From NCBI GenBank assembly GCA_029243245.1, contig JAQWSK010000009.1, positions 1-64,000 on the forward strand: a stretch of DNA of 64,000 nt, in the 5' to 3' direction. This DNA comes from Flavobacteriaceae bacterium. GTDB lineage: Bacteria > Bacteroidota > Bacteroidia > Flavobacteriales > Flavobacteriaceae. The position numbers and the translations under genes were made by a program. The notes beneath the pieces were generated by a model that saw only the letters and a program-made list of their open reading frames with translations, was not told the DNA's origin and made no database searches. Every line of letters begins with the position of its first letter. Position 1 is the first letter of the stretch. This document shows positions 1 through 64,000 of this stretch, in pieces.

Positions 1-167
1 GATTCAAATCTTCTATTTCCACTGATTACTTGATTACGAGAATCAATGATAAGGGGTTGTAATAATCCAACCTCTGAGATACTATCCATTAATTCCTCAA
101 TAGAAGATAGGGTATAGATTTCCTTGTTTTTGGGATGGTGTTTTAATGAGGATACTTTAACCTTCAT
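1..167 (-). CDS. ParB-like N-terminal domain protein (partial)
   Basis: Reading the minus strand from an ATG at 165-167 gives an open frame of 55 codons that runs off the left edge. The peptide contains IYTLSSIEELMDSI, then GLLQPLIID and VISGNRRFE, which is the order of conserved blocks in the ParB/Srx-like N-terminal domain (a DNA-binding or nuclease-like fold used by partition proteins and by many plasmid, phage and island proteins). It begins directly with this domain, unlike chromosomal ParB proteins, which usually have a basic leader first. It lies 39 bp downstream of the integrase stop and on the same strand, so it is probably cargo of the integrated element. Partition, DNA modification or transcriptional roles cannot be separated from so short a fragment. 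Confidence 0.7.
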   Translation of the reverse strand, partial: MKVKVSSLKHHPKNKEIYTLSSIEELMDSISEVGLLQPLIIDSRNQVISGNRRFE

Positions 168-206
168 GGGGTAAAGGTAGCGAAGAATTTTATGGTATGC
201 AAGTAA

Positions 207-1808
207 TCAGGAAATCAACTGTTTTACTTTCTCTTTCCAAACATCTTCTGGGAGAGTTCCCATTTCCTTTAACCTCAACAAAGTTTTTAATTGTTCCTCG
301 GTTTCTAAAGTAATTGATTTGGATTTTTTCTCCTTTTTTTGGTCAAGTTCTTGATTAAATAATCCATCATTTACCTTCATGATATCCTTGTCCAAAACAT
401 TATAATACCCATCAAAAACCTTTTGAGTAGTATGACCTGTCATTTTCATAATACTTCTAATGGGTGTTCCTAACTCAATGTGTTCTCTAATGAATGTTCT
501 TCTTCCGATATGAGAGGATACAATTGAATAAAGTGGGATAAAACTTGTGTTTTCTTCTTTTCCATTTAAATCCCAATCCCTAACTCTTACCCCTCTATCG
601 AGACCAATATGTTTACAGATTTCTTTTATATAACTGTTATATTTCTGATTGGATATCGCATTTCCAAACTTTGTCCTTGGAAAAAGATAGTTATGTGCGT
701 TTTTATTCTTTGAATACTTCTTCCAAATCTCAAAAGTCATTCTATTTATCCTAACCCGAACAGGTTCCTTTTGGATTTTAATCTTTTCCATGAAGAATGA
801 AAAATACCCTAATCTCTTTCCGTTGATTTCTTCTGTATCATAATCAAAATCACCAATCTTCATTTTGACCATATCTCCAAACCTACACCCTACATTACAG
901 AGAAAAATTAACATGTCTTTATATACCTCAAAGGATGTATAAGTTGAGGACCATCTTTTATTATCAGAATCAATCCAAGAATCATCAATATAAGTTAATC
1001 TCCTCTCCTTTTGTAAAACCTCTGTATGGTTAGGGTTTTGAATTGAGAATTTATCATAGTTGTGTAATTTGAGGACCTCATCTCTTTTAAAAAAGATTAC
1101 TTCCCCTCCACCATCACTAAGTACAATACCGTCTGGTTTCCTTATACTAAAGTTGGTTCCATATTTCTCATTACTCCAATTTGAAAACCTTGTAAGAGCT
1201 TTCATTCTTTTTCTAATAGTTGAGGGTCTTAATCCTTTTCTATCATAGCTCCATCTACAAAATCCATATACCCAATCACTATCCAAATCCTCTGGAAATA
1301 ATAAGACATTGTTTTTCGTTTGATATTCAGAAGCATATTCTCTAACCTGTTTAATACTCGTATTAGTACTTCTTTTAGTTGAGGTTCTGTTATTGTATGA
1401 AGTTGAATTTATCCATTTTTCATATTCAGTAATCATCGGAAGAAAGTGAATCTCTTTTCTACTTATCACTTCTTTCGTTCGTTTATCCTTTCTTAAATAA
1501 CTTCTAACTAACTCTACAAGGGGCTCTTTATCTTGTTTTTTGATGGTAAGTACTATTCCATTGATTTCGTCAAGTTTATTCTTAATCAGTAAATTTTTAT
1601 CTCGATAATCTTTATCTGAAGATTTTATTGGGTCTTTAGATGTTTTCTTCCTCCAATTATCATCCCAGTCTTTTATTTGACAAACAACACTGGTGCTTAC
1701 CTTTGTTCTTTTACCCTTATAATAATAGTCTATAATAACAGGTGCAGAATCCTTTTGATTCAAATGATTCTTGTTATTTTTAAAGTCTAATCTGTAATAA
1801 AGTCCCAT
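207..1808 (-). CDS. Tyrosine recombinase / site-specific integrase
   Basis: A 533-residue phage-type integrase that would cut and rejoin DNA at att sites. The N-terminal third (about 1-100) resembles the Arm-DNA-binding region of Bacteroidota integrases and the middle (about 120-220) the SAM-like core-binding domain. The catalytic domain shows the expected residues in order: Arg309 in NVGCRFGD, a candidate Lys near 347, His433 and Arg436 in SSHIGRR, His459 in TGHT and nucleophile Tyr468 in FDGYYN. All are intact, so the enzyme should be active. The last 35 residues, after a lysine-rich linker, resemble a SHOCT tail. Its 5' end lies 137 bp from the 3' end of a tRNA gene, the usual position of an island integrase beside its attachment site. 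Confidence 0.93.
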   Translation of the reverse strand: MGLYYRLDFKNNKNHLNQKDSAPVIIDYYYKGKRTKVSTSVVCQIKDWDDNWRKKTSKDPIKSSDKDYRDKNLLIKNKLDEINGIVLTIKKQDKEPLVELVRSYLRKDKRTKEVISRKEIHFLPMITEYEKWINSTSYNNRTSTKRSTNTSIKQVREYASEYQTKNNVLLFPEDLDSDWVYGFCRWSYDRKGLRPSTIRKRMKALTRFSNWSNEKYGTNFSIRKPDGIVLSDGGGEVIFFKRDEVLKLHNYDKFSIQNPNHTEVLQKERRLTYIDDSWIDSDNKRWSSTYTSFEVYKDMLIFLCNVGCRFGDMVKMKIGDFDYDTEEINGKRLGYFSFFMEKIKIQKEPVRVRINRMTFEIWKKYSKNKNAHNYLFPRTKFGNAISNQKYNSYIKEICKHIGLDRGVRVRDWDLNGKEENTSFIPLYSIVSSHIGRRTFIREHIELGTPIRSIMKMTGHTTQKVFDGYYNVLDKDIMKVNDGLFNQELDQKKEKKSKSITLETEEQLKTLLRLKEMGTLPEDVWKEKVKQLIS

Positions 1809-1891
1809 TAATCAGTCAATTAACATACTCTAATATACGAAAAAAATCTGATTTTTAGTACCCCATATAGTACCCTATAGGTGGTTTTGAT

Positions 1892-1933
1892 GAAAAAGAA
1901 AACCCTAACTACTTGTTTAATAAGTAATTAGGG
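1892..1933 (-). terminator. Rho-independent terminator of tRNA-Ile2
   Basis: On the minus strand, just past the tRNA 3' end, arms at 1903-1914 and 1922-1933 (CCCTAA-x-TACTT with AAGTA-x-TTAGGG) form a stem of 11 pairs with one mismatch and a 7-nt loop. The minus-strand transcript then reads TTTTCTTTTT (1892-1902). It also separates the tRNA from the integrase. Confidence 0.75.
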
Positions 1934-1944
1934 CTTCTTGGATG

Positions 1945-2018
1945 TGGTCCCACCTGGGCTCGAACCAGGGACCAACTGATTATGAGTCAGCTACTCTAAC
2001 CAACTGAGCTATAGGACC
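1945..2018 (-). tRNA. tRNA-Ile2 (anticodon CAU, to be modified to lysidine)
   Basis: The minus strand folds into a 74-nt cloverleaf with a 7-bp acceptor stem, D-loop GCTCAGTTGGTTAGAGT, anticodon stem GCTGA/TCAGT, loop CTCATAA and T-arm CCTGG-TTCGAGC-CCAGG. The anticodon is CAU. I assign isoleucine rather than methionine because the acceptor has C4-G69 and C5-G68 with A73, the identity elements TilS uses on the E. coli tRNA-Ile2. Elongator methionine remains the alternative. CCA is not encoded. This gene is the probable integration target of the element to its left. Confidence 0.9.
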
Positions 2019-2264
2019 GTTGTCAATGATAACAGCACCTTCGAAAGAATTTAAAAAAATTAGATAGTGGTTATCTCTATCGTTTCCCGTATAACTCTAC
2101 GTGTTATTTAAAAATACCTATTTCGAATTATCAATTAACGAGCCGTAAAAGTATGATAAAAATTAATTCTGAACAATATAAATTCTGTCTGTCTGCTTAG
2201 GTAAACAGAGTTGCCCTACTTCAATAATTTATCAAAGGTTATAGAGTAAAAATATGTTGTTTAA

Positions 2265-3956
2265 TTATAAATTACTTTTTTTCAATTCTTGAATTGCATA
2301 GTTTGCTGCCCTCGCTGAGATAGCCATGAATGTTAAAGATGGGTTCTGTGTAGATGTAGAGGTCATACATGCTCCATCTGTAACAAAAACATTGTTGCAA
2401 TTATGTAATTGATTCCATCGATTAAGTAATGAAGTTTTAGGATCTTTACCCATTCTAACGCCACCCATTTCATGAATGTCATTGCCAGGATTTCTTTTAT
2501 TATCCAGCGTTTTAATGTTTGTGAAGCCCGCTTTAGAGTACATTTCGGTAAATTCGTCAAAAAAATCTTTTAGCATTTTCTCGTCATTTTCATCATAATC
2601 AATATCAATATTTAATTGGGGAATTCCCCATTGATCAACTTTCTCAGGATCTAAAGTAACTACATTACTTCTTTTTGGTATTGTCTCGCCCATCATGTGA
2701 GATCCTACATTCCAAACTCCCGTTTCACGAGTGTTTAAAAGTTGGTTTTTTAAATCCTGTCCATAACCGCTTCTAATAGTTTCTCTTAAAGGTCTTGCTC
2801 CAAATCCTGCTGCATACCCCCTCAAAAAATCAGTTTCCTGTTTATAGACATTCCTGAAACGAGGAATATAATGAGACGTTGGTTTTATTCCCTCTGTTGT
2901 AAAATTGGGAAAGCCTTCATATTGTGCGCTAATAGTAGCTCTATAATTGTGAAAAGCAATATATTTTCCTAATAAACCATTATCATTTCCTAAGCCCTTA
3001 GGAAAACGTTTTGACTTTGAATTTAATAATATAAGATTTGTATTTAAAGTTGATGCAGTAACAAAAATTACTTTTGCAAAATAATCCTTACTTTCTTTAG
3101 TTTTAGAATCAATAACTCTAACTCCTGTTCCTTTTTGTTTAGACTCGTCATATAAAACAGAGTGTACAACAGAGTTTGGTTTGAGATCAAGATTACCAGT
3201 TTTCATAGCCCAAGGTATTAATGTGGAATTCACGTTGAAATATCCACCATAAGGACAGCCTCTTTGACATATGTTTCTACTCATACAAAGCCCTCTACCT
3301 TGTTTTAAAAAAATAGGCTTACTCTCGGTTAAATGAGCACAACGGCCATAAATTACATATCGGTCCTTATAATGCTTTTTCATAGATTTACTAAAATACT
3401 CTTCAACTATATTAGTTTCCCAAGGTTTCAAGAAATCTCCATCAGGTAAAACATCTAATCCATCTTTATTTCCACTTACGCCAACAAATTTTTCTACGTA
3501 AGAATACCAATTATGCAAATCATTATAATTAATTGGCCATTCTACAGCATATCCGTCTCTTGCAGGGCCTTCAAAATCATATTTGCTCCAACGCTGAACT
3601 TGTCTTGCCCACATAATAGATTTACCCCCTACTTGATAACCCTTAATCCAATCAAAAGGTTTTACTTGTCCATATTTATGATGTTTATCTTTAACAAAGA
3701 AATGTTTAGCGTCTTCCCTAAAGGCATAACAACGACTTGCTATAGGGTTTTCTTCAACATCCTTAGAGGTTAATCTTCCTCGGTGTTTAAATTCCCAAGG
3801 CTGCATGTTTGTTGTCGGGTAATCTTTTAAATGTTCGACATTTGGCCCCCTTTCAAGTAGTAGTGTTTTAACTCCTTGTTCGCAAAATTCCTTTGCGGCC
3901 CATCCTCCAGACATGCCGGCCCCCACTATTATAACATCGTATTTGTTTTTATCCAT
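2265..3956 (-). CDS. GMC family FAD-dependent oxidoreductase
   Basis: A 563-residue flavoenzyme of the glucose-methanol-choline family that would oxidise an alcohol, often a sugar or polyol. The N-terminus has the FAD dinucleotide motif VGAGMSGG (residues 11-18) followed by an acidic strand end (LLLERG). The C-terminal GMC_oxred_C domain carries the conserved region around DIHEMGG and the terminal block TQNPSLTFMA with its Asn near 538. The cysteines in ICQRGCPYGG are typical of the subgroup paired with a gluconate 2-dehydrogenase subunit-3 protein, and exactly such a gene lies 5 bp upstream, so the two are probably co-transcribed and form a complex. It has no signal peptide of its own and may be carried out with the Tat-signal partner. 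The substrate cannot be inferred. Confidence 0.9.
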   Translation of the reverse strand: MDKNKYDVIIVGAGMSGGWAAKEFCEQGVKTLLLERGPNVEHLKDYPTTNMQPWEFKHRGRLTSKDVEENPIASRCYAFREDAKHFFVKDKHHKYGQVKPFDWIKGYQVGGKSIMWARQVQRWSKYDFEGPARDGYAVEWPINYNDLHNWYSYVEKFVGVSGNKDGLDVLPDGDFLKPWETNIVEEYFSKSMKKHYKDRYVIYGRCAHLTESKPIFLKQGRGLCMSRNICQRGCPYGGYFNVNSTLIPWAMKTGNLDLKPNSVVHSVLYDESKQKGTGVRVIDSKTKESKDYFAKVIFVTASTLNTNLILLNSKSKRFPKGLGNDNGLLGKYIAFHNYRATISAQYEGFPNFTTEGIKPTSHYIPRFRNVYKQETDFLRGYAAGFGARPLRETIRSGYGQDLKNQLLNTRETGVWNVGSHMMGETIPKRSNVVTLDPEKVDQWGIPQLNIDIDYDENDEKMLKDFFDEFTEMYSKAGFTNIKTLDNKRNPGNDIHEMGGVRMGKDPKTSLLNRWNQLHNCNNVFVTDGACMTSTSTQNPSLTFMAISARAANYAIQELKKSNL

Positions 3957-3961
3957 AATGA

Positions 3962-4462
3962 TTAAGCTGAAACGCTTCCTAAATATCTTCCTGGAACAAA
4001 TTCAAAATTTAGATAATCAACCATATAATTTTCCGAAGACTCAAAATGAAGCAAAGAATATTTTTTTAAAGTCTTTAAAAAAAAAGATGAAGAGTCATTT
4101 GATTTGGTCTGTTTGTCAATAAAAGAAATCTGTTCCTCTATTGACAGGTTCTCAAATTTAATTTCATTGATTAGAATTGATATTATATCAAACCCCTTTA
4201 TAAATTTTTCAACTTTTGATTCAGCATAACAATCATTTACCATTGTCAAAACAAACTCTTGACGAGATTCTAAAGTTGGAAAATTAATTATGTCTTCAGG
4301 CAAAATTATATTACAAATATGACCTATGGTCTTTTGTTGAGCCCCCTTTATTGTTGGCAAATTATAATATATAATATTAGGCTCAACATTACACGCGTAT
4401 GGAAGTATAACAAGCCCCCCTGTTAGTAGTCCTATCTGTTTTATTGCAATTCTTCGATTCAT
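3962..4462 (-). CDS. Gluconate 2-dehydrogenase subunit 3 family protein
   Basis: A 166-residue small subunit that normally accompanies a GMC dehydrogenase. The N-terminus MNRRIAIKQIGLLTGG has paired arginines followed by a hydrophobic stretch, which fits a Tat signal, and PYAC at its end suggests possible lipidation. The remainder is helical, with the family feature of a conserved ICNIILPED block near residue 50. It lies immediately upstream of the GMC gene with a 5-bp gap. Known partners of this family are thought to help export or assembly of the large subunit; that role is inferred here from family and context. Tat export would be served by a TatA/E gene elsewhere in the window (38.7 kb). 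Confidence 0.8.
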   Translation of the reverse strand: MNRRIAIKQIGLLTGGLVILPYACNVEPNIIYYNLPTIKGAQQKTIGHICNIILPEDIINFPTLESRQEFVLTMVNDCYAESKVEKFIKGFDIISILINEIKFENLSIEEQISFIDKQTKSNDSSSFFLKTLKKYSLLHFESSENYMVDYLNFEFVPGRYLGSVSA

Positions 4463-4557
4463 TGACTTTATTTAAAGCTTCTATTATATTCAAAAGATAT
4501 TAATTATAATCCATTTAGTATTGCTGTAAAACAAAGAATTTTAGACATAAACTATGA

Positions 4558-6042
4558 TTACAATTCAAAAGAATTCTTTAAAACATTTTTCGTCACTTTG
4601 CCCAGCGTATTTCTGGGTAGCTCTTCTTGAATAATAAATTTTCTTGGAATTTTATATGATGGCAAAAACTCCTTTAGCCATAGCTTTAAATCTATAAAAT
4701 CAATATTTTTTTCACTTAATATTAAGCTTGCTGCTACTACTTCTCCCCACTCTTTGTCTGGAATACCTATTACTGCACATTCTTTAATTTTCGAATGCCT
4801 ACACAAAACATCTTCAATTTCCAATGCAGAAATTTTATACCCTCCAGATTTAATTATGTCAACAGAATCTCTCCCTAAAATTTTGTACATCCCTTTGTTA
4901 AAAACAGCAATGTCTCCGCTTTTAAACCATCCGTCTTGATAGGAGTCTATAGTTGCTTTTGGCTTTTTCCAATATTCTTTAAAAACATTAGGACCTTTAA
5001 TCTGAATTTCTCCAGGGTTTCCAGTGTTTCTAATGTCATTTCCAAACGTATCAACTAGTCTAATTTGAACGCCAGGCAAAGGAAGGCCAACATGTCCAGG
5101 CCGTCTTTCACCTTTATATGAATTGGAAAGAGCCATTCCTATTTCTGTCATTCCATATCGCTCTAGAAGAATATGAGATGTGATGTCTTTCCACTTCTCT
5201 AGAACTGAAATGGGGAGTGCTGCTGACCCAGAAACCATTAATCTTAATTTTTTTACTCCTTCAGAAAGTGTGGTTTTTTGTTTTTTTGACGAAGATTCCC
5301 AAAAATCAATAAGTTTAAAATAAATTGTTGGAACTGCCATAAACAAAGTTAATTGACCAGATGATATTTTATCCCATACTTTTTTTGAATCAAACTTTGG
5401 TAAAAACTCACAACTAGCTCCTGCCCATAAAGCACAACATAAAACATTAATAATTCCATGAATATGATGAAGAGGTAAAATATTTAGTATTCGATCATTT
5501 GATTCCCACTTCCATGCTTTTACTAAAGATTCTATTTGAAATTGAATATTCTTGTGAGTTGTTACAACTCCTTTTGGCTTGCTTGTTGTTCCACTAGTGT
5601 ATAAAATCATAGCTCTTCTTTCCATTGAGATATTGGGTAGTTCAGCCAAATAAGAGTCAGTTAAATCTTCAACTAAAATCAATCTAATATTTAATTGTTT
5701 GGATAATGGTTCTAGAGATTCCTTATAAGCTTTAGTGACAATAAGTATTGAAGCTTCAGAATCTTCAATGACATATTTTAAAGATGGAAGTGGGTGGAGT
5801 GTGCACAAAGGAACAGCTATTCCTCCTGCTCTCCATATCGCCCATTGAATTGCAACATATTTAAAGCTTGGAGGAATTAAAAAAACTACTCTACCCCCAA
5901 GCAGGTCTTCTTGTCCATCTAAAATACAAGAAGCTATTGATTCAGATTTACTTAATAGTTGATCAAAAGTGTGCTCTGATTGATTCGAAATAATAGCGGT
6001 CCTTTTAGAATAATTAAATGCTTTTTTTACTAGTTCAATCAT
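4558..6042 (-). CDS. Acyl-CoA synthetase, malonyl-CoA synthetase (ACSF3/MatB)-like
   Basis: A 494-residue member of the AMP-forming adenylating superfamily (carboxylate + ATP + CoA to acyl-CoA). The phosphate-binding loop ILYTSGTTSKPKG lies near residues 145-157, followed by LPLHHIHG, then SGSAALP, ERYGMTEIGMA, the GWFKSGD hinge region, and a C-terminal domain with GRDSVDIIKSGGYKIS and the catalytic Lys in PRNTLGKV. The combination LPLHHxHG, FMAVPTIY, LMVSGSAALP and LERYGMTEIGMA is very close to animal ACSF3 and bacterial malonyl-CoA synthetases as I recall them, so malonate or methylmalonate is the likely substrate. It is a single-gene unit beginning divergently from the methyltransferase-like gene, with a -7 box at 6078-6085. 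General acyl-CoA ligase activity remains possible. Confidence 0.82.
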   Translation of the reverse strand: MIELVKKAFNYSKRTAIISNQSEHTFDQLLSKSESIASCILDGQEDLLGGRVVFLIPPSFKYVAIQWAIWRAGGIAVPLCTLHPLPSLKYVIEDSEASILIVTKAYKESLEPLSKQLNIRLILVEDLTDSYLAELPNISMERRAMILYTSGTTSKPKGVVTTHKNIQFQIESLVKAWKWESNDRILNILPLHHIHGIINVLCCALWAGASCEFLPKFDSKKVWDKISSGQLTLFMAVPTIYFKLIDFWESSSKKQKTTLSEGVKKLRLMVSGSAALPISVLEKWKDITSHILLERYGMTEIGMALSNSYKGERRPGHVGLPLPGVQIRLVDTFGNDIRNTGNPGEIQIKGPNVFKEYWKKPKATIDSYQDGWFKSGDIAVFNKGMYKILGRDSVDIIKSGGYKISALEIEDVLCRHSKIKECAVIGIPDKEWGEVVAASLILSEKNIDFIDLKLWLKEFLPSYKIPRKFIIQEELPRNTLGKVTKNVLKNSFEL

Positions 6043-6077
6043 AATTTAAATTAATGTTTCTTCTTTTGACAAGTTCT

Positions 6078-6085
6078 CAAAGTTA
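6078..6085 (-). promoter_or_regulatory. Putative -7 box of the acyl-CoA synthetase promoter
   Basis: The minus strand reads TAACTTTG, a match to the Bacteroidota -7 consensus TAnnTTTG, about 35 bp before the ATG of the acyl-CoA synthetase. No clear -33 TTTG is visible at the usual spacing. Confidence 0.4.
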
Positions 6086-6171
6086 AAAATCTTGTTTAAA
6101 ATAAAGTATTAAATAGATGATTCATAAATAAAGCTTTTTGAATTATATTGCATTTAGATGAATTTAAACTC

Positions 6172-7083
6172 ATGATGAATAAAAATTACTTTAAACAAAC
6201 TAGGATTTTAGATGGTGGAATGGGTCAAGAGTTACTTGCAAGAGGTCTTGATGTAAATGGCACTTTATGGAGCGCTAATGCTCTATTAAATGAAAAATAT
6301 CATCAACTTGTTTTAGACACGCATCTAGATTTTATAAAAGCTGGCGCAGAGGTAATTGTAACAACTACGTTTAGCTCAAAAAGAATAAGGCTTAGAGAAA
6401 ACAATGTAGAAGATAAGTTTGAATACTTAAATATAAAAGCTGGAGAAATTGCGAAGAATGCGAAGAAATTAAATCCCCATGTCTTAATTGCCGGTGGCCT
6501 TCCCCCTCAAAATTTAGTTTATGAAGCTGACACAAGGCCTGATAAAAAAATTCAAGATGATTTTTTTGATCAAGCCAAACTACTTAATCCATATATTGAT
6601 TTTTTTTACCTGGATGTTTTAAGTAGTGTTAACGAGTTTAGATTAGCTATTGAAGCTATAAAATCATTTAATAAACCTTACTTAGTCGGTGCCCATATTT
6701 CTGAAGGAGTAAGATTGCCTAGTGGTGAAAAAATTTCAGATATAGTAAATGAGATTGTACATGTTAATTTAATTGGAATTATACTCTCTTGTATCTCTCC
6801 AGAAAATTATGCGCTAAATCTAAACGAGATAAAAAATTTAGGGATCCCTTTTGGGTTTAAGCTTAATGGATTTAAGCTTACAAACCCGAAATCAGGATAC
6901 GCTGATAATTATTCGAAAAGTAAAACCCGAAATCCAAATGAATTTCTAGGAAAAAGAAATGATTTAACTCCTGAAAGGTTTGCTGAGTTTGCTAAAAAAT
7001 TCCATGATGCTGGAGCTACTATATTGGGCGGGTGCTGTGAAACAAGCCCTAAACATATTGAAGAAATAGCTAAGCTGAAATAG
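6172..7083 (+). CDS. Homocysteine S-methyltransferase family protein
   Basis: A 303-residue Zn-dependent methyltransferase domain, related to MmuM/BHMT and to the N-terminal part of MetH. It begins with ILDGGMGQELLARG, the family signature, and has the three zinc ligands: the Cys in IILSCISPE and the pair in GGCCETSP at the C-terminus. The family moves a methyl group from S-methylmethionine, betaine or another donor to homocysteine; the donor here is unknown. I start at the ATG at 6172 (a second ATG follows at 6175) rather than at an upstream TTG at 6148, because the extra residues have no counterpart in the family. It is monocistronic, divergent from the acyl-CoA synthetase. Confidence 0.85.
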   Translation: MMNKNYFKQTRILDGGMGQELLARGLDVNGTLWSANALLNEKYHQLVLDTHLDFIKAGAEVIVTTTFSSKRIRLRENNVEDKFEYLNIKAGEIAKNAKKLNPHVLIAGGLPPQNLVYEADTRPDKKIQDDFFDQAKLLNPYIDFFYLDVLSSVNEFRLAIEAIKSFNKPYLVGAHISEGVRLPSGEKISDIVNEIVHVNLIGIILSCISPENYALNLNEIKNLGIPFGFKLNGFKLTNPKSGYADNYSKSKTRNPNEFLGKRNDLTPERFAEFAKKFHDAGATILGGCCETSPKHIEEIAKLK

Positions 7084-7137
7084 CTAAAACATAGGGTTAT
7101 GGGCATTAATTCATTTTTTAATTCTATTCAAACTCAA

Positions 7138-7166
7138 TTGAAAAATACAAATAATCCGTAGCTTTG
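7138..7166 (+). promoter_or_regulatory. rbfA promoter (-33 TTG, -7 TAGCTTTG)
   Basis: TTG at 7138-7140, an 18-bp spacer, then TAGCTTTG at 7159-7166, matching TAnnTTTG. The last G is 5 bp before the rbfA ATG (7171), so transcription is predicted to start at or next to the A of the start codon. Confidence 0.6.
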
Positions 7167-7170
7167 TTTA

Positions 7171-7569
7171 ATGAACGCAGAAACTCCCAGACAGAAAAAA
7201 ATTGCAGCAGTAATTCAAAAAGAATTAGCTGGTCTTATTCAGGCATCTCTGAGGGAGGAGGGCCTTTCAAACCTTATTGTTTCAATAACTAAAGTTACTG
7301 TAACAATTGACCTTGCTTTTGCTAAAGTGTTTTTAAGTGTTTTTCCTTCTGAATTTTCTTCTAAACATATAAAGTCGCTTCAAGAAAACAGCTTTAAAAT
7401 AAAGCATGATTTATCACAGATAATGAAAAATCAGTTACGAAAAATTCCTCAGTTGAACTTTTATCTTGATGATTCTTTAGATTATATTCAAAAGATCGAG
7501 TCTGCTCTTAAAAATCCTGAAAACCCTATATCTGAGTCAGGCTTGTTTACATCCCAACCAAAAAAATAA
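7171..7569 (+). CDS. rbfA: Ribosome-binding factor A
   Basis: A 132-residue protein needed for 30S maturation and 5' processing of 16S rRNA. It shows the family pattern: a basic start with TPRQKKIAAVIQKELAGLI, a central strand VSITKVTVTIDLAFAKVFLSVFP and a conserved end with LRKIPQLNFYLDDSLDYIQKI (KH-type II fold). The length is normal. It is followed 2 bp later by a LolC/E-type permease gene, an arrangement I recall from other flavobacteria. The promoter predicts an essentially leaderless mRNA. Confidence 0.93.
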   Translation: MNAETPRQKKIAAVIQKELAGLIQASLREEGLSNLIVSITKVTVTIDLAFAKVFLSVFPSEFSSKHIKSLQENSFKIKHDLSQIMKNQLRKIPQLNFYLDDSLDYIQKIESALKNPENPISESGLFTSQPKK

Positions 7570-7571
7570 TT

Positions 7572-8765
7572 GTGAGATTTTCCTTTCGCATAGCTTTAAG
7601 ATATTTATTTTCAAAAAGCTCTCTAACCGTTGTTAATAGAATCAATGTTTTTGCAGTAATTGTTTTAATTGTTAGTTCTTCTGCGTTATTAATTGTGTTA
7701 AGTGGTTTTGAAGGTTTAAAAGATTTTGGAATGGCCTTTTATGATAAGTTTGAACCTGATTATAAAATCATTCCTAAAAATGGAAAGACTCTAAAAATAG
7801 ATGATAAATTATGGGAAAAAATAATTAATGTTAAAGGTGTTGTTTCTTCTTCTCGAGTTATTGAAGAAAAAGTTTTTTTTAGTTTTGAAGAAAAAAATCA
7901 AGCAGCCTACATTAGAGGTGTGTCTCCATCATACACCAAAACCAATTCAATTGATAGTCTTGTCGTAATTGGCGACTGGATTGATTTTAATTCAAATTCT
8001 GTTGTTTTAGGATATGGTCTGTCTTCAAACCTAGGCGTCGGTGTATATGACTATTCATCATTTTTAGAATTATCCGCTCCAAAAGAAGGACCCTTAAAGT
8101 TTAGAGAAGTTCCTTTTAGAACAATACCTGCGTTTGTTAATGGCATATTTCAAATAAGTGAAGATATTGATAAAAAATATGCGTTTTGTTCTATTGATTT
8201 TGCAAAAGAGTTATTGAATTATGAAAATGATGAATTTTCATTTATTTCAATCAAAGTTGATTCTGATTATTCTCAAAGCGAAATTTATTCAAGCTTAAAA
8301 CAAAACATAAATAATAGCTTTTTGATACAGTCCAGGGAGGAACAAAACCCTGCTCTATACAAAATGATAAATACCGAAAATTTGGCTGTTTATCTAATTT
8401 TTACGTTGGTAATTTTAATTGCTTTATTTAATTTAATAGGTTCATTGATAATGATGACTGTTGATAAGTCTTCTCAGTTAAATTTACTATATGCTTTGGG
8501 CGGGTCTCCTAAAAGTATTCAAAGGATTTTTCTTTTCTTAGGCCTACTCATTTCTACTATAGGATCTCTTGGAGGGGTCTTTATTGGATCTGTATTAGTA
8601 GTGATTCAGGACCTTTATCCTTTTGTTTTTGTTCCTGGAACAACTTTAGCTTACCCTGTTTCGCTAATCACAAAAAATGTTGTTCTTGTTTTAGTTACTG
8701 TTTTTGTTTTAGGAGGCCTTACTTCTATCTGGGCAACCAGAGATGTCCCTAATTCTATAAATTAA
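7572..8765 (+). CDS. ABC transporter permease, FtsX/LolC-E family
   Basis: A 397-residue inner-membrane permease. One transmembrane helix near residues 20-45 is followed by a large periplasmic MacB-type domain (about 50-260) and three C-terminal helices (about 270-390), the FtsX/LolE topology. Such proteins drive mechanotransmission or lipoprotein release when paired with an ATPase; lipoprotein sorting is the best guess because the N-terminus, RFSFRIALRYLFSKSS, resembles LolC/LolE. No ATP-binding subunit is adjacent. The start is GTG at 7572, 2 bp after the rbfA stop, so translation is probably coupled. The 3' end overlaps the convergent dusB by 4 bp. Confidence 0.85.
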   Translation: MRFSFRIALRYLFSKSSLTVVNRINVFAVIVLIVSSSALLIVLSGFEGLKDFGMAFYDKFEPDYKIIPKNGKTLKIDDKLWEKIINVKGVVSSSRVIEEKVFFSFEEKNQAAYIRGVSPSYTKTNSIDSLVVIGDWIDFNSNSVVLGYGLSSNLGVGVYDYSSFLELSAPKEGPLKFREVPFRTIPAFVNGIFQISEDIDKKYAFCSIDFAKELLNYENDEFSFISIKVDSDYSQSEIYSSLKQNINNSFLIQSREEQNPALYKMINTENLAVYLIFTLVILIALFNLIGSLIMMTVDKSSQLNLLYALGGSPKSIQRIFLFLGLLISTIGSLGGVFIGSVLVVIQDLYPFVFVPGTTLAYPVSLITKNVVLVLVTVFVLGGLTSIWATRDVPNSIN

Positions 8766-9754
8766 AGACAAACGAGATCTTTGAATTTATCATGTACCTC
8801 ATCAAAAACAGCAAAAACATCGTGAGAAAAATCAGAAGTAACCATTTTTGTTCTATATTTTTTAAAGTACGGTATGCCTTTAAAATAATTTGTATAATGT
8901 CTTCTTGTCTCTAAAACACCTAACGTTTCTCCTTTCCAGTCTATAGCCATTTTTAAATGGCTTCTTGCTGCTTCTACTCTGTCTTTAATCGATGGGGTAG
9001 TAGCTATAGTTTTATCTTTTAAATATAATTTTACCTCATTAAAAAACCAAGGATTTCCTATGGTTGCCCTACCAATCATTGCTCCATCTAAACCGTATTG
9101 ATCTCTAATCATTCTTGCTTTTTCAGGAGTATTAATGTCTCCATTAGCAAAAACAGGAATTTTCATCCTTGAATTGTTTTTTACATCTGATATTTTGGTC
9201 CAATCTGCCTCTCCCTTGTACATTTGTGCTCTTGTTCTTCCGTGAATAGATATTGCTGCAGCACCTACATCTTGGAGTCTCTCGGCGACTTCAACTATTT
9301 TTATAGAGTCATTGTCCCATCCAAGTCTTGTTTTTATTGTAACAGGCAATTTAGTATGTCTCACCATTTCTTTTGTAAGCTTTACCATCAAAGGAATGTC
9401 TTTTAAAATACCTGCTCCCGCTCCTTTACAAACAACCTTCTTTACTGGACAGCCAAAATTTATATCTATTATATCTGGATTTGTTGCTTCAACAATTTCT
9501 ACAGCCCTTAACATTGATTCTAAATTTGCGCCAAAAATCTGAATTCCAACTGGTCGTTCTTTTTCATAAATGTCAAGTTTTTGTATGCTTTTAGCTGCGT
9601 CTCTAATAAGTCCTTCGCTTGAAACAAACTCAGTATACATTAGGTCTGCTCCATGTTTTTTACATAACGCTCGAAAGGGCGGATCGCTAACATCTTCCAT
9701 TGGAGCCAAAAGAAGGGGGAAGTCTGGGAGTGATATGTTGCCTATGCTTAACAA
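8762..9754 (-). CDS. dusB: tRNA-dihydrouridine synthase B
   Basis: A flavin enzyme that reduces specific uridines in tRNA to dihydrouridine. The protein has SIGNISLPDFPLLLAPMEDV at its beginning, the FMN-barrel signature INFGCPVKKV with its conserved Cys (CKGAGAG), KTRLGW, ISIHGRTRAQMYKG and the FANGDI phosphate-binding block, all diagnostic of DusB. The open frame extends 61 codons farther upstream, but that leader is not family-like and overlaps the lepA control region. I therefore place the start at the TTG at 9754, giving 330 residues, the usual length. It is divergent from lepA and convergent with the FtsX-like gene. Confidence 0.9.
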   Translation of the reverse strand: MLSIGNISLPDFPLLLAPMEDVSDPPFRALCKKHGADLMYTEFVSSEGLIRDAAKSIQKLDIYEKERPVGIQIFGANLESMLRAVEIVEATNPDIIDINFGCPVKKVVCKGAGAGILKDIPLMVKLTKEMVRHTKLPVTIKTRLGWDNDSIKIVEVAERLQDVGAAAISIHGRTRAQMYKGEADWTKISDVKNNSRMKIPVFANGDINTPEKARMIRDQYGLDGAMIGRATIGNPWFFNEVKLYLKDKTIATTPSIKDRVEAARSHLKMAIDWKGETLGVLETRRHYTNYFKGIPYFKKYRTKMVTSDFSHDVFAVFDEVHDKFKDLVCL

Positions 9755-9862
9755 AGTCTTTTTGTGCAAAACTAACAAAAAACTCTGTTTTAAGTTAAAT
9801 GATTTTTTTGTTTCATTAAAGAAGTTCTTTGTTAAGAAAAGAATAATAGGTATACATTTTAA

Positions 9863-9870
9863 TATCTTTG
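9863..9870 (+). promoter_or_regulatory. -7 box of the lepA promoter
   Basis: TATCTTTG matches TAnnTTTG 22 bp before the lepA ATG. No convincing -33 element is visible at 18-20 bp. It supports the ATG at 9893 over the GTG at 9872, which sits at the predicted transcription start. Confidence 0.5.
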
Positions 9871-9892
9871 CGTGCCTAGACTCCAAAATTGT

Positions 9893-11689
9893 ATGAAAAA
9901 CATTAGAAATTTTTGCATAATTGCCCATATTGATCATGGTAAAAGCACTCTTGCAGATAGGCTTCTAGATTTTACTGGTGCGGTACCTGAAAGAGAAAAA
10001 CAAGATCAACTTCTTGATAATATGGATTTGGAAAGAGAAAGAGGTATTACGATCAAATCTCACGCAATTCAAATGGAGTATTTACATAATGGTGAGAAGT
10101 ATGTTTTTAATCTAATTGACACGCCTGGCCATGTTGATTTTTCATATGAAGTCTCTCGTTCCATAGCGGCATGTGAAGGAGCTCTTTTGGTTGTTGATGC
10201 AGGTCAAAGTATTCAAGCTCAAACTATCTCCAATTTATATTTGGCACTAGAAAATGATCTAGAAATAATCCCTGTTTTAAATAAAGTAGATCTTCCTTCT
10301 GCAAATCCTGAAGAAGTAACAGATGATATTGTTGGCCTGCTTGGCTGCAAGCCTGAAGATGTAATTCCTGCTTCGGCCAAAACTGGTAAGGGAATAAAAT
10401 CAATTCTAGAAGCAATTATATCAAAAGTCCCCTCTCCTAAAGGAGATTCTAAATTGCCTCTTCAAGCTTTAATTTTTGACTCAATATATAATTCATATAG
10501 AGGTGTAGAAACATACTTTCGTGTTATAAACGGAGAAATTAAAAAAGGAGACAAAATTAGATTTTTAGCAACTGGTAAAGATTATAATGCAGATGATGTT
10601 GGTTTGTTAAAGCTAAAACAAGAGTCTAAGGATTGTGTTTCTGCTGGAGATGTTGGATATCTAATTACTGGTATAAAGGAGGCTAGCGAGGTTAAGGTTG
10701 GTGACACTATTGTAAATTCAAAAAGCCCAAATATCCCTCCTATTGATGGTTTCGAAGAGGTTAAGCCAATGGTCTTTGCTGGAATATATCCTGTTGATAC
10801 AGAAGATTATGAAGAATTAAGGTCTAGCATGGAGAGGCTTCAGCTTAATGATGCTTCGCTAGTTTTTATTCCTGAAAGTTCAGCTGCTCTGGGTTTTGGT
10901 TTTCGCTGTGGGTTTCTAGGAATGCTCCATTTGGAAATTATTCAAGAGCGCCTGGAAAGAGAGTTTGGTATGACTGTAATAACAACTGTTCCAAATGTTT
11001 CATACCAAGCTTATGTTAAAAAAAACCCTCAAGAAATAATTCCTGTTAATAATCCTTCTGATTTACCAGATCCTTCATTTTTAGATCGTGTTGAAGAGCC
11101 TTACATAAAAGCATCAATAATTACAAAATCTGCTTTTGTTGGAAATGTGATGTCTCTTTGTATAGAAAAAAGAGGTGTAATTACTAATCAAACTTATTTA
11201 ACCCCAGAAAGAGTGGAGCTTTCATTTGATATGCCTCTTTCCGAAATAGTTTTTGACTTTTATGACCGTCTTAAAACTGTTTCAAAAGGATATGCTTCTT
11301 TTGACTATTCTCCTATTGGGCTTAGGACCTCGAAACTAGTTAAAGTTGATATACTTCTCAACGGTAATCAGGTTGATGCTCTGTCAGCATTAATTCATGC
11401 AGACAACGCATATAATATTGGAAAAAAAATGTGTGAAAAACTAAGACAATTAATCCCTCGTCAACAGTTTGATATTCCGGTACAGGCTGCAATAGGAGCA
11501 AAAATAATTTCACGTGAAACTATTAAGGCTCTTAGAAAAGATGTAACCGCCAAATGCTATGGTGGAGATATTACTCGAAAAAGAAAATTACTTGAGAAAC
11601 AAAAAAAGGGTAAGAAAAAAATGCGTCAAATTGGAAATGTTGAAATACCTCAGCAAGCCTTTATGGCTGTTTTAAAATTAAATGATTAA
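9893..11689 (+). CDS. lepA: Elongation factor 4 (LepA GTPase)
   Basis: A 598-residue translational GTPase that acts on stalled or post-translocation ribosomes. It has the P-loop AHIDHGKST near residues 10-18, switch [16 protein letters not shown] and NKVDLPSA for guanine recognition, then the EF-G-like domains and the LepA-specific C-terminal domain ending in [20 protein letters not shown] and [10 protein letters not shown]. The length equals the family norm when started at the ATG at 9893. An upstream GTG (9872) would add seven residues and is unlikely given the promoter position. It is followed 19 bp later by an esterase gene on the same strand, which may be co-transcribed. Confidence 0.97.
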
Positions 11690-11708
11690 ATTACTGTTTT
11701 AGTCAGTT

Positions 11709-12461
11709 ATGCCTATACTGTTTTTTATTTTTTGTTTTTTTTCACTATCTATCTGCGCTCAATTTAATTATGGGGCTTTTGAAAATAAAAACGACACTCT
11801 ACCATATAGAATTATTATTCCAAAAGACTACTCTCCCGCAAAATCATATCCAATACTAATTTTTCTTCATGGTTCGGGAGAGAGGGGAAATGATAATGAA
11901 GCTCAGCTTATTCATGGTTCAAAAATAATGGGTTCAAGTAACTTTCAATCGACATATAATTCCTTTGTTGTTTTTCCTCAATGTGGATCTAACGATTATT
12001 GGGCTAACATTCCTTTTTGGAAAAAGACAAACAAAAAACGTTTTGTTTTTAGCAAAGAACTCTCAAAAAATAATATGCTCAATGCGGTTCTTGATTTAAT
12101 AGAAAGTTTAGAGTCGAGATATTCTATTGATTCTTCAAGAAGATATATCGGTGGGCTTTCAATGGGAGGAATGGGAACCATTGAGCTTATTGCTCAAAAG
12201 CCTAATTTCTTCGCTGCAGCTTTTGCAATATGTGGTGGTGGTCATCCTTCATGGGCTTCTAAAATAAAAAACACTCCTTTATGGTTGTTACACGGAACAG
12301 ATGATGATGTGGTAAATGTTAAGTTTTCGAAAAAATTAGCCCGTAAATTGATTCGATTAAATTCTGATACAAAGCTCACCTTATACCCAAATACAAAACA
12401 TAACAGTTGGAGTTTAGCTTTTAAAGAAGCAGAACTTTTTTCTTGGTTGTTTTCTAAATAA
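11709..12461 (+). CDS. Secreted alpha/beta-hydrolase (esterase / PHB-depolymerase-like)
   Basis: A 250-residue exported hydrolase. The N-terminus (about 1-18) is a signal peptide ending near ICAQF. The mature part shows an oxyanion-hole block FLHGSGERGND, nucleophile elbow GLSMGGMG (Ser of G-x-S-x-G), acid in HGTDDDVV and His in TKHNSW, so the triad is complete. The sequence belongs to the predicted peptidase/phospholipase-carboxylesterase group typified by PHB-depolymerase-like proteins of Bacteroidota. The substrate cannot be told; feruloyl or acetyl esters and short peptides are all plausible. It follows lepA by 19 bp. Confidence 0.82.
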   Translation: MPILFFIFCFFSLSICAQFNYGAFENKNDTLPYRIIIPKDYSPAKSYPILIFLHGSGERGNDNEAQLIHGSKIMGSSNFQSTYNSFVVFPQCGSNDYWANIPFWKKTNKKRFVFSKELSKNNMLNAVLDLIESLESRYSIDSSRRYIGGLSMGGMGTIELIAQKPNFFAAAFAICGGGHPSWASKIKNTPLWLLHGTDDDVVNVKFSKKLARKLIRLNSDTKLTLYPNTKHNSWSLAFKEAELFSWLFSK

Positions 12462-12540
12462 TTAAACCTTTTGTGTTATTTAAAGTCTTCTTATTTAAGA
12501 TCAAACATTTTTTTATTAAATTACTAAAGAAAATTTCTTT

Positions 12541-15500
12541 ATGAAAAAAACATTTTTTGCTGTTTTGCTTTTTTTTTCAATAGCTCTTTTCTCTCAAGAA
12601 AAATATAAGCCAAAATTTCCAGAAATGTTTTCATCTATTCCTTTAAAAAAACAAGGTGATCCTGAATGGGTACAGATACTGTATGGTGATGATCCAAATA
12701 TCGACAAACTTGAATTTTTGTTTAAGAAATTTTATTCTAAAAACAAATATATTAAGAATCAAAACACTCAAAATTACAAGTTTCTTTTTCGTGCAATTAA
12801 TAAAAATCTTTACCATATTAACTCCAAGGGTAAAGTAGAAAAAACCGATATAAATAAAAATTATCAATCCAAAAAGCCTTTTAGCAGTATAAAAAAAAAT
12901 TTAAAAAATGATTTTAATTTTACTTCAATTGGCCCCAATAAAGTCACTGCACATGGTAATGGGATGGGATGGGATGGTAATGGTTCAGAAGTAACAAATT
13001 ATCAAGTAAATATTTATTCATTATATGTGTTTAGTAATAAAACTAAAATGTTTTGTGTCACTGAATCGGGCGGAATTTATGTAAGTTCAAATGGTGGAGA
13101 CGCATGGTCTAATGTAACGCCCTTTGGTAAACCTAGTGGTCATGGAGGAAGCAGTTACATCACTACAACAGCAAATGAAAATGATAATATTATTTATTAT
13201 TCATCTGGAAAGTATCTGTTTAAAAGCGAGGATTTTGGAAACAATTGGGCGGTAGTAGATCTTGAAGCACAAATTTATAAAATTGAATATGTTGATGACA
13301 AGTTATATTTTGCTGGAGCTGCAGGCTTATTTTCGCTTAAGAACAATGCGTGGGATGGTGGGTCCCCATCTATAAGCTCTATTACAAATGAAATATATGC
13401 TGGACAAATATTTGACTTTGAAGTTGTCGTTTCAACAGGAAAAATCTATCTAACAAAATATAATACTTCTACTAAAATTTCCGAGTTTTATAGAAGTGAT
13501 AATCAAGGTCAAACATTTAATAAGAAATCTCAAGGTTGGTGGGCGCCAGTTAATGGTTTAGATAGTGGAAGGGGACAAGTTCAAATTGCTGTAGCAAAAA
13601 GCTCTCCTAATATTATTTATGCTGGTATTTTGGGAAATGAAAATGATGAGGTTGATGATATAGGCTGGATAGGCCTGTTTAAATCTACTAATTCAGGAGA
13701 GACCTGGGTTAATATGAGTCCTTCTGGAGAAACAGGCGGCCCCTATAGTGAAACTAATCCTTGTATTGTTTGTAATGACCTTATCAATCCAACTTATTTC
13801 CAAGGTTGGTATGATTTTGATCTTGTGGTTTCTGATTCTAACCCAAATCAATTGTGGATTGGCGGAATTAAAAAAAACATGTCTAATGATGGCGGGGCGA
13901 CTTGGTTTAGTGATAATATGACTCAAGAAGCAATAATTTCTCATCATGATATTCAGGATATTGTACAAGTAGGAAATAATTTATACATAGCCTCTGATGG
14001 AGGAATTACTAAGTATGATATTACTGCAGATGATATTATTAATAAACAATCTATAGTGATTGGAATACATGATGTAGATTTTTGGGGTTACGGAGTAGGA
14101 ACAAACAAATTAGTTATGGTTGGGGGTACTTATCATAGTGGAAATAAGGTTTTAAGTTCAGACTTTCCTAGTGGAGCGGCACAAATGGTTGGAGGTGTTG
14201 AGGAAGGTACTGGATGGGTAAATAAAGGAGATAACAATGTTGTGGCTGCGGGAAAAAGTTATTCTAGCCAAGAAGCCCTCTCTGTTTTAAGGATTTCTGA
14301 TGACTATGGATCTGCTCCAGAAATATTAACCTCTAATGGCCATAATCCTAATGAGTCATCAAGTAGATCAAGAAGATCTGATCTGGAGACCCATCCAATA
14401 TATTATGACAGAGTTCTTTTTGGTAAAGATAACAGCATTTATTTTTCAAATGATTTTGGGATTAACTCATTAATTTTATACTCTTTTGGAAATGACCCTG
14501 AAAATCTGATTACAGATGTAAAAATATCAAGTATTAATCCAGATATAATTTTTGCCGTTCAAGGTCTTTTTTCTTCTGGAAACAAGGCCTTGTTGCATAA
14601 GTCAATTGATGGAGGGCAAACCTGGAACTCCATTGCAGTTCCAGATGATACAAGGCCCTTAAATATCGATTTGAATATAAATGACAGATTGTTTGTTTCG
14701 AGTTATAATGACAATGTTTATTACTCTGATAATCTTGGGGGTTCTTTTACTAAATTATATGACATGAATGCTCAGAACTATTGGCCAATGGAAATAACTG
14801 CTGTTGACGGTACAAATAAAGTATTAGTTCTTGATGAAGGTTACCAAACTATGTATCCATATAATAAAATCTTTCTTATGGAAGAGAATTCTATGGCTGA
14901 TATTACAGGTAATTCCCTGCCAGGATATGTTCAGATAAGAGATTTTGAAGTTTTTTATGCAACAAATAAAATATATGTTTCCGGAAACGCGGGTGTGTGG
15001 GGGTCTGCTTCAAAAATTACTCCTGATCAAACCTTTTTATTTCCACTAGTTCAAAAATATTCTTATGTGTCTGATCAAGAAATTAAACTTTCTACTTATA
15101 CAAATATTGAAAAAGACGATATCGATTACTACGAGTGGATAGTTGATGGAAATTCTTTTACATCAACTAATTATATAACTACGATTAATAGCACTAGTAC
15201 AAGCACACTTAATATTAATTTTGAATCTGGTCAAAACACTAAATTAATTGATCTTCAGCTTAAAATTCATCTTACCAATGGAACAATTCAAACAAGTGCA
15301 TTAAAAGAAGATGCTATTTCAGTTGAAAAGAAAATAATTATAAATCTTTTTGAAAATTCGACCAACATTAACTTCGGAGTTGATGGTGGTGGGGTTTATC
15401 TCTCAACTTTGACTTTAACTGGGTGCGAGCCAATACCATTACTTACTGATGCTGAAAGAAATATATTAATTGCTCAAGATTTTAGGACACAAACTATTGC

Positions 15501-17643
15501 TTTAACTCATGAAAGTTTTTTTTACGATGGTAATACAACTGGATCTAGCAATATTGATATAATAAAGAAATTTATTAATAATAACAGTGCTAAAATTATA
15601 GTTGCAACTGTGAATATGTTCTATGGTGATTCATTTCTTTTTACTCAACTTGAAAATAGCGGAATGCAAATTGAAAAGTTTACAACTTCTACTAAAAATG
15701 ATCCCTCATGGCTACCTGAAAGTCTTTCAGAATATGATGTTATGATTCTAGATGTTAGAAATAGTCTTTCACAAACAGAGAAAAATAAGATAAAAGCATT
15801 TATCTCTGATTCTAATAAAAAAACCATTGCCCTTGGAATGGGGTGGGTTTGGAGTAATTATTGGGCTGATGGAACCGGAGGAGATCCGGATCAATATCCT
15901 CTTGATGATTTAATAAGTGAAACCGGCATAAAATATACTAAAGATGGATGGTCAATTGATGGTCAATACACATTTTATCCTTATACTTTATATGAAAATA
16001 TAGCTTCAGATCAAACCTCTTGTCTTGACCTGGATAGAGATGGTAATATGGATGGTCAAGACAGTGACGGAGATGGGATTTCTAATGATTCGGATAATTG
16101 TCCAACTACATCAAATACCGATCAAAGTGATGTAGATGGAGATGGGGTTGGAGATGCGTGTGATCCCGATGATGACAATGATGGAATATTAGATGAAAAT
16201 GACAATTGTCCAACCACTTTCAATACTAGTCAAATTGATACTGATGGGGATGGCCAGGGTGATGCGTGTGACTCTGATGATGACAATGATGGAATATTAG
16301 ACGAAGCCGATAATTGCCCAACTATCGCTAATGATCAATCGGATAGTGATGGAGATGGAATAGGTGATAGTTGTGATTCGAATTCAGATAGTGATGGGGA
16401 TGGGATATTAGATGAAAATGACAATTGTCCAACAATCTCTAATGAAGATCAGACAGATACCGATCAAGATGGTATAGGAAATGTTTGTGATCCTGATGAT
16501 GATAATGATTCTCTTTTAGATGAAAATGATAACTGTCCAACTATATTTAACACCAATCAACTTGATGCCGATCAAGACGGTGTTGGAAATGATTGTGATC
16601 CCGATGATGACAATGATGGAATATTAGATGAAAATGACAATTGTCCAACAATCTCTAATGAAGATCAGACAGATGCCGATCAAGATGGTATAGGAAATGT
16701 TTGTGATCCTGATGATGATAATGATTCTCTTTTAGATGAAAATGACAATTGTCCAACTGTCTTTAACACCAATCAACTTGATACCGATCAAGACGGTGTT
16801 GGAAATGATTGTGATCTCGATGATGACAATGATGGGGTGCTAGATGAAAATGATACTTGTCCTAACACATTTGTTCAGCCCAATACAATAATGGATGTCA
16901 ATGGTTGTCAGGTAATTCTACTGCCCGCGAATAATTTTTCTGTTGAAGTGATTTCAGCCTCTTGCATAGGAAAAGAAAATGGTATGATACAAATTACAGC
17001 GCTAAACAGTTCCTACAATTATTATGTTTCAATTAACAATAGTGATGTTCCTTTTTCATTGAATCAGGCAAATAATTTCACCAGTTTACTTACAGGCCTT
17101 GGTCCAGAGGAGTATCAAATTTGCATTTTTATTCAAGAACAAGAAGAATATTCTCATTGCTTTACTGTAAAAATAATTGAACCTGCTCCATTATTTGCTA
17201 GGTCTAGAATAAGTGAAAGCGGTAAAAAAGCCACATTTGATTTAAGTGGCTCATTTAAATATCTTATTAATCACAATGGTGAGCTAACCACTTATAGCAA
17301 TAATGAGATTTCATTGGATTTAAAACCGGGTCAAAATATTATAAAAATCTCAACAGATTTGGATTGCCAAGGCAGTTATACTGAAGAAATTTTTGTTAGT
17401 GAAAAAATAATCTTTTATCCCAACCCAACTGATGATTATCTTCAAATATATGTTTCAGGGCAAGATCATCAGGTTGCCTTAGAGCTATTGGACATTTCTG
17501 GCAATTTTATTAGAGAAGAAAGAAAAAATGTTTCATCAAACAGGGTTGTCGAAATAGATCTGAGTTCTTTAGATACCGGAATTTATATTATTAAAGTGGT
17601 TGGAAATACGGTTAATGAAGCTATAAAAGTGGTAAAAAAATAA
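12541..17643 (+). CDS. Large T9SS-secreted beta-propeller protein with thrombospondin type 3 repeats
   Basis: A 1700-residue surface or secreted protein. Order of parts: signal peptide (1-19); a long region (about 120-750) with at least seven Asp-box motifs such as SSNGGDAW, KSTNSGETW and KSIDGGQTW, which implies one or two sortilin/sialidase-like beta-propellers; a probable beta-sandwich near 860-960; a Rossmann-like region (about 965-1155) that may be a ThuA/glutamine-amidotransferase-like fold; eight thrombospondin type 3 units with DNCPT and DxDxDGxxD loops (about 1165-1445), which bind calcium; and a T9SS type A C-terminal domain (about 1620-1700) beginning FYPNPTDD and ending IYIIKVVGN. 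No catalytic triad is obvious, so adhesion, binding or peptide processing is open. A lipoprotein gene follows 7 bp later. Confidence 0.88.
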   Translation: MKKTFFAVLLFFSIALFSQEKYKPKFPEMFSSIPLKKQGDPEWVQILYGDDPNIDKLEFLFKKFYSKNKYIKNQNTQNYKFLFRAINKNLYHINSKGKVEKTDINKNYQSKKPFSSIKKNLKNDFNFTSIGPNKVTAHGNGMGWDGNGSEVTNYQVNIYSLYVFSNKTKMFCVTESGGIYVSSNGGDAWSNVTPFGKPSGHGGSSYITTTANENDNIIYYSSGKYLFKSEDFGNNWAVVDLEAQIYKIEYVDDKLYFAGAAGLFSLKNNAWDGGSPSISSITNEIYAGQIFDFEVVVSTGKIYLTKYNTSTKISEFYRSDNQGQTFNKKSQGWWAPVNGLDSGRGQVQIAVAKSSPNIIYAGILGNENDEVDDIGWIGLFKSTNSGETWVNMSPSGETGGPYSETNPCIVCNDLINPTYFQGWYDFDLVVSDSNPNQLWIGGIKKNMSNDGGATWFSDNMTQEAIISHHDIQDIVQVGNNLYIASDGGITKYDITADDIINKQSIVIGIHDVDFWGYGVGTNKLVMVGGTYHSGNKVLSSDFPSGAAQMVGGVEEGTGWVNKGDNNVVAAGKSYSSQEALSVLRISDDYGSAPEILTSNGHNPNESSSRSRRSDLETHPIYYDRVLFGKDNSIYFSNDFGINSLILYSFGNDPENLITDVKISSINPDIIFAVQGLFSSGNKALLHKSIDGGQTWNSIAVPDDTRPLNIDLNINDRLFVSSYNDNVYYSDNLGGSFTKLYDMNAQNYWPMEITAVDGTNKVLVLDEGYQTMYPYNKIFLMEENSMADITGNSLPGYVQIRDFEVFYATNKIYVSGNAGVWGSASKITPDQTFLFPLVQKYSYVSDQEIKLSTYTNIEKDDIDYYEWIVDGNSFTSTNYITTINSTSTSTLNINFESGQNTKLIDLQLKIHLTNGTIQTSALKEDAISVEKKIIINLFENSTNINFGVDGGGVYLSTLTLTGCEPIPLLTDAERNILIAQDFRTQTIALTHESFFYDGNTTGSSNIDIIKKFINNNSAKIIVATVNMFYGDSFLFTQLENSGMQIEKFTTSTKNDPSWLPESLSEYDVMILDVRNSLSQTEKNKIKAFISDSNKKTIALGMGWVWSNYWADGTGGDPDQYPLDDLISETGIKYTKDGWSIDGQYTFYPYTLYENIASDQTSCLDLDRDGNMDGQDSDGDGISNDSDNCPTTSNTDQSDVDGDGVGDACDPDDDNDGILDENDNCPTTFNTSQIDTDGDGQGDACDSDDDNDGILDEADNCPTIANDQSDSDGDGIGDSCDSNSDSDGDGILDENDNCPTISNEDQTDTDQDGIGNVCDPDDDNDSLLDENDNCPTIFNTNQLDADQDGVGNDCDPDDDNDGILDENDNCPTISNEDQTDADQDGIGNVCDPDDDNDSLLDENDNCPTVFNTNQLDTDQDGVGNDCDLDDDNDGVLDENDTCPNTFVQPNTIMDVNGCQVILLPANNFSVEVISASCIGKENGMIQITALNSSYNYYVSINNSDVPFSLNQANNFTSLLTGLGPEEYQICIFIQEQEEYSHCFTVKIIEPAPLFARSRISESGKKATFDLSGSFKYLINHNGELTTYSNNEISLDLKPGQNIIKISTDLDCQGSYTEEIFVSEKIIFYPNPTDDYLQIYVSGQDHQVALELLDISGNFIREERKNVSSNRVVEIDLSSLDTGIYIIKVVGNTVNEAIKVVKK
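16405..16836 (+). repeat. 216-bp in-frame tandem duplication in the TSP3 region
   Basis: Two consecutive 216-bp units (16405-16620 and 16621-16836), each coding 72 residues or two thrombospondin type 3 motifs, differ at 8 positions by direct comparison. The degenerate start of a third copy follows. The near identity points to recent unequal crossing-over or slippage. Confidence 0.9.
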
Positions 17644-17650
17644 TTAGACT

Positions 17651-18376
17651 ATGAAAATTCAAATCATTCCATCAATAATTTTATTTGTTTTGATTGTTTC
17701 TTGTAGTAAAGGAGGTGAGCCTGAAGTAATAACTTCAAATACAGAAGTTCAAGTAACAATTGCTAGTCCTGGTAAAGTAATTCTAAATTCTCCTGATAAC
17801 AACAAGGTTTGTGAAGAGGGTACAAGTGTTTCTGAAACTGAAAGTTCAGTTAGTTTTGGATGGTCAAAGTCTGATGACACTGAGTCGTATGATCTTAAAA
17901 TTACAAATTTAGATAACCTAGCTGTGGTAAATCTAACAGGGATAACTGAAACCAATAAATCAGTTACTTTGTCTAAAGCGATTCCATATTCTTGGCAGAT
18001 AACTTCAAAAAATCAAGGGCTTAATAATACTGCCAGTGATGTATGGAAATTTTATTTAGCAGGTGATGGGGTTTCTAATTATGCCCCTTTTCCTGCTGCT
18101 CCTATTTCTCCAATGCCTGGAGCGACAATAGATCCACTTAACGGTAAGGTTGTAATAAGCTGGGAAAGTGCTGATCCTGATGGAGATACTGTTAATTATA
18201 CACTTTATTTTGATTCTATTGATGGAAATCAAGAACCGGCTCAAGAAAATCTTAATTTAATAGATTCATCTTTGGAAGTTGACGTTAATTCAGACACAGT
18301 TTATTATTGGAAAGTTATTACAAGTGATGGGAGTAATACTGCTACTAGCATCGTCTATACCTTTAGAACTTCATGA
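17651..18376 (+). CDS. Lipoprotein with two fibronectin type III-like domains
   Basis: A 241-residue lipoprotein. The signal peptide ends with the lipobox VSCS, giving a lipidated Cys near residue 18, followed by KGGEPE, which resembles the export signals of Bacteroidota surface lipoproteins. Two beta-sandwich repeats follow (about 45-135 and 145-240); both have the FN3-like pattern with SWxSxDxD and YYWKV near the end of the second. No enzymatic motif is present. The gene starts 7 bp after the T9SS cargo gene and is surely in the same operon, so the product may anchor or display the large protein. SusE-like binding proteins have similar starts, but no SusC/SusD genes are nearby. Confidence 0.8.
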   Translation: MKIQIIPSIILFVLIVSCSKGGEPEVITSNTEVQVTIASPGKVILNSPDNNKVCEEGTSVSETESSVSFGWSKSDDTESYDLKITNLDNLAVVNLTGITETNKSVTLSKAIPYSWQITSKNQGLNNTASDVWKFYLAGDGVSNYAPFPAAPISPMPGATIDPLNGKVVISWESADPDGDTVNYTLYFDSIDGNQEPAQENLNLIDSSLEVDVNSDTVYYWKVITSDGSNTATSIVYTFRTS

Positions 18377-18408
18377 CTTTGTTTCAAACCACCTTTTGGG
18401 TTAAACTA

Positions 18409-20328
18409 CTAAGACTCTAATTTAAACCTAACATTTTCAACGCTTTCTTTTGTCCCAACCAAAGTAACAAAGTCTCCTAATCTAAGCCTTGTATAGCCAT
18501 GCGAAATAAGCACTTGTCCTTTTCTAACTACTGACAAAACAATTACGTCAGTTGGGAATCTAAGGTCTCTTAGTGTCATTCCATGAATATCTTTATTTCT
18601 TATTTGAACATCCACTGAGTCTTTCTTGTTGTCAAGGCCTAATAACAAAGAAGTTGCGTTAGGAGATCTAACAAAGTGATCAAGAAGATTAATCATAGCT
18701 AGGGAGGGGTCAATTATTCTAACGCCAATATTTATAAGTCTTTCATAATATTCTCTAGCCCCGTTATATCTGACTATAACATCTTTGGTTCCATAATGTT
18801 CATAGACAAGATTGGCTATTTTATAATTTTCTTTGTCTGACAATAGACAGACTATTGCATCAGCTCCTTCTAGGCTAAGTTGGCCTAAGGAATTTAATGA
18901 AATGTCTCTTGATTGAATAATTTCAAAATCATCATTCGTTTTTTTCTCAATATCAGAAAATGTTATAATTTTTGGAACCCAACCACTTTGCTTTAATGTC
19001 ATAGCTAAGGCTATAGATTGACTTTCCAGACCAAAAATTATTGCATCTTTTATTCCGTCAAACTCTGAGCTTTTGTGTTTTAGATGGCTTTCTTTTGCTA
19101 TGTCTATAGAGATTTTAAAAAGTACGGGGCCTATTAGTTGATTAATAACTATAATTGCTATTATAATAGTTTGAAACTCATAGCCCCATTCCGTAAACTC
19201 ATTCGCTATTATAGTCGTTAACCCCAATGCTACTCCAGCTTGTGTAACATATGGCATCCATGAAATAAATAAAAATTTTTTTTCATCTTTTGCTGACAAA
19301 ACTCCAAACATGCCTGCTAAAAACATAGAAAAAAGTCTTAGGCAAAAAAATGCAATTGCTATCCATAAAACTTGAATTAAGGTTTGAAAAGAAAGGGAGG
19401 CTCCAGTTAAAGTAAAAAAGATTACATATATGGTTGGGCTTATTTCTTCTAGAAGTTCTACAAATTCAATTCTGTTGTTAGTATAATTCGTTATATAAAA
19501 ACTTCCTATTATACAAACAAGAAGTGGTTCTAAAACAATTTCATGCCCAAAAATTATAGCGGTTTTGCTTCTAACAAGTTCAGCAAAAACATAAACCCCG
19601 TATCCAATTAACAAAACCCCTATAGCTTTAATTGTTTTGTTAATTTTTAAAGATAGTGGTAGTTTTAAAGCTAATCCAATTACAATGCCTAAAAAGAATG
19701 ATAAGGTTAAATCAAGTGTTAAGAAAATTAAAAAGGTTAAATCAAGATCTTCATTATTAATAACTGTTTTAGCTGTAGAAAAACATACAGCAAACAATAT
19801 AATTACTAAAACGTCCTTAACTACCGTCACCCCCATTGAGGTTTTTGTAAATGGTCCGTTTGCTCTCATTTCGTTTATAACAGCTATGGCAGAAGAAGGA
19901 GATCTGGCAACAAAAATAACTCCAAAAAGCAAGGCTATTATCAGCCTTATGTCTTTAGGCTGGTCTTGCATAAAAGGAATATATAAAGAGTACTCGAAAA
20001 TTACCCATGTGCTCAGTATTACTGTTATAAACAGTTGACTGGCTGTCATCCACTTTATGCTATTAATTCTACTTCGAAGCTCTTTTAAATAAAATTCTGC
20101 TCCTGCAGAAAAGGCTATTATGGCAAGAGCAAGGTTGTTAAGAAAATTTAATTTAGGTAGTGATTCTGAGGGAATAAAGTTTAAAAAAGAGGATCCTGCT
20201 AAAATTCCTGTAATAATTAAGCCTGTTATCAAAGGAAATTTTATTTTTTGAAAAACTTTGGCTATTTGTTGTCCTGCAATTGCAACTAAAACAAATCCCG
20301 CTAAAAGAACTATAAAATTAACTTCCAT
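18409..20328 (-). CDS. CPA2 family cation:proton antiporter with TrkA-type regulatory domain
   Basis: A 639-residue membrane protein. The first 400 residues hold about twelve hydrophobic helices of the Na+/H+ exchanger domain (KefB/GerN type), including the discontinuous-helix region near VARSPSSAIAVI. The C-terminal half has a TrkA-N/RCK nucleotide-binding region (from about 420, KDAIIFGLESQSIALA, lacking a perfect GxGxxG) and a TrkA-C domain at the end (LRLGDFVTLVG). It probably exchanges K+ or Na+ for protons under nucleotide or ligand control. It is a single gene on the minus strand between two plus-strand units. Ion specificity cannot be inferred. Confidence 0.88.
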   Translation of the reverse strand: MEVNFIVLLAGFVLVAIAGQQIAKVFQKIKFPLITGLIITGILAGSSFLNFIPSESLPKLNFLNNLALAIIAFSAGAEFYLKELRSRINSIKWMTASQLFITVILSTWVIFEYSLYIPFMQDQPKDIRLIIALLFGVIFVARSPSSAIAVINEMRANGPFTKTSMGVTVVKDVLVIILFAVCFSTAKTVINNEDLDLTFLIFLTLDLTLSFFLGIVIGLALKLPLSLKINKTIKAIGVLLIGYGVYVFAELVRSKTAIIFGHEIVLEPLLVCIIGSFYITNYTNNRIEFVELLEEISPTIYVIFFTLTGASLSFQTLIQVLWIAIAFFCLRLFSMFLAGMFGVLSAKDEKKFLFISWMPYVTQAGVALGLTTIIANEFTEWGYEFQTIIIAIIVINQLIGPVLFKISIDIAKESHLKHKSSEFDGIKDAIIFGLESQSIALAMTLKQSGWVPKIITFSDIEKKTNDDFEIIQSRDISLNSLGQLSLEGADAIVCLLSDKENYKIANLVYEHYGTKDVIVRYNGAREYYERLINIGVRIIDPSLAMINLLDHFVRSPNATSLLLGLDNKKDSVDVQIRNKDIHGMTLRDLRFPTDVIVLSVVRKGQVLISHGYTRLRLGDFVTLVGTKESVENVRFKLES

Positions 20329-20486
20329 GCTTAGTTGAATTTAAAGGCAATATATAAAATAGAGGCCTAACTTGCTTGTTTTTGTATTACACCTCAAAAC
20401 ATATTCTCTGCCTGATGTCTAATTTAAGAAATTCTTTTTTTTAATTTTACCCATATTTCAAAACATAGACCTTTAACTTTCAACTC

Positions 20487-21338
20487 ATGAACCTTTATTC
20501 TATAGAAACTGGAAATTTTAAATTAGATGGCGGGGCTATGTTTGGAGTGGTTCCTAAGCCTCTGTGGGAGAAAACAAATCCGAGTGATGATAAGAATAGA
20601 ATTTCTATGGCTGCTCGATCATTGTTAATAGAAGATAATAATCGTTTAATTTTAATTGATACTGGGTTTGGAAATAAACAAGACAAAGCTTTTTTTAGTC
20701 ATTATGGACTATGGGGAAGTTTTAATTTAGATAGTTCTCTTGCCGCTAATGGTTTTCATCGTAATGATATTACTGATGTTTTTCTAACCCACCTTCATTT
20801 TGATCATTGTGGTGGAGCAATAAAGATGTCCGCTAATGGAAGATACGTTCCTGCTTTTAAAAATGCTGTATTCTGGGTGCATGAGGATCATTGGAATTGG
20901 TCCAAAAACCCAAATATTAGGGAGCGGGCCTCATTCATTCCAGAAAATATTAACCCTATAAAGTTAAGCGGTCGGCTCAACTTTATTAAAGAACAAGGCT
21001 CTTACGTTAAAAATTCTGCGTTAGGGTTTGATCTTATTATTGTTAATGGGCATACTGAAAAACAAATGCTTCCTGTTATTAAGTATAAAGATAAAACGAT
21101 TGTTTTTGCTGCTGATTTAATTCCTACAATTGGTCATATTCCTATACCTTATATAATGAGTTATGATACTAGGCCTCTTATTACTTTAGAAGAAAAAAAT
21201 TCTTTTTTACAGTCTGCTAATAAAAAAAAATGGTTGCTTTTTATGGAGCACGACCCGTTCAATGAGCTTGTTTCTTTAAAAATGACTGATAAAGGGGTTC
21301 GTTTTGATAAAGCCTCAACGTTAAAAGAATTTTTTTAA
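20487..21338 (+). CDS. MBL-fold metallo-hydrolase (lactonase-like)
   Basis: A 283-residue cytosolic metallo-beta-lactamase-fold protein. The metal site is complete: HLHFDHCGG near residue 100, a His in NGHTEKQM near 190 and an Asp in AADLIPT. The N-terminal block with LLIEDNNRLILIDTGFG is typical. The arrangement resembles the AHL-lactonase/quorum-quenching and alkylsulfatase-unrelated small MBL group, but the substrate is not predictable. It lies 42 bp before the M1 peptidase gene and may share its transcript. Confidence 0.83.
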   Translation: MNLYSIETGNFKLDGGAMFGVVPKPLWEKTNPSDDKNRISMAARSLLIEDNNRLILIDTGFGNKQDKAFFSHYGLWGSFNLDSSLAANGFHRNDITDVFLTHLHFDHCGGAIKMSANGRYVPAFKNAVFWVHEDHWNWSKNPNIRERASFIPENINPIKLSGRLNFIKEQGSYVKNSALGFDLIIVNGHTEKQMLPVIKYKDKTIVFAADLIPTIGHIPIPYIMSYDTRPLITLEEKNSFLQSANKKKWLLFMEHDPFNELVSLKMTDKGVRFDKASTLKEFF

Positions 21339-21380
21339 TCTCGATTTGTTTATTTTAGTGCGACTTTAATACTATTTGTT

Positions 21381-23231
21381 ATGTTTAGAATTTACCTCTG
21401 TTCTTTTTTGTTTTTTTTATATAGCTTTTCTAGTTATTCTCAAAATTATTGGCAGCAATCCGTTAATTATAATATGACTGTTGATATAGATGTCAATTCT
21501 TTTCAATATTACGGAAAGCAATCTCTAGTTTATACAAACAATTCTCCTGACACTATTAATAAAGTTTTTTATCATCTTTACTTTAATGCTTTTAGGCCAG
21601 GGAGCGAAATGGCAACAAGAATTGTTAGCGGTAAAGATAAAAACAAACGCTTTGATGTTGACATAAACACAATACCAAAAGAAGAAGAAGGAAGTCTTGT
21701 TGTTTCTAATATTAGACAAGAAGGAGAGCTTCTCTCTCCGGTAAATTCTGAAACAATTCTTGAGGTTCCTCTAAAAAAAACATTATTACCGGGGAAAAGC
21801 ACAACCATTTCTCTTGACTTTGAAGGACAGGTACCAAAAATGATTCGTCGTGCTGGTCGTGACTCTAAGGAGGGTGTGGCTCTTTCTATGGGTCAGTGGT
21901 ATCCTAAACTGGCTGAATATGACTATGATGGATGGAACGCTGAGCCCTATATTGGTAGAGAGTTTCACGGTGTTTGGGGAGATTTTGATGTAACCATTAA
22001 TATTGATAAAAACTATGTCGTTGCGGCTAGCGGGTATCTTCAAAATCCCAAAAATTATGGTCACGGATATGGTGACTCAAAACCTAGAGCAAAAAAAGGA
22101 AAGCTTTCGTGGAGGTTTATAGCTCCAATGGTTCATGATTTTACGTGGGCTGCTGATCCTGATTTTATTCATGACACATATCCTGGGCCTAACGGTGTTA
22201 CTATGCGTTTTTTCTATAAAAACAATCCTAAAATTATAGATAACTGGAAAAAACTACAGCCTAAAACTGCAGAATTAATGAGGTTTTTTAATAATACTAT
22301 TGGGGACTATCCTTATAAAGAGTATAATGTTGTTCAGGGGGGAGACGGGGGCATGGAATATGCAATGTTAACGCTTATAACGGGAAACAGAAAGTTTGGT
22401 AGTTTGGTTGGCGTTACCGCTCATGAGCTTGCGCATTCTTGGTTTCAGCATGTTTTAGCAACAAATGAAATGAAGCACGGGTGGATGGATGAAGGGTTTA
22501 CGTCATACATTTCAAGGCTTGCTGTAGATAAAATTTTAGCAGAAAACAAAGTTTTTCCATTAAGTGGTTCATATAATGGTTATTTTCGTCTAGCCCTTTC
22601 TGGGTTCGAACAGCCTCAATCAACCAACTCCAATAGATACGATTACAACATGGCTTACGAAAGCACAAGCTATAGTAAAGGCGCTGTCTTCTTGGCTCAG
22701 CTTGGCTATATAATTGGCCAAAAAAATCTTTCAAAAACAATTAAAGAATACTACCGCTCCCACAAATTTACCCATCCAACACCTAACGATTTTAGAAGGG
22801 TTGCTGAGCGGGTTTCTGGAATACAGCTTAAGTGGTATTTAACTGATTGGACTCAAACCACAAATCAGATAGATTACGGAATTAAAAAAATTGATGCGGT
22901 TAATGAAAAAACTCATATTACTTTTGAAAGAATTGGGTCTATGCCAATGCCCTTGGATGTTTTGATTAGCTACAGTGATGGAAGTTATGAAATTCAATAT
23001 GTTCCAATTTCTTTAATGCGAGGAGAAAAAAATAACCCCTACAATATTCCCTGGACTGTTAATAAAGACTGGGCCTGGTCCATGCCAGAATATATGCTTG
23101 AGGTTAATAGGCTAAAAAAAGATGTTGTGTCTATAATAATAGATCCAACCGGGTATATGGCTGATATTAATAGGAAAAACAATGAGTTTTTTAAAAGTTT
23201 GAAGGATGAAAAGGCTGATCAAAAAAAATAG
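21381..23231 (+). CDS. M1 family metallopeptidase (secreted)
   Basis: A 616-residue aminopeptidase-like zinc protease. A signal peptide (about 1-20, ending SYSQN) indicates export. The gluzincin motif is present as HELAHSWFQH with the third ligand and second Glu in WMDEGFTSYIS, and the exopeptidase motif appears as GGDGGMEYAM. The domain order (N-terminal beta-domain, catalytic thermolysin-like domain, short C-terminal region) fits M1 enzymes common in Bacteroidota. The C-terminus is unusually basic and acidic by turns (KDEKADQKK). Its last 26 bp overlap the start of rnpA in another frame, so translation may be coupled. Confidence 0.9.
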   Translation: MFRIYLCSFLFFLYSFSSYSQNYWQQSVNYNMTVDIDVNSFQYYGKQSLVYTNNSPDTINKVFYHLYFNAFRPGSEMATRIVSGKDKNKRFDVDINTIPKEEEGSLVVSNIRQEGELLSPVNSETILEVPLKKTLLPGKSTTISLDFEGQVPKMIRRAGRDSKEGVALSMGQWYPKLAEYDYDGWNAEPYIGREFHGVWGDFDVTINIDKNYVVAASGYLQNPKNYGHGYGDSKPRAKKGKLSWRFIAPMVHDFTWAADPDFIHDTYPGPNGVTMRFFYKNNPKIIDNWKKLQPKTAELMRFFNNTIGDYPYKEYNVVQGGDGGMEYAMLTLITGNRKFGSLVGVTAHELAHSWFQHVLATNEMKHGWMDEGFTSYISRLAVDKILAENKVFPLSGSYNGYFRLALSGFEQPQSTNSNRYDYNMAYESTSYSKGAVFLAQLGYIIGQKNLSKTIKEYYRSHKFTHPTPNDFRRVAERVSGIQLKWYLTDWTQTTNQIDYGIKKIDAVNEKTHITFERIGSMPMPLDVLISYSDGSYEIQYVPISLMRGEKNNPYNIPWTVNKDWAWSMPEYMLEVNRLKKDVVSIIIDPTGYMADINRKNNEFFKSLKDEKADQKK

Positions 23232-23568
23232 TTTGCTTTCTTTAAAGTCTAAAGAGAATTTTAAGTCTCTCTTTGAAAAGGGGAGTTTTTATAAAGAAAA
23301 CAACGTGGGGTTTCGGTGTTGGAAAGGAAAAAATCTTGCTTTTTACGTGGGGTATACTGTTTCTAAAAAACAATTTTCTAAGGCTGTAGATCGAAACTTG
23401 ATTAAAAGGCGATTAAAATCAGAGTTGCATAGGGTTAGGGGTTGTTTTATGAGTGCTTGCCCTCCCGGGGTTTATCTTTTTTATTATTTAGGAAACCAAA
23501 TTCCTCTTTCTTCTAATTTATCTAATGGAATAAAAGGGGTTATTAAAAAATTTATTGAAGAGACATAG
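23206..23568 (+). CDS. rnpA: Ribonuclease P protein component
   Basis: A 120-residue basic protein that binds the RNase P RNA and helps remove tRNA 5' leaders. The family signature is present as VSKKQFSKAVDRNLIKRRL, together with an N-terminal SLKSKENFKSLFEKG. The length is normal. The gene is not next to rpmH or dnaA, unlike in many other phyla, but starts inside the end of the M1 peptidase gene (26-bp overlap). Silent positions are strongly T- and G-rich, in contrast to genes beyond 24.5 kb. The next gene, rpiB, converges on it. Confidence 0.92.
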   Translation: MKRLIKKNSLLSLKSKENFKSLFEKGSFYKENNVGFRCWKGKNLAFYVGYTVSKKQFSKAVDRNLIKRRLKSELHRVRGCFMSACPPGVYLFYYLGNQIPLSSNLSNGIKGVIKKFIEET

Positions 23569-23582
23569 CGCTGTAAGGCGCT
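23567..23582. terminator. Short hairpin between convergent rnpA and rpiB
   Basis: AGCGC (23567-23571) and GCGCT (23578-23582) form a 5-bp GC-rich stem with a 6-nt loop at the rnpA stop. The following plus-strand sequence is only moderately T-rich, so a terminator role is weakly supported. Confidence 0.3.
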
Positions 23583-23610
23583 CTATCTTCTAAATGTCTG
23601 GGTTTAATCA

Positions 23611-24042
23611 TTAATTACAAGGAATTTTATTGACTCTATCTTTGTGTCTTCCTCCTTCAAACTTGGTTGAAATAAATGTTTTAACCATTTGAATAGCTTC
23701 ATCCAAAGAAACAAACCTTGCTGGTATACTTATAATGTTAGCGTCATTGTGTTTTCTGGACAGCTTGGATAATTCATTATTCCAACAAAGAGCCGCTCGT
23801 ATGTTTTGATTTTTATTTGCTGTCATAGCAGCTCCATTTCCGCTTCCACAAATAATAATTCCTAAACTTTCTGGGGTGGTTGAAACATGGTTAGAGACGG
23901 GGTGAATATAGTCAGGGTAATCGACACTTTCTTCTTTATCTGTTCCAAAGTTTATAACCTCATTTTTTTGTGATTTTAAAAACCTTATGATTTCCTTTTT
24001 GTAATTAACTCCAGCATGATCATTTCCTATTGCTATTTTCAT
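23611..24042 (-). CDS. rpiB: Ribose-5-phosphate isomerase B
   Basis: A 143-residue isomerase that interconverts ribose 5-phosphate and ribulose 5-phosphate in the non-oxidative pentose phosphate path. It starts MKIAIGNDHAG, has the phosphate-binding Asp-His of RpiB, the YPDYIHPV block, the catalytic-site region IIICGSGNGAAMTANK and the C-terminal HNDANIISIPARF. In this protein the canonical active-site Cys sits in ICGSGNG, and a second Cys lies in ALCWNN. The length is standard. The gene is divergent from rnr across the long AT-rich gap. Confidence 0.93.
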   Translation of the reverse strand: MKIAIGNDHAGVNYKKEIIRFLKSQKNEVINFGTDKEESVDYPDYIHPVSNHVSTTPESLGIIICGSGNGAAMTANKNQNIRAALCWNNELSKLSRKHNDANIISIPARFVSLDEAIQMVKTFISTKFEGGRHKDRVNKIPCN

Positions 24043-24268
24043 GGTTTTTTTATTTACCTGGTTAATAATTTTTGTTATAAGTTTCTTATAAACTGTTAAT
24101 ATTTAAAATAAGTTGTTTTGTTTGTCTCTATAATTTAAACAATTATAAAAAAATTAGTTTTATGCAAATTAGTTTATTCTTTTATATTATTTAATTATTA
24201 AGTTTTTTCTGTCATTTTTAAACATATTTTTGATGTTTTATCAAAATACTTATTAACCTCTTTAATAT

Positions 24269-24304
24269 ATTAACAGATGTTAAAGAAACATGTAATCTGT
24301 TAAT
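24269..24304. repeat. 10-bp perfect inverted repeat, 16-bp spacer
   Basis: ATTAACAGAT (24269-24278) and ATCTGTTAAT (24295-24304) are exact reverse complements and contain two of the TGTTAAT motifs. The spacing fits a dimeric protein-binding site better than a terminator. Confidence 0.75.
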
Positions 24305-24306
24305 TA

Positions 24307-24334
24307 TTAGTGTATTATGTATATTAAGCTAAGT
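24307..24334 (+). other. dif-like XerCD recombination site (candidate)
   Basis: Aligned by hand to the E. coli dif I remember, the central hexamer TGTATA (24318-24323) is identical, the XerD-side arm TTAAGCTAAGT (24324-24334) matches 8 of 11, and the XerC-side arm TTAGTGTATTA (24307-24317) only 5 of 11. The location, in a gene-free gap where strand composition reverses, supports it. The weak XerC arm and AT-rich background lower confidence. Confidence 0.45.
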
Positions 24335-24484
24335 TAATATCTGTCTTATTAATGTTATTAATTTATATACAAAATAATAACTCTAAAAGTTGTTTTATAT
24401 ATTAACATACTATTATAATCACTTTCTTTTTTATTTAATTTTTAAAATATAATAATAGTGTTTATAGTTGTTGACAAAAATTTC

Positions 24485-24514
24485 TTGTTTTAATTTTTGT
24501 AATTCCTAATTTTG
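24485..24514 (+). promoter_or_regulatory. rnr promoter (-33 TTG, -7 TAATTTTG)
   Basis: TTG at 24485-24487, a 19-bp spacer and TAATTTTG at 24507-24514 match the Bacteroidota promoter model. The predicted start leaves a leader of roughly 12 nt before the rnr ATG at 24532. Confidence 0.5.
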
Positions 24515-24531
24515 AAAATAATAATAAAAAA

Positions 24532-26688
24532 ATGTCTGAAAAAAAGAAGGGACTTAAAGTTTACGAAGGAAAAATAATGCGTCTTTTCCAAAAAAACAAT
24601 AAAAAGCATTATAATTTCAAGCAAGTTTCTTCTGCTTTAGGCGTTAAAGACACTCAAGAAAAAAATCACATTATAAAAACCCTTAAGCAGTTGTCGATAG
24701 CAAAAAGAATTTTTCAAGAAAAGGAAGGAAAATATAGGTTTATAGAGAATGAAAGATTTTATGAAGAAGGTATTATAGAAATAACTAGTTCAGGAAACGG
24801 GTATTTATTAATGAGCGGTAAAGATATATTTATAGCAAAAAAAAACATTAATAAAGCTTTAAATAATGACACAGTTAGAGTATATGTTTTTAAAAGAAGA
24901 GATAGAAAAGACAATATAGCAGGAGAAGTGGTAGAAATTATTGAAAGAGCTAAAAACGAGTACGTTGGTATAATACAGAAACAAAAAGATTTTGGTTTTG
25001 TGCTAACAAGAGGACCTAAAATGTATACTGACGTTTTTATATCAGCAAAAGAAATGCTAAAAGCAAAAGAAGGAGAAAAAGTTGTTGTAAGAATTTCAGA
25101 ATGGCCAGAAAGAGCACAATCACCTTTCGGAGAGATAATTGAAGTGTTAGGTGATCCAGGAGACATAGATGTAGAGATGCACGCTATTTTATATGATTAT
25201 GGTCTTCCATATAGTTTTTCAAAAAAAATAATTGAAAGCGCTAAAAAAATTGATAAAAGTATAAGAGAAGAAGAAATTTTTAAAAGAAGAGATTTTAGAA
25301 AAGAGATGACATTTACTATAGATCCTATTACCGCTAAAGATTTTGACGACGCAATATCCTTTAAGGAACTTAATGAAGAAAAGTTTGAGGTAGGAATTCA
25401 TATTGCAGATGTTTCATACTATGTTAAAGAGGACACTATTATAGATGAAGAGGCTTATAAAAGAGCAACATCAGTATACTTGGTTGATAGAGTTGTTCCT
25501 ATGCTTCCAGAGGTTTTATCAAATAATCTGTGCTCATTAAGGCCAAACGAAGAAAAATATACTTTTTCTGCCGTTTTTGAAATAGATAAAAAAGGAAAAA
25601 TATATTCAGAGTGGTTTGGGAGAACTGTTATAAAATCTGATCACAGGTTTTCTTATGAAGAAATACAACAAGTGATAGAAACCAACAAGCCAAAGATTAG
25701 TAAACAGACATCATTAAATAGTGAAGCATATTCATTATCAAAGAAAACATTTAATGCCATCATTGAATTAAATAAAATAGCTAAGGTATTAAGAAATATA
25801 AGAATGGATTTTGGAGCGCTAACCTTTGACAGAGTAGAAGTTGGATTTAATTTTAATGAGAAAAAAGAGCCAGAAAGCATAAAATTAAAAAAATCAAAAG
25901 AAGCAAATAAATTAATTGAAGAATTTATGTTATTAGCAAATAAAAAAGTCGCAACCTTTATTAATAAACAAACAAAACCTTTTGTTTATAGAGTTCATGA
26001 TAAACCAGATAGTGATAAAATTAAGGAACTAAAAGAGCTAGTAAGTACCCTTGGATATAAACTAGAAACATCTGACAAAGAACTAACATCTTCATTAAAC
26101 AAACTATTAAATGATATTAAAGGAAAACCAGAGCAAAACATGATAGATACACTGTCGTTGAGATGTATGTCTAAAGCGGTTTATACAACAAACAACATAG
26201 GCCATTACGGATTAGCTTTTGATAACTATTCTCATTTTACCTCTCCTATAAGGAGATATCCGGACATTATAACTCATCGACTGCTTCAGCATTATCTTGA
26301 TGGTCAAAAAGCCGTTAATAAAGAGTTGCTGGAAGAAGAATGTATACATTCTTCTTATAGAGAACAATTAGCAACAAAAGCTGAGCGTGATTCAATCAAA
26401 TATATGCAAATTAAATATATGCAAAATAAAATTGGATCAATTCACTGGGGTGTTATTACCGGTGTTACAGAGCGCGGACTTTATGTTGAGATAAATGAAA
26501 ACAAATGTGAAGGAATGGTTTCGGTTAAAAGTATTGAAGGAGATCAATTTTTTTATGATCCCACAAAACACTTATTAGAAGGATATGTTTCAGGAAAAAG
26601 GTATAAATTGGGAGATCCAATTGAAGTTATAGTTAAAAAAGCTGATTTAGTAAGCAGAAACCTAGATTTTGCAATTAAAATAATTTAA
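24532..26688 (+). CDS. rnr: Ribonuclease R
   Basis: A 718-residue 3'-5' exoribonuclease of the RNB/RNase II family, which degrades structured RNA and helps rRNA and tmRNA quality control. Order: N-terminal winged-helix region (about 10-70), cold-shock/OB domains (about 75-230), catalytic RNB domain with DPITAKDFDDAISF (metal-binding Asp cluster) and the conserved NYSHFTSPIRRYPDIITHR, then an S1 domain (about 630-715, GVITGVTERGLYVEI). All catalytic aspartates are visible. Silent positions favour A, unlike genes left of 24 kb. The gene has its own promoter in the AT-rich gap and leads a unit with the next gene. Confidence 0.95.
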   Translation: MSEKKKGLKVYEGKIMRLFQKNNKKHYNFKQVSSALGVKDTQEKNHIIKTLKQLSIAKRIFQEKEGKYRFIENERFYEEGIIEITSSGNGYLLMSGKDIFIAKKNINKALNNDTVRVYVFKRRDRKDNIAGEVVEIIERAKNEYVGIIQKQKDFGFVLTRGPKMYTDVFISAKEMLKAKEGEKVVVRISEWPERAQSPFGEIIEVLGDPGDIDVEMHAILYDYGLPYSFSKKIIESAKKIDKSIREEEIFKRRDFRKEMTFTIDPITAKDFDDAISFKELNEEKFEVGIHIADVSYYVKEDTIIDEEAYKRATSVYLVDRVVPMLPEVLSNNLCSLRPNEEKYTFSAVFEIDKKGKIYSEWFGRTVIKSDHRFSYEEIQQVIETNKPKISKQTSLNSEAYSLSKKTFNAIIELNKIAKVLRNIRMDFGALTFDRVEVGFNFNEKKEPESIKLKKSKEANKLIEEFMLLANKKVATFINKQTKPFVYRVHDKPDSDKIKELKELVSTLGYKLETSDKELTSSLNKLLNDIKGKPEQNMIDTLSLRCMSKAVYTTNNIGHYGLAFDNYSHFTSPIRRYPDIITHRLLQHYLDGQKAVNKELLEEECIHSSYREQLATKAERDSIKYMQIKYMQNKIGSIHWGVITGVTERGLYVEINENKCEGMVSVKSIEGDQFFYDPTKHLLEGYVSGKRYKLGDPIEVIVKKADLVSRNLDFAIKII

Positions 26689-26708
26689 AAACACAAAACA
26701 AATAAACC

Positions 26709-27401
26709 ATGAAACGCATTGTAATTTTTTTATTTATAGCATCAACCGCATCTTTATTAGAAGCACAACAAAAAGCAGAGAAAACCATCATGACTGGAGG
26801 CTTTGACACTATAAATGTTTATGCCGGGATCCAAGTAAATGTCATAAAAGGAGACGAAAATAAAATAATATTAAGTGACAACAATGAAGATAAATCTGTA
26901 TTTATATATAAAATAAAAAACAATATCTTGAAATTAAAAGTTGGGATAGACAAAAGACTTTCTTTAGGAAATGTATTTGTAGATGTTTATTACACAAACG
27001 AGATAGATGCAATAAATTTATATCAAGGGTCTAAATTGTTTTTAAAAACCCCAATAACTCAAACAAATTTTAACATCAAAGCACAAGAGGGCTCATCTTT
27101 TGAGGGTAAGGTTGTGACTGAAAAAACAAATATACATGTTGCCTCAGGGGGGGCTATAACTGTTTTAGGCAAGACCTCTGTTCTAGACATCATAGCAACC
27201 ACGGGGGGGCTCTGTTTGGCCGAAGAGCTTTCATCAAATCAAACTAAAATACAGGCCAATATAGGGGCTGTTGTTTATGCAAAAGCCTCTGTTCTTATGG
27301 ATGCAAAAGCTTCTCTAGGGGCAATAATAAGAGCACATGGTGAATCAAAAAAAAGCGTCTATAAATCCTTTCTTGGCGGATCAATAAAACAAATGAAATA
27401 A
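26709..27401 (+). CDS. Secreted GIN-domain protein (DUF2807)
   Basis: A 230-residue exported protein with a signal peptide (about 1-19, ending LEAQQ). The body is a right-handed beta-solenoid-like GIN domain: F-D-x-I-x-V-x-x-G-I-Q-V near the start and repeated short strands with Gly/Ser turns such as EGSSFEG, SGGAITVLG and IGAVVYAKA. The family is widespread in Bacteroidota and described as a putative adhesin head, but has no proven function. It follows rnr by 20 bp and ends at a hairpin shared with tRNA-Cys. Confidence 0.82.
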   Translation: MKRIVIFLFIASTASLLEAQQKAEKTIMTGGFDTINVYAGIQVNVIKGDENKIILSDNNEDKSVFIYKIKNNILKLKVGIDKRLSLGNVFVDVYYTNEIDAINLYQGSKLFLKTPITQTNFNIKAQEGSSFEGKVVTEKTNIHVASGGAITVLGKTSVLDIIATTGGLCLAEELSSNQTKIQANIGAVVYAKASVLMDAKASLGAIIRAHGESKKSVYKSFLGGSIKQMK

Positions 27402-27428
27402 AAAAACCCGCCATTGGTTTAACGGGTT
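27400..27428 (-). terminator. Terminator of tRNA-Cys (possibly bidirectional)
   Basis: AACCCG (27405-27410) and CGGGTT (27423-27428) pair as a 6-bp stem with a 12-nt loop. On the minus strand the stem is followed by a T run (27400-27404 and beyond). The same hairpin could end the plus-strand DUF2807 transcript. Confidence 0.7.
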
Positions 27429-27433
27429 CTTAG

Positions 27434-27504
27434 AGGCATCGAGCGGATTCGAACCGCTGTACAAGCTTTTGCAGAGCTCTGCCTAGCCACTCGGCCACGA
27501 TGCC
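27434..27504 (-). tRNA. tRNA-Cys (anticodon GCA)
   Basis: A 71-nt cloverleaf on the minus strand: acceptor GGCATCG pairing with CGATGCC, D-arm GGCCGAGTGGCTAGGC, anticodon stem GAGCT/AGCTT with loop CTGCAAA and T-arm AGCGG-TTCGAAT-CCGCT. The anticodon GCA and discriminator U73 are both specific to cysteine. CCA is not encoded. Confidence 0.95.
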
Positions 27505-27531
27505 GTGCGCGCAAAAATAACACAAATTCTT

Positions 27532-27894
27532 TTAAATTTCTTTTCTTTTAACAATTATAGAGACAGCCCCAACGCCCCCCGCACCTATTGGCGGGTTTAT
27601 TTTAGATATTTCAACCTTTGCTTTATTTACAGACAAGTGCTCGCAAAAGACCCTGTCAAGGATTCGTTTTGCAACGGTTTCTAAAAGTTTCGAGCGTTTT
27701 AGCATTTCTTCTTTTATTATTAAATTAAGAGCAACATAATCCACAGTATCTTCAAGGTTGTCTGATACGGAAGATTTATTTAGGTCAGTACTAACCTCTA
27801 GCTGTAAAACATACTCACTGCCAATTAAACCCTCTTCATCGAGACACCCATGGTTTGAGTAAATTTTAACGTTTTTTAATTTAATTTTCCCCAT
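27532..27894 (-). CDS. folB: Dihydroneopterin aldolase
   Basis: A 120-residue enzyme of folate synthesis that cleaves 7,8-dihydroneopterin to 6-hydroxymethyl-dihydropterin and glycolaldehyde. It has the family start KIKLKNVKIYSNHGCLDEE (conserved His-Gly and Glu), DTVDYVALN and the C-terminal VEISKINPPI with its conserved Lys and Pro. The length is typical. It is a single gene between tRNA-Cys and the divergent glnS. Confidence 0.92.
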   Translation of the reverse strand: MGKIKLKNVKIYSNHGCLDEEGLIGSEYVLQLEVSTDLNKSSVSDNLEDTVDYVALNLIIKEEMLKRSKLLETVAKRILDRVFCEHLSVNKAKVEISKINPPIGAGGVGAVSIIVKRKEI

Positions 27895-27971
27895 TATAGT
27901 TTCAAAGATATAAACTAGTTTTCAAATAAATAGTTCACCCGCTCTTTTCATATATTTACTAAAAAATATTT

Positions 27972-29642
27972 ATGGACAACAGCCCCCTTTCTTTAAATTT
28001 TATAGAACAAATAATAGAAAATGATTTATCAAATGATTCGTGTCACAAACCACTCTGTTTTCGTTTCCCCCCTGAACCCAATGGTTACCTTCATATTGGC
28101 CATGTTAAAGCAATCTGCTTAAATTTTAATCTAGGGCTTAAGTATAAGGCTCCGGTTAATTTAAGATTTGATGACACCAACCCTCAAAACGAAGAGAGTA
28201 AATATGTAGAAGCAATAAAACAAGATATAAAATGGCTTGGATATTCATGGACCAAAGAATGTTATGCTTCTGACTATTTTGAACAATTATTCCAATGGGC
28301 ACTGTTTTTAATAGACAATAATTTTGCTTATGTTGACTCTCAGAGCTCAGAGCTTATTGCTGAACAAAAAGGAACCCCAACAGCCCCAGGCTTAGACAGT
28401 CCATACAGGAATAGGCCTTCTGAAATAAGTAAGCAAATTTTTATTGATATGTCAAAAGGCAAGCATCCTGAAGGGGCACATGTTTTAAGAGCTAAAATTG
28501 ACATGAAATCATCAAACATGTTAATGAGAGACCCTATTATTTATAGGGTTCTTGACAAGCCTCACCACAGAACAGATGATAAATGGAAAGTATACCCAAT
28601 GTACGACTGGACCCATGGTCAATCTGATTATATTGAACAGGTTTCACACTCTTTATGCACCCTTGAGTTTAAGCCTCATAGAGATTTATATGATTGGTTT
28701 TTAAAAGTATTGCCAACAAAAAACAGAACTCCTCAACAAACAGAATTTGCAAGGCTTAACTTATCATATACAGTAACATCTAAAAGGAAATTAAAACAAA
28801 TGGTTGATGAAAAAATTGTAAGTGGTTGGGATGACCCTAGAATGCCAACTATTTGTGGATTAAGAAGAAGAGGCTACACTCCAGAATCTTTGAGACAATT
28901 CGTTGAAAAAGCAGGAATTGGTAAAAGAGAAAATCTAATTGGGGCTTCTTTGCTGGAATTTTGCATACGAGACCATTTAAATAAAATAGCGCCAAGAGTT
29001 AATGCGGTAATGGACCCAATAAAGCTTACAATTATTAATTACAAGAATAATGAAGAGTATTTGGAGGGTGAAATTAATCCAGAGCAATTAAGCATGGGAA
29101 GTAGAAGAATCCCGTTTTCTAAAAATCTATATATAGAGAGAGAAGACTTTAAGGAAGAAGCAAACAGAAAGTTTTTTAGACTAACCATAGGCAAAGAGGT
29201 AAGGTTAAAAAACGCATATATAATTAAAGGGGAATCTGTTATTAAAGACAAGAACAACAACATTGTTGAGGTTCTCTGCACATATGATAAAGACACCAGG
29301 AGTGGATCCGGGTCTGAGGCCAGTAAAAGAAAAGTAAAAGGAACCCTACATTGGGTTAGTCAAAAACACGCTATAAAGACCAAAGTAAAGATATATGATA
29401 GACTCTTCTTGGATCCTTCACCAGACCAACACAAAGACAAAAGTTTTTTAGATTTTGTAAATCCAAAGTCCTTACAAATCCAAAACGCCTATATAGAGCC
29501 AAGTATTTTAAACGCAAAGCCAGGAGAAAGTTATCAGTTTCAGAGAGTAGGTTATTTTAACGTAGACAAAAACAGCTCTTCCTTAAATTTAATTTTTAAC
29601 AAAACAGTTGACCTAAGAGATAATTGGGCTCGTAAGGAATAA
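27972..29642 (+). CDS. glnS: Glutaminyl-tRNA synthetase
   Basis: A 556-residue class I synthetase that charges tRNA-Gln directly. Class I motifs: PPEPNGYLHIGHVKAI near residues 35-50 and VTSKRKLKQ (KMSKS equivalent) near 270. The catalytic Rossmann domain is followed by the two beta-barrels of GlnRS for anticodon reading (about 340-550). A glnS in this organism implies that the Gat amidotransferase route is not needed for Gln-tRNA. Many Bacteroidota have GlnRS, so this is expected. It is divergent from folB and convergent with the SPFH gene (11-bp gap). Confidence 0.96.
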   Translation: MDNSPLSLNFIEQIIENDLSNDSCHKPLCFRFPPEPNGYLHIGHVKAICLNFNLGLKYKAPVNLRFDDTNPQNEESKYVEAIKQDIKWLGYSWTKECYASDYFEQLFQWALFLIDNNFAYVDSQSSELIAEQKGTPTAPGLDSPYRNRPSEISKQIFIDMSKGKHPEGAHVLRAKIDMKSSNMLMRDPIIYRVLDKPHHRTDDKWKVYPMYDWTHGQSDYIEQVSHSLCTLEFKPHRDLYDWFLKVLPTKNRTPQQTEFARLNLSYTVTSKRKLKQMVDEKIVSGWDDPRMPTICGLRRRGYTPESLRQFVEKAGIGKRENLIGASLLEFCIRDHLNKIAPRVNAVMDPIKLTIINYKNNEEYLEGEINPEQLSMGSRRIPFSKNLYIEREDFKEEANRKFFRLTIGKEVRLKNAYIIKGESVIKDKNNNIVEVLCTYDKDTRSGSGSEASKRKVKGTLHWVSQKHAIKTKVKIYDRLFLDPSPDQHKDKSFLDFVNPKSLQIQNAYIEPSILNAKPGESYQFQRVGYFNVDKNSSSLNLIFNKTVDLRDNWARKE

Positions 29643-29653
29643 TGACTCCAGTA

Positions 29654-30598
29654 CTAATTTTTATTGTTGTCACCTCCTTTTAACTTACTGTCATTGTGCT
29701 TTTTCATAGCCTCACCTATTTGATTACTAGCAGTGAATGAGGCTACCATATTATTTAACATATCACTTCCGGCCTGAGGAGAGTTTGGAAGCAAAATAAG
29801 GTTACTATTAGTTTCTTCTCCAATTGATTGAAGGGTGTCGTAGTGTTGGGTAACGACTATTAAAGCGGAAGCCTCTTGAGAATTTATGCCAACATTATTT
29901 AAAACGTCAACGGATTCTTCGAGTCCCCGAGCAATTTCCCTTCTTTGATCAGCAATACCTTGCCCTTGAAGCCTTTTACTTTCCGCCTCTGCTTTTGCTT
30001 TTTCAACTATTAATATTCTAGCAGCATCCCCCTCATATTGAGCGGCAACCTTTTGTCTCTCTGCCGCGTTAATTTTATTCATAGCAGTTTTTACTTCAGC
30101 ATCTGGGTCAATATCGGTAACTAATGCTTTAATTATATCATAACCATAGCTGCTCATAGCGTCATTTAATTCACTTTTGACAGCATTTGCTATTTCATCT
30201 TTTTTTTCAAAGACATCATCTAAAATCATTTTTGGAACTTCTGCTCTAACTACATCAAAAACATAAGAGGTAATCTGATCTTGAGGAAAGTCTAATTTAT
30301 AAAAGGCGTCATACACCTTCTCTTCTATAACCTTGTATTGAACAGAAACTTTTAGTTTAACAAACACATCGTCTTTGGTTTTAGTTTCAACAATTACATC
30401 AAGTTGAAGAATTCTTAAGCTGAGTCTTCCGGCAATCCTGTCAATGAAAGGAATTTTTATGTGAAGTCCAGGATGCCTTACAACTAAAAATCTTCCAAAC
30501 CTTTCAACAATGGCAGAACTTTGCTGTTTAACAATGAAAAGCCCAGATAAAATTATTAGAACTAAAAAGACAGTAAGAATTGTAGAAAATATACTCAT
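29654..30598 (-). CDS. SPFH/band 7 domain membrane protein (QmcA/stomatin-like)
   Basis: A 314-residue membrane-scaffold protein. One N-terminal transmembrane helix (about 5-24) is followed by the band 7 domain (about 25-200), with FGRFLVVRHPGLHIKIPF and the typical DVVRAEVPKMILDDVFEKKDEI, then an Ala/Glu-rich coiled coil (about 195-245) and a low-complexity tail. Such proteins oligomerise on membranes and modulate partners such as FtsH. No NfeD partner is adjacent. The start codon overlaps the gltX stop by 4 bp (ATGA), so the two genes are translationally coupled. Confidence 0.9.
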   Translation of the reverse strand: MSIFSTILTVFLVLIILSGLFIVKQQSSAIVERFGRFLVVRHPGLHIKIPFIDRIAGRLSLRILQLDVIVETKTKDDVFVKLKVSVQYKVIEEKVYDAFYKLDFPQDQITSYVFDVVRAEVPKMILDDVFEKKDEIANAVKSELNDAMSSYGYDIIKALVTDIDPDAEVKTAMNKINAAERQKVAAQYEGDAARILIVEKAKAEAESKRLQGQGIADQRREIARGLEESVDVLNNVGINSQEASALIVVTQHYDTLQSIGEETNSNLILLPNSPQAGSDMLNNMVASFTASNQIGEAMKKHNDSKLKGGDNNKN

Positions 30599-32082
30599 GA
30601 TAAATTGTTTTTAATGTGTGTGTTTATTTTTTTAACCCTTTCTAAAGTTACGGATTTTCCTAATATCTCCGCAGCTATTATAATGTCTGGACCAGACAGC
30701 TCACCAACAATAGAGAGTCTAAGTAATTGCATTATAGAACCAAAATTAATTTTTTTATCTTCTGCAAAAGACATCAAATTTTCCTTAAGGCTATTGACGC
30801 CTGTTTTTTTAATGATTGATTCAATTTCGTCTATCATTCTAGACAGGTTGTTACGGGAAAGCTTTTCTAAAACCTTTTGATTATAACCCGAGGGACCCTC
30901 TAATAAAAAAACAGTTTCTTTTTCAAAGTCTTGACCCGTTTTGAGCCGTTCTCGAATTAAACTAAATATTTCTTCAGCTTTTGAGGGGTGTTTGCTTTTA
31001 ATAGAAGCGGTGTTTTTTCCAAATACCTGATCGAACTCATTAAAATTCATTTTAGATAAGTGCTGTTGATTGGTCCATTTAGCTTTTTCAAAATCAAATT
31101 TAGCCCCTCCTTTTTGCAGGCCGCTAATACCAAACAATTTGATTAACTCCTTAAGATTAAAGATTTCTTTAGATCCGCCCGGGTTCCAACCAAGCAAGGC
31201 AAGGTAATTTATTAGACCACCACTTAAAAATCCCATTTCTTTATAACCAGGCTCTTTATTCCATTCTAAAGGAAAAATTGGGAAGCCACCACTTAATCCA
31301 TCACGCTTTGAAAGCTTTCCTTTTCCAGAAGGCTTCAAGATTAATGGAAGGTGAATAAAACTTGGCTTGTTCCACCCAAAAGCTTTATATATAAGATCGT
31401 GTATCGCTAGTGAAGGCAACCACTCTTCTCCTCGTATCACCGTTGTGATTTTCATCAAATAATCATCAACAACGCTTGCAAAATGATAAGTAGGGAGCCC
31501 ATCAGCCTTAATTAATATTTTATCATCAAGAATATTATTATCAACCTCTATTTCTCCCCTTAAAAGATCGTTTGACTTTGTTATTCCTGGATTTACCTTT
31601 AAACGAACCACATATGATTCTTTGGCGATCCGCTCTTTTATGTTTTTGTCACTCATTGATAAGGAATTATCAAGCGAGCCTCTAACGGAATAACCATATT
31701 TAAACACTAAGCCTTTTTCTTCCTCTTCTTTTCTAAGTACGCTTAGATCTTCGTTAGTGTCAAAAGCATAATATGCATTATTTGAATCAATTAATATTTG
31801 GATTTTTTCATTGTATAAGTTAATTCTTTCACTTTGCTTATATGGCCCATACTCCCCGCCCACAGAAGGCCCTTCTTCAGGGACGACCCCTATCCATTTA
31901 AGCGCTTCTTCTATATAGGAGTCGCTGTTTTCAACAAGTCGATTTCTATCAGTGTCTTCAAGACGTAGAATGAAGGATCCTTTTTTGTTTTTTGCAAACA
32001 AGTAATTAAAAAGAGCAGTTCTTAACCCCCCTATATGAAGCGGTCCTGTAGGACTTGGCGCGAATCTAACTCTTTCTTTCAT
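30595..32082 (-). CDS. gltX: Glutamyl-tRNA synthetase
   Basis: A 495-residue class I synthetase. The motifs are FAPSPTGPLHIGGLRTA (HIGH box) at residues 7-23 and KLSKRDG (KMSKS box) near 255. The C-terminal alpha-helical anticodon-binding domain is complete. The length fits the bacterial discriminating type. It is first in a two-gene minus-strand unit with the SPFH protein, and its silent sites are T- and G-rich, unlike nearby plus-strand genes. It is divergent from ybeY with a 67-bp gap. Confidence 0.96.
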   Translation of the reverse strand: MKERVRFAPSPTGPLHIGGLRTALFNYLFAKNKKGSFILRLEDTDRNRLVENSDSYIEEALKWIGVVPEEGPSVGGEYGPYKQSERINLYNEKIQILIDSNNAYYAFDTNEDLSVLRKEEEEKGLVFKYGYSVRGSLDNSLSMSDKNIKERIAKESYVVRLKVNPGITKSNDLLRGEIEVDNNILDDKILIKADGLPTYHFASVVDDYLMKITTVIRGEEWLPSLAIHDLIYKAFGWNKPSFIHLPLILKPSGKGKLSKRDGLSGGFPIFPLEWNKEPGYKEMGFLSGGLINYLALLGWNPGGSKEIFNLKELIKLFGISGLQKGGAKFDFEKAKWTNQQHLSKMNFNEFDQVFGKNTASIKSKHPSKAEEIFSLIRERLKTGQDFEKETVFLLEGPSGYNQKVLEKLSRNNLSRMIDEIESIIKKTGVNSLKENLMSFAEDKKINFGSIMQLLRLSIVGELSGPDIIIAAEILGKSVTLERVKKINTHIKNNLS

Positions 32083-32133
32083 TATTGCGTAAATATAAAA
32101 AATAGCTAGCTTTTAACTGCATTTACTTTGATG

Positions 32134-32141
32134 TATATTTG
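32134..32141 (+). promoter_or_regulatory. -7 box of the ybeY promoter
   Basis: TATATTTG matches TAnnTTTG and ends 8 bp before the ybeY ATG, so the predicted leader is only a few nucleotides. A clear -33 TTTG is not seen. Confidence 0.5.
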
Positions 32142-32149
32142 TAGTTGAA

Positions 32150-32563
32150 ATGATAGAGTTTATAAACAACCCCGACCAAATTAATGAGGCTCGTGTTAAA
32201 TTAATGCTTAACTCCTCTGCGTCTTTTTTTCAAGTTTTAATCCAAAGGCTAGTATATTCATTTGTTTCAAAAGAAAAAATGTTAGACTTAAACAAAAAAT
32301 TTTTAAATCATAACACAGACACAGACATTATTACATTCCCATATGGTACAGATAAAATAATAATTTCAGAGGTGTTTATATCCCCTAACCAAGCAATAGA
32401 AAATGCAACTCAAAACAACCAAAGTGCTGAAAATGAGATTGTTAGACTTGTTTCTCACGGTTTTTTACACTCTATAGGCTTTCAAGATAAGACAGAAGAT
32501 GATAAAAGAAAGATGTCTTCACAAGAAGATATGATGATTAACATGTTCCACGTGAAACAATAA
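32150..32563 (+). CDS. ybeY: Endoribonuclease YbeY (rRNA maturation)
   Basis: A 137-residue zinc-dependent RNase family protein involved in 16S rRNA 3'-end maturation and ribosome quality control. The fold signature TDIITFPYG and the metal motif [14 protein letters not shown] are visible. The third histidine of the usual HGxLHxxGYDH is replaced by Asp, a variant I recall in Bacteroidota YbeY proteins. The final residues MFHVKQ are encoded by a parS-like sequence, so the gene's end carries a second DNA function. It is 11 bp upstream of mnmG and probably co-transcribed. Confidence 0.9.
32544..32559 (+). promoter_or_regulatory. parS site (ParB-binding), perfect match
   Basis: TGTTCCACGTGAAACA is a full 16/16 match to the widely conserved chromosomal parS consensus TGTTNCACGTGAAACA. 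It lies within the last codons of ybeY, which it fixes as MFHVKQ. ParB would nucleate and spread here for chromosome segregation. Confidence 0.85.
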
Positions 32564-32574
32564 TTCAAAGAATA

Positions 32575-34446
32575 ATGTTTGATAAAAAATATGATGTTAT
32601 AGTGGTTGGAGGAGGGCACGCAGGCTGTGAGGCAGCAGCAGCAGCAGCTAACTTAGGCTCAAAAACATTATTGGTTACAATGAACTTACAAACCCTTGGC
32701 CAGATGTCTTGTAACCCCGCAATGGGCGGTATTGCTAAAGGACAAATTGTAAGAGAGATAGACGCTCTTGGAGGCTATAGCGGAATTGTTTCCGATTATA
32801 GCGCTATTCAGTACAAAATGCTAAACAAGTCAAAAGGCCCAGCGATGTGGTCTCCTAGGGTGCAGTCCGATCGAGCAATGTTTTCTCAACACTGGCGAGA
32901 TCTTTTAGAAAGAACTGAAAACCTGGATTTTTATCAAGAAATGGTTACTAGCCTAGTTGTCGAAAACGGAATTGTCCTTGGAGTTAAAACTTCACTGGAT
33001 GTTTCTATATATTCTAAATCAGTTATTCTTACAAACGGAACTTTTTTAAATGGCCTTATTCACATTGGTGAAAAAAACTTTGGAGGAGGGCGAGCTGGAG
33101 AAAAATCATCTTTAGGTTTAACCGCTTGCCTAGAATCCCATGGTTTTGTTTCCGGTAGAATGAAAACAGGAACACCTCCAAGAGTTGACGGAAGGTCTTT
33201 AAAGTATACAATAATGGAGGAACAGCCAGGAGATTTAGACCCCGGAACATTTAGTTTTTTAAAAAACACTACCGTACTTAAATCACAAAAAAGTTGCCAT
33301 ATCACATACACCAACGAAGAAGTTCACGATCAACTTAGGTTAGGATTTGAGAGATCACCAATGTTTAACGGCCTCATTGATGCTGTTGGGCCAAGGTATT
33401 GCCCGTCTATAGAGGATAAAATTCACAGATTTGCTGACAAGTCAAGACACCAAATTTTTGTTGAGCCAGAAGGGTGGAATACCGTTGAGGTTTATGTTAA
33501 TGGTTTTTCTACATCTTTACCGCAGGAAGTTCAATATGATGCTTTAAAAAAAGTTAAGGGGTTTGAGTCTGTCAAATTTTTTAGGCCTGGATACGCAATA
33601 GAGTATGACTATTTTCACCCTACCCAGTTAAAAACTAGTTTAGAGACTAAGAATATTGAACGTTTGTTTTTTGCAGGCCAAATTAATGGAACCACAGGTT
33701 ATGAAGAGGCTGCTGCTCAAGGAATAATGGCTGGAATAAATGCAAATTTGAAATGTAATGAATCAGATCCATTTGTATTGAAGAGAAATGAAGCCTATAT
33801 AGGCGTTTTAATTGATGATTTAGTTGTTAAAGGAACAGAAGAACCATACAGAATGTTTACCTCAAGAGCGGAATACAGGACCTTGCTGCGTCAGGATAAC
33901 GCCGATGAACGCCTCACGCCTAAATCCTTCAAGCTAGGACTAGCTAATTCACAAAGAATGAAGACCCTTGATGATAGAATAAGCTCTACCAATAAGATGA
34001 TCGGTTTTTATAATAAAACTGGCTTTGACCCAAAAAACTTAAACTCAATATTAAAATTAAAAAAGTCATCACCGGTAAAACAATCAGCAAGGCTCTCTAA
34101 AATTCTTGCAAGGCCAAACATAGATACTACTGACCTAACAAAGCTAAGTTCTGTTAAGGAGTTTATTGAAAAACAAAAAATATCTAAAAGTGCTTTAGAA
34201 CAAGCAGAAATTCAAATCAAATATTCTGGATACATCGAGAAAGAAAAGCTAATGGCAGATAAAATACAAAGATTAGAAAATATTTCTATTCCTATTAATT
34301 TTAATTACAACCAACTTGCCTCGCTTTCAAGTGAGGCCAAAGAAAAACTTAATAAAATATTACCACAAACACTATCTCAGGCAAGTAGAATTAGCGGTAT
34401 TAATCCAAGCGACATAAGTGTATTATTGGTCGCATTAGGAAGGTAA
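32575..34446 (+). CDS. mnmG: tRNA uridine-5-carboxymethylaminomethyl modification enzyme MnmG
   Basis: A 623-residue FAD enzyme (GidA) that, with MnmE, modifies wobble uridine 34 of several tRNAs. The FAD motif [12 protein letters not shown] sits at residues 10-21, followed by the family blocks [31 protein letters not shown] and a second nucleotide-binding motif [16 protein letters not shown]. The C-terminal helical domain that contacts MnmE and tRNA is complete. The length is normal. The stop codon TAA overlaps the following ATG by one base, and parS-like sites lie directly at both ends of the gene. Confidence 0.97.
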
Positions 34447-35306
34447 TGTTCCACGTGAAACCCATGAAAAAGTATAACAAATATTATTGTACCGCAAAAG
34501 ATCGTCTCGTCTCTGGTGAATTATTTTCTGTTTATTTTAATAATAATAGAACTATTGCCAAAACAAAAGTTGATAGAAGTGAAGATATGTACCGTTTTTA
34601 TAAATCTAATCAGTATCATTCTCATCAGGAAACAACCAAAACATTCACGGATAAAATATATTTTATAAGTCGCAGAATTATGTTGTATTTTAAATATAGA
34701 CTTATCAAGTCTAAAACAGCTAACTTAAAACTTCTTGATTATGGGTGTGGTAATGGAAGTTTTTTGAAATATCTCAATGATAGAAAAATTAATACAACCG
34801 GAGTTGAGAAAAGTTTAGTATCTCAAAAAGTTTGTCGCGCTAAAGGAGTAAATGTTTTTTCATCAATCAAAGACATAAATCAATCAAAGTATAATATAAT
34901 TACTATGTGGCATGTTCTGGAACATGTTTCTAATCCCTCAAAATGCATAAGCGCCCTTTCTAAACTTTTATCTATAGGGGGGTCTCTTGTGATCGCAATA
35001 CCTAACATACAAAGTATTGATTCTCAGGTGTTTAAGTCTGAATGGGCTGCTCTGGATGTTCCGAGGCATCTCTGGCATTTCACGCCTAAAGGGCTTATTG
35101 ATCTTTTACAAAAGCAAAATTTTATTTTATATAATAAGAGATCATTGTTTCTAGACGCTTATTATATTTCATTATTGTCAGCTCGGCGAAAAAAGATTAT
35201 TTTTCCTTGGATTATAGCTATTTTTGTTGGAACAGTTTCAAATATTTTTGGTCTTTTTACAGGAAACTGCTCTAGCAGTGTATTTGTTTTTAAAAAAAGA
35301 AACTAG
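34446..35306 (+). CDS. Class I SAM-dependent methyltransferase (Methyltransf_23-like)
   Basis: A 286-residue methyltransferase. Motif I is LLDYGCGNGSFL (about 95-106) with an acidic residue at GVEKS, and motif IV lies in MWHVLEHV (about 150-157), followed by AIPNIQS. The C-terminal hydrophobic stretch (about 255-275) may touch the membrane. The substrate is unknown; relatives act on lipids, sugars or small molecules of the envelope. It overlaps mnmG by one base. Its first residues MFHVKP are encoded by a parS-like site, so the true start may be either 34446 or the second ATG at 34464. Confidence 0.82.
   Translation: MFHVKPMKKYNKYYCTAKDRLVSGELFSVYFNNNRTIAKTKVDRSEDMYRFYKSNQYHSHQETTKTFTDKIYFISRRIMLYFKYRLIKSKTANLKLLDYGCGNGSFLKYLNDRKINTTGVEKSLVSQKVCRAKGVNVFSSIKDINQSKYNIITMWHVLEHVSNPSKCISALSKLLSIGGSLVIAIPNIQSIDSQVFKSEWAALDVPRHLWHFTPKGLIDLLQKQNFILYNKRSLFLDAYYISLLSARRKKIIFPWIIAIFVGTVSNIFGLFTGNCSSSVFVFKKRN
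34447..34462 (+). promoter_or_regulatory. parS-like site, 15/16 match
   Basis: TGTTCCACGTGAAACC differs from the parS consensus only at the last base. It is inside the first codons of the methyltransferase gene, 1.9 kb from the perfect site, with mnmG between them. Confidence 0.75.
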
Positions 35307-36406
35307 ACATTTTTTTTATTTAAATATCGAGAAATTTTGAGTATAAAGTTTGAAAATAATATTTTAGAATTAGCATTCCTTTTCAAGTTGTAGGATGCCT
35401 GGTCTAATAATTTAGTTAGATCTATTATATTATGGCTATCAACAAATGGAGCGAGTTTTTCAATTTTAAAGTCATTCAGGCTCATATAATGAGAAGCTTT
35501 ATTAGCGCTATAATTTGTAACTAAGGCAGACCTAATTAGAGTAGACCCATATTGTAAAAAAGATTTTTGTTCATCTCGAGAGAATTTAGAAACTTCTTCT
35601 GCCCATTCCATCAGCTCTATAACAATTGATTTATTTCCGATTGATTTAAAGGCGCTTCTAAGACCTTTGATCCACATCGACTCAAGTGTTTTTAAAAAAT
35701 TGGATTGACTAGATAATTCAAGAGCAGTTTTCCAACTTCCCTCTGAAGCAAGAGCTATCTCTGATGCATTATTAACCCCAGAATTAATGAGTTTTTCTTT
35801 TATTAAACCGGTTGAAAGCTTATCTATGTTTAAAATAATTGAACGAGATAAAATTGTTGGTAAGATTAGGTCAGGCCTTTCACTTACCATTATAAAGAAA
35901 GTATTTGAAGGAGGCTCTTCAAGAATTTTGAGCATTTTGTTTGCTGCAGAAATATTCAGAAGCTCTGGAGCCCAAAGAACACAAACTTTATTTTTACCCT
36001 CATATGCTTTTAGGCTTAGTTTTTGATACAGGGTGTTAATTTCCTCAACACTTATTGAGGCTTGTTTATTTAAGGATTCTAAACCTTGAAGCCAATCGTT
36101 GACACTGCAGTAATTATTTTTGTCATAAAATGATTTGAATTGATCCATAAAGCCTTGTGAAACTTCTGTTTTTTTATCAACTTTAATTACTGGAAAAGAA
36201 ATATAGAAGTCCGGATGTTTATAAGGGTCTCGGCCAAGTAATTCAGTTGCAATAGCAGTAGCTAAAAAGAGCCCTCCTCCTCCAGAAATATCAGTAATTA
36301 ATTGAAAATGAGGAACTTTTTTATCTTCTAACTCTCTATTAATTTTTTTTGCTAAGTCTTCGTGCCCCCAGAAAGTTATCATTTTAGTGTGATAAGAAAA
36401 ATCCAT
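35303..36406 (-). CDS. holB: DNA polymerase III delta-prime subunit
   Basis: A 367-residue AAA+ clamp-loader subunit. Recognisable blocks are KVPHFQLIT at the start, VCVLWAPELLNISAANKMLKILEEPP and the sensor-1 region LILPTILSRS, all characteristic of delta-prime. The P-loop is degenerate (DISGGGGLFLA), as commonly accepted for this stator-like subunit, so ATP hydrolysis is not expected. The C-terminal helical collar domain is present. The start may be this ATG or the one eight codons later. The 3' end overlaps the methyltransferase gene by 4 bp. Confidence 0.87.
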   Translation of the reverse strand: MDFSYHTKMITFWGHEDLAKKINRELEDKKVPHFQLITDISGGGGLFLATAIATELLGRDPYKHPDFYISFPVIKVDKKTEVSQGFMDQFKSFYDKNNYCSVNDWLQGLESLNKQASISVEEINTLYQKLSLKAYEGKNKVCVLWAPELLNISAANKMLKILEEPPSNTFFIMVSERPDLILPTILSRSIILNIDKLSTGLIKEKLINSGVNNASEIALASEGSWKTALELSSQSNFLKTLESMWIKGLRSAFKSIGNKSIVIELMEWAEEVSKFSRDEQKSFLQYGSTLIRSALVTNYSANKASHYMSLNDFKIEKLAPFVDSHNIIDLTKLLDQASYNLKRNANSKILFSNFILKISRYLNKKNV

Positions 36407-36489
36407 TTAAAAGTACATATTATTTTTTTTCTCAGACAGCATTCCCATTTATAGATTTAAAAAAATAGTTAAGAGCATTAAAATTCTTA

Positions 36490-36497
36490 TATTTTTG
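36490..36497 (+). promoter_or_regulatory. -7 box of the pgk promoter
   Basis: TATTTTTG matches TAnnTTTG, 18 bp before the pgk ATG. It includes an upstream in-frame TTG (36495), which argues against that TTG as the start codon. Confidence 0.5.
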
Positions 36498-36515
36498 CAA
36501 AAACAATTAGACATT

Positions 36516-37697
36516 ATGAACACAATTGACAATATAAGTTTTCATGGAGAAAGAGTTGTCATAAGAGTCGACTATAACGTTCCGTTTGATGATCAAAACC
36601 GAATTACCGACACAACACGAATAGAGTCTTCCAAAGAAACAATTTCTATGGTTCTAAAAAAAGGGGGGAGTGTTATATTATTAACGCACTTAGGCAGGCC
36701 TAAAGGGATTGATTTAAATTTATCATGCTCTTTAATTGTTGATGTTACATCAAAAATATTAGGCGAGAAGGTTATTTTTTGTCCATCAACTATTGGAGAA
36801 GAAGCTGAGAAGCTGAGTAAAACATTGCTTCCTGGAGAAATAATGCTAATGGAAAATGTTAGGTTTTATCCTCAAGAAACAAAAGGTGAAAAGGCTTTCG
36901 CTAAAGAGCTCTCAAAGCTTGGATCAGTATATGTAAATGATGCTTTTGGATCGGCCCATCGAGCTCATTCATCGACAACTATAATTGCTCAATTTTTCGA
37001 AAAAAAATATTTTGGCAAACTGTTAGAAAAAGAGATCAGATCTATTGACAAAGTAATTAATAATGGAAAGAAACCTATACTTGCTATTTTGGGAGGAGCT
37101 AAAATATCTTCTAAAATAACCATAATTGAAAGCTTGCTTGATTTGGTAAACGATATCCTTATTGGAGGAGGTATGGCATATACTTTTATCAAAGCTCAGG
37201 GGGGGGCAATAGGAAGCTCAATATGTGAAAATGATTTTTGTAATTATGCAATAGAACTAATTGCAAAAGCAAAAGCAAAAGGAGTACAAATTCACTTACC
37301 AAAGGATGTAATAATAGCGGATAGTTTTAATAATTTAGCTAATAAAAAAGTAGCTTTTATAAATCAGATTCCTAAAGGCTGGCAAGGGCTAGATTTTGGC
37401 CCCAAAAGCATTGAAGATATTAAACCTTTAATTAAAAAATCGAAAACAATTTTATGGAATGGACCTTTGGGAGTATTTGAATTTGATAATTTTTCAAAAG
37501 GAACAATAAAGTTAGGAGAATTAATTTCAGATGCCACCTCCAAAGGGGCTTTTTCTTTAGTTGGAGGAGGTGACTCTGTCGCAGCAGTTAAAAAATTTGG
37601 ATTTAATAATAAAATGAGTTATGTTTCCACAGGAGGAGGCGCTATGCTAGAAAGCCTGGAGGGAAAAAAACTCCCAGGCATAGAGGCTTTAATGTGA
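36516..37697 (+). CDS. pgk: Phosphoglycerate kinase
   Basis: A 393-residue glycolytic enzyme (1,3-bisphosphoglycerate + ADP to 3-phosphoglycerate + ATP). It has RVDYNVPFDD near residue 19, THLGRPKG, ENVRFYPQE, NDAFGSAHRAHSS, the nucleotide-binding AILGGAKISSK and the C-terminal GGGDSVAAVKKFG and STGGGAMLE. The length is the family norm. I use the ATG at 36516 instead of a TTG seven codons earlier, because that TTG lies in the promoter. The DUF4837 gene follows directly. Confidence 0.96.
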   Translation: MNTIDNISFHGERVVIRVDYNVPFDDQNRITDTTRIESSKETISMVLKKGGSVILLTHLGRPKGIDLNLSCSLIVDVTSKILGEKVIFCPSTIGEEAEKLSKTLLPGEIMLMENVRFYPQETKGEKAFAKELSKLGSVYVNDAFGSAHRAHSSTTIIAQFFEKKYFGKLLEKEIRSIDKVINNGKKPILAILGGAKISSKITIIESLLDLVNDILIGGGMAYTFIKAQGGAIGSSICENDFCNYAIELIAKAKAKGVQIHLPKDVIIADSFNNLANKKVAFINQIPKGWQGLDFGPKSIEDIKPLIKKSKTILWNGPLGVFEFDNFSKGTIKLGELISDATSKGAFSLVGGGDSVAAVKKFGFNNKMSYVSTGGGAMLESLEGKKLPGIEALM

Positions 37698-37721
37698 CCT
37701 TTCAACTTAAATTTATTAATA

Positions 37722-38681
37722 ATTAGAACTCTAATATTATTTTGTTTTATTTCGTTTGTTTCTTGTGACCAAAAACTTTCAACTAGATATGTTCCAGAAT
37801 CTAGCGGAAACATAAACACTGTAAATGTTGTTATGCCTAAAACTAATTGGGAAGGTAATTTAGGAAAAAAAACCAGAGATTTTTTAGGACAGATATATGA
37901 AGGACTTCCTATTGACGAGCCTCAATTTTCAGTAAAATACTTACACCCAAAACTATTCAATGGTTTTGCTAGACATTCAAGAAACATAATTGAATTTGTA
38001 AAAGATACGGTAGCTAAATTCACTCTTTCTTCAGATTTGTATGCAAGACCTCAGGTTGTTGCAAAAATTCAAGGAAATGATCCTGAAGAAATGGAGTTTT
38101 TTTTAGAACAAAACGCAAAACTAATACGAGGGGTGTTTGTTGAAAATGAAATCAAAGAAAAGTCTAGAAGAATTTCCAAATCTTTGAGTATAGAAAAAAA
38201 TATTCAAACTAGGTTTGAAGTTCAAATTAAATATCCTTCAGCATATAAAGTGGTGAAAGACACCACTAATTTTATATGGATTCAAAAACCAATATTAAAA
38301 GGACATCTTAATCTTATTGTTTATTCAATTCCAAATAGATTAATTAACAAAAACATTACTAAAGCAATTACAGGCATTAGAGACTCAATAGGGAGAATTT
38401 ACATACCAGGAAGAATCAAGGGCTCATATATGATTACTGAAAAAGCATATAGGCCGTATTTTTATAAAACACAGTTATTAGGAAGGAGATCCTATTTAAC
38501 AAAAGGAACATGGGAGGTCGCTAATGATTATATGGCGGGACCATTTATCAATTACATAATTTCTGACACAATTAAAAAAAGGTGGTTAGCTATAGAAGGA
38601 TTTGCTTTTGCCCCTTCAGTAAGCAAGAGAAACTATATGTTTGAACTTGAAACAATAATAAAAAGCGTTTCGTTCAATTAA
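37722..38681 (+). CDS. DUF4837 family lipoprotein with a non-standard start codon
   Basis: The frame opens at 37698, right after the pgk stop, and has no ATG, GTG or TTG before 37833. Starting at 37833 would remove an obvious lipoprotein signal: codons from 37722 read (I/M)RTLILFCFISFVSC, with Arg, a hydrophobic core and lipobox FVSC, followed by DQKLSTRY. I therefore place the start at the ATT at 37722 (about 319 residues), with ATA or another near-cognate codon as alternatives. The body matches the DUF4837 family as I recall it, found in Bacteroidota and of unknown function. It is in the same transcript as pgk. A sequencing error is another explanation. Confidence 0.75.
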   Translation: MRTLILFCFISFVSCDQKLSTRYVPESSGNINTVNVVMPKTNWEGNLGKKTRDFLGQIYEGLPIDEPQFSVKYLHPKLFNGFARHSRNIIEFVKDTVAKFTLSSDLYARPQVVAKIQGNDPEEMEFFLEQNAKLIRGVFVENEIKEKSRRISKSLSIEKNIQTRFEVQIKYPSAYKVVKDTTNFIWIQKPILKGHLNLIVYSIPNRLINKNITKAITGIRDSIGRIYIPGRIKGSYMITEKAYRPYFYKTQLLGRRSYLTKGTWEVANDYMAGPFINYIISDTIKKRWLAIEGFAFAPSVSKRNYMFELETIIKSVSFN

Positions 38682-38694
38682 GAAGATTTGAGAT

Positions 38695-38883
38695 CTATTT
38701 TTTTTCTTCATCCTTTTTTTCAGGATCGTCTTCTTTAACACCCTTTTTGAACTCTTTTATACCAGTACCTAAACCCTTCATTAATTCAGGAATTTTACGA
38801 CCGCCAAAAATTAATAAAAGTGCAGCTACAATTAATATAACTTCTTGCCCTCCAAACAAACCCGCTAGACTATTACTTAACAT
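38695..38883 (-). CDS. tatA: Twin-arginine translocase subunit TatA/TatE
   Basis: A 62-residue protein with one transmembrane helix (about 12-28), the conserved IFGGRKIPELMKGLGTG hinge and amphipathic helix, then an acidic/basic tail (EDDPEKKDEEKK). It forms the pore of Tat export. The tatC gene is not in the window. Candidate clients here include the Tat-signal subunit at 3962-4462. The minus strand has TATATTTG directly before the ATG and TACCTTTG at 38908-38901, two possible -7 boxes. It is convergent with the DUF4837 gene. Confidence 0.92.
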   Translation of the reverse strand: MLSNSLAGLFGGQEVILIVAALLLIFGGRKIPELMKGLGTGIKEFKKGVKEDDPEKKDEEKK

Positions 38884-38958
38884 AACAAATATATTTAAAA
38901 CAAAGGTAAAGAAATAATTAACGCAAAAACTAAGACAGCAATTTCATAGTTGAAGTTG

Positions 38959-38966
38959 TATATTTG
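38959..38966 (+). promoter_or_regulatory. -7 box of the M23 peptidase promoter
   Basis: TATATTTG matches TAnnTTTG and ends 7 bp before the ATG at 38973, so the transcript would be leaderless or nearly so. It also overlaps the alternative TTG start at 38964. Confidence 0.5.
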
Positions 38967-38972
38967 TTTGTT

Positions 38973-39839
38973 ATGAAAAATGAAAAGGATAGAAAAGCAA
39001 CGGGATTAAAAAAGCTATTTAATCAATACAGAATTGTTGTTATAGGCGAAGACACTTTTGAAGAGAAGCTCTATTTTAGACTTTCAATAATTAATATTAT
39101 CCTAGCCTCTTTTTTAGCTATTTCATTTATAGCTACAATGACATATTTTATTATAGCGTATTCTCCAGTTAGAGAATTTATCCCAGGATATCCCTCAACA
39201 AAAATGAGGATAGAAGCAATTTCAAATGCTATTAAAATTGATTCAATCACATCAAAGATTGAAAAACAACAGGTATACTTTGAGGCGATTAAAAGAGCTT
39301 TATCAGGGGAAATAAAAGTGGAAGAAATATCAATTCAGGTATCAGAAAAAAAAGAACAAATTATTTCTTTCCCCCCAAAAACATCAAAAGAAGATTCTAT
39401 TTTAAGAGCTATAGTAGCAGAAGAGGATAAGTATAATGTAATAAACGATAATAGCGATTCGCCCTTGTTTATTCTTTTCACACCGGCAAAGGGAATAGTT
39501 TCAGAAAAATTTAATATTCAGGAAAAGCATTTTGCTGTAGACGTAGCTCTAGAAGAAAACACTCCAATTAAATCTATTGCAGAGGGAACTGTTATTTTTT
39601 CTGAATGGACAGCAGAAACAGGATATGTAATAATTTTAAAACACCCTTATGAGCTTATATCAGTTTACAAGCATAATGCATCTTTAACAAAACAACAAGG
39701 GGAAAATGTTCAGGCAGGGGAGGTTATAGCTTCAGCAGGTAATACAGGAGAGTTTTCTACCGGATTCCACCTTCATTTTGAATTATGGGCCGAAGGATAT
39801 CCTATAGATCCAGAAAAACTTATTGACTTTTCTAAATAG
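38973..39839 (+). CDS. M23 family metallopeptidase (membrane-anchored)
   Basis: A 288-residue peptidoglycan-hydrolase-like protein. One transmembrane helix near 40-65 follows a short basic cytoplasmic part; a helical linker leads to the C-terminal LytM domain (about 165-285). The metal ligands appear as KHFAVDV (His and Asp) and HLHFELW, so the zinc site seems intact. It probably cuts or remodels cell-wall cross-links in the periplasm. It is the first of a run of closely spaced envelope genes: GH3 starts 3 bp later. Confidence 0.87.
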   Translation: MKNEKDRKATGLKKLFNQYRIVVIGEDTFEEKLYFRLSIINIILASFLAISFIATMTYFIIAYSPVREFIPGYPSTKMRIEAISNAIKIDSITSKIEKQQVYFEAIKRALSGEIKVEEISIQVSEKKEQIISFPPKTSKEDSILRAIVAEEDKYNVINDNSDSPLFILFTPAKGIVSEKFNIQEKHFAVDVALEENTPIKSIAEGTVIFSEWTAETGYVIILKHPYELISVYKHNASLTKQQGENVQAGEVIASAGNTGEFSTGFHLHFELWAEGYPIDPEKLIDFSK

Positions 39840-39842
39840 TAA

Positions 39843-41330
39843 ATGAAAAAAATAGCTGCAAAACTTTTCGCAAAACTTATTAATTGGAAGAATAAAAGAT
39901 GGATTGAAAATCCTATAGCCGCCCAAGAAAAAACTTTAAAAGTCTTAATAAAAAAAGCTTCAAAAACTAAATTTGGAAGAGATCATGATTTTGCGTCAAT
40001 AAGTAATTACATGGAATTTAAATCAAGAGTTTCAATAAACGACTATGAAGGAATAAGACCTTACATTGACTCAATTATAGCTGGAGATAAAGATGTTTTG
40101 TGGCCTGGAAAGCCATTGTATCTAGCAAAAACAAGTGGAACAACTTCTGGCGCAAAACATATTCCAATAACAAAGGAGTCAATGCCTACACATATTAATT
40201 CAGCTAGAGACGCTATTTTAAACTATATAATACAAACAGGGAATGTTGAATTTTTAGCAGGAAAGCAAATATTCATTCAAGGAAGTCCTGTTTTAGAAAA
40301 TCTAAACGGAATTTCTTTGGGACGACTTTCTGGTATTGTGGCTCATTTCGTTCCGTCTTATTTAAAAAAAAATAGAATGCCAAGCTGGAAAACAAATTGT
40401 ATGGAAGACTGGGAAGACAAGGTTGATGCAATTGTAAATGAAACCTTTGATCAAAACATGACCGTTATAGGAGGAATTCCTTCGTGGGTTCAAATGTATT
40501 TTGAAAAAATAATAAAAAAAACAGGTAATACTGTGGGAAAACAATTTCCAGAGTTTTCTTTATTTATACACGGAGGCGTTAATTTTGAACCCTATCAAAG
40601 GCTATTTGATAATTTAATAGGCAGAAAAATTGATTCTATAGAGCTTTTTCCTGCTTCCGAAGGATTTTTTGCATATCAGGATAAAATTGATAGTGAAGGA
40701 CTGCTTTTATTAGTAGATAATGGAATTTTTTATGAGTTTGTTGAAGCAGAAAAATTCTTTGATCCTGACCCTGAAAGAATCTCTCTTAAAGATGTAAAGT
40801 TGGGAGTTAATTATGTCCTTATACTATCGTCAAATGCAGGGCTATGGTCTTATAATATTGGTGATACAGTTTCTTTTGTTTCTGACAAACCATACAGGGT
40901 AATAGTGACTGGAAGAATCAAACAGTATATTTCAGCATTTGGGGAGCACGTCATAGTTAAAGAAGTCGAAACGGCATTAAAAAATGTAATTGACTCAACA
41001 CCAATTGAGGTTCGTGAATTTACTGTAGCCCCTCAAATAAACCCATCATCAGGATTACCACACCATGATTGGTTCATTGACTTTAAAAATCCTCCAGAAA
41101 ATATTGAAGATTTTTCAAAATACTTAGACAGTGAAATGCGTAAGCAAAACATTTATTATGATGACTTGATAAAAGGTAAAGTATTAAAGCCACTTAATAT
41201 TTCAATAGTTGAGAATCATGGTTTTGAATATTATATGAAAGAAACAGGAAAACTTGGAGGGCAAAACAAAGTTCCAAGACTAAGCAATGACAGAAAAATA
41301 GCTAACAGACTTTCTCTAAAAAAATATTAG
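39843..41330 (+). CDS. GH3-like acyl-acid amido synthetase family protein
   Basis: A 495-residue member of the GH3 branch of adenylating enzymes, known from plants for joining jasmonate or auxin to amino acids. The ATP-binding motifs are KTSGTTSGAKHIP (about 97-109), ELFPASEGF and the YSYNIGDTVSF-type block (SYNIGDTV here). Bacterial GH3 proteins are common in Bacteroidota but their substrates are unknown. Its position between a peptidoglycan hydrolase and two polysaccharide genes suggests an envelope role, which is inference. It starts 3 bp after the M23 gene, so both are in one transcript. Confidence 0.85.
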   Translation: MKKIAAKLFAKLINWKNKRWIENPIAAQEKTLKVLIKKASKTKFGRDHDFASISNYMEFKSRVSINDYEGIRPYIDSIIAGDKDVLWPGKPLYLAKTSGTTSGAKHIPITKESMPTHINSARDAILNYIIQTGNVEFLAGKQIFIQGSPVLENLNGISLGRLSGIVAHFVPSYLKKNRMPSWKTNCMEDWEDKVDAIVNETFDQNMTVIGGIPSWVQMYFEKIIKKTGNTVGKQFPEFSLFIHGGVNFEPYQRLFDNLIGRKIDSIELFPASEGFFAYQDKIDSEGLLLLVDNGIFYEFVEAEKFFDPDPERISLKDVKLGVNYVLILSSNAGLWSYNIGDTVSFVSDKPYRVIVTGRIKQYISAFGEHVIVKEVETALKNVIDSTPIEVREFTVAPQINPSSGLPHHDWFIDFKNPPENIEDFSKYLDSEMRKQNIYYDDLIKGKVLKPLNISIVENHGFEYYMKETGKLGGQNKVPRLSNDRKIANRLSLKKY

Positions 41331-41345
41331 GAGTAAAAAACGACT

Positions 41346-42389
41346 ATGAATAAAACAAAAAAAATAAGCTTTGTTTATACATTACCTACTTCTTTTGTAA
41401 CTAAAGACATAGAAAACTTAAAATCAATAGGGCATCAAGTTTTCGAAATAACATCTCCCCCATTTAAAAACTTTTTTCTTTTTTTTAACAACAGGATTAG
41501 AGAGTTTTTTAAAGGATTTTTTTTAATTCCTAAATCTAACTGTGTTATAATTTGGTTTAGCGATTATCATGGGTTGATACCGTTAGTCATAGCAAAAATA
41601 TTTTCTATTAAAAGTATTGTTATTGTTGGAGGCTATGATGCAATTTCAGATAAAGAGATTGATCACGGAATTTTTTCTAAAAACAATTTAAGACAAAAAA
41701 TTGCTAGAATGAACTTTAATTTAGCAACAAATATTTGGGTTGTTGATGAAACCCTATCTAAGGGCTGCAAGAAGGCTTTTATACAAAACAATATAAATTC
41801 TGGACTTATTAATTGGATGCCTAATCTTGAAAAAAAGATTAAAGTTGTACCTACAGGATACTCATCAACATTTTGGAAAAAAACTAAATTAAAATTGCCT
41901 AACACAGTTTTAACTGTTGCTAACTTTAACGATTCTAGAGTTCTTAAGCTAAAGGGTATTCCGATAATATTAAAACTGGCCAAAGAACTTCCAGAGTTTA
42001 ATTTTATAATTTTAGGATTAAAGACACAAAGCATCATTTCTGCCGATATAAAACCTCCGAATGTTGAGACCATTAAATCAAAAAACAAAATGGAATTAAG
42101 AGAGTATTTTTCTGAAAATCAATTTTACATTCAAGCATCAAGATTAGAAGGCCTACCTAATGCGCTTTGTGAAGCGATGCTTTGTGAGTGTATTCCAATT
42201 GGTAACGCAGTTTTTGGCATACCTAAAGTAATTGGAAACACAGGATTATTATTTAATGGAGAAAAAGATTTTAAAAGAATAAAAAAATTTCTTAGAGGAA
42301 AAAATCAAAAATCAGGAACACATGCCCGTCAGCAAATAATAAATTTTTTCGACAAAGAAAAACGAATTGAAGAGTTAAAAAAAATATGA
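41346..42389 (+). CDS. Glycosyltransferase, group 1 (GT4-like)
   Basis: A 347-residue GT-B-type glycosyltransferase. The C-terminal half has the sugar-nucleotide site pattern: QASRLEGLPNALCEAML with the E-x7-E arrangement, and a preceding VVPTGYSS and ILGLKT strand. The N-terminal domain holds IVGGYDA. It would add a sugar to a polysaccharide or lipid carrier in the cytoplasm. It sits 15 bp after GH3 and 1 bp before the pyruvyltransferase gene, so its product may be an envelope glycan that is then pyruvylated. Confidence 0.83.
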   Translation: MNKTKKISFVYTLPTSFVTKDIENLKSIGHQVFEITSPPFKNFFLFFNNRIREFFKGFFLIPKSNCVIIWFSDYHGLIPLVIAKIFSIKSIVIVGGYDAISDKEIDHGIFSKNNLRQKIARMNFNLATNIWVVDETLSKGCKKAFIQNNINSGLINWMPNLEKKIKVVPTGYSSTFWKKTKLKLPNTVLTVANFNDSRVLKLKGIPIILKLAKELPEFNFIILGLKTQSIISADIKPPNVETIKSKNKMELREYFSENQFYIQASRLEGLPNALCEAMLCECIPIGNAVFGIPKVIGNTGLLFNGEKDFKRIKKFLRGKNQKSGTHARQQIINFFDKEKRIEELKKI

Positions 42390-42390
42390 C

Positions 42391-43323
42391 ATGAACACAA
42401 AACAGAGAGGGTTTTTGTCCTATCCAGAATCTAATAATCTGGGAGATTATATTCAAAGCATAGCAGTTAGAGAATTAATTGGAAAAAAAGCTATTGGCGC
42501 AGATAGAGAAAAATTAAATATTTATTCAGGATCATCTTTGAATTTGATAATGAATGGATGGTTTATGGAAAACTCAAAGAATTGGCCCCCCAGTGATAAA
42601 ATAACCCCTCTATTCATTTCATTTCATTTAAACCCAATAGCTGAAAAACATATGCTAAGTTTATCAGGAATTGAATATTTTAAAAAGCACGAGCCTATTG
42701 GCTGTAGGGATTTTTACACTCAAAATATTTTATCTAAAAGAGGAATTAAAACGTACTTCTCTGGCTGTTTGACACTTACTTTAAACAATAAAAACAAGAA
42801 TCATAAACGAGAAGGCATACTTGTACTAAGCGCCCTAGACAGAATGAAGCCAAAATTTACTATCAACAATTTTTTTATTCAACTTTTCAAATTTCCTAAA
42901 AAATATTGGCAATATAAAAACTCAAAAAGAAGACTTGAGGGTTTCATTTCAAAGCAAAGATCTTCAACAGTTAAATATAAATCACAGATTGTTGATGTTA
43001 AAAAATATTCTGAACAACAAAGGTTTGTCTTGGCACAAGAACAGTTAGATATAATCTCTAAATCAGAACTTATAATTACATCTAGAATTCATTCTGCTCT
43101 TCCTGCCGTTTCTTTAGGGACGAAGGTTGTTTTTTTAACTGACGGTTTGGATCACATTAATCAAAAAAGCAGACTAGAAGGGCTATCAGATTATTTCTAT
43201 TGTTGTAAAACAACAGACTTAAATAAATTAAATTTAAATGAAATAATTCCAAAACAAAAAAGCAGAGAAATATCAAAAAATCTTATTGAAAAAGTTAATC
43301 AATTTTTTAGCAAGGAGGAGTAA
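42391..43323 (+). CDS. Polysaccharide pyruvyl transferase family protein
   Basis: A 310-residue protein of the CsaB/WcaK-like family (PF04230). The N-terminus NNLGDYIQSIA is the family pattern (N-x-G-D), EPIGCRDFYT carries the conserved GxRD-type block, and IITSRIHSALPAVSLG near residue 230 is the diagnostic R-x-H-S-x-x-P-A motif. The family moves pyruvate from PEP onto sugars, often in cell-wall polysaccharides. It follows the glycosyltransferase with a 1-bp gap, which supports a shared pathway. Confidence 0.83.
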   Translation: MNTKQRGFLSYPESNNLGDYIQSIAVRELIGKKAIGADREKLNIYSGSSLNLIMNGWFMENSKNWPPSDKITPLFISFHLNPIAEKHMLSLSGIEYFKKHEPIGCRDFYTQNILSKRGIKTYFSGCLTLTLNNKNKNHKREGILVLSALDRMKPKFTINNFFIQLFKFPKKYWQYKNSKRRLEGFISKQRSSTVKYKSQIVDVKKYSEQQRFVLAQEQLDIISKSELIITSRIHSALPAVSLGTKVVFLTDGLDHINQKSRLEGLSDYFYCCKTTDLNKLNLNEIIPKQKSREISKNLIEKVNQFFSKEE

Positions 43324-43328
43324 AGACT

Positions 43329-43336
43329 TATATTTG
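43329..43336 (+). promoter_or_regulatory. -7 box of the purD promoter
   Basis: TATATTTG matches TAnnTTTG and ends 14 bp before the purD ATG. The -33 position is only T-rich. Confidence 0.45.
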
Positions 43337-43350
43337 AAAAAAGATAAATA

Positions 43351-44622
43351 ATGAATATTTTAGTTATTGGGTCAGGTGGGCGTGAGCACACACTTTGCTG
43401 GAAATTAGTTCAGAGCCCAAAATGTAAAAATCTTTATGTTTCTCCAGGAAACGCAGGAACATCTAAAATAGCTACTAATTTAGGAATTTCAGTCATTGAC
43501 TTTGAATCTATTAAAGAGGCAGTAATAAAGTATAAAATTGAAATGGTTGTTGTGGGACCAGAAGCTCCGTTAGTTGAAGGGATAAAAGAATTTTTTGAAT
43601 CAGATGATCAATTAGAAAAAGTAAGTTTGATTGGACCAGACAGTAAAGCTGCAAAATTAGAAGGGAGTAAGTCTTTTGCTAAGGCATTTATGAACCGACA
43701 TAATATCCCGACAGCGAAACATTCAGAATTTACATTGGCAACTATTGATAAAGCTTTCAACTTTTTAGAAACCATGAGCCCTCCATATGTTTTAAAAGCA
43801 GATGGGTTAGCAGCAGGAAAAGGAGTTTTGATTATCAACAATATTTATGAAGCAAAATTAGAACTTAAATCGATGTTAATAAACAAGAAGTTTGGACAAG
43901 CCTCCGAGAAAGTTGTTATAGAAGAGTTTCTAGATGGTATAGAATTGTCATGTTTTATATTAACTGATGGTGAAACTGGGATAACTCTTCCATTTGCAAA
44001 AGATTATAAAAAAATTGGAGAAGGAGACAAAGGGCTGAATACAGGAGGAATGGGAGCAATTTCTCCAGTTCCATTTGCAAACGAAGAGTTTATAAAAAAA
44101 ATAAATGATAGAATTATTGAACCAACACTATTGGGACTTAAAAAAGACCAATTGCCATTTCAAGGATTTATTTTTATTGGCCTAATAAACGTTGGCGGTG
44201 AGCCAAAGGTAATAGAATATAATGTTCGAATGGGAGATCCTGAAACAGAAGTTGTTATCCCAAGAATTAAAAATGATTTAATTTCTCTATTTGAAGCAAC
44301 GGCAAATAAAACATTGAATAAAATTAAATTAGAAATAGATTCAAGAAGTGCATCAACAGTAATGGCTGTCTCAGGAGGCTATCCTAAAGCATATGAAAAA
44401 GGACATTTTATTGAAGGAATAAATAATGTAAAAAACGCATTGGTTTTTCATTCAGGAACCTCCCTTGAAGACAATAAAATATTAACTGCCGGAGGAAGGG
44501 TGATTACAGTTACGGGACTTGGAAAAGATATGTCCTCAGCATTAAAAAAATCTTATGAAGGCCTGGAAAAAATTAATTATAAAGGGATGTATTACAGGAA
44601 AGATATAGGCTTTGATTTATAA
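43351..44622 (+). CDS. purD: Phosphoribosylamine-glycine ligase
   Basis: A 423-residue ATP-grasp enzyme of purine synthesis (phosphoribosylamine + glycine + ATP to GAR). It begins MNILVIGSGGREHTLCWKL, then VVGPEAPLVEGI, LKADGLAAGKGV, the metal-binding EYNVRMGDPETEV and the C-terminal AGGRVITVTGLG. Complete and of normal length. The 3' end overlaps the convergent small membrane-protein gene by 6 bp. It has its own promoter and no other pur genes nearby. Confidence 0.96.
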   Translation: MNILVIGSGGREHTLCWKLVQSPKCKNLYVSPGNAGTSKIATNLGISVIDFESIKEAVIKYKIEMVVVGPEAPLVEGIKEFFESDDQLEKVSLIGPDSKAAKLEGSKSFAKAFMNRHNIPTAKHSEFTLATIDKAFNFLETMSPPYVLKADGLAAGKGVLIINNIYEAKLELKSMLINKKFGQASEKVVIEEFLDGIELSCFILTDGETGITLPFAKDYKKIGEGDKGLNTGGMGAISPVPFANEEFIKKINDRIIEPTLLGLKKDQLPFQGFIFIGLINVGGEPKVIEYNVRMGDPETEVVIPRIKNDLISLFEATANKTLNKIKLEIDSRSASTVMAVSGGYPKAYEKGHFIEGINNVKNALVFHSGTSLEDNKILTAGGRVITVTGLGKDMSSALKKSYEGLEKINYKGMYYRKDIGFDL

Positions 44623-44847
44623 AAATGAATGAGCGGAAGGATCCTTATCCTCTTCACCTTTTTTGTCAAAAATCCTTAATTGATTTATCCAGTAGACACT
44701 AGCACAAACTCCTAACACCAGGAAAGACCAGGTTATGCTATTAGCTAACCACCAATTCTCTAATTCTAGTTGCCTAAGAAAGTTAAAAGGAATAAATAGT
44801 ATTTCTTCAAATAGCCAAGCAATCGCTTCAAAAAAGTTTTTCATCAT
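44617..44847 (-). CDS. Small membrane protein, DUF6341-like
   Basis: A 76-residue protein beginning MMKNFFEAIAWLFEE, with one amphipathic N-terminal helix and a transmembrane helix (about 38-56), ending in an acidic tail with DPSAHSFL. I recognise the pattern as the short DUF6341 family, seen beside purD in flavobacteria; no function is known. A -7-like TACCTTTG lies on the minus strand at 44874-44867. The start may be the first or second of the two ATG codons. Confidence 0.7.
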   Translation of the reverse strand: MMKNFFEAIAWLFEEILFIPFNFLRQLELENWWLANSITWSFLVLGVCASVYWINQLRIFDKKGEEDKDPSAHSFL

Positions 44848-44886
44848 GATTAGATTTTTTACCTTACAAAGGTAATAAAAGAGAAT

Positions 44887-45810
44887 ATGCTCACAAAGCT
44901 ATTTAGTAAATCATCTTATCTAGCTAATTTTTTAGCATTTGTATTTTTAATAATTGTGATGATTTCTAAAATAAAGCAAAATTATTCCTCTAAAGGTATA
45001 GATCTTTCATTATACGAACATTTAGGATTTATTTGTTTATTTACTTTTATCTTTTTGCAATTCAGCAGGCAGGAAAATGAGAACACGAAAATCATAGAGA
45101 GATCTGGTTTTCACATATTTTTATTTCCTGTTGCAGTTGCTTTTTTGCCTAAGGAAATTTTCAATTTTTATTGGATATTCAGTGGGTTTTTAATGTTTCA
45201 TGCATTAATAAAAGGTAATTTATTTATAAAAACTTTAAAAGAAAATCAACTTTTTGAATGTGGGATATATATGAGCTTTTCAATCATGTTTATTCCAGAA
45301 TCATTTATTTATCTTTTAGTATTGCTATTAAGAATTTTCACAACGGGTAATTTCTCAACCGTTAGAGGAATTATTTTGTTATTCCCAACTGTGATCACAT
45401 GGTTTTTGATTTTAACGACCAATATGGTTTTAAAAATAAATTTACCTTTTTATCAATGGGTTAACCAAAAAGCAGATTTTTATTTTCAAATAATACATGG
45501 GCTAGAAGGGCTTGCTTTTATAGCTATCATAATTTTAACCTTAACAGGTTTTGTTTTAAGAAGTAAAAAAACTGACCATGTTTACAGCCTAGAAAATAAG
45601 ATAATACCTTTTTATAAATTAATACTTTTAAGCATTCATTTATGTTTTATCAACTTTGTTAGAACCCCTGAGTCTTTAATAATTCTAATCCCTACAATTG
45701 TTTATGGAACTAGAAATCTTATTAGAATTATAAGACTTAGAGTTTTGAAAGAATCCTTTTTATGGATAATGTTGGTTTTTTCTCTTTTGAACATATACCT
45801 TTCCTTTTGA
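44887..45810 (+). CDS. Polytopic membrane protein, DUF6427-like
   Basis: A 307-residue integral membrane protein with about nine hydrophobic helices and few conserved polar residues. N-terminus MLTKLFSKSSYLANFLAF and the overall layout fit DUF6427, a flavobacterial family of unknown function often found near purD. It is divergent from the DUF6341-like gene with a 39-bp gap that contains the near-palindrome TTACCTT-aca-AAGGTAA. The pairing suggests related roles in the membrane, but nothing more can be said. Confidence 0.65.
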   Translation: MLTKLFSKSSYLANFLAFVFLIIVMISKIKQNYSSKGIDLSLYEHLGFICLFTFIFLQFSRQENENTKIIERSGFHIFLFPVAVAFLPKEIFNFYWIFSGFLMFHALIKGNLFIKTLKENQLFECGIYMSFSIMFIPESFIYLLVLLLRIFTTGNFSTVRGIILLFPTVITWFLILTTNMVLKINLPFYQWVNQKADFYFQIIHGLEGLAFIAIIILTLTGFVLRSKKTDHVYSLENKIIPFYKLILLSIHLCFINFVRTPESLIILIPTIVYGTRNLIRIIRLRVLKESFLWIMLVFSLLNIYLSF

Positions 45811-45835
45811 TTCCGTCTAGCAAATAGTATCTTTG
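45806..45835 (+). promoter_or_regulatory. DUF4254 gene promoter (-33 TTTG, -7 TATCTTTG)
   Basis: TTTG at 45806-45809, an 18-bp spacer and TATCTTTG at 45828-45835: one of the best matches to the Bacteroidota promoter in the window. It begins inside the end of the upstream coding gene. Confidence 0.6.
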
Positions 45836-45867
45836 TTTAAATAAGCTGTTTAATAAAAGTTAAGCCT

Positions 45868-46485
45868 GTGAATTCAAATAAAATAAGTAAAAAAGCTTTT
45901 TATATTTTTAAAAATGTAATTGATCAGTATCATATTTTAAACACCGTTGATCAAACATTTAAAAACCCTTTTTCTGCTAAAACATTCGATCACTTGTTAT
46001 ATAGAAAAAACTGGATTGATACTGTTCAATGGCATTATGAAGATTTGATCAGAGACCCGAATATTGAACCGAAAAAAGGAATGGAGCTCAAAAGAAAAAT
46101 TGATGCATCCAATCAAGATAGAACTGATATGGTTGAATTTATTGATAGTTATTTTCTTAATAAGTATAAAGATGTTAAAGTTTTAGAAAACGCAGAAGTT
46201 AATTCAGAAAGTCCAGCTTGGGCAATAGACAGACTCTCAATTTTAGCATTAAAAATATATCATATGGAAGAAGAGACAAGTCGAAATGACGCCTCTAAAA
46301 GACATAAAACAGACTGTAAATTTAAGCTAGATGTTTTATTGGAGCAAAAAACAGACTTGTCAAACGCAATAGACTCATTATTAGATCAGATTTCCAAGGG
46401 TCAAAAATACATGAAGGTTTATAAGCAGATGAAAATGTATAATGATTCGGAATTGAATCCAGTTCTTTACAAGGGCTCTAAATAA
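45868..46485 (+). CDS. DUF4254 domain-containing protein
   Basis: A 205-residue all-helical soluble protein with a conserved N-terminal block around NPFSAKTFDHLLYRKNWIDTVQWHYEDLIRDPNI and a C-terminal coiled-coil-like part, matching the DUF4254 family. No catalytic motif is visible and no function is known. In flavobacteria the gene is typically paired with a glycosyltransferase family 9 gene, as here (5-bp gap), which hints at a link to LPS synthesis. The start is GTG at 45868. Confidence 0.82.
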   Translation: MNSNKISKKAFYIFKNVIDQYHILNTVDQTFKNPFSAKTFDHLLYRKNWIDTVQWHYEDLIRDPNIEPKKGMELKRKIDASNQDRTDMVEFIDSYFLNKYKDVKVLENAEVNSESPAWAIDRLSILALKIYHMEEETSRNDASKRHKTDCKFKLDVLLEQKTDLSNAIDSLLDQISKGQKYMKVYKQMKMYNDSELNPVLYKGSK

Positions 46486-46489
46486 TCGA

Positions 46490-47533
46490 ATGAAACGAGA
46501 CAAAAAAGTATTAATACTTCGCTTTTCTTCTTTTGGAGACGTAGCGATTATGATACCAATACTTAGGGCATTATCAAAAAAATATCCAAAAGATGAGTTT
46601 ATAGTAGCGAGTCGTCCTAAAATGGCTCCTCTTTTTGACGAATTTATAAATATAAATTTTCTTCATTTAGACATAGATAGCCACTATAGAGGTTTTAAAG
46701 GGGTATTTAATCTTTTCAAAAAACTTAAACAGCAGAAGCCATCACACATAGCCGACCTTCATTTTGTTATTAGGACAAGGGTAATTTGTTTGCTTTTTAA
46801 GTTATTAGGGTATAAGGTTAAAAGTATTGATAAAGGAAGAAGTCAAAAAAAAGCATTAACAAGAATTAACAACAAACACTTTGAACCCCTAACTCCTACT
46901 GTTTTTAGATATTTAAAAGTTTTTTCAAAGCTTGGATTTTCGGTTGATATTACTAAAAATGAAACATCTCACAATAATTTTTTACCAGAAAAATTGAAAA
47001 ATATTTTTTATTCTGATAAAAAAAAATGGATTGGCATAGCTCCCTTTGCATCTTATGAGGGAAAAACATACCCATTAGATTTAATGCAGCGGGTTATAGT
47101 CTTTTTACAAAGAGAGTATAAAATATTTTTATTAGGCGCTGGAGAAAAAGAAGAGAACTTATTAGAGGTTTGGACTAAAGCATATTCAAATTGCTGGAAC
47201 GCATCTAAGGAATTAGATTTTAAAGAACAGCTTATGGCCCTTCCTTTTTTAGACCTCATGATTAGTATGGACAGTTTAAATGGACATTTGGCTTCAAATG
47301 CTGGAATTCCAGTTATAACCCTTTGGGGTCAAACTCATCCATATGCAGGTTTTGCTCCATTTGGTCAGCCAGAAGATTACTCAATATGTGTAGATCGCAA
47401 TCAATACCCTGGAATCCCTACTTCAATTTATGGAAAAGACATCCCTAAGGGTTATGAAAATGCTTTTAGAACGATTTTTCCAAAAGTTGTGATTGAAAAA
47501 GTATTAGAAGCTTTGGGAAACACTAATAATTAA
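46490..47533 (+). CDS. Glycosyltransferase family 9 (heptosyltransferase-like)
   Basis: A 347-residue GT-B protein that would transfer a heptose or other sugar to lipopolysaccharide core. It begins with KVLILRFSSFGDVAIMIPIL, the family start, contains PFASYEGKTYP (nucleotide-sugar site) and the C-terminal ISMDSLNGHLASNAGIPVITLWG, equivalent to the D-SGxMHLAxAxxxPxxxLFG block of heptosyltransferases. It forms a pair with DUF4254. The 3' end overlaps the convergent reductase gene by 4 bp. Confidence 0.88.
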   Translation: MKRDKKVLILRFSSFGDVAIMIPILRALSKKYPKDEFIVASRPKMAPLFDEFININFLHLDIDSHYRGFKGVFNLFKKLKQQKPSHIADLHFVIRTRVICLLFKLLGYKVKSIDKGRSQKKALTRINNKHFEPLTPTVFRYLKVFSKLGFSVDITKNETSHNNFLPEKLKNIFYSDKKKWIGIAPFASYEGKTYPLDLMQRVIVFLQREYKIFLLGAGEKEENLLEVWTKAYSNCWNASKELDFKEQLMALPFLDLMISMDSLNGHLASNAGIPVITLWGQTHPYAGFAPFGQPEDYSICVDRNQYPGIPTSIYGKDIPKGYENAFRTIFPKVVIEKVLEALGNTNN

Positions 47534-48564
47534 ACATCATCAAAATTAACTTTGAGGTACTCTTGTTTAGATTCAGCCTGACAAGTTAATATTAAACCAT
47601 CTTTTATTTCTTCTTCGGTCAGGACTTGATTGGTTTTCATTTTAGCATTTCCATCCATAACTTTTGCAACACAACTACTACAGACTCCTCCTTGACAAGA
47701 ATAAGGAACATCAATACCTGATTCAATTGCTGCTTCTAATACAGTCTTTCCAGAGATATTATCAATATGATACTTAACACCTTCATATATAATATCTAAA
47801 CTTGAAACTTTAGTAATAGAATTTTTTAAAGTATTTTTTTTATTAGTTGTAAATAATTCATAAAGTATTTGCTCTTTGGAAACTTTTTTTGTTAATAAAA
47901 CATTTAAAACAGAAAAAATCATTGGCTCTGGACCACAAATGAAATATTTATCAGCTTTTCCGTGTAGGTTTATATAATAATTAATAATGGAATCATTAAT
48001 TCTTCCAAATTTACTTTCTTTTTCGTTTGACTGACTATAAAGATTCATAACCTTAAAACGATTACCAAAGTGATCTTTTAAACCTTTTATTTCAGAAGAA
48101 AACATTTCGTCACTCAAAGATTTATTTCCATAGATTAATCTAAATTCATTTTTTTTATTTGCGTTTAAAACAGATTTAGCTATTGATAAAATAGGAGTAA
48201 TACCACTTCCAGCAGCAATTCCAGTTATTACTTCTTTACCACCAGTTGAATGATAAAAAAATCTTCCTTCTGGGACTCCAACATTTATCATATCCCCAGC
48301 CTTAATATGTTTTATTACATAATTTGAAAAAACGCCTTTAGTAACTTTTTTAATTCCAATTTTAAGAACTTCATCAGGACCAGAGCATATAGAATATGAC
48401 CTTCGAACTTTTACTTTATTAATTAATAGCTCTAAAGGCAAGTACTGCCCAGAAATAAAAGTGTATTCATTTTTAAGATTATAAGGAATCTGGAAAGATA
48501 AAGCAACAGCATTTGATGTTAGCTTCTCAACCTCAATGACTTTTAAAAGATTAAAATTAGACAT
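47530..48564 (-). CDS. PaaE-like ferredoxin-NADP reductase with C-terminal 2Fe-2S domain
   Basis: A 344-residue flavin reductase. The N-terminal FAD domain has RRSYSICSG and the Gly-rich VGVPEGRF, the NAD(P) domain has GIAAGSGITPILSI and CGPEPM, and the C-terminus is a plant-type 2Fe-2S ferredoxin with CQGGVCSSC and a distant Cys in LTCQA. This layout is that of PaaE and related oxygenase or desaturase reductases. No paa oxygenase genes are adjacent, so it may serve a fatty-acid desaturase or another oxygenase. I use the ATG at 48564; an upstream TTG would add five residues. Confidence 0.88.
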   Translation of the reverse strand: MSNFNLLKVIEVEKLTSNAVALSFQIPYNLKNEYTFISGQYLPLELLINKVKVRRSYSICSGPDEVLKIGIKKVTKGVFSNYVIKHIKAGDMINVGVPEGRFFYHSTGGKEVITGIAAGSGITPILSIAKSVLNANKKNEFRLIYGNKSLSDEMFSSEIKGLKDHFGNRFKVMNLYSQSNEKESKFGRINDSIINYYINLHGKADKYFICGPEPMIFSVLNVLLTKKVSKEQILYELFTTNKKNTLKNSITKVSSLDIIYEGVKYHIDNISGKTVLEAAIESGIDVPYSCQGGVCSSCVAKVMDGNAKMKTNQVLTEEEIKDGLILTCQAESKQEYLKVNFDDV

Positions 48565-48671
48565 ATAGCTTATAACCAAAAGAATTTAGAAATTCAAAAT
48601 TACACCATTTTGACAAATAAAAAGCTTAATAATAAATTAACACAGAATAATTTTAAGCAAAGCTAATTCGT

Positions 48672-48679
48672 TATATTTG
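48672..48679 (+). promoter_or_regulatory. -7 box of the DUF5687 operon promoter
   Basis: TATATTTG matches TAnnTTTG and ends 19 bp before the ATG of the permease gene. The -33 position is not clear. Confidence 0.45.
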
Positions 48680-48698
48680 CTCTCTTTTAATTTAAAAA

Positions 48699-50174
48699 AT
48701 GACAAGCAAATTTATTGAACTTAAATGGAAGAAATTTTCAAGAGCCCCTCAGTTTGGAGCAAAACTTGCCATTAAGATTTTAATAGGGTTTTTGATAGTT
48801 TATTTTTCACTTGCCGCAGTTTTTTTAAGTGGGGTTTCTTTTATTATACTTCAAAAAGAGTTTCCGGATCAATCACCCTTATCAATCATAAATGATTATT
48901 TATTGTATTATTTTATTTTCGGTTTTATCTTCAGGTACTTTTTCCAAACATTACCTTCGACTGAAATACAGCAATTATTAATAACCCCTATATCTAAAAA
49001 AAGAATAGTTATTAATACATTATTAAAGTCTACTTTTTCTATTTATAACGCATCACCAATTTTTTATTTTTTAACATTTGCAATTGTTTTTATTGTAAGG
49101 GGAGAAGGAAACATTCTGGGAGTTTTATCATGGTGGCTTGGTATTCAAATGATTACTTTGATCTTAAATAATATGATCTTTTTAATCAATAAAAACAATT
49201 CAATTTTTAAGATGATTATTATAATTGCAATTTTATTATTTAGCCTTCAAAAACTTGAATATTATAATTTTTTCTCTTTTTTCGGATCAGCTCTTGACAA
49301 GATCTATTACAACCCAATTTGGCTTATTGCTATTATTTTGATTTTTACAACCACTTATTTTCTATTATTTAAGTTTTTAATTAAACAATGTTATTTGGAT
49401 AAAGCGCTTTCAAAAGGTAAAGAAAAAATAATAGGTCAAAATCTTTCATTTTTAAATCGTTTTGGCACATTAGGGGTATTAATTAAAAATGACATTAGAT
49501 TGATTATAAGAAATGTGAGACCTAGACAAGTTGTACTAATGTCTTTTTTATTTTTATTTTATGGAATTATATTTTTTACTCCTGACATCTATAAAGAAAT
49601 GGAAACATTGTTGGTTTTTGCTGCTTTATTTATAACGGGAGGTTTTATGATGACTTTTGGCTCGTATGTTCCTTCTTGGGATAGTGAATATTATTCACTT
49701 TTGATGGTGCAAAACCTTTCATATAGAAAATACCTAGAATCTAAATTAATCTTAATGATAATTGCAACTTTTATAGCGCTTGTTTTAGCCACCCCCTATT
49801 TATATTATGGACTAAAAATTTACTCTTTGGTTATAGCAGGAGCGTTTTTTAATATGGGACTTGGAGGTTATATTACACTTTTTTCAGGCGTGTTAAATAA
49901 AAGCCCATTGAAACTCAATGTAAAAGCAAAAGCTTTTGAAAACACTCAGGCATTTAGTTTGACTCAGTTTCTTTTTATACTCCCAAAACTAGGATTACCA
50001 ATTTTAATATATTGGTTGTGTCAATTGGTGTTTAGCGAACAAACAGGGATCTTGTTATTGGGACTATCAGGAGTATTAGGAATTATTTTACACAGCACTA
50101 TAATTAGTCAAATTGAAAAGGTATATAAGAAACATAAATACAAAACAGTAGAAGCGTATAATACAAATAATTAA
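48699..50174 (+). CDS. ABC-2 type permease, DUF5687 family
   Basis: A 491-residue membrane protein with about twelve hydrophobic helices in two halves separated by a cytosolic stretch around ILIKNDIRLIIRNVRPRQ. Start MTSKFIELKWKKFSRAP and the layout match DUF5687, a Bacteroidota family that pairs with ABC ATPases. It lies 1 bp upstream of an ABC ATP-binding gene, so the two make up a transporter. The substrate is unknown; export of lipids, polymers or peptides is possible. Confidence 0.82.
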   Translation: MTSKFIELKWKKFSRAPQFGAKLAIKILIGFLIVYFSLAAVFLSGVSFIILQKEFPDQSPLSIINDYLLYYFIFGFIFRYFFQTLPSTEIQQLLITPISKKRIVINTLLKSTFSIYNASPIFYFLTFAIVFIVRGEGNILGVLSWWLGIQMITLILNNMIFLINKNNSIFKMIIIIAILLFSLQKLEYYNFFSFFGSALDKIYYNPIWLIAIILIFTTTYFLLFKFLIKQCYLDKALSKGKEKIIGQNLSFLNRFGTLGVLIKNDIRLIIRNVRPRQVVLMSFLFLFYGIIFFTPDIYKEMETLLVFAALFITGGFMMTFGSYVPSWDSEYYSLLMVQNLSYRKYLESKLILMIIATFIALVLATPYLYYGLKIYSLVIAGAFFNMGLGGYITLFSGVLNKSPLKLNVKAKAFENTQAFSLTQFLFILPKLGLPILIYWLCQLVFSEQTGILLLGLSGVLGIILHSTIISQIEKVYKKHKYKTVEAYNTNN

Positions 50175-50175
50175 A

Positions 50176-50871
50176 ATGATTAAAATTGAACATTTAACAA
50201 AAATTTATTCTGGAAAAACCGTGCTTAATATTCCAAACCTTGAAATTGAACAGGGTTCATGTTTTGGACTGGTAGGGAATAATGGGGCGGGAAAAACAAC
50301 TCTTTTTAGCCTGCTCTTAGACTTGGTTGAGCCTACTTCGGGAGAAATATTAAACCAAGGAATAAAGGTTTATAAGGATGAATCTTGGAAAGCAAAAACA
50401 AGTGCCTTTATTGACAGCACATTTATTATTGGATACTTAACTCCTGAAGAATATTTTGAGTTTATAGCTGAGTTAAGAGGTGTTGCAAAGGAAGAGTTAA
50501 ATGACTGGCTTGAAAATTTTTCAAGTTTTTTTAAGGATGAAGTTTTAAATCAAAAAAAATATATTCGAGATTTATCTAAAGGAAACCAAAAAAAAGTTGG
50601 AATTACAGCCTCTTTTATTGGATCACCAGAATTGGTTGTTCTTGACGAACCTTTCTCAAATTTAGATCCTAGCTCACAAATTATTTTAAAAAAATTAATT
50701 GAAAATTTTTATAAAAATCAAAATACTACGTTTTTAATTTCCAGTCATGACCTTAGTCATGTTACTGAAGTTTGCAATCGAATAGTTTTACTTGAAAAGG
50801 GAGTTGTTATTAAAGACATCGAGACCAATAAAGCTACATTAAAAGAACTTGAAGGGTATTTTACTATTTAA
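50176..50871 (+). CDS. ABC transporter ATP-binding protein
   Basis: A 231-residue ATPase subunit. Walker A is GNNGAGKTT (about 36-44), the signature motif is degenerate as LSKGNQKKV (about 138-146) instead of LSGGQ, Walker B is LVVLDEPF and the switch His lies in SSHDLSHV. The LSKGNQ form is usual for ABC-2 exporters of this type. It directly follows the DUF5687 permease with a 1-bp gap; the two should act as a dimeric exporter in the inner membrane. Confidence 0.92.
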   Translation: MIKIEHLTKIYSGKTVLNIPNLEIEQGSCFGLVGNNGAGKTTLFSLLLDLVEPTSGEILNQGIKVYKDESWKAKTSAFIDSTFIIGYLTPEEYFEFIAELRGVAKEELNDWLENFSSFFKDEVLNQKKYIRDLSKGNQKKVGITASFIGSPELVVLDEPFSNLDPSSQIILKKLIENFYKNQNTTFLISSHDLSHVTEVCNRIVLLEKGVVIKDIETNKATLKELEGYFTI

Positions 50872-50895
50872 CCTTTTTTAATTTATACTAAAAAG

Positions 50896-50924
50896 TTGCT
50901 TTTTTAGTTATAATAAAAAAGCAA
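50896..50924 (+). terminator. Hairpin between the ABC genes and sprE
   Basis: TTGCTTTTTTA (50896-50906) and TAAAAAAGCAA (50914-50924) are perfect reverse complements with a 7-nt loop, followed by TTTTG. It may end the ABC transcript. It is also 2 bp before the TTG start of sprE, so it could mask that start in a read-through mRNA. Confidence 0.5.
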
Positions 50925-50926
50925 TT

Positions 50927-53401
50927 TTGAAATATTATTTCGAGTCTTTTTGTTATTTATTTCTTTTTTCTTTGATTATAGCCTCGTGCTCTACTCAAAA
51001 AAATAGATTTTTAAACCGACAATATCATAGTATAAACACAAAATACAATGTGTTATTCAATGGAAAAGAAGCTCTTACCATAGGAGAAGAGATTTTAAAT
51101 GCTACGATTGAAGATGATTTTTTTGAAATTCTTAAAACTGATCCTATTCTTTTAAAGGGAGAAAGGTTTGACAGAAACACGATTGTTCCAGGTTTTGATA
51201 AAGCAGAAGAAAAAGCAGTTAAAGCTATTCAGAAACATTCCATGAACATTGAAGGCTTTCAACGAAACAACTTTATAGATGAAGCCTATTTGCTTTTGGG
51301 AAAGGCTCGTTATTACGACAGAAGATTTTTCCCTGCAATAGAGGCGTTTAATTTTTTATTAGAGAATAATATTGATCAGCCTGTTTATATTGAAGGGCGA
51401 ATATGGAGAGAAAAAACTAACATTCGACTACAAAACAATCAAATAGCAATTAATAACCTCAGGCCACTAGCCAGAAAATTAATCAATAAAAATCAATTTT
51501 ATGGATTAGCAAACGCAACACTTGCACAAGCCTTTATCAATCTTAAAGAAATAGATTCGGCAAGTTATTATATGATTCGAGCGGCAAATCATGAAAAGAT
51601 TTTATCAAGTAAAGTTAGGTATGCCTATATATCTGCGCAACTTTATGAACTCAAAGGATCTAAAGATTTAGCAAGGTATTATTATAATTCCATAGTAGAA
51701 TTAAACTGGCAAGCATCAAGAAAATTTTGGATTAATGCAAAAATAAACTCATTAAGACTTTCACATGAAAAGTTTAAAACACCATTTGTTCAGCCTATAA
51801 ATAATTTGTTAAAAGTTTATGAAAATAAAATCTTTTCACATAGCTTAAATAGAGCCCTAGGAGTTTATTATTTATCTAAAGAAAAAGATAGCCTTGTTAA
51901 TATATACTTAAAAAAGTCTTTGAAAAGCAAAGGAATTGATAACCCTACTCGTAAAGTAAACTACAGAGATTTAGCAGACCTTAATTTTAAAAATAAAAAA
52001 TATCTTTTCACTGGAAGTTATTTAGATAGTTTACTCCTGTTATTACCCAAAGAAAGCATAATTAAAAATAAAACTCAAAGAGAAAGGGACAACCTTTCGG
52101 ATGTTATATTTTTTGAAAATCAGTTTAAAGAAACAGATAGCTTGTTAAGCCTGTTAGGGCTCAATGAAGCAGAACAAAGAAAATATTTTCAGGAATTTTT
52201 ATTAAAGAAAAGAGAATTAGAACTTGACAAACTTAAAATTTTAACAAAAGAGAAAAAATCTAATACTTTTTTTAAAACAAACTCACCACCATTATTTTAT
52301 TTTTACAATCCAACCCTAGTATTGAAAGGCAAACAGCATTATGCCTCAACCTGGGGAAAAAGACCAAATATTGATAATTGGAGAAATAAAGTGCAAGTAC
52401 AATTTAAGAACACTTTATTTCAAAAAAATAAAAAGGACACGAATCCCAACGTTTCAAAGATAGAAATTGAATCTGTTGATTTTTATATTAATCAAATACC
52501 AAAATCACCAGGAATTATTGATAGTTTAAAACAAAAAAATCATCAAGCAGCTTTAAAACTAGGGTTGATTTATAAAGAAAAATATAAAGACAAAAAACTT
52601 TCTATTAAAAACTTAAAATATGTAATAGATAGCCTAGCACCTCCTGTTTTTCTAACCCCCGCATTATATCATTTATATAAAATTCATCTAGATGGTTCAA
52701 AAGACTTGGCAAATAATTATAAAAACCAATTAATTAATCAATTTCCAGAATCTATTTATTCCAAAGTTTTATTAGACCCGAATAATTATGTGTTAGGAGA
52801 ATTAAGAACGCCTAAATCAATGTATTTAAAAATGTTAAACAAATATCTAGAAGGAAATTATATTGAAGCGCTATCAATGATGGAAGGAATAAAAGTTTTA
52901 TTGGTGGCCACAAAATGGGAGTCTAAAGCAATGCTTATAAAAGCTCAAATTCTTGGAAGAATATATGGAAAGACTGTTTTGGAAGAACAGTTATCTTTAA
53001 TCGCAAAAGAATATCCGAGCTCTAAAAGTGCAATCAAAGCTAAAAGAGACCTAGAGAATATTAATAAAAACTTTAAGGAAAAAACAAAAACATTGGCAGA
53101 GTTTAAATGGGTGTTTCCTTATAAAAGAGACTCTGATTTTGAGGTAAAAAAATTAATAGACAGCCTAGAAATTAATATAAATCAACTTCAAACAAAAAAC
53201 TGGAAATTAACAAATGACACTTATAATAATGACTATCAGTTCATTGTAATTCATGGTATAAAATCTAAATTACAGATTGACAGTATTAAGCAAAAACTAC
53301 CCGAGAGTACATTAAAATTATTAGATTCAAATAATTTTGTAGCTTTATCAGCCCAATTCCGTAAGATTTTTATTGAAAAATCTTGGAAAAGGACAAATTA
53401 A
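50927..53401 (+). CDS. sprE: T9SS periplasmic lipoprotein SprE/PorW
   Basis: An 824-residue lipoprotein of the type IX secretion and gliding apparatus. The signal peptide ends in the lipobox IASCSTQ, and the mature start NRFLNRQYHSINTKYNVLFNGKEAL is the conserved SprE/PorW block. The N-terminal part (about 60-300) is made of TPR-like helical repeats (AKARYYDRRFFPAIEAF, YISAQLYELKGSKDLARYYY), with a second helical region near 560-720. SprE/PorW is required for T9SS function and links the periplasmic and outer-membrane parts. Its substrate class is present in the window (12541-17643). The start is TTG at 50927; a bactofilin follows 7 bp later. Confidence 0.88.
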   Translation: MKYYFESFCYLFLFSLIIASCSTQKNRFLNRQYHSINTKYNVLFNGKEALTIGEEILNATIEDDFFEILKTDPILLKGERFDRNTIVPGFDKAEEKAVKAIQKHSMNIEGFQRNNFIDEAYLLLGKARYYDRRFFPAIEAFNFLLENNIDQPVYIEGRIWREKTNIRLQNNQIAINNLRPLARKLINKNQFYGLANATLAQAFINLKEIDSASYYMIRAANHEKILSSKVRYAYISAQLYELKGSKDLARYYYNSIVELNWQASRKFWINAKINSLRLSHEKFKTPFVQPINNLLKVYENKIFSHSLNRALGVYYLSKEKDSLVNIYLKKSLKSKGIDNPTRKVNYRDLADLNFKNKKYLFTGSYLDSLLLLLPKESIIKNKTQRERDNLSDVIFFENQFKETDSLLSLLGLNEAEQRKYFQEFLLKKRELELDKLKILTKEKKSNTFFKTNSPPLFYFYNPTLVLKGKQHYASTWGKRPNIDNWRNKVQVQFKNTLFQKNKKDTNPNVSKIEIESVDFYINQIPKSPGIIDSLKQKNHQAALKLGLIYKEKYKDKKLSIKNLKYVIDSLAPPVFLTPALYHLYKIHLDGSKDLANNYKNQLINQFPESIYSKVLLDPNNYVLGELRTPKSMYLKMLNKYLEGNYIEALSMMEGIKVLLVATKWESKAMLIKAQILGRIYGKTVLEEQLSLIAKEYPSSKSAIKAKRDLENINKNFKEKTKTLAEFKWVFPYKRDSDFEVKKLIDSLEININQLQTKNWKLTNDTYNNDYQFIVIHGIKSKLQIDSIKQKLPESTLKLLDSNNFVALSAQFRKIFIEKSWKRTN

Positions 53402-53408
53402 AGACATT

Positions 53409-53804
53409 ATGAAAAACACAGAAATAAATGGTCAATATAGCCGAATTGAAAAAAGCACTAAGTTCAAAGGAGACATAGTTTCTGAGGCAGATTTTAGAAT
53501 AGATGGAGCTTTAGAAGGGACAATTAAAACTTCTGGCAAGGTTATTATTGGAAAAGGAGGAAAGTTAAACGGAAGTCTTGAATGTGAAACAGCAGATATT
53601 GAAGGGATGATTAATGGATCTTTAAAAGTTAATACCATATTGTTTCTAAAATCAACCAGCAACATAGAAGGAGATGTAGTTGTTGGAAAACTTATTGTTG
53701 AGTCAGGAGCAATTTTTAATGCTAGTTGCTCAATGAAATCTCAAGAGGAGAATCAGATTAAGCCGCTTTCTAAATTTTCAAAACCTCATGAAAAGACAGC
53801 CTAA
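53409..53804 (+). CDS. Bactofilin (polymer-forming cytoskeletal protein)
   Basis: A 131-residue protein with the bactofilin beta-helix: repeated strands with KGDIVSEADFRIDGALEGTIKTSGKVIIG and GSLECETADIEGMINGSLKV (shown in parts), flanked by short disordered ends. Bactofilins form filaments that place cell-wall enzymes or other machinery. I start at the ATG at 53409, just after the SprE stop, rather than 12 codons earlier inside sprE. The end overlaps atpZ by 17 bp, so this gene is joined to the ATP synthase operon. Confidence 0.9.
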   Translation: MKNTEINGQYSRIEKSTKFKGDIVSEADFRIDGALEGTIKTSGKVIIGKGGKLNGSLECETADIEGMINGSLKVNTILFLKSTSNIEGDVVVGKLIVESGAIFNASCSMKSQEENQIKPLSKFSKPHEKTA

Positions 53805-53988
53805 TAAGTGGCTAGTTTTTTCTGGTCTTGCATTTCAAATTGCCATAATAATGTATTTAATGGCTCAATTAGGCAATTGGATTGAACTTAAAACATCTAA
53901 CGAAGAGAAATTACCAACACTTCTATGCCTGATTTTTGGCTTAATTACAATTATATATTTAGTAAAAAAACAAAGTAAAAATCTTTAG
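53788..53988 (+). CDS. atpZ: AtpZ/AtpI-type small membrane protein
   Basis: A 66-residue protein with two transmembrane helices (about 9-28 and 42-59) joined by a short polar loop. It fits the AtpZ/AtpI group, encoded at the head of atp operons and thought to help c-ring assembly or Mg2+/Ca2+ supply. The overlap with the bactofilin gene and the downstream atpB support this. The family is weakly conserved, so the call relies partly on position. Confidence 0.75.
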   Translation: MKRQPNKWLVFSGLAFQIAIIMYLMAQLGNWIELKTSNEEKLPTLLCLIFGLITIIYLVKKQSKNL

Positions 53989-53995
53989 CTGTGCT

Positions 53996-54379
53996 ATGTT
54001 AAAAGCTATATTAAAGTTTTTTCTAAAATTACTTAGTTTTTTGATTCCTGTTTTTTTTATACAATGGTTAATTGTGTATTTAGCAAATTTTAAACTCACC
54101 GAATATATTATTAGCTCATATGTTTTTAACTTTACAGCTGCTGTAATTATTTATACGGGCACATATTATTTTTCAATGGTTAAATCATTAGACTCTATTT
54201 TATTTTTGACTTTTGGGAGTATAGTTAAAATGTTTATATTTTTCATTTTTTTGTATCCTCAATTTATTTCGGATGGAGCTGTCCAACCAATAGAAGTCTT
54301 TATATTTTTCGTCCCATATTTTACTTGTTTAATTGTTGAAATTAATGAGCTTTCAAAATTCTTAAACAAAAGAGTTTAG
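53996..54379 (+). CDS. Four-helix membrane protein in the atp operon (AtpI-like)
   Basis: A 127-residue integral membrane protein with four predicted helices (about 8-29, 38-58, 70-88, 95-113). I do not recognise a named family with certainty. Its size, topology and place between atpZ and atpB are those of AtpI/UncI, the c-ring assembly factor, and flavobacteria commonly have a gene here. It starts 7 bp after atpZ. A promoter-like box lies after it, before atpB. Confidence 0.6.
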   Translation: MLKAILKFFLKLLSFLIPVFFIQWLIVYLANFKLTEYIISSYVFNFTAAVIIYTGTYYFSMVKSLDSILFLTFGSIVKMFIFFIFLYPQFISDGAVQPIEVFIFFVPYFTCLIVEINELSKFLNKRV

Positions 54380-54439
54380 TTTTAAGTGTTTAATTAAAAA
54401 ATATGTAAAAAAGTACTTTAATATATTTTGTGAATAACT

Positions 54440-54447
54440 TACATTTG
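54440..54447 (+). promoter_or_regulatory. -7 box before atpB
   Basis: TACATTTG matches TAnnTTTG in the 96-bp gap upstream of atpB (ATG at 54476). It may give the main ATP synthase transcript separately from the bactofilin and atpZ genes. Confidence 0.45.
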
Positions 54448-54475
54448 CAATGCAAAAAAAATCAAATAAAGGTTG

Positions 54476-55561
54476 ATGTTAAGCATGCCAAGAAATAGAT
54501 ATTTTTTAAGCCTTGTTTTTATCTTGTTTGGAGTTTTCTCAACAAGAGCACAAGACAAAAAAGAAAACTCTATTAAAACAGGAGACACCAAATTAGAAAT
54601 AAAAGAATATATAAATCACCATGTGCTTGATTCATATGATTTTGATTTATTAAGCTATACTAAAGCTGATAAATCTAAAGTTTATGTTGGAATTCCGCTT
54701 CCCATAATTTTATGGGATGAGGGTTTAGTTGTTTTTCTTTCATCTAACTTTAATCATGGCGAAAGTTTAGCTCAATTTGGAGAAAAGTATTATAAATTAT
54801 ATCATGGTAAAATATATAAAACAGATTCTTCCGGAAAAATTAGTTATGATACAAAACAGCATATATTAAACAAAGCTCCACTAGATTTTTCAATAACTAA
54901 AGGAGTGGCTAGTATAATTTTTGTATCAATTATTATGTTTGTTTTATTTACAAATTTAGCTAATTCGTATAAAAAAAATGGAATGATAGCGAAAGGACTT
55001 GGCAGATTCTTTGAACCTATAGTCTTGTATGTGAGAGACGAAATAGCTATTCCAAATATTGGAATAAAATATTATAAAAGATATATGAGTTATCTTTTAA
55101 CTTTATTTTTCTTTATATGGTTTTGTAATATGATTGGATTAACTCCATTGGGATTAAATGTTACAGGCAACATAGCTGTAACGTTTTGTTTGGCTTTGCT
55201 AACATTTATTATAACAAATGTATCAGGAAAAAAAGAGTATTGGAAACATATTTTTTGGGCACCAGGTGTTCCACTACCAATGAAGTTTTTATTAGCTCCA
55301 ATAGAATTATTGGGAGTCCTCATCAAGCCGTTTTCATTGATGATAAGATTATATGCCAATATATCAGCGGGACATATTGTAATGATGACTTTGATTTCTA
55401 TGATTTTTATTTTCAGAAATTGGGCTGGCTCAAGTATGTCCTTTATGTTAGCTTTTTTTATTTCTATAATTGAAATTTTAGTTGCACTTTTACAGGCGTA
55501 TATTTTTACAATTTTGTCAGCACTATATTTTGGTTTTGCTGTAGAAGAACATGATCAATAA
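54476..55561 (+). CDS. atpB: ATP synthase F0 subunit a
   Basis: A 361-residue subunit a with the proton half-channels. The first 100-odd residues include a cleavable-looking signal peptide (about 1-24, ending TRAQD) and a periplasmic extension, a feature typical of Bacteroidota AtpB. The channel part has about six helices, with GVLIKPFSLMIRLYANISAGH holding the essential Arg and ALLQAYIFTILSALYFG near the C-terminus. The start is ATG at 54476; the neighbouring ATG at 54485 is possible. It is followed by atpE at 44 bp. Confidence 0.93.
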   Translation: MLSMPRNRYFLSLVFILFGVFSTRAQDKKENSIKTGDTKLEIKEYINHHVLDSYDFDLLSYTKADKSKVYVGIPLPIILWDEGLVVFLSSNFNHGESLAQFGEKYYKLYHGKIYKTDSSGKISYDTKQHILNKAPLDFSITKGVASIIFVSIIMFVLFTNLANSYKKNGMIAKGLGRFFEPIVLYVRDEIAIPNIGIKYYKRYMSYLLTLFFFIWFCNMIGLTPLGLNVTGNIAVTFCLALLTFIITNVSGKKEYWKHIFWAPGVPLPMKFLLAPIELLGVLIKPFSLMIRLYANISAGHIVMMTLISMIFIFRNWAGSSMSFMLAFFISIIEILVALLQAYIFTILSALYFGFAVEEHDQ

Positions 55562-55605
55562 GATCAAATTTTAAAATGAATGTTTAATTTAAATTAATAA
55601 TAAAT

Positions 55606-55797
55606 ATGGAAATTCCAGCGATAGTAGGAGGAGGTTTAATAGTAATAGGTGTAGGTATTGGCGTAGGAGGCATTGGAAGAGGAGCGATGGAGGCAATAGG
55701 CAGACAGCCAGAGGCTTATGGAAAAATACAAACGGCTATGCTAATTGGTATAGCTTTTGTTGAAGGTATTGGTTTTGCAGCAATGTTTGTACTTTAA
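55606..55797 (+). CDS. atpE: ATP synthase F0 subunit c
   Basis: A 63-residue hairpin of two transmembrane helices. The first has the glycine-packing pattern GVGIGVGGIGRG, the loop has the conserved RQPEA, and the second carries the ion-binding Glu in AFVEGIGF. The sodium-type signature (extra Gln and Ser/Thr next to the Glu) is not present, so a proton ring is most likely. The length is slightly short for the family but complete. Confidence 0.95.
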   Translation: MEIPAIVGGGLIVIGVGIGVGGIGRGAMEAIGRQPEAYGKIQTAMLIGIAFVEGIGFAAMFVL

Positions 55798-55849
55798 GCT
55801 TATAAACAAAGATTAATAGTAATTTAATTTTGACTTAATAGATTAAAAA

Positions 55850-56347
55850 ATGGAAAAATTAATTAATGAGTTTTCTTTTGGTTTATTTTTTTGGCAGTTA
55901 TTAATTTTTATTGGATTAATTTTTTTGTTAAAAAAATACGCGTGGAAACCTATTCTTAATGCTGTTGATGAAAGAGAGAGTTCTATAAAGGAAGCTCTTT
56001 TTTCTGCGGATAAAGCTCGAAAAGAAATGGAGTCTTTAAACGAAGATAATCAAAGAATTATTAAAGAAGCTAGAGCTCAAAAGGAACGACTACTTAAAGA
56101 AGCTAGAAAAACCAGCTCAATAATAATTGAGGAAGCAAAACAAGAAGCGAAAATTACAGGAGACAACCTAATTAAATCAGCTAAAAAATCTATTGAAAGT
56201 GAAAAAAGGGCTGCAGTACAAGAGCTAAAAGGGCAAGTTGCCGATATAGCCATTCAAATGGCTGAAAAAGTTTTACATTCTGAATTAGAGAACAAAGACA
56301 AGCAAAATGAATTAATTGAGCGACTACTTAAAGAGACTAAACTTTAA
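55850..56347 (+). CDS. atpF: ATP synthase F0 subunit b
   Basis: A 165-residue peripheral-stalk protein: one N-terminal transmembrane helix (about 8-28) followed by a long charged coiled coil (about 35-160) rich in Lys, Glu and Ala. The KYAWKPI block after the helix is conserved. It dimerises and links the F0 sector to delta and alpha. Located 52 bp after atpE and 7 bp before atpH. Confidence 0.95.
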   Translation: MEKLINEFSFGLFFWQLLIFIGLIFLLKKYAWKPILNAVDERESSIKEALFSADKARKEMESLNEDNQRIIKEARAQKERLLKEARKTSSIIIEEAKQEAKITGDNLIKSAKKSIESEKRAAVQELKGQVADIAIQMAEKVLHSELENKDKQNELIERLLKETKL

Positions 56348-56354
56348 TTGAGTA

Positions 56355-56903
56355 ATGAAAGTAAATAGAGCAGCAATACGTTATTCAAAAGCATCTCTGG
56401 AATATGCCATGGAGAAAAACTTGGCTGATCAAGTAGAGGAAGATTTTAAAGTTATTTTATCTACTGTTTCTCATTCAAATGATTTAAGAGAATTTTTATC
56501 TAACCCTGTTTTACCTTCTCAGTTAAAATTTAAAACAATAATGAAGGTTTTTTCATCACTTAATGATGAGACCAAATCAATTATCTCTCTTCTCTCTAAA
56601 AACAGAAGACTTAATTTGCTAGCTCTTGTTGCAGAAAATTATATAGCCAGTTATCAAAAAGCAAAAGGAAAAATTACCGCCTTGGTCACTTCGGCGATAC
56701 CATTAGATGAACTAACAATAAAAGAAGTTTTAAATAAAGCAAAAAAAATGACTGACTTTCAAGTTGAATTAAAAAACAAAGTTGATCCTTCAATTATAGG
56801 AGGGTTTATTTTAAATGTTGGTGATTTACAAATCAATGCAAGCGTTACCAATAAGCTAGACGTACTAAGTAATACTTTAAACAAAAACAAACAAATTACT
56901 TAA
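56355..56903 (+). CDS. atpH: ATP synthase F1 subunit delta
   Basis: A 182-residue stalk protein with the N-terminal helical bundle (about 1-105, RAAIRYSKASLEYA and FLSNPVLPSQLK) and a C-terminal part ending in the conserved DPSIIGGFILNVGDLQINASV. It connects subunit b to the top of the alpha3beta3 head. Length and position between atpF and atpA are normal. Confidence 0.94.
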   Translation: MKVNRAAIRYSKASLEYAMEKNLADQVEEDFKVILSTVSHSNDLREFLSNPVLPSQLKFKTIMKVFSSLNDETKSIISLLSKNRRLNLLALVAENYIASYQKAKGKITALVTSAIPLDELTIKEVLNKAKKMTDFQVELKNKVDPSIIGGFILNVGDLQINASVTNKLDVLSNTLNKNKQIT

Positions 56904-56915
56904 ATAAAAAAGATT

Positions 56916-58490
56916 ATGGCAGAAGTGAAACCAGCTGAAGTATCAGCAATTTTAAAAAATCAATTAGCAGGATATAATTCAGCTTTAGATCTAAATGAAA
57001 TAGGAACTGTTCTTGAAGTAGGAGATGGAATTGCTCGTGTTTTTGGATTAACTAATGCTCAATATGGTGAGTTAGTTTCATTTGACAGTGGTCTTGAAGG
57101 AATGGTTTTAAATCTTGAAGAAGATAATGTAGGAATTGTTTTATTAGGCCCTTCAAAAGAATTAAAAGAGGGTGATACTGTTAAAAGAACTCAAAGAATT
57201 GCTTCAATAAATGTAGGTGAAGGAATAGTTGGAAGAGTTGTAAGTACTTTAGGAGCTCCAATAGACGGAAAAGGATCTATCGAAGGAAAACTATATGAAA
57301 TGCCGCTGGAGAGAAAAGCTCCGGGAGTTATTTTTCGACAGCCAGTAAATGAACCGTTACAAACAGGGATTAAATCTATTGATGCTATGATTCCAGTAGG
57401 TAGAGGACAACGAGAACTGGTTATAGGAGATAGACAAACTGGTAAAACAACTGTTTGTATTGACACGATACTTAACCAAAAAGAATTTTTTGATGCCGGA
57501 GAACCTGTTTTTTGTATATATGTAGCCATTGGACAAAAGGCTTCAACTGTTGCAGGAATTGCGAGGATACTAGAAGAGAGAGGGGCTTTGGCATATACCA
57601 CAATAGTAGCGGCTAATGCATCTGACCCTGCCCCAATGCAAGTTTATGCCCCTTTTGCGGGTGCAGCTATTGGAGAGTATTTTAGAGATACTGGTCGCCC
57701 CGCATTAATAATATATGACGATTTATCTAAACAAGCAGTTGCTTACAGAGAGGTTTCATTATTGCTTAGAAGACCACCAGGCCGAGAAGCCTATCCAGGA
57801 GATGTATTCTACCTTCATTCACGGCTACTTGAAAGAGCAGCAAAAGTAATCTCTGATGATAACATTGCATCTGAAATGAATGATCTTCCAAAAGCCTTAA
57901 ATGATAAAGTTAAAGGGGGAGGTTCGTTGACAGCACTCCCCATAATTGAAACTCAAGCAGGAGATGTTTCTGCGTATATTCCTACAAATGTTATTTCGAT
58001 TACTGATGGACAAATTTTCTTAGAATCAGACCTTTTTAACTCAGGGGTTAGACCTGCTATAAATGTAGGTATTTCTGTGTCTCGAGTAGGTGGTTCAGCG
58101 CAAATTAAATCAATGAAAAAAGTAGCCGGAACACTTAAGCTTGATCAAGCTCAATTTAGAGAATTGGAAGCTTTTGCAAAATTTGGATCAGATTTAGATG
58201 TCGCAACATTAAACGTTATTGAAAAAGGAAAAAGAAATGTTGAAATATTAAAACAAGCTCAAAATGATCCCTTCAAAGCAGAAGAACAGGTTGCAATAAT
58301 TTATGCAGGCTCTAAAAACTTGTTAAGATCTGTGCCAGTTGAAAAAGTAAAAGAATTCGAAATAAGCTATTTGGAGCATTTGAATAAAAATCATCCGGAA
58401 GTATTATCTGAATTAAAATCAGGAAAACTTACAGATGATGTAATAGATGTTTTAAATGCTACAGCCCAAACTATTTCAGGTCAATATTAA
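56916..58490 (+). CDS. atpA: ATP synthase F1 subunit alpha
   Basis: A 524-residue regulatory nucleotide-binding subunit. The P-loop is GDRQTGKT (about 171-178), with the arginine finger region in [13 protein letters not shown] and the family signature [17 protein letters not shown]. The N-terminal beta-barrel and C-terminal helical domain are complete. The partner beta and epsilon subunits are not downstream; in Bacteroidota atpD and atpC usually sit elsewhere. Confidence 0.97.
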
Positions 58491-58499
58491 TAGAAGGTA

Positions 58500-59363
58500 A
58501 TGGCTAATTTAAAGGAAATAAGAAACAGAATTGCTTCAGTATCTTCAACGATGCAGATTACAAGTGCTATGAAAATGGTTTCTGCAGCTAAATTAAAAAA
58601 AGCGACTGATGCTATTTCACAGATGAGACCTTACTCAGATAAATTAACTGAACTTATACAAAATTTAAGCTCTTCTTTTGAAAACAGTAATGAGAATTTA
58701 TATACAAAAATCAGACCATTAAAGAAAGTTTTATTAGTTGCTATAACATCTAATAGAGGTTTGTGTGGGGGGTTTAATTCCAATATAATAAGAGCTGTAA
58801 ATGAAATATCTAAAAAAAACCAAGAAAAAAAGATCTATATCTTATCGATTGGAAAAAAAGGAACAGATTTGCTTTCAAAAAAGCATAATGTTATTAGCTC
58901 TCATAATGAAGTGTTTGATAATTTAAATCATGAAAATTCTTCTTCAATTGCACACTTAATAATGAAAGCCTTTTCAGAAGAAGAATATGATTCCGTTCAG
59001 CTTATCTATAACCGTTTCAAAAATGCAGCGACTCAAATAGTTACAACCGAACCATATTTACCAATTGTTCCACAGTCTAATATAGAAGACAAAAAGCATT
59101 CAGTTGATTATATTTATGAACCCTCTCAAGAAAAAATCATTGATGAGCTACTCCCAAAAGCATTAAAAACGCAGCTTTTAAAATCATTAAAAGATTCTTT
59201 TGCAAGCGAACACGGAGCAAGAATGACGGCTATGCATAAGGCAACTGATAACGCTCAAGAGCTTCGAGACCAGCTTAAACTATCATACAATCAGGCCCGT
59301 CAGGCATCAATTACTGGTGAAATATTAGAAATTGTAGGCGGAGCCGAAGCTCTAAACAAATAA
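58500..59363 (+). CDS. atpG: ATP synthase F1 subunit gamma
   Basis: A 287-residue rotor shaft. It begins MANLKEIRNRIASVSSTMQIT and ends MHKATDNAQELRDQLKLSYNQARQA (in parts), the two coiled-coil helices of gamma; the middle Rossmann-like part holds ITSNRGLCGGFN. It is the last gene of this atp cluster. A 107-bp gap without a clear terminator separates it from dut. Confidence 0.96.
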   Translation: MANLKEIRNRIASVSSTMQITSAMKMVSAAKLKKATDAISQMRPYSDKLTELIQNLSSSFENSNENLYTKIRPLKKVLLVAITSNRGLCGGFNSNIIRAVNEISKKNQEKKIYILSIGKKGTDLLSKKHNVISSHNEVFDNLNHENSSSIAHLIMKAFSEEEYDSVQLIYNRFKNAATQIVTTEPYLPIVPQSNIEDKKHSVDYIYEPSQEKIIDELLPKALKTQLLKSLKDSFASEHGARMTAMHKATDNAQELRDQLKLSYNQARQASITGEILEIVGGAEALNK

Positions 59364-59470
59364 TCCAGGGTATTATTCAAAAACTTGTTATATGATAATC
59401 TTAATTAAAATTAATTTTTAATAAGGGTTTCATACATTAGGCTTTTTGTAATTTTATAAAAATTTCAAAT

Positions 59471-59905
59471 ATGCTAAAAATTCCTATAATTAATAAGAGT
59501 CCGTTTGACTTACCTAAATATGCAACCACTTCATCAGCAGGGGTTGATCTTCGTGCAGTTTTGACATCAGAGATAACATTAGCACCTCTTGAGAGAAAAG
59601 TTGTTGGGACTGGAATTAAAATTGCTTTACCCCAAGGATATGAAGCTCAAGTTCGACCTCGCAGTGGCTTATCTGCTAAACATGGAATAACAGTTCTTAA
59701 CTCTCCAGGAACTATAGATGCAGATTATCGCGGAGAAATTGGAGTTATTCTGGTTAATCTTTCTTCAGAAAATTATATTCTTAATCCAGGAGAAAGAATT
59801 GCACAATTAGTTTTTGTAAGAGTCGAACAAGTTAAATGGAATTTACAAGATGATTTAGAAAACACAACTAGAGGCGAGGGGGGGTTTGGAAGCACTGGCA
59901 AATAA
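59471..59905 (+). CDS. dut: dUTP diphosphatase
   Basis: A 144-residue trimeric dUTPase that removes dUTP and supplies dUMP for thymidylate synthesis. All five motifs are present: SAGVDLRA (1), [11 protein letters not shown] (2-3), [13 protein letters not shown] (3) and GERIAQLVF (4), with the Gly-rich C-terminal [10 protein letters not shown] (5). The length is standard. In many flavobacteria it is followed by a sugar nucleotidyltransferase gene, of which only a remnant remains here. Confidence 0.96.
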
Positions 59906-59932
59906 AAAATTATTTATTAAAAACTAAATAAG

Positions 59933-60070
59933 TTGAAAATTATACTACCTAATGCAGGAAGAGGATCAAGGCCTAGACCTAATAGCCTTAAAGCTCCCAA
60001 ACCATCAATTAATAAACATAATTTTGAAAGCTGTGAAATCTTCGGATTATTCTCAATTAAAATAAAATGA
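59933..60070 (+). pseudogene. Remnant of a sugar-phosphate nucleotidyltransferase
   Basis: From a TTG at 59933 a 45-codon frame reads LKIILPNAGRGSRPRPNS followed by LKAPKPSINKHNF. This closely resembles the N-terminal nucleotide-binding signature of sugar nucleotidyltransferases (GxGSRLRPxTLxxPKPL), the family normally found at this place in flavobacteria. The rest of the roughly 300-residue protein is missing; after about 30 codons the similarity ends and a stop codon follows that overlaps the next gene's ATG. I read it as a decayed gene whose body was deleted. Expression as a short peptide cannot be excluded. Confidence 0.7.
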
Positions 60071-60855
60071 ATCGAATATTAACTAAACATTTCATAATAA
60101 TATTTGCCTTTATAGGGTTAATGTTTTATAGCTGTAAATCCCTCAAAGTTTTACCAAACAAAGCGCCAATAAAAAATATAAAAACAAAGGAATTAAATAA
60201 AATACTTTATTCATCAGCCCCGAAGTTATCTTTATTAAGATCAAGATTAAAGGTGAAATTTGATGACGGAAAAAGAATCCAGCAATTAGTTGTAAACCTT
60301 CGAATGGAAAAGAATAAAGCAATATGGTTAAGCGCAACGATGCTTATTCCTATTGCAAAATTACTAATAACACCTCAAACGATTTCTTTTTATGAAAAGT
60401 TCCAAAAGAAATCGTTTGAGGGAGACCCTTCTTTTATAAATGATTATTTTGGAATTGATTTTGGATATGAAAATTTACAAAACTTACTTATAGGAAAGCC
60501 AGTAATCGATATAAGACAGGGAAAATGGGAGCAAATTAAAAACCCAAAATTTTATATTATTACCCCAAAGGGTTTTAATAATAAATTTCGACCTGTTTTT
60601 TTCTTTGACCCTTCAACTTTTATGTTAAAAGAACAAAGATTTATTTTTAAAGATGCTAATAAATCTTTAATAATTTATTATGACAATTTTCAAAAGGTAG
60701 ACGGAGAAGTAATACCTAGTAAAATATCTTTAAACTTAATCAGTAATCAAAATAATCTTGGTATTGTATTGGAATATACAAGAGTCGAGATTCCGAGTAA
60801 TTTAACATTTCCATTTGCAATTCCATCAGGCTATTCTCCAATCAAATTCGAATGA
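60067..60855 (+). CDS. DUF4292 lipoprotein
   Basis: A 262-residue lipoprotein with signal peptide and lipobox FYSCKS (Cys near 23). The mature region is beta-rich and resembles the DUF4292 family of Bacteroidota, whose fold is thought to be similar to LolA/LolB-type carriers. Typical blocks are IWLSATMLIPIAKLLITP and the later YGYENLQNLLIG-like stretch (here FGYENLQNLLIG). Function unknown; an envelope-lipid or lipoprotein role is inference. The ATG overlaps the stop of the upstream remnant, and the end overlaps the EnvC-like gene (ATGA), so translation is coupled. A perfect inverted repeat lies inside (60373-60421). Confidence 0.83.
   Translation: MNRILTKHFIIIFAFIGLMFYSCKSLKVLPNKAPIKNIKTKELNKILYSSAPKLSLLRSRLKVKFDDGKRIQQLVVNLRMEKNKAIWLSATMLIPIAKLLITPQTISFYEKFQKKSFEGDPSFINDYFGIDFGYENLQNLLIGKPVIDIRQGKWEQIKNPKFYIITPKGFNNKFRPVFFFDPSTFMLKEQRFIFKDANKSLIIYYDNFQKVDGEVIPSKISLNLISNQNNLGIVLEYTRVEIPSNLTFPFAIPSGYSPIKFE
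60373..60421. repeat. 18-bp perfect inverted repeat inside the DUF4292 gene
   Basis: Arms at 60373-60390 and 60404-60421 are exact reverse complements (CCTCAAACGATTTCTTTT on the left) around a 13-nt loop. It lies fully within coding sequence (ISFYEKFQKKSFE), far from either end, so it is not a terminator of the gene. It would fold as a long hairpin in mRNA or a cruciform in DNA. Confidence 0.92.
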
Positions 60856-62072
60856 AGAAACATATTATTTTGATTTTATTTTTTATCACTTTTGGCAAAA
60901 CTTTATTTGCCCAAAATTCTTTAACCGTTAAACAAACCAGACTTGAACAACAGCGTATTAGATTGAGAGAAGAAATAAAGCAAATAAATGGTTTATTGTT
61001 TGAGAACAAAATAAAAAAGAAATCTACACTTTCAGAAGTAGAAGACATCCAATTAAGAATATCTGTTAGGAAGCAGTTAATTAGAGTAAATAATGAACAG
61101 GCAAATTTTTTAGAGAATATTATAAATATAAATCAAAGAGACATAGACAAATATCGTTCTGAATTAACAGAACTTAAGGAAGAATACGCCTTAATGATTA
61201 AAAATTCGTATAAAAGCAAATCAATGCAAAATAGGTTAATGTTTATTTTTTCATCTGAAAATTTGCTTCAAGCTTATAAGAGGGTCAATTATTTAAAACA
61301 ATATAATGCTTATCGAAAAAAACAAGGAAATAAAATAAAAAATCAAACCCTAAACCTTCAAGAGCTTAATAAAAATTTAATCTTCAAAAAAAAACAAAAG
61401 AAGATATTAGTTACTGAAAACAGAAATGTAAAAAACAGGCTAATAAGTGAACAGGCCACACAAGAAAAGCTGCTAAAAGCTCTAAAGACAAAGTCTAAAA
61501 GTTTTGAAAAAGAAATTAATCAAAAACAAACTCAAGCCTCTTTAATAGACGCTCAAATTGAAAAACTAATTAGGGAGGCAATAGCTATTTCAAATAAAAA
61601 TGCCGGAAATAAACCTTCAAATTTTTTCACATTAAACTCAGAAGCAAAAATTTTAGCTAAAAACTTCAAATTAAATAAAGGTAAACTTCCATGGCCAGTT
61701 AATAAGGGAATAGTTGTTCAACACTATGGAACTCAAACTCACCCAATTGTTAAAACAACAAAGATTAAGAGTAGCGGAATAAGTATAGCAACAGAATCAA
61801 ATGGTAAGGCAAGAGTTGTTTTTGGAGGCGAAGTAATGTCTATTTTATCATTTAAGAACAGCAATCCAACAGTATTAATTAAACATGGAAATTATATAAC
61901 CGCTTACAAAAACTTATCAAAAGTTTTTGTAAAGAAGGGTCAGAAAGTTATTTCTAAACAAGTTTTAGGTGAAATATTTACAAACAAAGAAACAGGAAAA
62001 ACAATATTACAGTTTAGTGTTTTTAATGGAATGGCTTCTGAAAACCCAGCGTTTTGGTTAAATAATATGTAA
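60852..62072 (+). CDS. EnvC-like murein hydrolase activator (degenerate LytM)
   Basis: A 406-residue periplasmic protein with a signal peptide (1-20), a long coiled coil (about 25-240) and a C-terminal M23/LytM domain (about 285-405). The zinc ligands are lost: the usual HxxxD is replaced in IKSSGISIAT and the HxH by ILQFSVF. That is the pattern of EnvC and other activators, which stimulate amidases instead of cutting themselves. It is likely to act in cell separation. It overlaps the DUF4292 start region by 4 bp. Confidence 0.88.
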   Translation: MKKHIILILFFITFGKTLFAQNSLTVKQTRLEQQRIRLREEIKQINGLLFENKIKKKSTLSEVEDIQLRISVRKQLIRVNNEQANFLENIININQRDIDKYRSELTELKEEYALMIKNSYKSKSMQNRLMFIFSSENLLQAYKRVNYLKQYNAYRKKQGNKIKNQTLNLQELNKNLIFKKKQKKILVTENRNVKNRLISEQATQEKLLKALKTKSKSFEKEINQKQTQASLIDAQIEKLIREAIAISNKNAGNKPSNFFTLNSEAKILAKNFKLNKGKLPWPVNKGIVVQHYGTQTHPIVKTTKIKSSGISIATESNGKARVVFGGEVMSILSFKNSNPTVLIKHGNYITAYKNLSKVFVKKGQKVISKQVLGEIFTNKETGKTILQFSVFNGMASENPAFWLNNM

Positions 62073-62081
62073 AAAATTCAT

Positions 62082-63047
62082 TCATTGCTCAATAAGATAC
62101 CAGGCGTCTTTTTTTAAGGTATATTTTAAAAAATATAAAAGTTTAATAGCTTCATTTTTAGATTTAAAACGGCCATACGCTACCCTAAACATACCTTTAG
62201 GATTAATCTCAGCAAGGGCAGAGTCATATCCTTCTTTTTTTAAAGTTTCAAGTTTTCTTTTGGCATAAGATTTATTCCTAAATGTTCCAGCTATTATACT
62301 GTAATAAGGATGTTTTAATTTATTAGTTTTATCTTTTGTAATCACATTAATAGATAGTGAAAGACTATTTAAGTTTCCTAAATTAAAAGTAGCAGATTGA
62401 ACATTATTTTGAATTTTATTTTGAGCAATCTCTTGATTAAGATGTCTTTGATTATTAATATATTGGTCCCCAAAATAAAATGTTGATACTGATAAGGCTA
62501 TGCCAATAAGACCAATAGCTGCAAAGCGATAATAAGTTTTGATAAGAGATGATTTCCTGTATTTATTTTCAGGCGTAAATATTAGTTTTTCTTTCTTCCC
62601 TGTTATAGTTGTGGTTTTAGAATTTTTAAATGATAAGATTGGTTTTTTTGTGAAGGAACTTAAACCAAAAACAGAACTATCAAAATTCAATTTACCATAT
62701 GGCTCAAATTCAATTTTCTTATTTTGATTAAGCTTGATTTTTCCAAGACTTCCTATATATAATGATTGGGTGTTTAATTTTTTTTTCCAAACCCCAACCT
62801 TTTTTTCAATTAAGCGAAGTGCATTCTCGTAGCTTATTTTTTGTTTTAGGGCAAAATAATTAGCTAAAACACCATCATTACTAACCAACAAACTATTAAA
62901 AGTCAGTTCCTTTCGAGCAGGAATAAACTCCCCTGTTATTCTATTAACTTGAAATGTATGTGAACGAGTTAGAAAAGCTCCAAAACCTGGAACGGTGACA
63001 CATTCGTATTCAAATAATAATTCTTTTATATATTGTTCTAGAGCCAT
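62082..63047 (-). CDS. HU-CCDC81-like and SPOR domain membrane protein
   Basis: A 321-residue protein. The N-terminal 130 residues match the prokaryotic HU-CCDC81 repeat type (IKELLFEYECVTVPGFGAFL then a second module around LYIGSLGKIKLNQNKKIEFEP). A transmembrane helix lies near 170-190, and the C-terminal SPOR domain (about 245-320, YYSIIAGTFRNKSYAKRKLE) binds denuded peptidoglycan. This layout is well known in Bacteroidota and links the cytoplasm to septal cell wall. It is convergent with the EnvC-like gene, another cell-division factor. Confidence 0.85.
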   Translation of the reverse strand: MALEQYIKELLFEYECVTVPGFGAFLTRSHTFQVNRITGEFIPARKELTFNSLLVSNDGVLANYFALKQKISYENALRLIEKKVGVWKKKLNTQSLYIGSLGKIKLNQNKKIEFEPYGKLNFDSSVFGLSSFTKKPILSFKNSKTTTITGKKEKLIFTPENKYRKSSLIKTYYRFAAIGLIGIALSVSTFYFGDQYINNQRHLNQEIAQNKIQNNVQSATFNLGNLNSLSLSINVITKDKTNKLKHPYYSIIAGTFRNKSYAKRKLETLKKEGYDSALAEINPKGMFRVAYGRFKSKNEAIKLLYFLKYTLKKDAWYLIEQ

Positions 63048-63097
63048 TTATCAAAAATAATAAATTTATTTTGTCGACCTATAATTTAAAGACTGAT

Positions 63098-64000
63098 TTA
63101 ATAACCTATTTTGTGCCGAACCCTTAATAAAACTTCATTGGCTATTTTTCTTGCTTTTTCAGCTCCTTTTACCAGAGCAATATTAACCTCTTCAGGATTT
63201 GAATTATAATATTCAAACCTGTTTCTTTCAACTTTAAATTTCTCAAGTATTAAATCGTAAAGCAATTCCTTTGCAGCTCCATATCCCATTCCCCCTTCTA
63301 AGTAATAGGTTTTTAAAATATTTATTTTTTCAGGAGAAGCTAATAAAGAATAAAGTTTGAAAACTGTACAATTGTTAGGGCTTTTAGGGTCCGCTATAGA
63401 TTTGCTGTCTGTTGCAATACTCATAATTTGTTTTCTCAATTTTTTTTCTGGCAAAAAAACATTAATGGTATTGTTTTTAGATTTGCTCATTTTATTACCG
63501 TCAATTCCAGGGACATATTGACTGTCTTCCTGTAATATAGGGTTTGGCAACACAAAGGTGTTATTCATCAAACTATTAAACCTAGAAGCTACGTCTCTAG
63601 TCATTTCTAGATGTTGTAATTGGTCTTTTCCTACAGGAACAAACTCAGCATCATAAATCAATATATCAGCAGCCATTAAAAGAGGGTAAGCGAATAATCC
63701 TGCATTTATATCATGCAAACTATCAGATTTATCTTTAAAAGAATGAGCCAATTTAAGTCTTTGGTATGGAAAAAAGCAAGACAAGTACCATGAGAGTTCT
63801 GTTACTTGACTTACATCACTTTGTCTATAGAAAACAGTTTTATTAGGATTTAGCCCACATGCTAACCAAGAAGCAGCTGTAGCAAAAGTATTATTCCTAA
63901 GCTCTTCTCCATTTTTAACTTGAGTCAAAGAATGTAAATCTGCAATGAATAAAAAAGATTCATTTTCATCTTTTTTTGCAAGTTGAATTGCTGGAATTAC
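63098..64000 (-). CDS. trpS: Tryptophanyl-tRNA synthetase (partial)
   Basis: The C-terminal 300 residues of a class I synthetase; the start lies beyond the right edge. The frame continues to base 64000 through VIPAIQLAKKDENESFLFIADLHSLTQV, so the ATG-like codon at 63928 is not the start. Visible parts are the tryptophan-binding region MAADILIYDAEFVPVGKDQLQH and the KMSKS loop as GNKMSKSKNN. The C-terminal helical domain is complete, ending LRVRHKIGY. It is 50 bp upstream-facing from the HU/SPOR gene and on the same strand, so the two may share a transcript. Confidence 0.95.
   Translation of the reverse strand, partial: VIPAIQLAKKDENESFLFIADLHSLTQVKNGEELRNNTFATAASWLACGLNPNKTVFYRQSDVSQVTELSWYLSCFFPYQRLKLAHSFKDKSDSLHDINAGLFAYPLLMAADILIYDAEFVPVGKDQLQHLEMTRDVASRFNSLMNNTFVLPNPILQEDSQYVPGIDGNKMSKSKNNTINVFLPEKKLRKQIMSIATDSKSIADPKSPNNCTVFKLYSLLASPEKINILKTYYLEGGMGYGAAKELLYDLILEKFKVERNRFEYYNSNPEEVNIALVKGAEKARKIANEVLLRVRHKIGY

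Follow-up and report, generated by a model that had tools for sequence, protein, structure and literature searches.

The window analysed here, a stretch of 64,000 nucleotides, contains a 489-bp gap at 24043–24531 between the divergently oriented genes rpiB and rnr, just where a preliminary description of this DNA had placed it. As that description also stated, the gap is the only stretch longer than 300 bp in the window that is free of ORFs of at least 80 aa (counted mechanically) and of tRNAs, the next longest measuring 288 bp. Its AT content of 84.7% compares with 77.9% in the AT-richest non-overlapping 489-bp segment. An RNA element was dropped as a reading of the gap, since Rfam at gathering scores gave no match in it. 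Phage-related sequence was dropped as well, the stretch from rpiB to rnr being without a megablast match in 'phages', and so was a second copy of the gap, a search of the genome having returned the gap itself only. Further to the left, a bidirectional terminator-like hairpin is located at 23567–23582, between the convergent genes rnpA (+) and rpiB (–). The features to which we refer are the following.

23611–24042, minus strand: rpiB (Pfam LacAB_rpiB), left neighbour of the gap
24043–24531, no strand assigned: putative chromosomal oriC, 489 bp, 84.7% AT, proposed from the base composition, the box cluster, the retention of the gap in relatives and the skew of complete relatives
24094–24101, minus strand: DnaA-box-like site of the TATNAACA class, reading TGTTAATA on the plus strand, kept in most, not all, of eight aligned gaps
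24268–24283, no strand assigned: inverted pair, box TATTAACA at 24268–24275 (+) facing the half-site TGTTAA at 24278–24283
24269–24278 and 24295–24304, no strand assigned: arms of a 10-bp perfect inverted repeat, two box-like sites in opposite orientation
24400–24407, plus strand: DnaA-box-like site TATTAACA of the proposed unwinding module
24408–24424, plus strand: candidate DnaA-trio-like unwinding element, a 2-bp spacer followed by CTATTAT and a triplet-like AT-rich run towards rnr
24459–24466, minus strand: DnaA-box-like site, TGTTTATA on the plus strand
24532–26688, plus strand: rnr (RNase R; Pfam RNB, CSD2, S1), right neighbour of the gap
32590–34437, plus strand: mnmG (TIGR00136), 8 kb from the gap

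Within the gap, the 8-mer TGTTAATA occurs in three exact copies, at 24094 (+), 24268 (–) and 24400 (–), hence three times and in both orientations as first described, while the copies with one mismatch number six, where a single one had been reported. The early estimate that such a word would be expected well under once is borne out by base composition (0.17 copies) as well as by 2000 dinucleotide shuffles (mean 0.26), of which only 0.2% contained at least three copies (p 0.002), and three copies are found in none of 256 other 489-bp segments. Over the whole window (10 copies vs 6.7 expected) and genome-wide (207 vs 242 for the reversed word) TGTTAATA is not enriched, leaving its local clustering alone as the unusual signal. 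The 10-bp perfect inverted repeat announced beforehand is likewise present. The label 'iteron-like' used for these repeats was not retained, because the sites are irregularly spaced, occur in both orientations and are not arranged in tandem. Direct repeats in the gap form two-copy families only and the adjoining genes are rpiB and rnr, whereas a plasmid iteron origin is marked by direct repeats of about 20 bp in tandem array, next to a rep gene.

Read on the opposite strand, TGTTAATA becomes TATTAACA, a near match to the last eight bases, at the 3' end, of the DnaA-box consensus TTATCCACA as quoted in PMC8287927. Judged by their sequence, the repeats of the gap are DnaA-box-like sites of the class TATNAACA, which is represented four times here vs 0.60 expected (p 0.002). 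TTATNNACA occurs once (0.55 expected), and neither the full 9-mer TTATNAACA nor the strict canonical box TTATCCACA occurs in this gap, the latter having been dropped as the gap's repeat on account of its zero count. With four copies of TATNAACA and none of TTATNAACA, the boxes of this gap are thus weaker than those of its relatives. We counted the same words in 30 stretches upstream of rpiB, our own included, 21 of which were cut at rnr and nine taken up to 1.5 kb; in these nine no rnr lay within the flank examined, so that any upstream DNA counted. Here TATNAACA reached 118 copies vs 15.4 expected, TTATNAACA 67 vs 6.7 and TTATNCACA 15 vs 2.0, compared with 28 vs 16.2 and 11 vs 6.4 for the reversed controls, and TATNAACA was absent from three of the 30 stretches (L021, L028 and L031). 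A weight matrix for the boxes, trained on the gaps of other genera, was then run over the own contig. At thresholds 7 and 8 the gap holds four sites, equalled by none of 1270 other contig segments, and at threshold 6 one other segment (at 76 kb, coding) ties with it, while at threshold 10 the gap has one site only and is ordinary, 166 of the 1270 segments doing as well.

Comparison with relatives, proposed as a check in the preliminary description, revealed conservation of both the gap and its motifs. Among 80 named loci with an rnr relative, 67 carry a divergent rpiB upstream of it, separated by 432–2555 bp (median 1034); in the remaining 13, rpiB is absent from the stretch examined, which in seven cases includes 2 kb or more upstream. 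From the alignment of eight gaps, six from the own genus and two from other genera, only three clusters of at least five invariant columns emerge, namely ATTAACAG at 24269–24276 (seven of eight columns), ATTAACA at 24401–24407 and CTATTAT at 24410–24416. Invariant columns account for 19 of 40 positions within five box sites, the fifth of which (24278–24285) was picked after the alignment had been viewed, vs 57 of 449 positions outside.

The two right-hand clusters combine to a core, ATNAACA-NN-CTATNAT (ATNAACANNCTATNAT), which in the own gap lies at 24401–24416. An initial, stricter regular expression asked for more than is present in the own genome and so matched few gaps; it was replaced by ATNAACANNCTATNAT as derived from the eight aligned gaps. 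This core is found in 37 of the 67 named rpiB/rnr gaps, pointing in one direction throughout, with no exact match in the other 30. A search of 60 genomes gave 74 matches, 19 of them 286–559 bp upstream of rpiB. These 19 gap copies come from 19 genomes, one per genome and including all seven of the own genus, and all 19 point away from rpiB; eight of them belong to the design set of aligned gaps and 11 do not, and the G004 match runs across two N in its spacer. Matches outside the gap occur as well: they make up 55 of the 74, about the number given by the reversed control (a hand-added total of 52), so that the core is informative through its position and orientation only.

The genome to which the window belongs is a 16-contig draft, with an own contig of 77.7 kb on which the skew is weak: third-position GC skew (GC3) averages –0.023 to the left and +0.052 to the right of the gap and the corresponding AT3 –0.118 and +0.046, while the part from 12 to 24 kb alone has a GC3 of +0.080. 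Raw GC skew of the window and of the relative G029 proved too noisy, and we therefore fitted GC3, corrected for gene strand, to 20-kb stretches sampled from four complete relatives. G031 was sampled at approximately even spacing, and G029, G020 and G027 more densely in the vicinity of rpiB. When candidate origins were scanned in 10-kb steps, the bin of rpiB ranked 1/354 in G031, 3/262 in G029, 2/394 in G020 and 1/405 in G027, vs 349/354, 233/262, 175/394 and 341/405 for the bin of dnaA. The own dnaA is a single gene on a different contig (C7), and in the complete relatives dnaA lies far from rpiB and rnr. A finer scan of three relatives, in 500-bp steps within 60 kb, has its best point within the gap in G031, about 1 kb from it in G027 and 4–5 kb beyond it in G020, where the fit loses 3.7 log units if the origin is set in the gap. 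The fit for G029 is weak (R2 0.109), with its optimum at 930 kb and the bin of the box cluster (990 kb) at rank 11/262. A turning point of strand composition near the gap is thus seen in the complete relatives, weakly in G029. A replication terminus would require a change from leading to lagging skew, the opposite of the sign found in the complete relatives, and is therefore disfavoured.

The same 20-kb stretches were searched for boxes. At least four merged boxes within 500 bp were present in only three of 76 stretches sampled from the four complete relatives, all three at rpiB/rnr, the gap of G027 being split by a stretch boundary into a portion with three boxes and reaching four after joining. 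In G029, 37 kb separate rpiB from rnr, and the box cluster adjoins rnr (L052, at 991.5 kb, and L082), which would also suit an operator of rnr. Such a reading, in which the gap serves as a large operator or double promoter of rpiB and rnr and its repeats bind a transcription regulator, can further draw on the fact that the promoters of both genes must lie in the gap and that many box-like sites are located upstream of rnr. However, in G038, a member of another family, a cluster of four boxes lies upstream of rpiB with rnr about 110 kb away, and the clusters of G029 and G038 taken together are tied to neither gene alone, arguing against a plain operator. An operator would moreover not predict a skew turning point near the gap in complete relatives, the repeated site resembles a DnaA box, and promoter-like sites in the gap stay at the level of chance (8 vs 8.4). 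We therefore consider an operator very unlikely.

Still less probable, in our view, is an origin close to the gap yet outside it, for example beside mnmG. Ori-Finder has placed oriC at mnmG in Mariniflexile litorale (PMC11278836, where the figure legend and the text label oriC and ter differently) and in Algorimicrobium (PMC12843772), and in G031, G020, G027 and G030 about 15–30 kb lie between mnmG and rnr or rpiB, the distance to rnr in G029 being about 285 kb. In G020 the skew hardly separates the two sites, the gap being only 1.6 log units better than mnmG, but in G027 and G031 the gap leads by about 21 and about 12 log units, respectively. The flanks of mnmG (1.5 kb on each side) contain none or one box-like site each in G030, G020, G027 and G031; up to four were counted in the mnmG flank of G038, in a tally which, as for G029, scores overlapping hits twice, while the matrix and the 20-kb-stretch tallies merge them. 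The published calls may accordingly mark the neighbourhood of the origin rather than its exact site. A merely fortuitous set of repeats in AT-rich intergenic DNA or in a decayed gene could account for sites that are few and degenerate in the own gap, 8-mers of such composition being common genome-wide, but it is hardly credible given three copies of TGTTAATA vs 0.26 in shuffles, conservation over genus and family and the fixed orientation of the core.

We conclude that the gap at 24043–24531 is very probably the chromosomal replication origin (oriC) of this flavobacterium. This reading is based on the cluster of sites, their conservation, the fixed orientation of the core and the origin-like skew of relatives. 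The preliminary description had considered a protein-binding array, be it an origin, a terminus or a large operator; an array of this kind is supported, and conservation, DnaA-box-like motifs and the relatives' skew favour the origin among the three. The gap unites an intergenic cluster of DnaA-box-like sites, weak here if the full 9-mer is demanded, with an AT-rich region suited for unwinding over its entire 489 bp.

From these features we infer binding by DnaA, the site at which the strands open and the start of replication in this organism, and propose a model in which DnaA, encoded on contig C7, would bind degenerate boxes of the class TATNAACA spread over about 400 bp, the counterparts of which in relatives would be TTATNAACA and TTATNCACA. 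The facing pair at 24268–24283 may nucleate the DnaA complex. A DnaA filament would most likely extend from the box at 24400–24407 over the adjacent CTATTAT-type triplet run, this box, spacer and CTATTAT being likely to constitute the unwinding module, and would open the 85% AT DNA for helicase loading on both strands. Domain IV of the own DnaA (L009), which could be matched to solved DnaA structures, reads DHAT in its DNA-recognition part where DnaA of B. subtilis has DHTT, and it is our guess that this change may go along with the relaxed box sequence. It is conceivable, and we put this forward tentatively, that a common origin architecture exists throughout Flavobacteriaceae, in which the origin is not linked to dnaA but sits at the rpiB/rnr junction and combines relaxed boxes (TTATNAACA in place of TTATNCACA) with a pair of boxes facing each other and one polar module, ATNAACA-NN-CTATNAT, of fixed orientation. 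A family-wide core with fixed polarity was not found in print among open-licence PubMed Central papers.

With the origin thus placed in the draft genome of a small marine flavobacterium, the rpiB/rnr junction together with ATNAACANNCTATNAT offers a portable oriC marker for drafts of relatives, which in many cases are rotated to dnaA. Such a marker would sharpen the growth rates estimated from ori:ter ratios in metagenome coverage and would help to correct origin calls set at dnaA or mnmG.

The oriC of the Escherichia coli type lies near mnmG/mioC and away from dnaA. The gap resembles it in that the origin is not at dnaA and mnmG is in the neighbourhood, and differs from it in being flanked directly by rpiB and rnr. 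At the level of the proposed unwinding module, the closest likeness is to the basal unwinding system (BUS) of Bacillus subtilis and others, described as DnaA-boxes plus DnaA-trios with the consensus trio 3'-GAT-5' (PMC8287927). Shared with the BUS are a DnaA-box-like site, a short spacer and an AT-rich run of triplet period in a single orientation, and the complement of CTA directly after the spacer gives 3'-GAT-5', as in the consensus trio. In contrast to the BUS, the box is TATTAACA instead of TTATCCACA, with three departing positions (ATATTAACA), the spacer is 2 bp long, and further triplets conform to the NAN rule only partly or, in several genomes, only with the register shifted. Inspected by eye and in a shifted register, 24400–24424 has the box no more than 16 bp from three or more 3'-NAN-5' triplets, an arrangement that easily arises by chance at 85% AT. 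The origin proposed here is a known kind of site, and a position at rpiB has already been predicted within the family: of seven circular Tenacibaculum chromosomes, six have their Ori-Finder origin next to rpiB and the seventh has it nearby (PMC9864904). The predicted oriC of Tenacibaculum is thus found in the same family, beside the same neighbour rpiB and away from dnaA, and consists, in the excerpted text of that report, of Ori-Finder calls without a description of box sequence or core, while the gap described here belongs to a marine genus of the uncultured type with small genomes.
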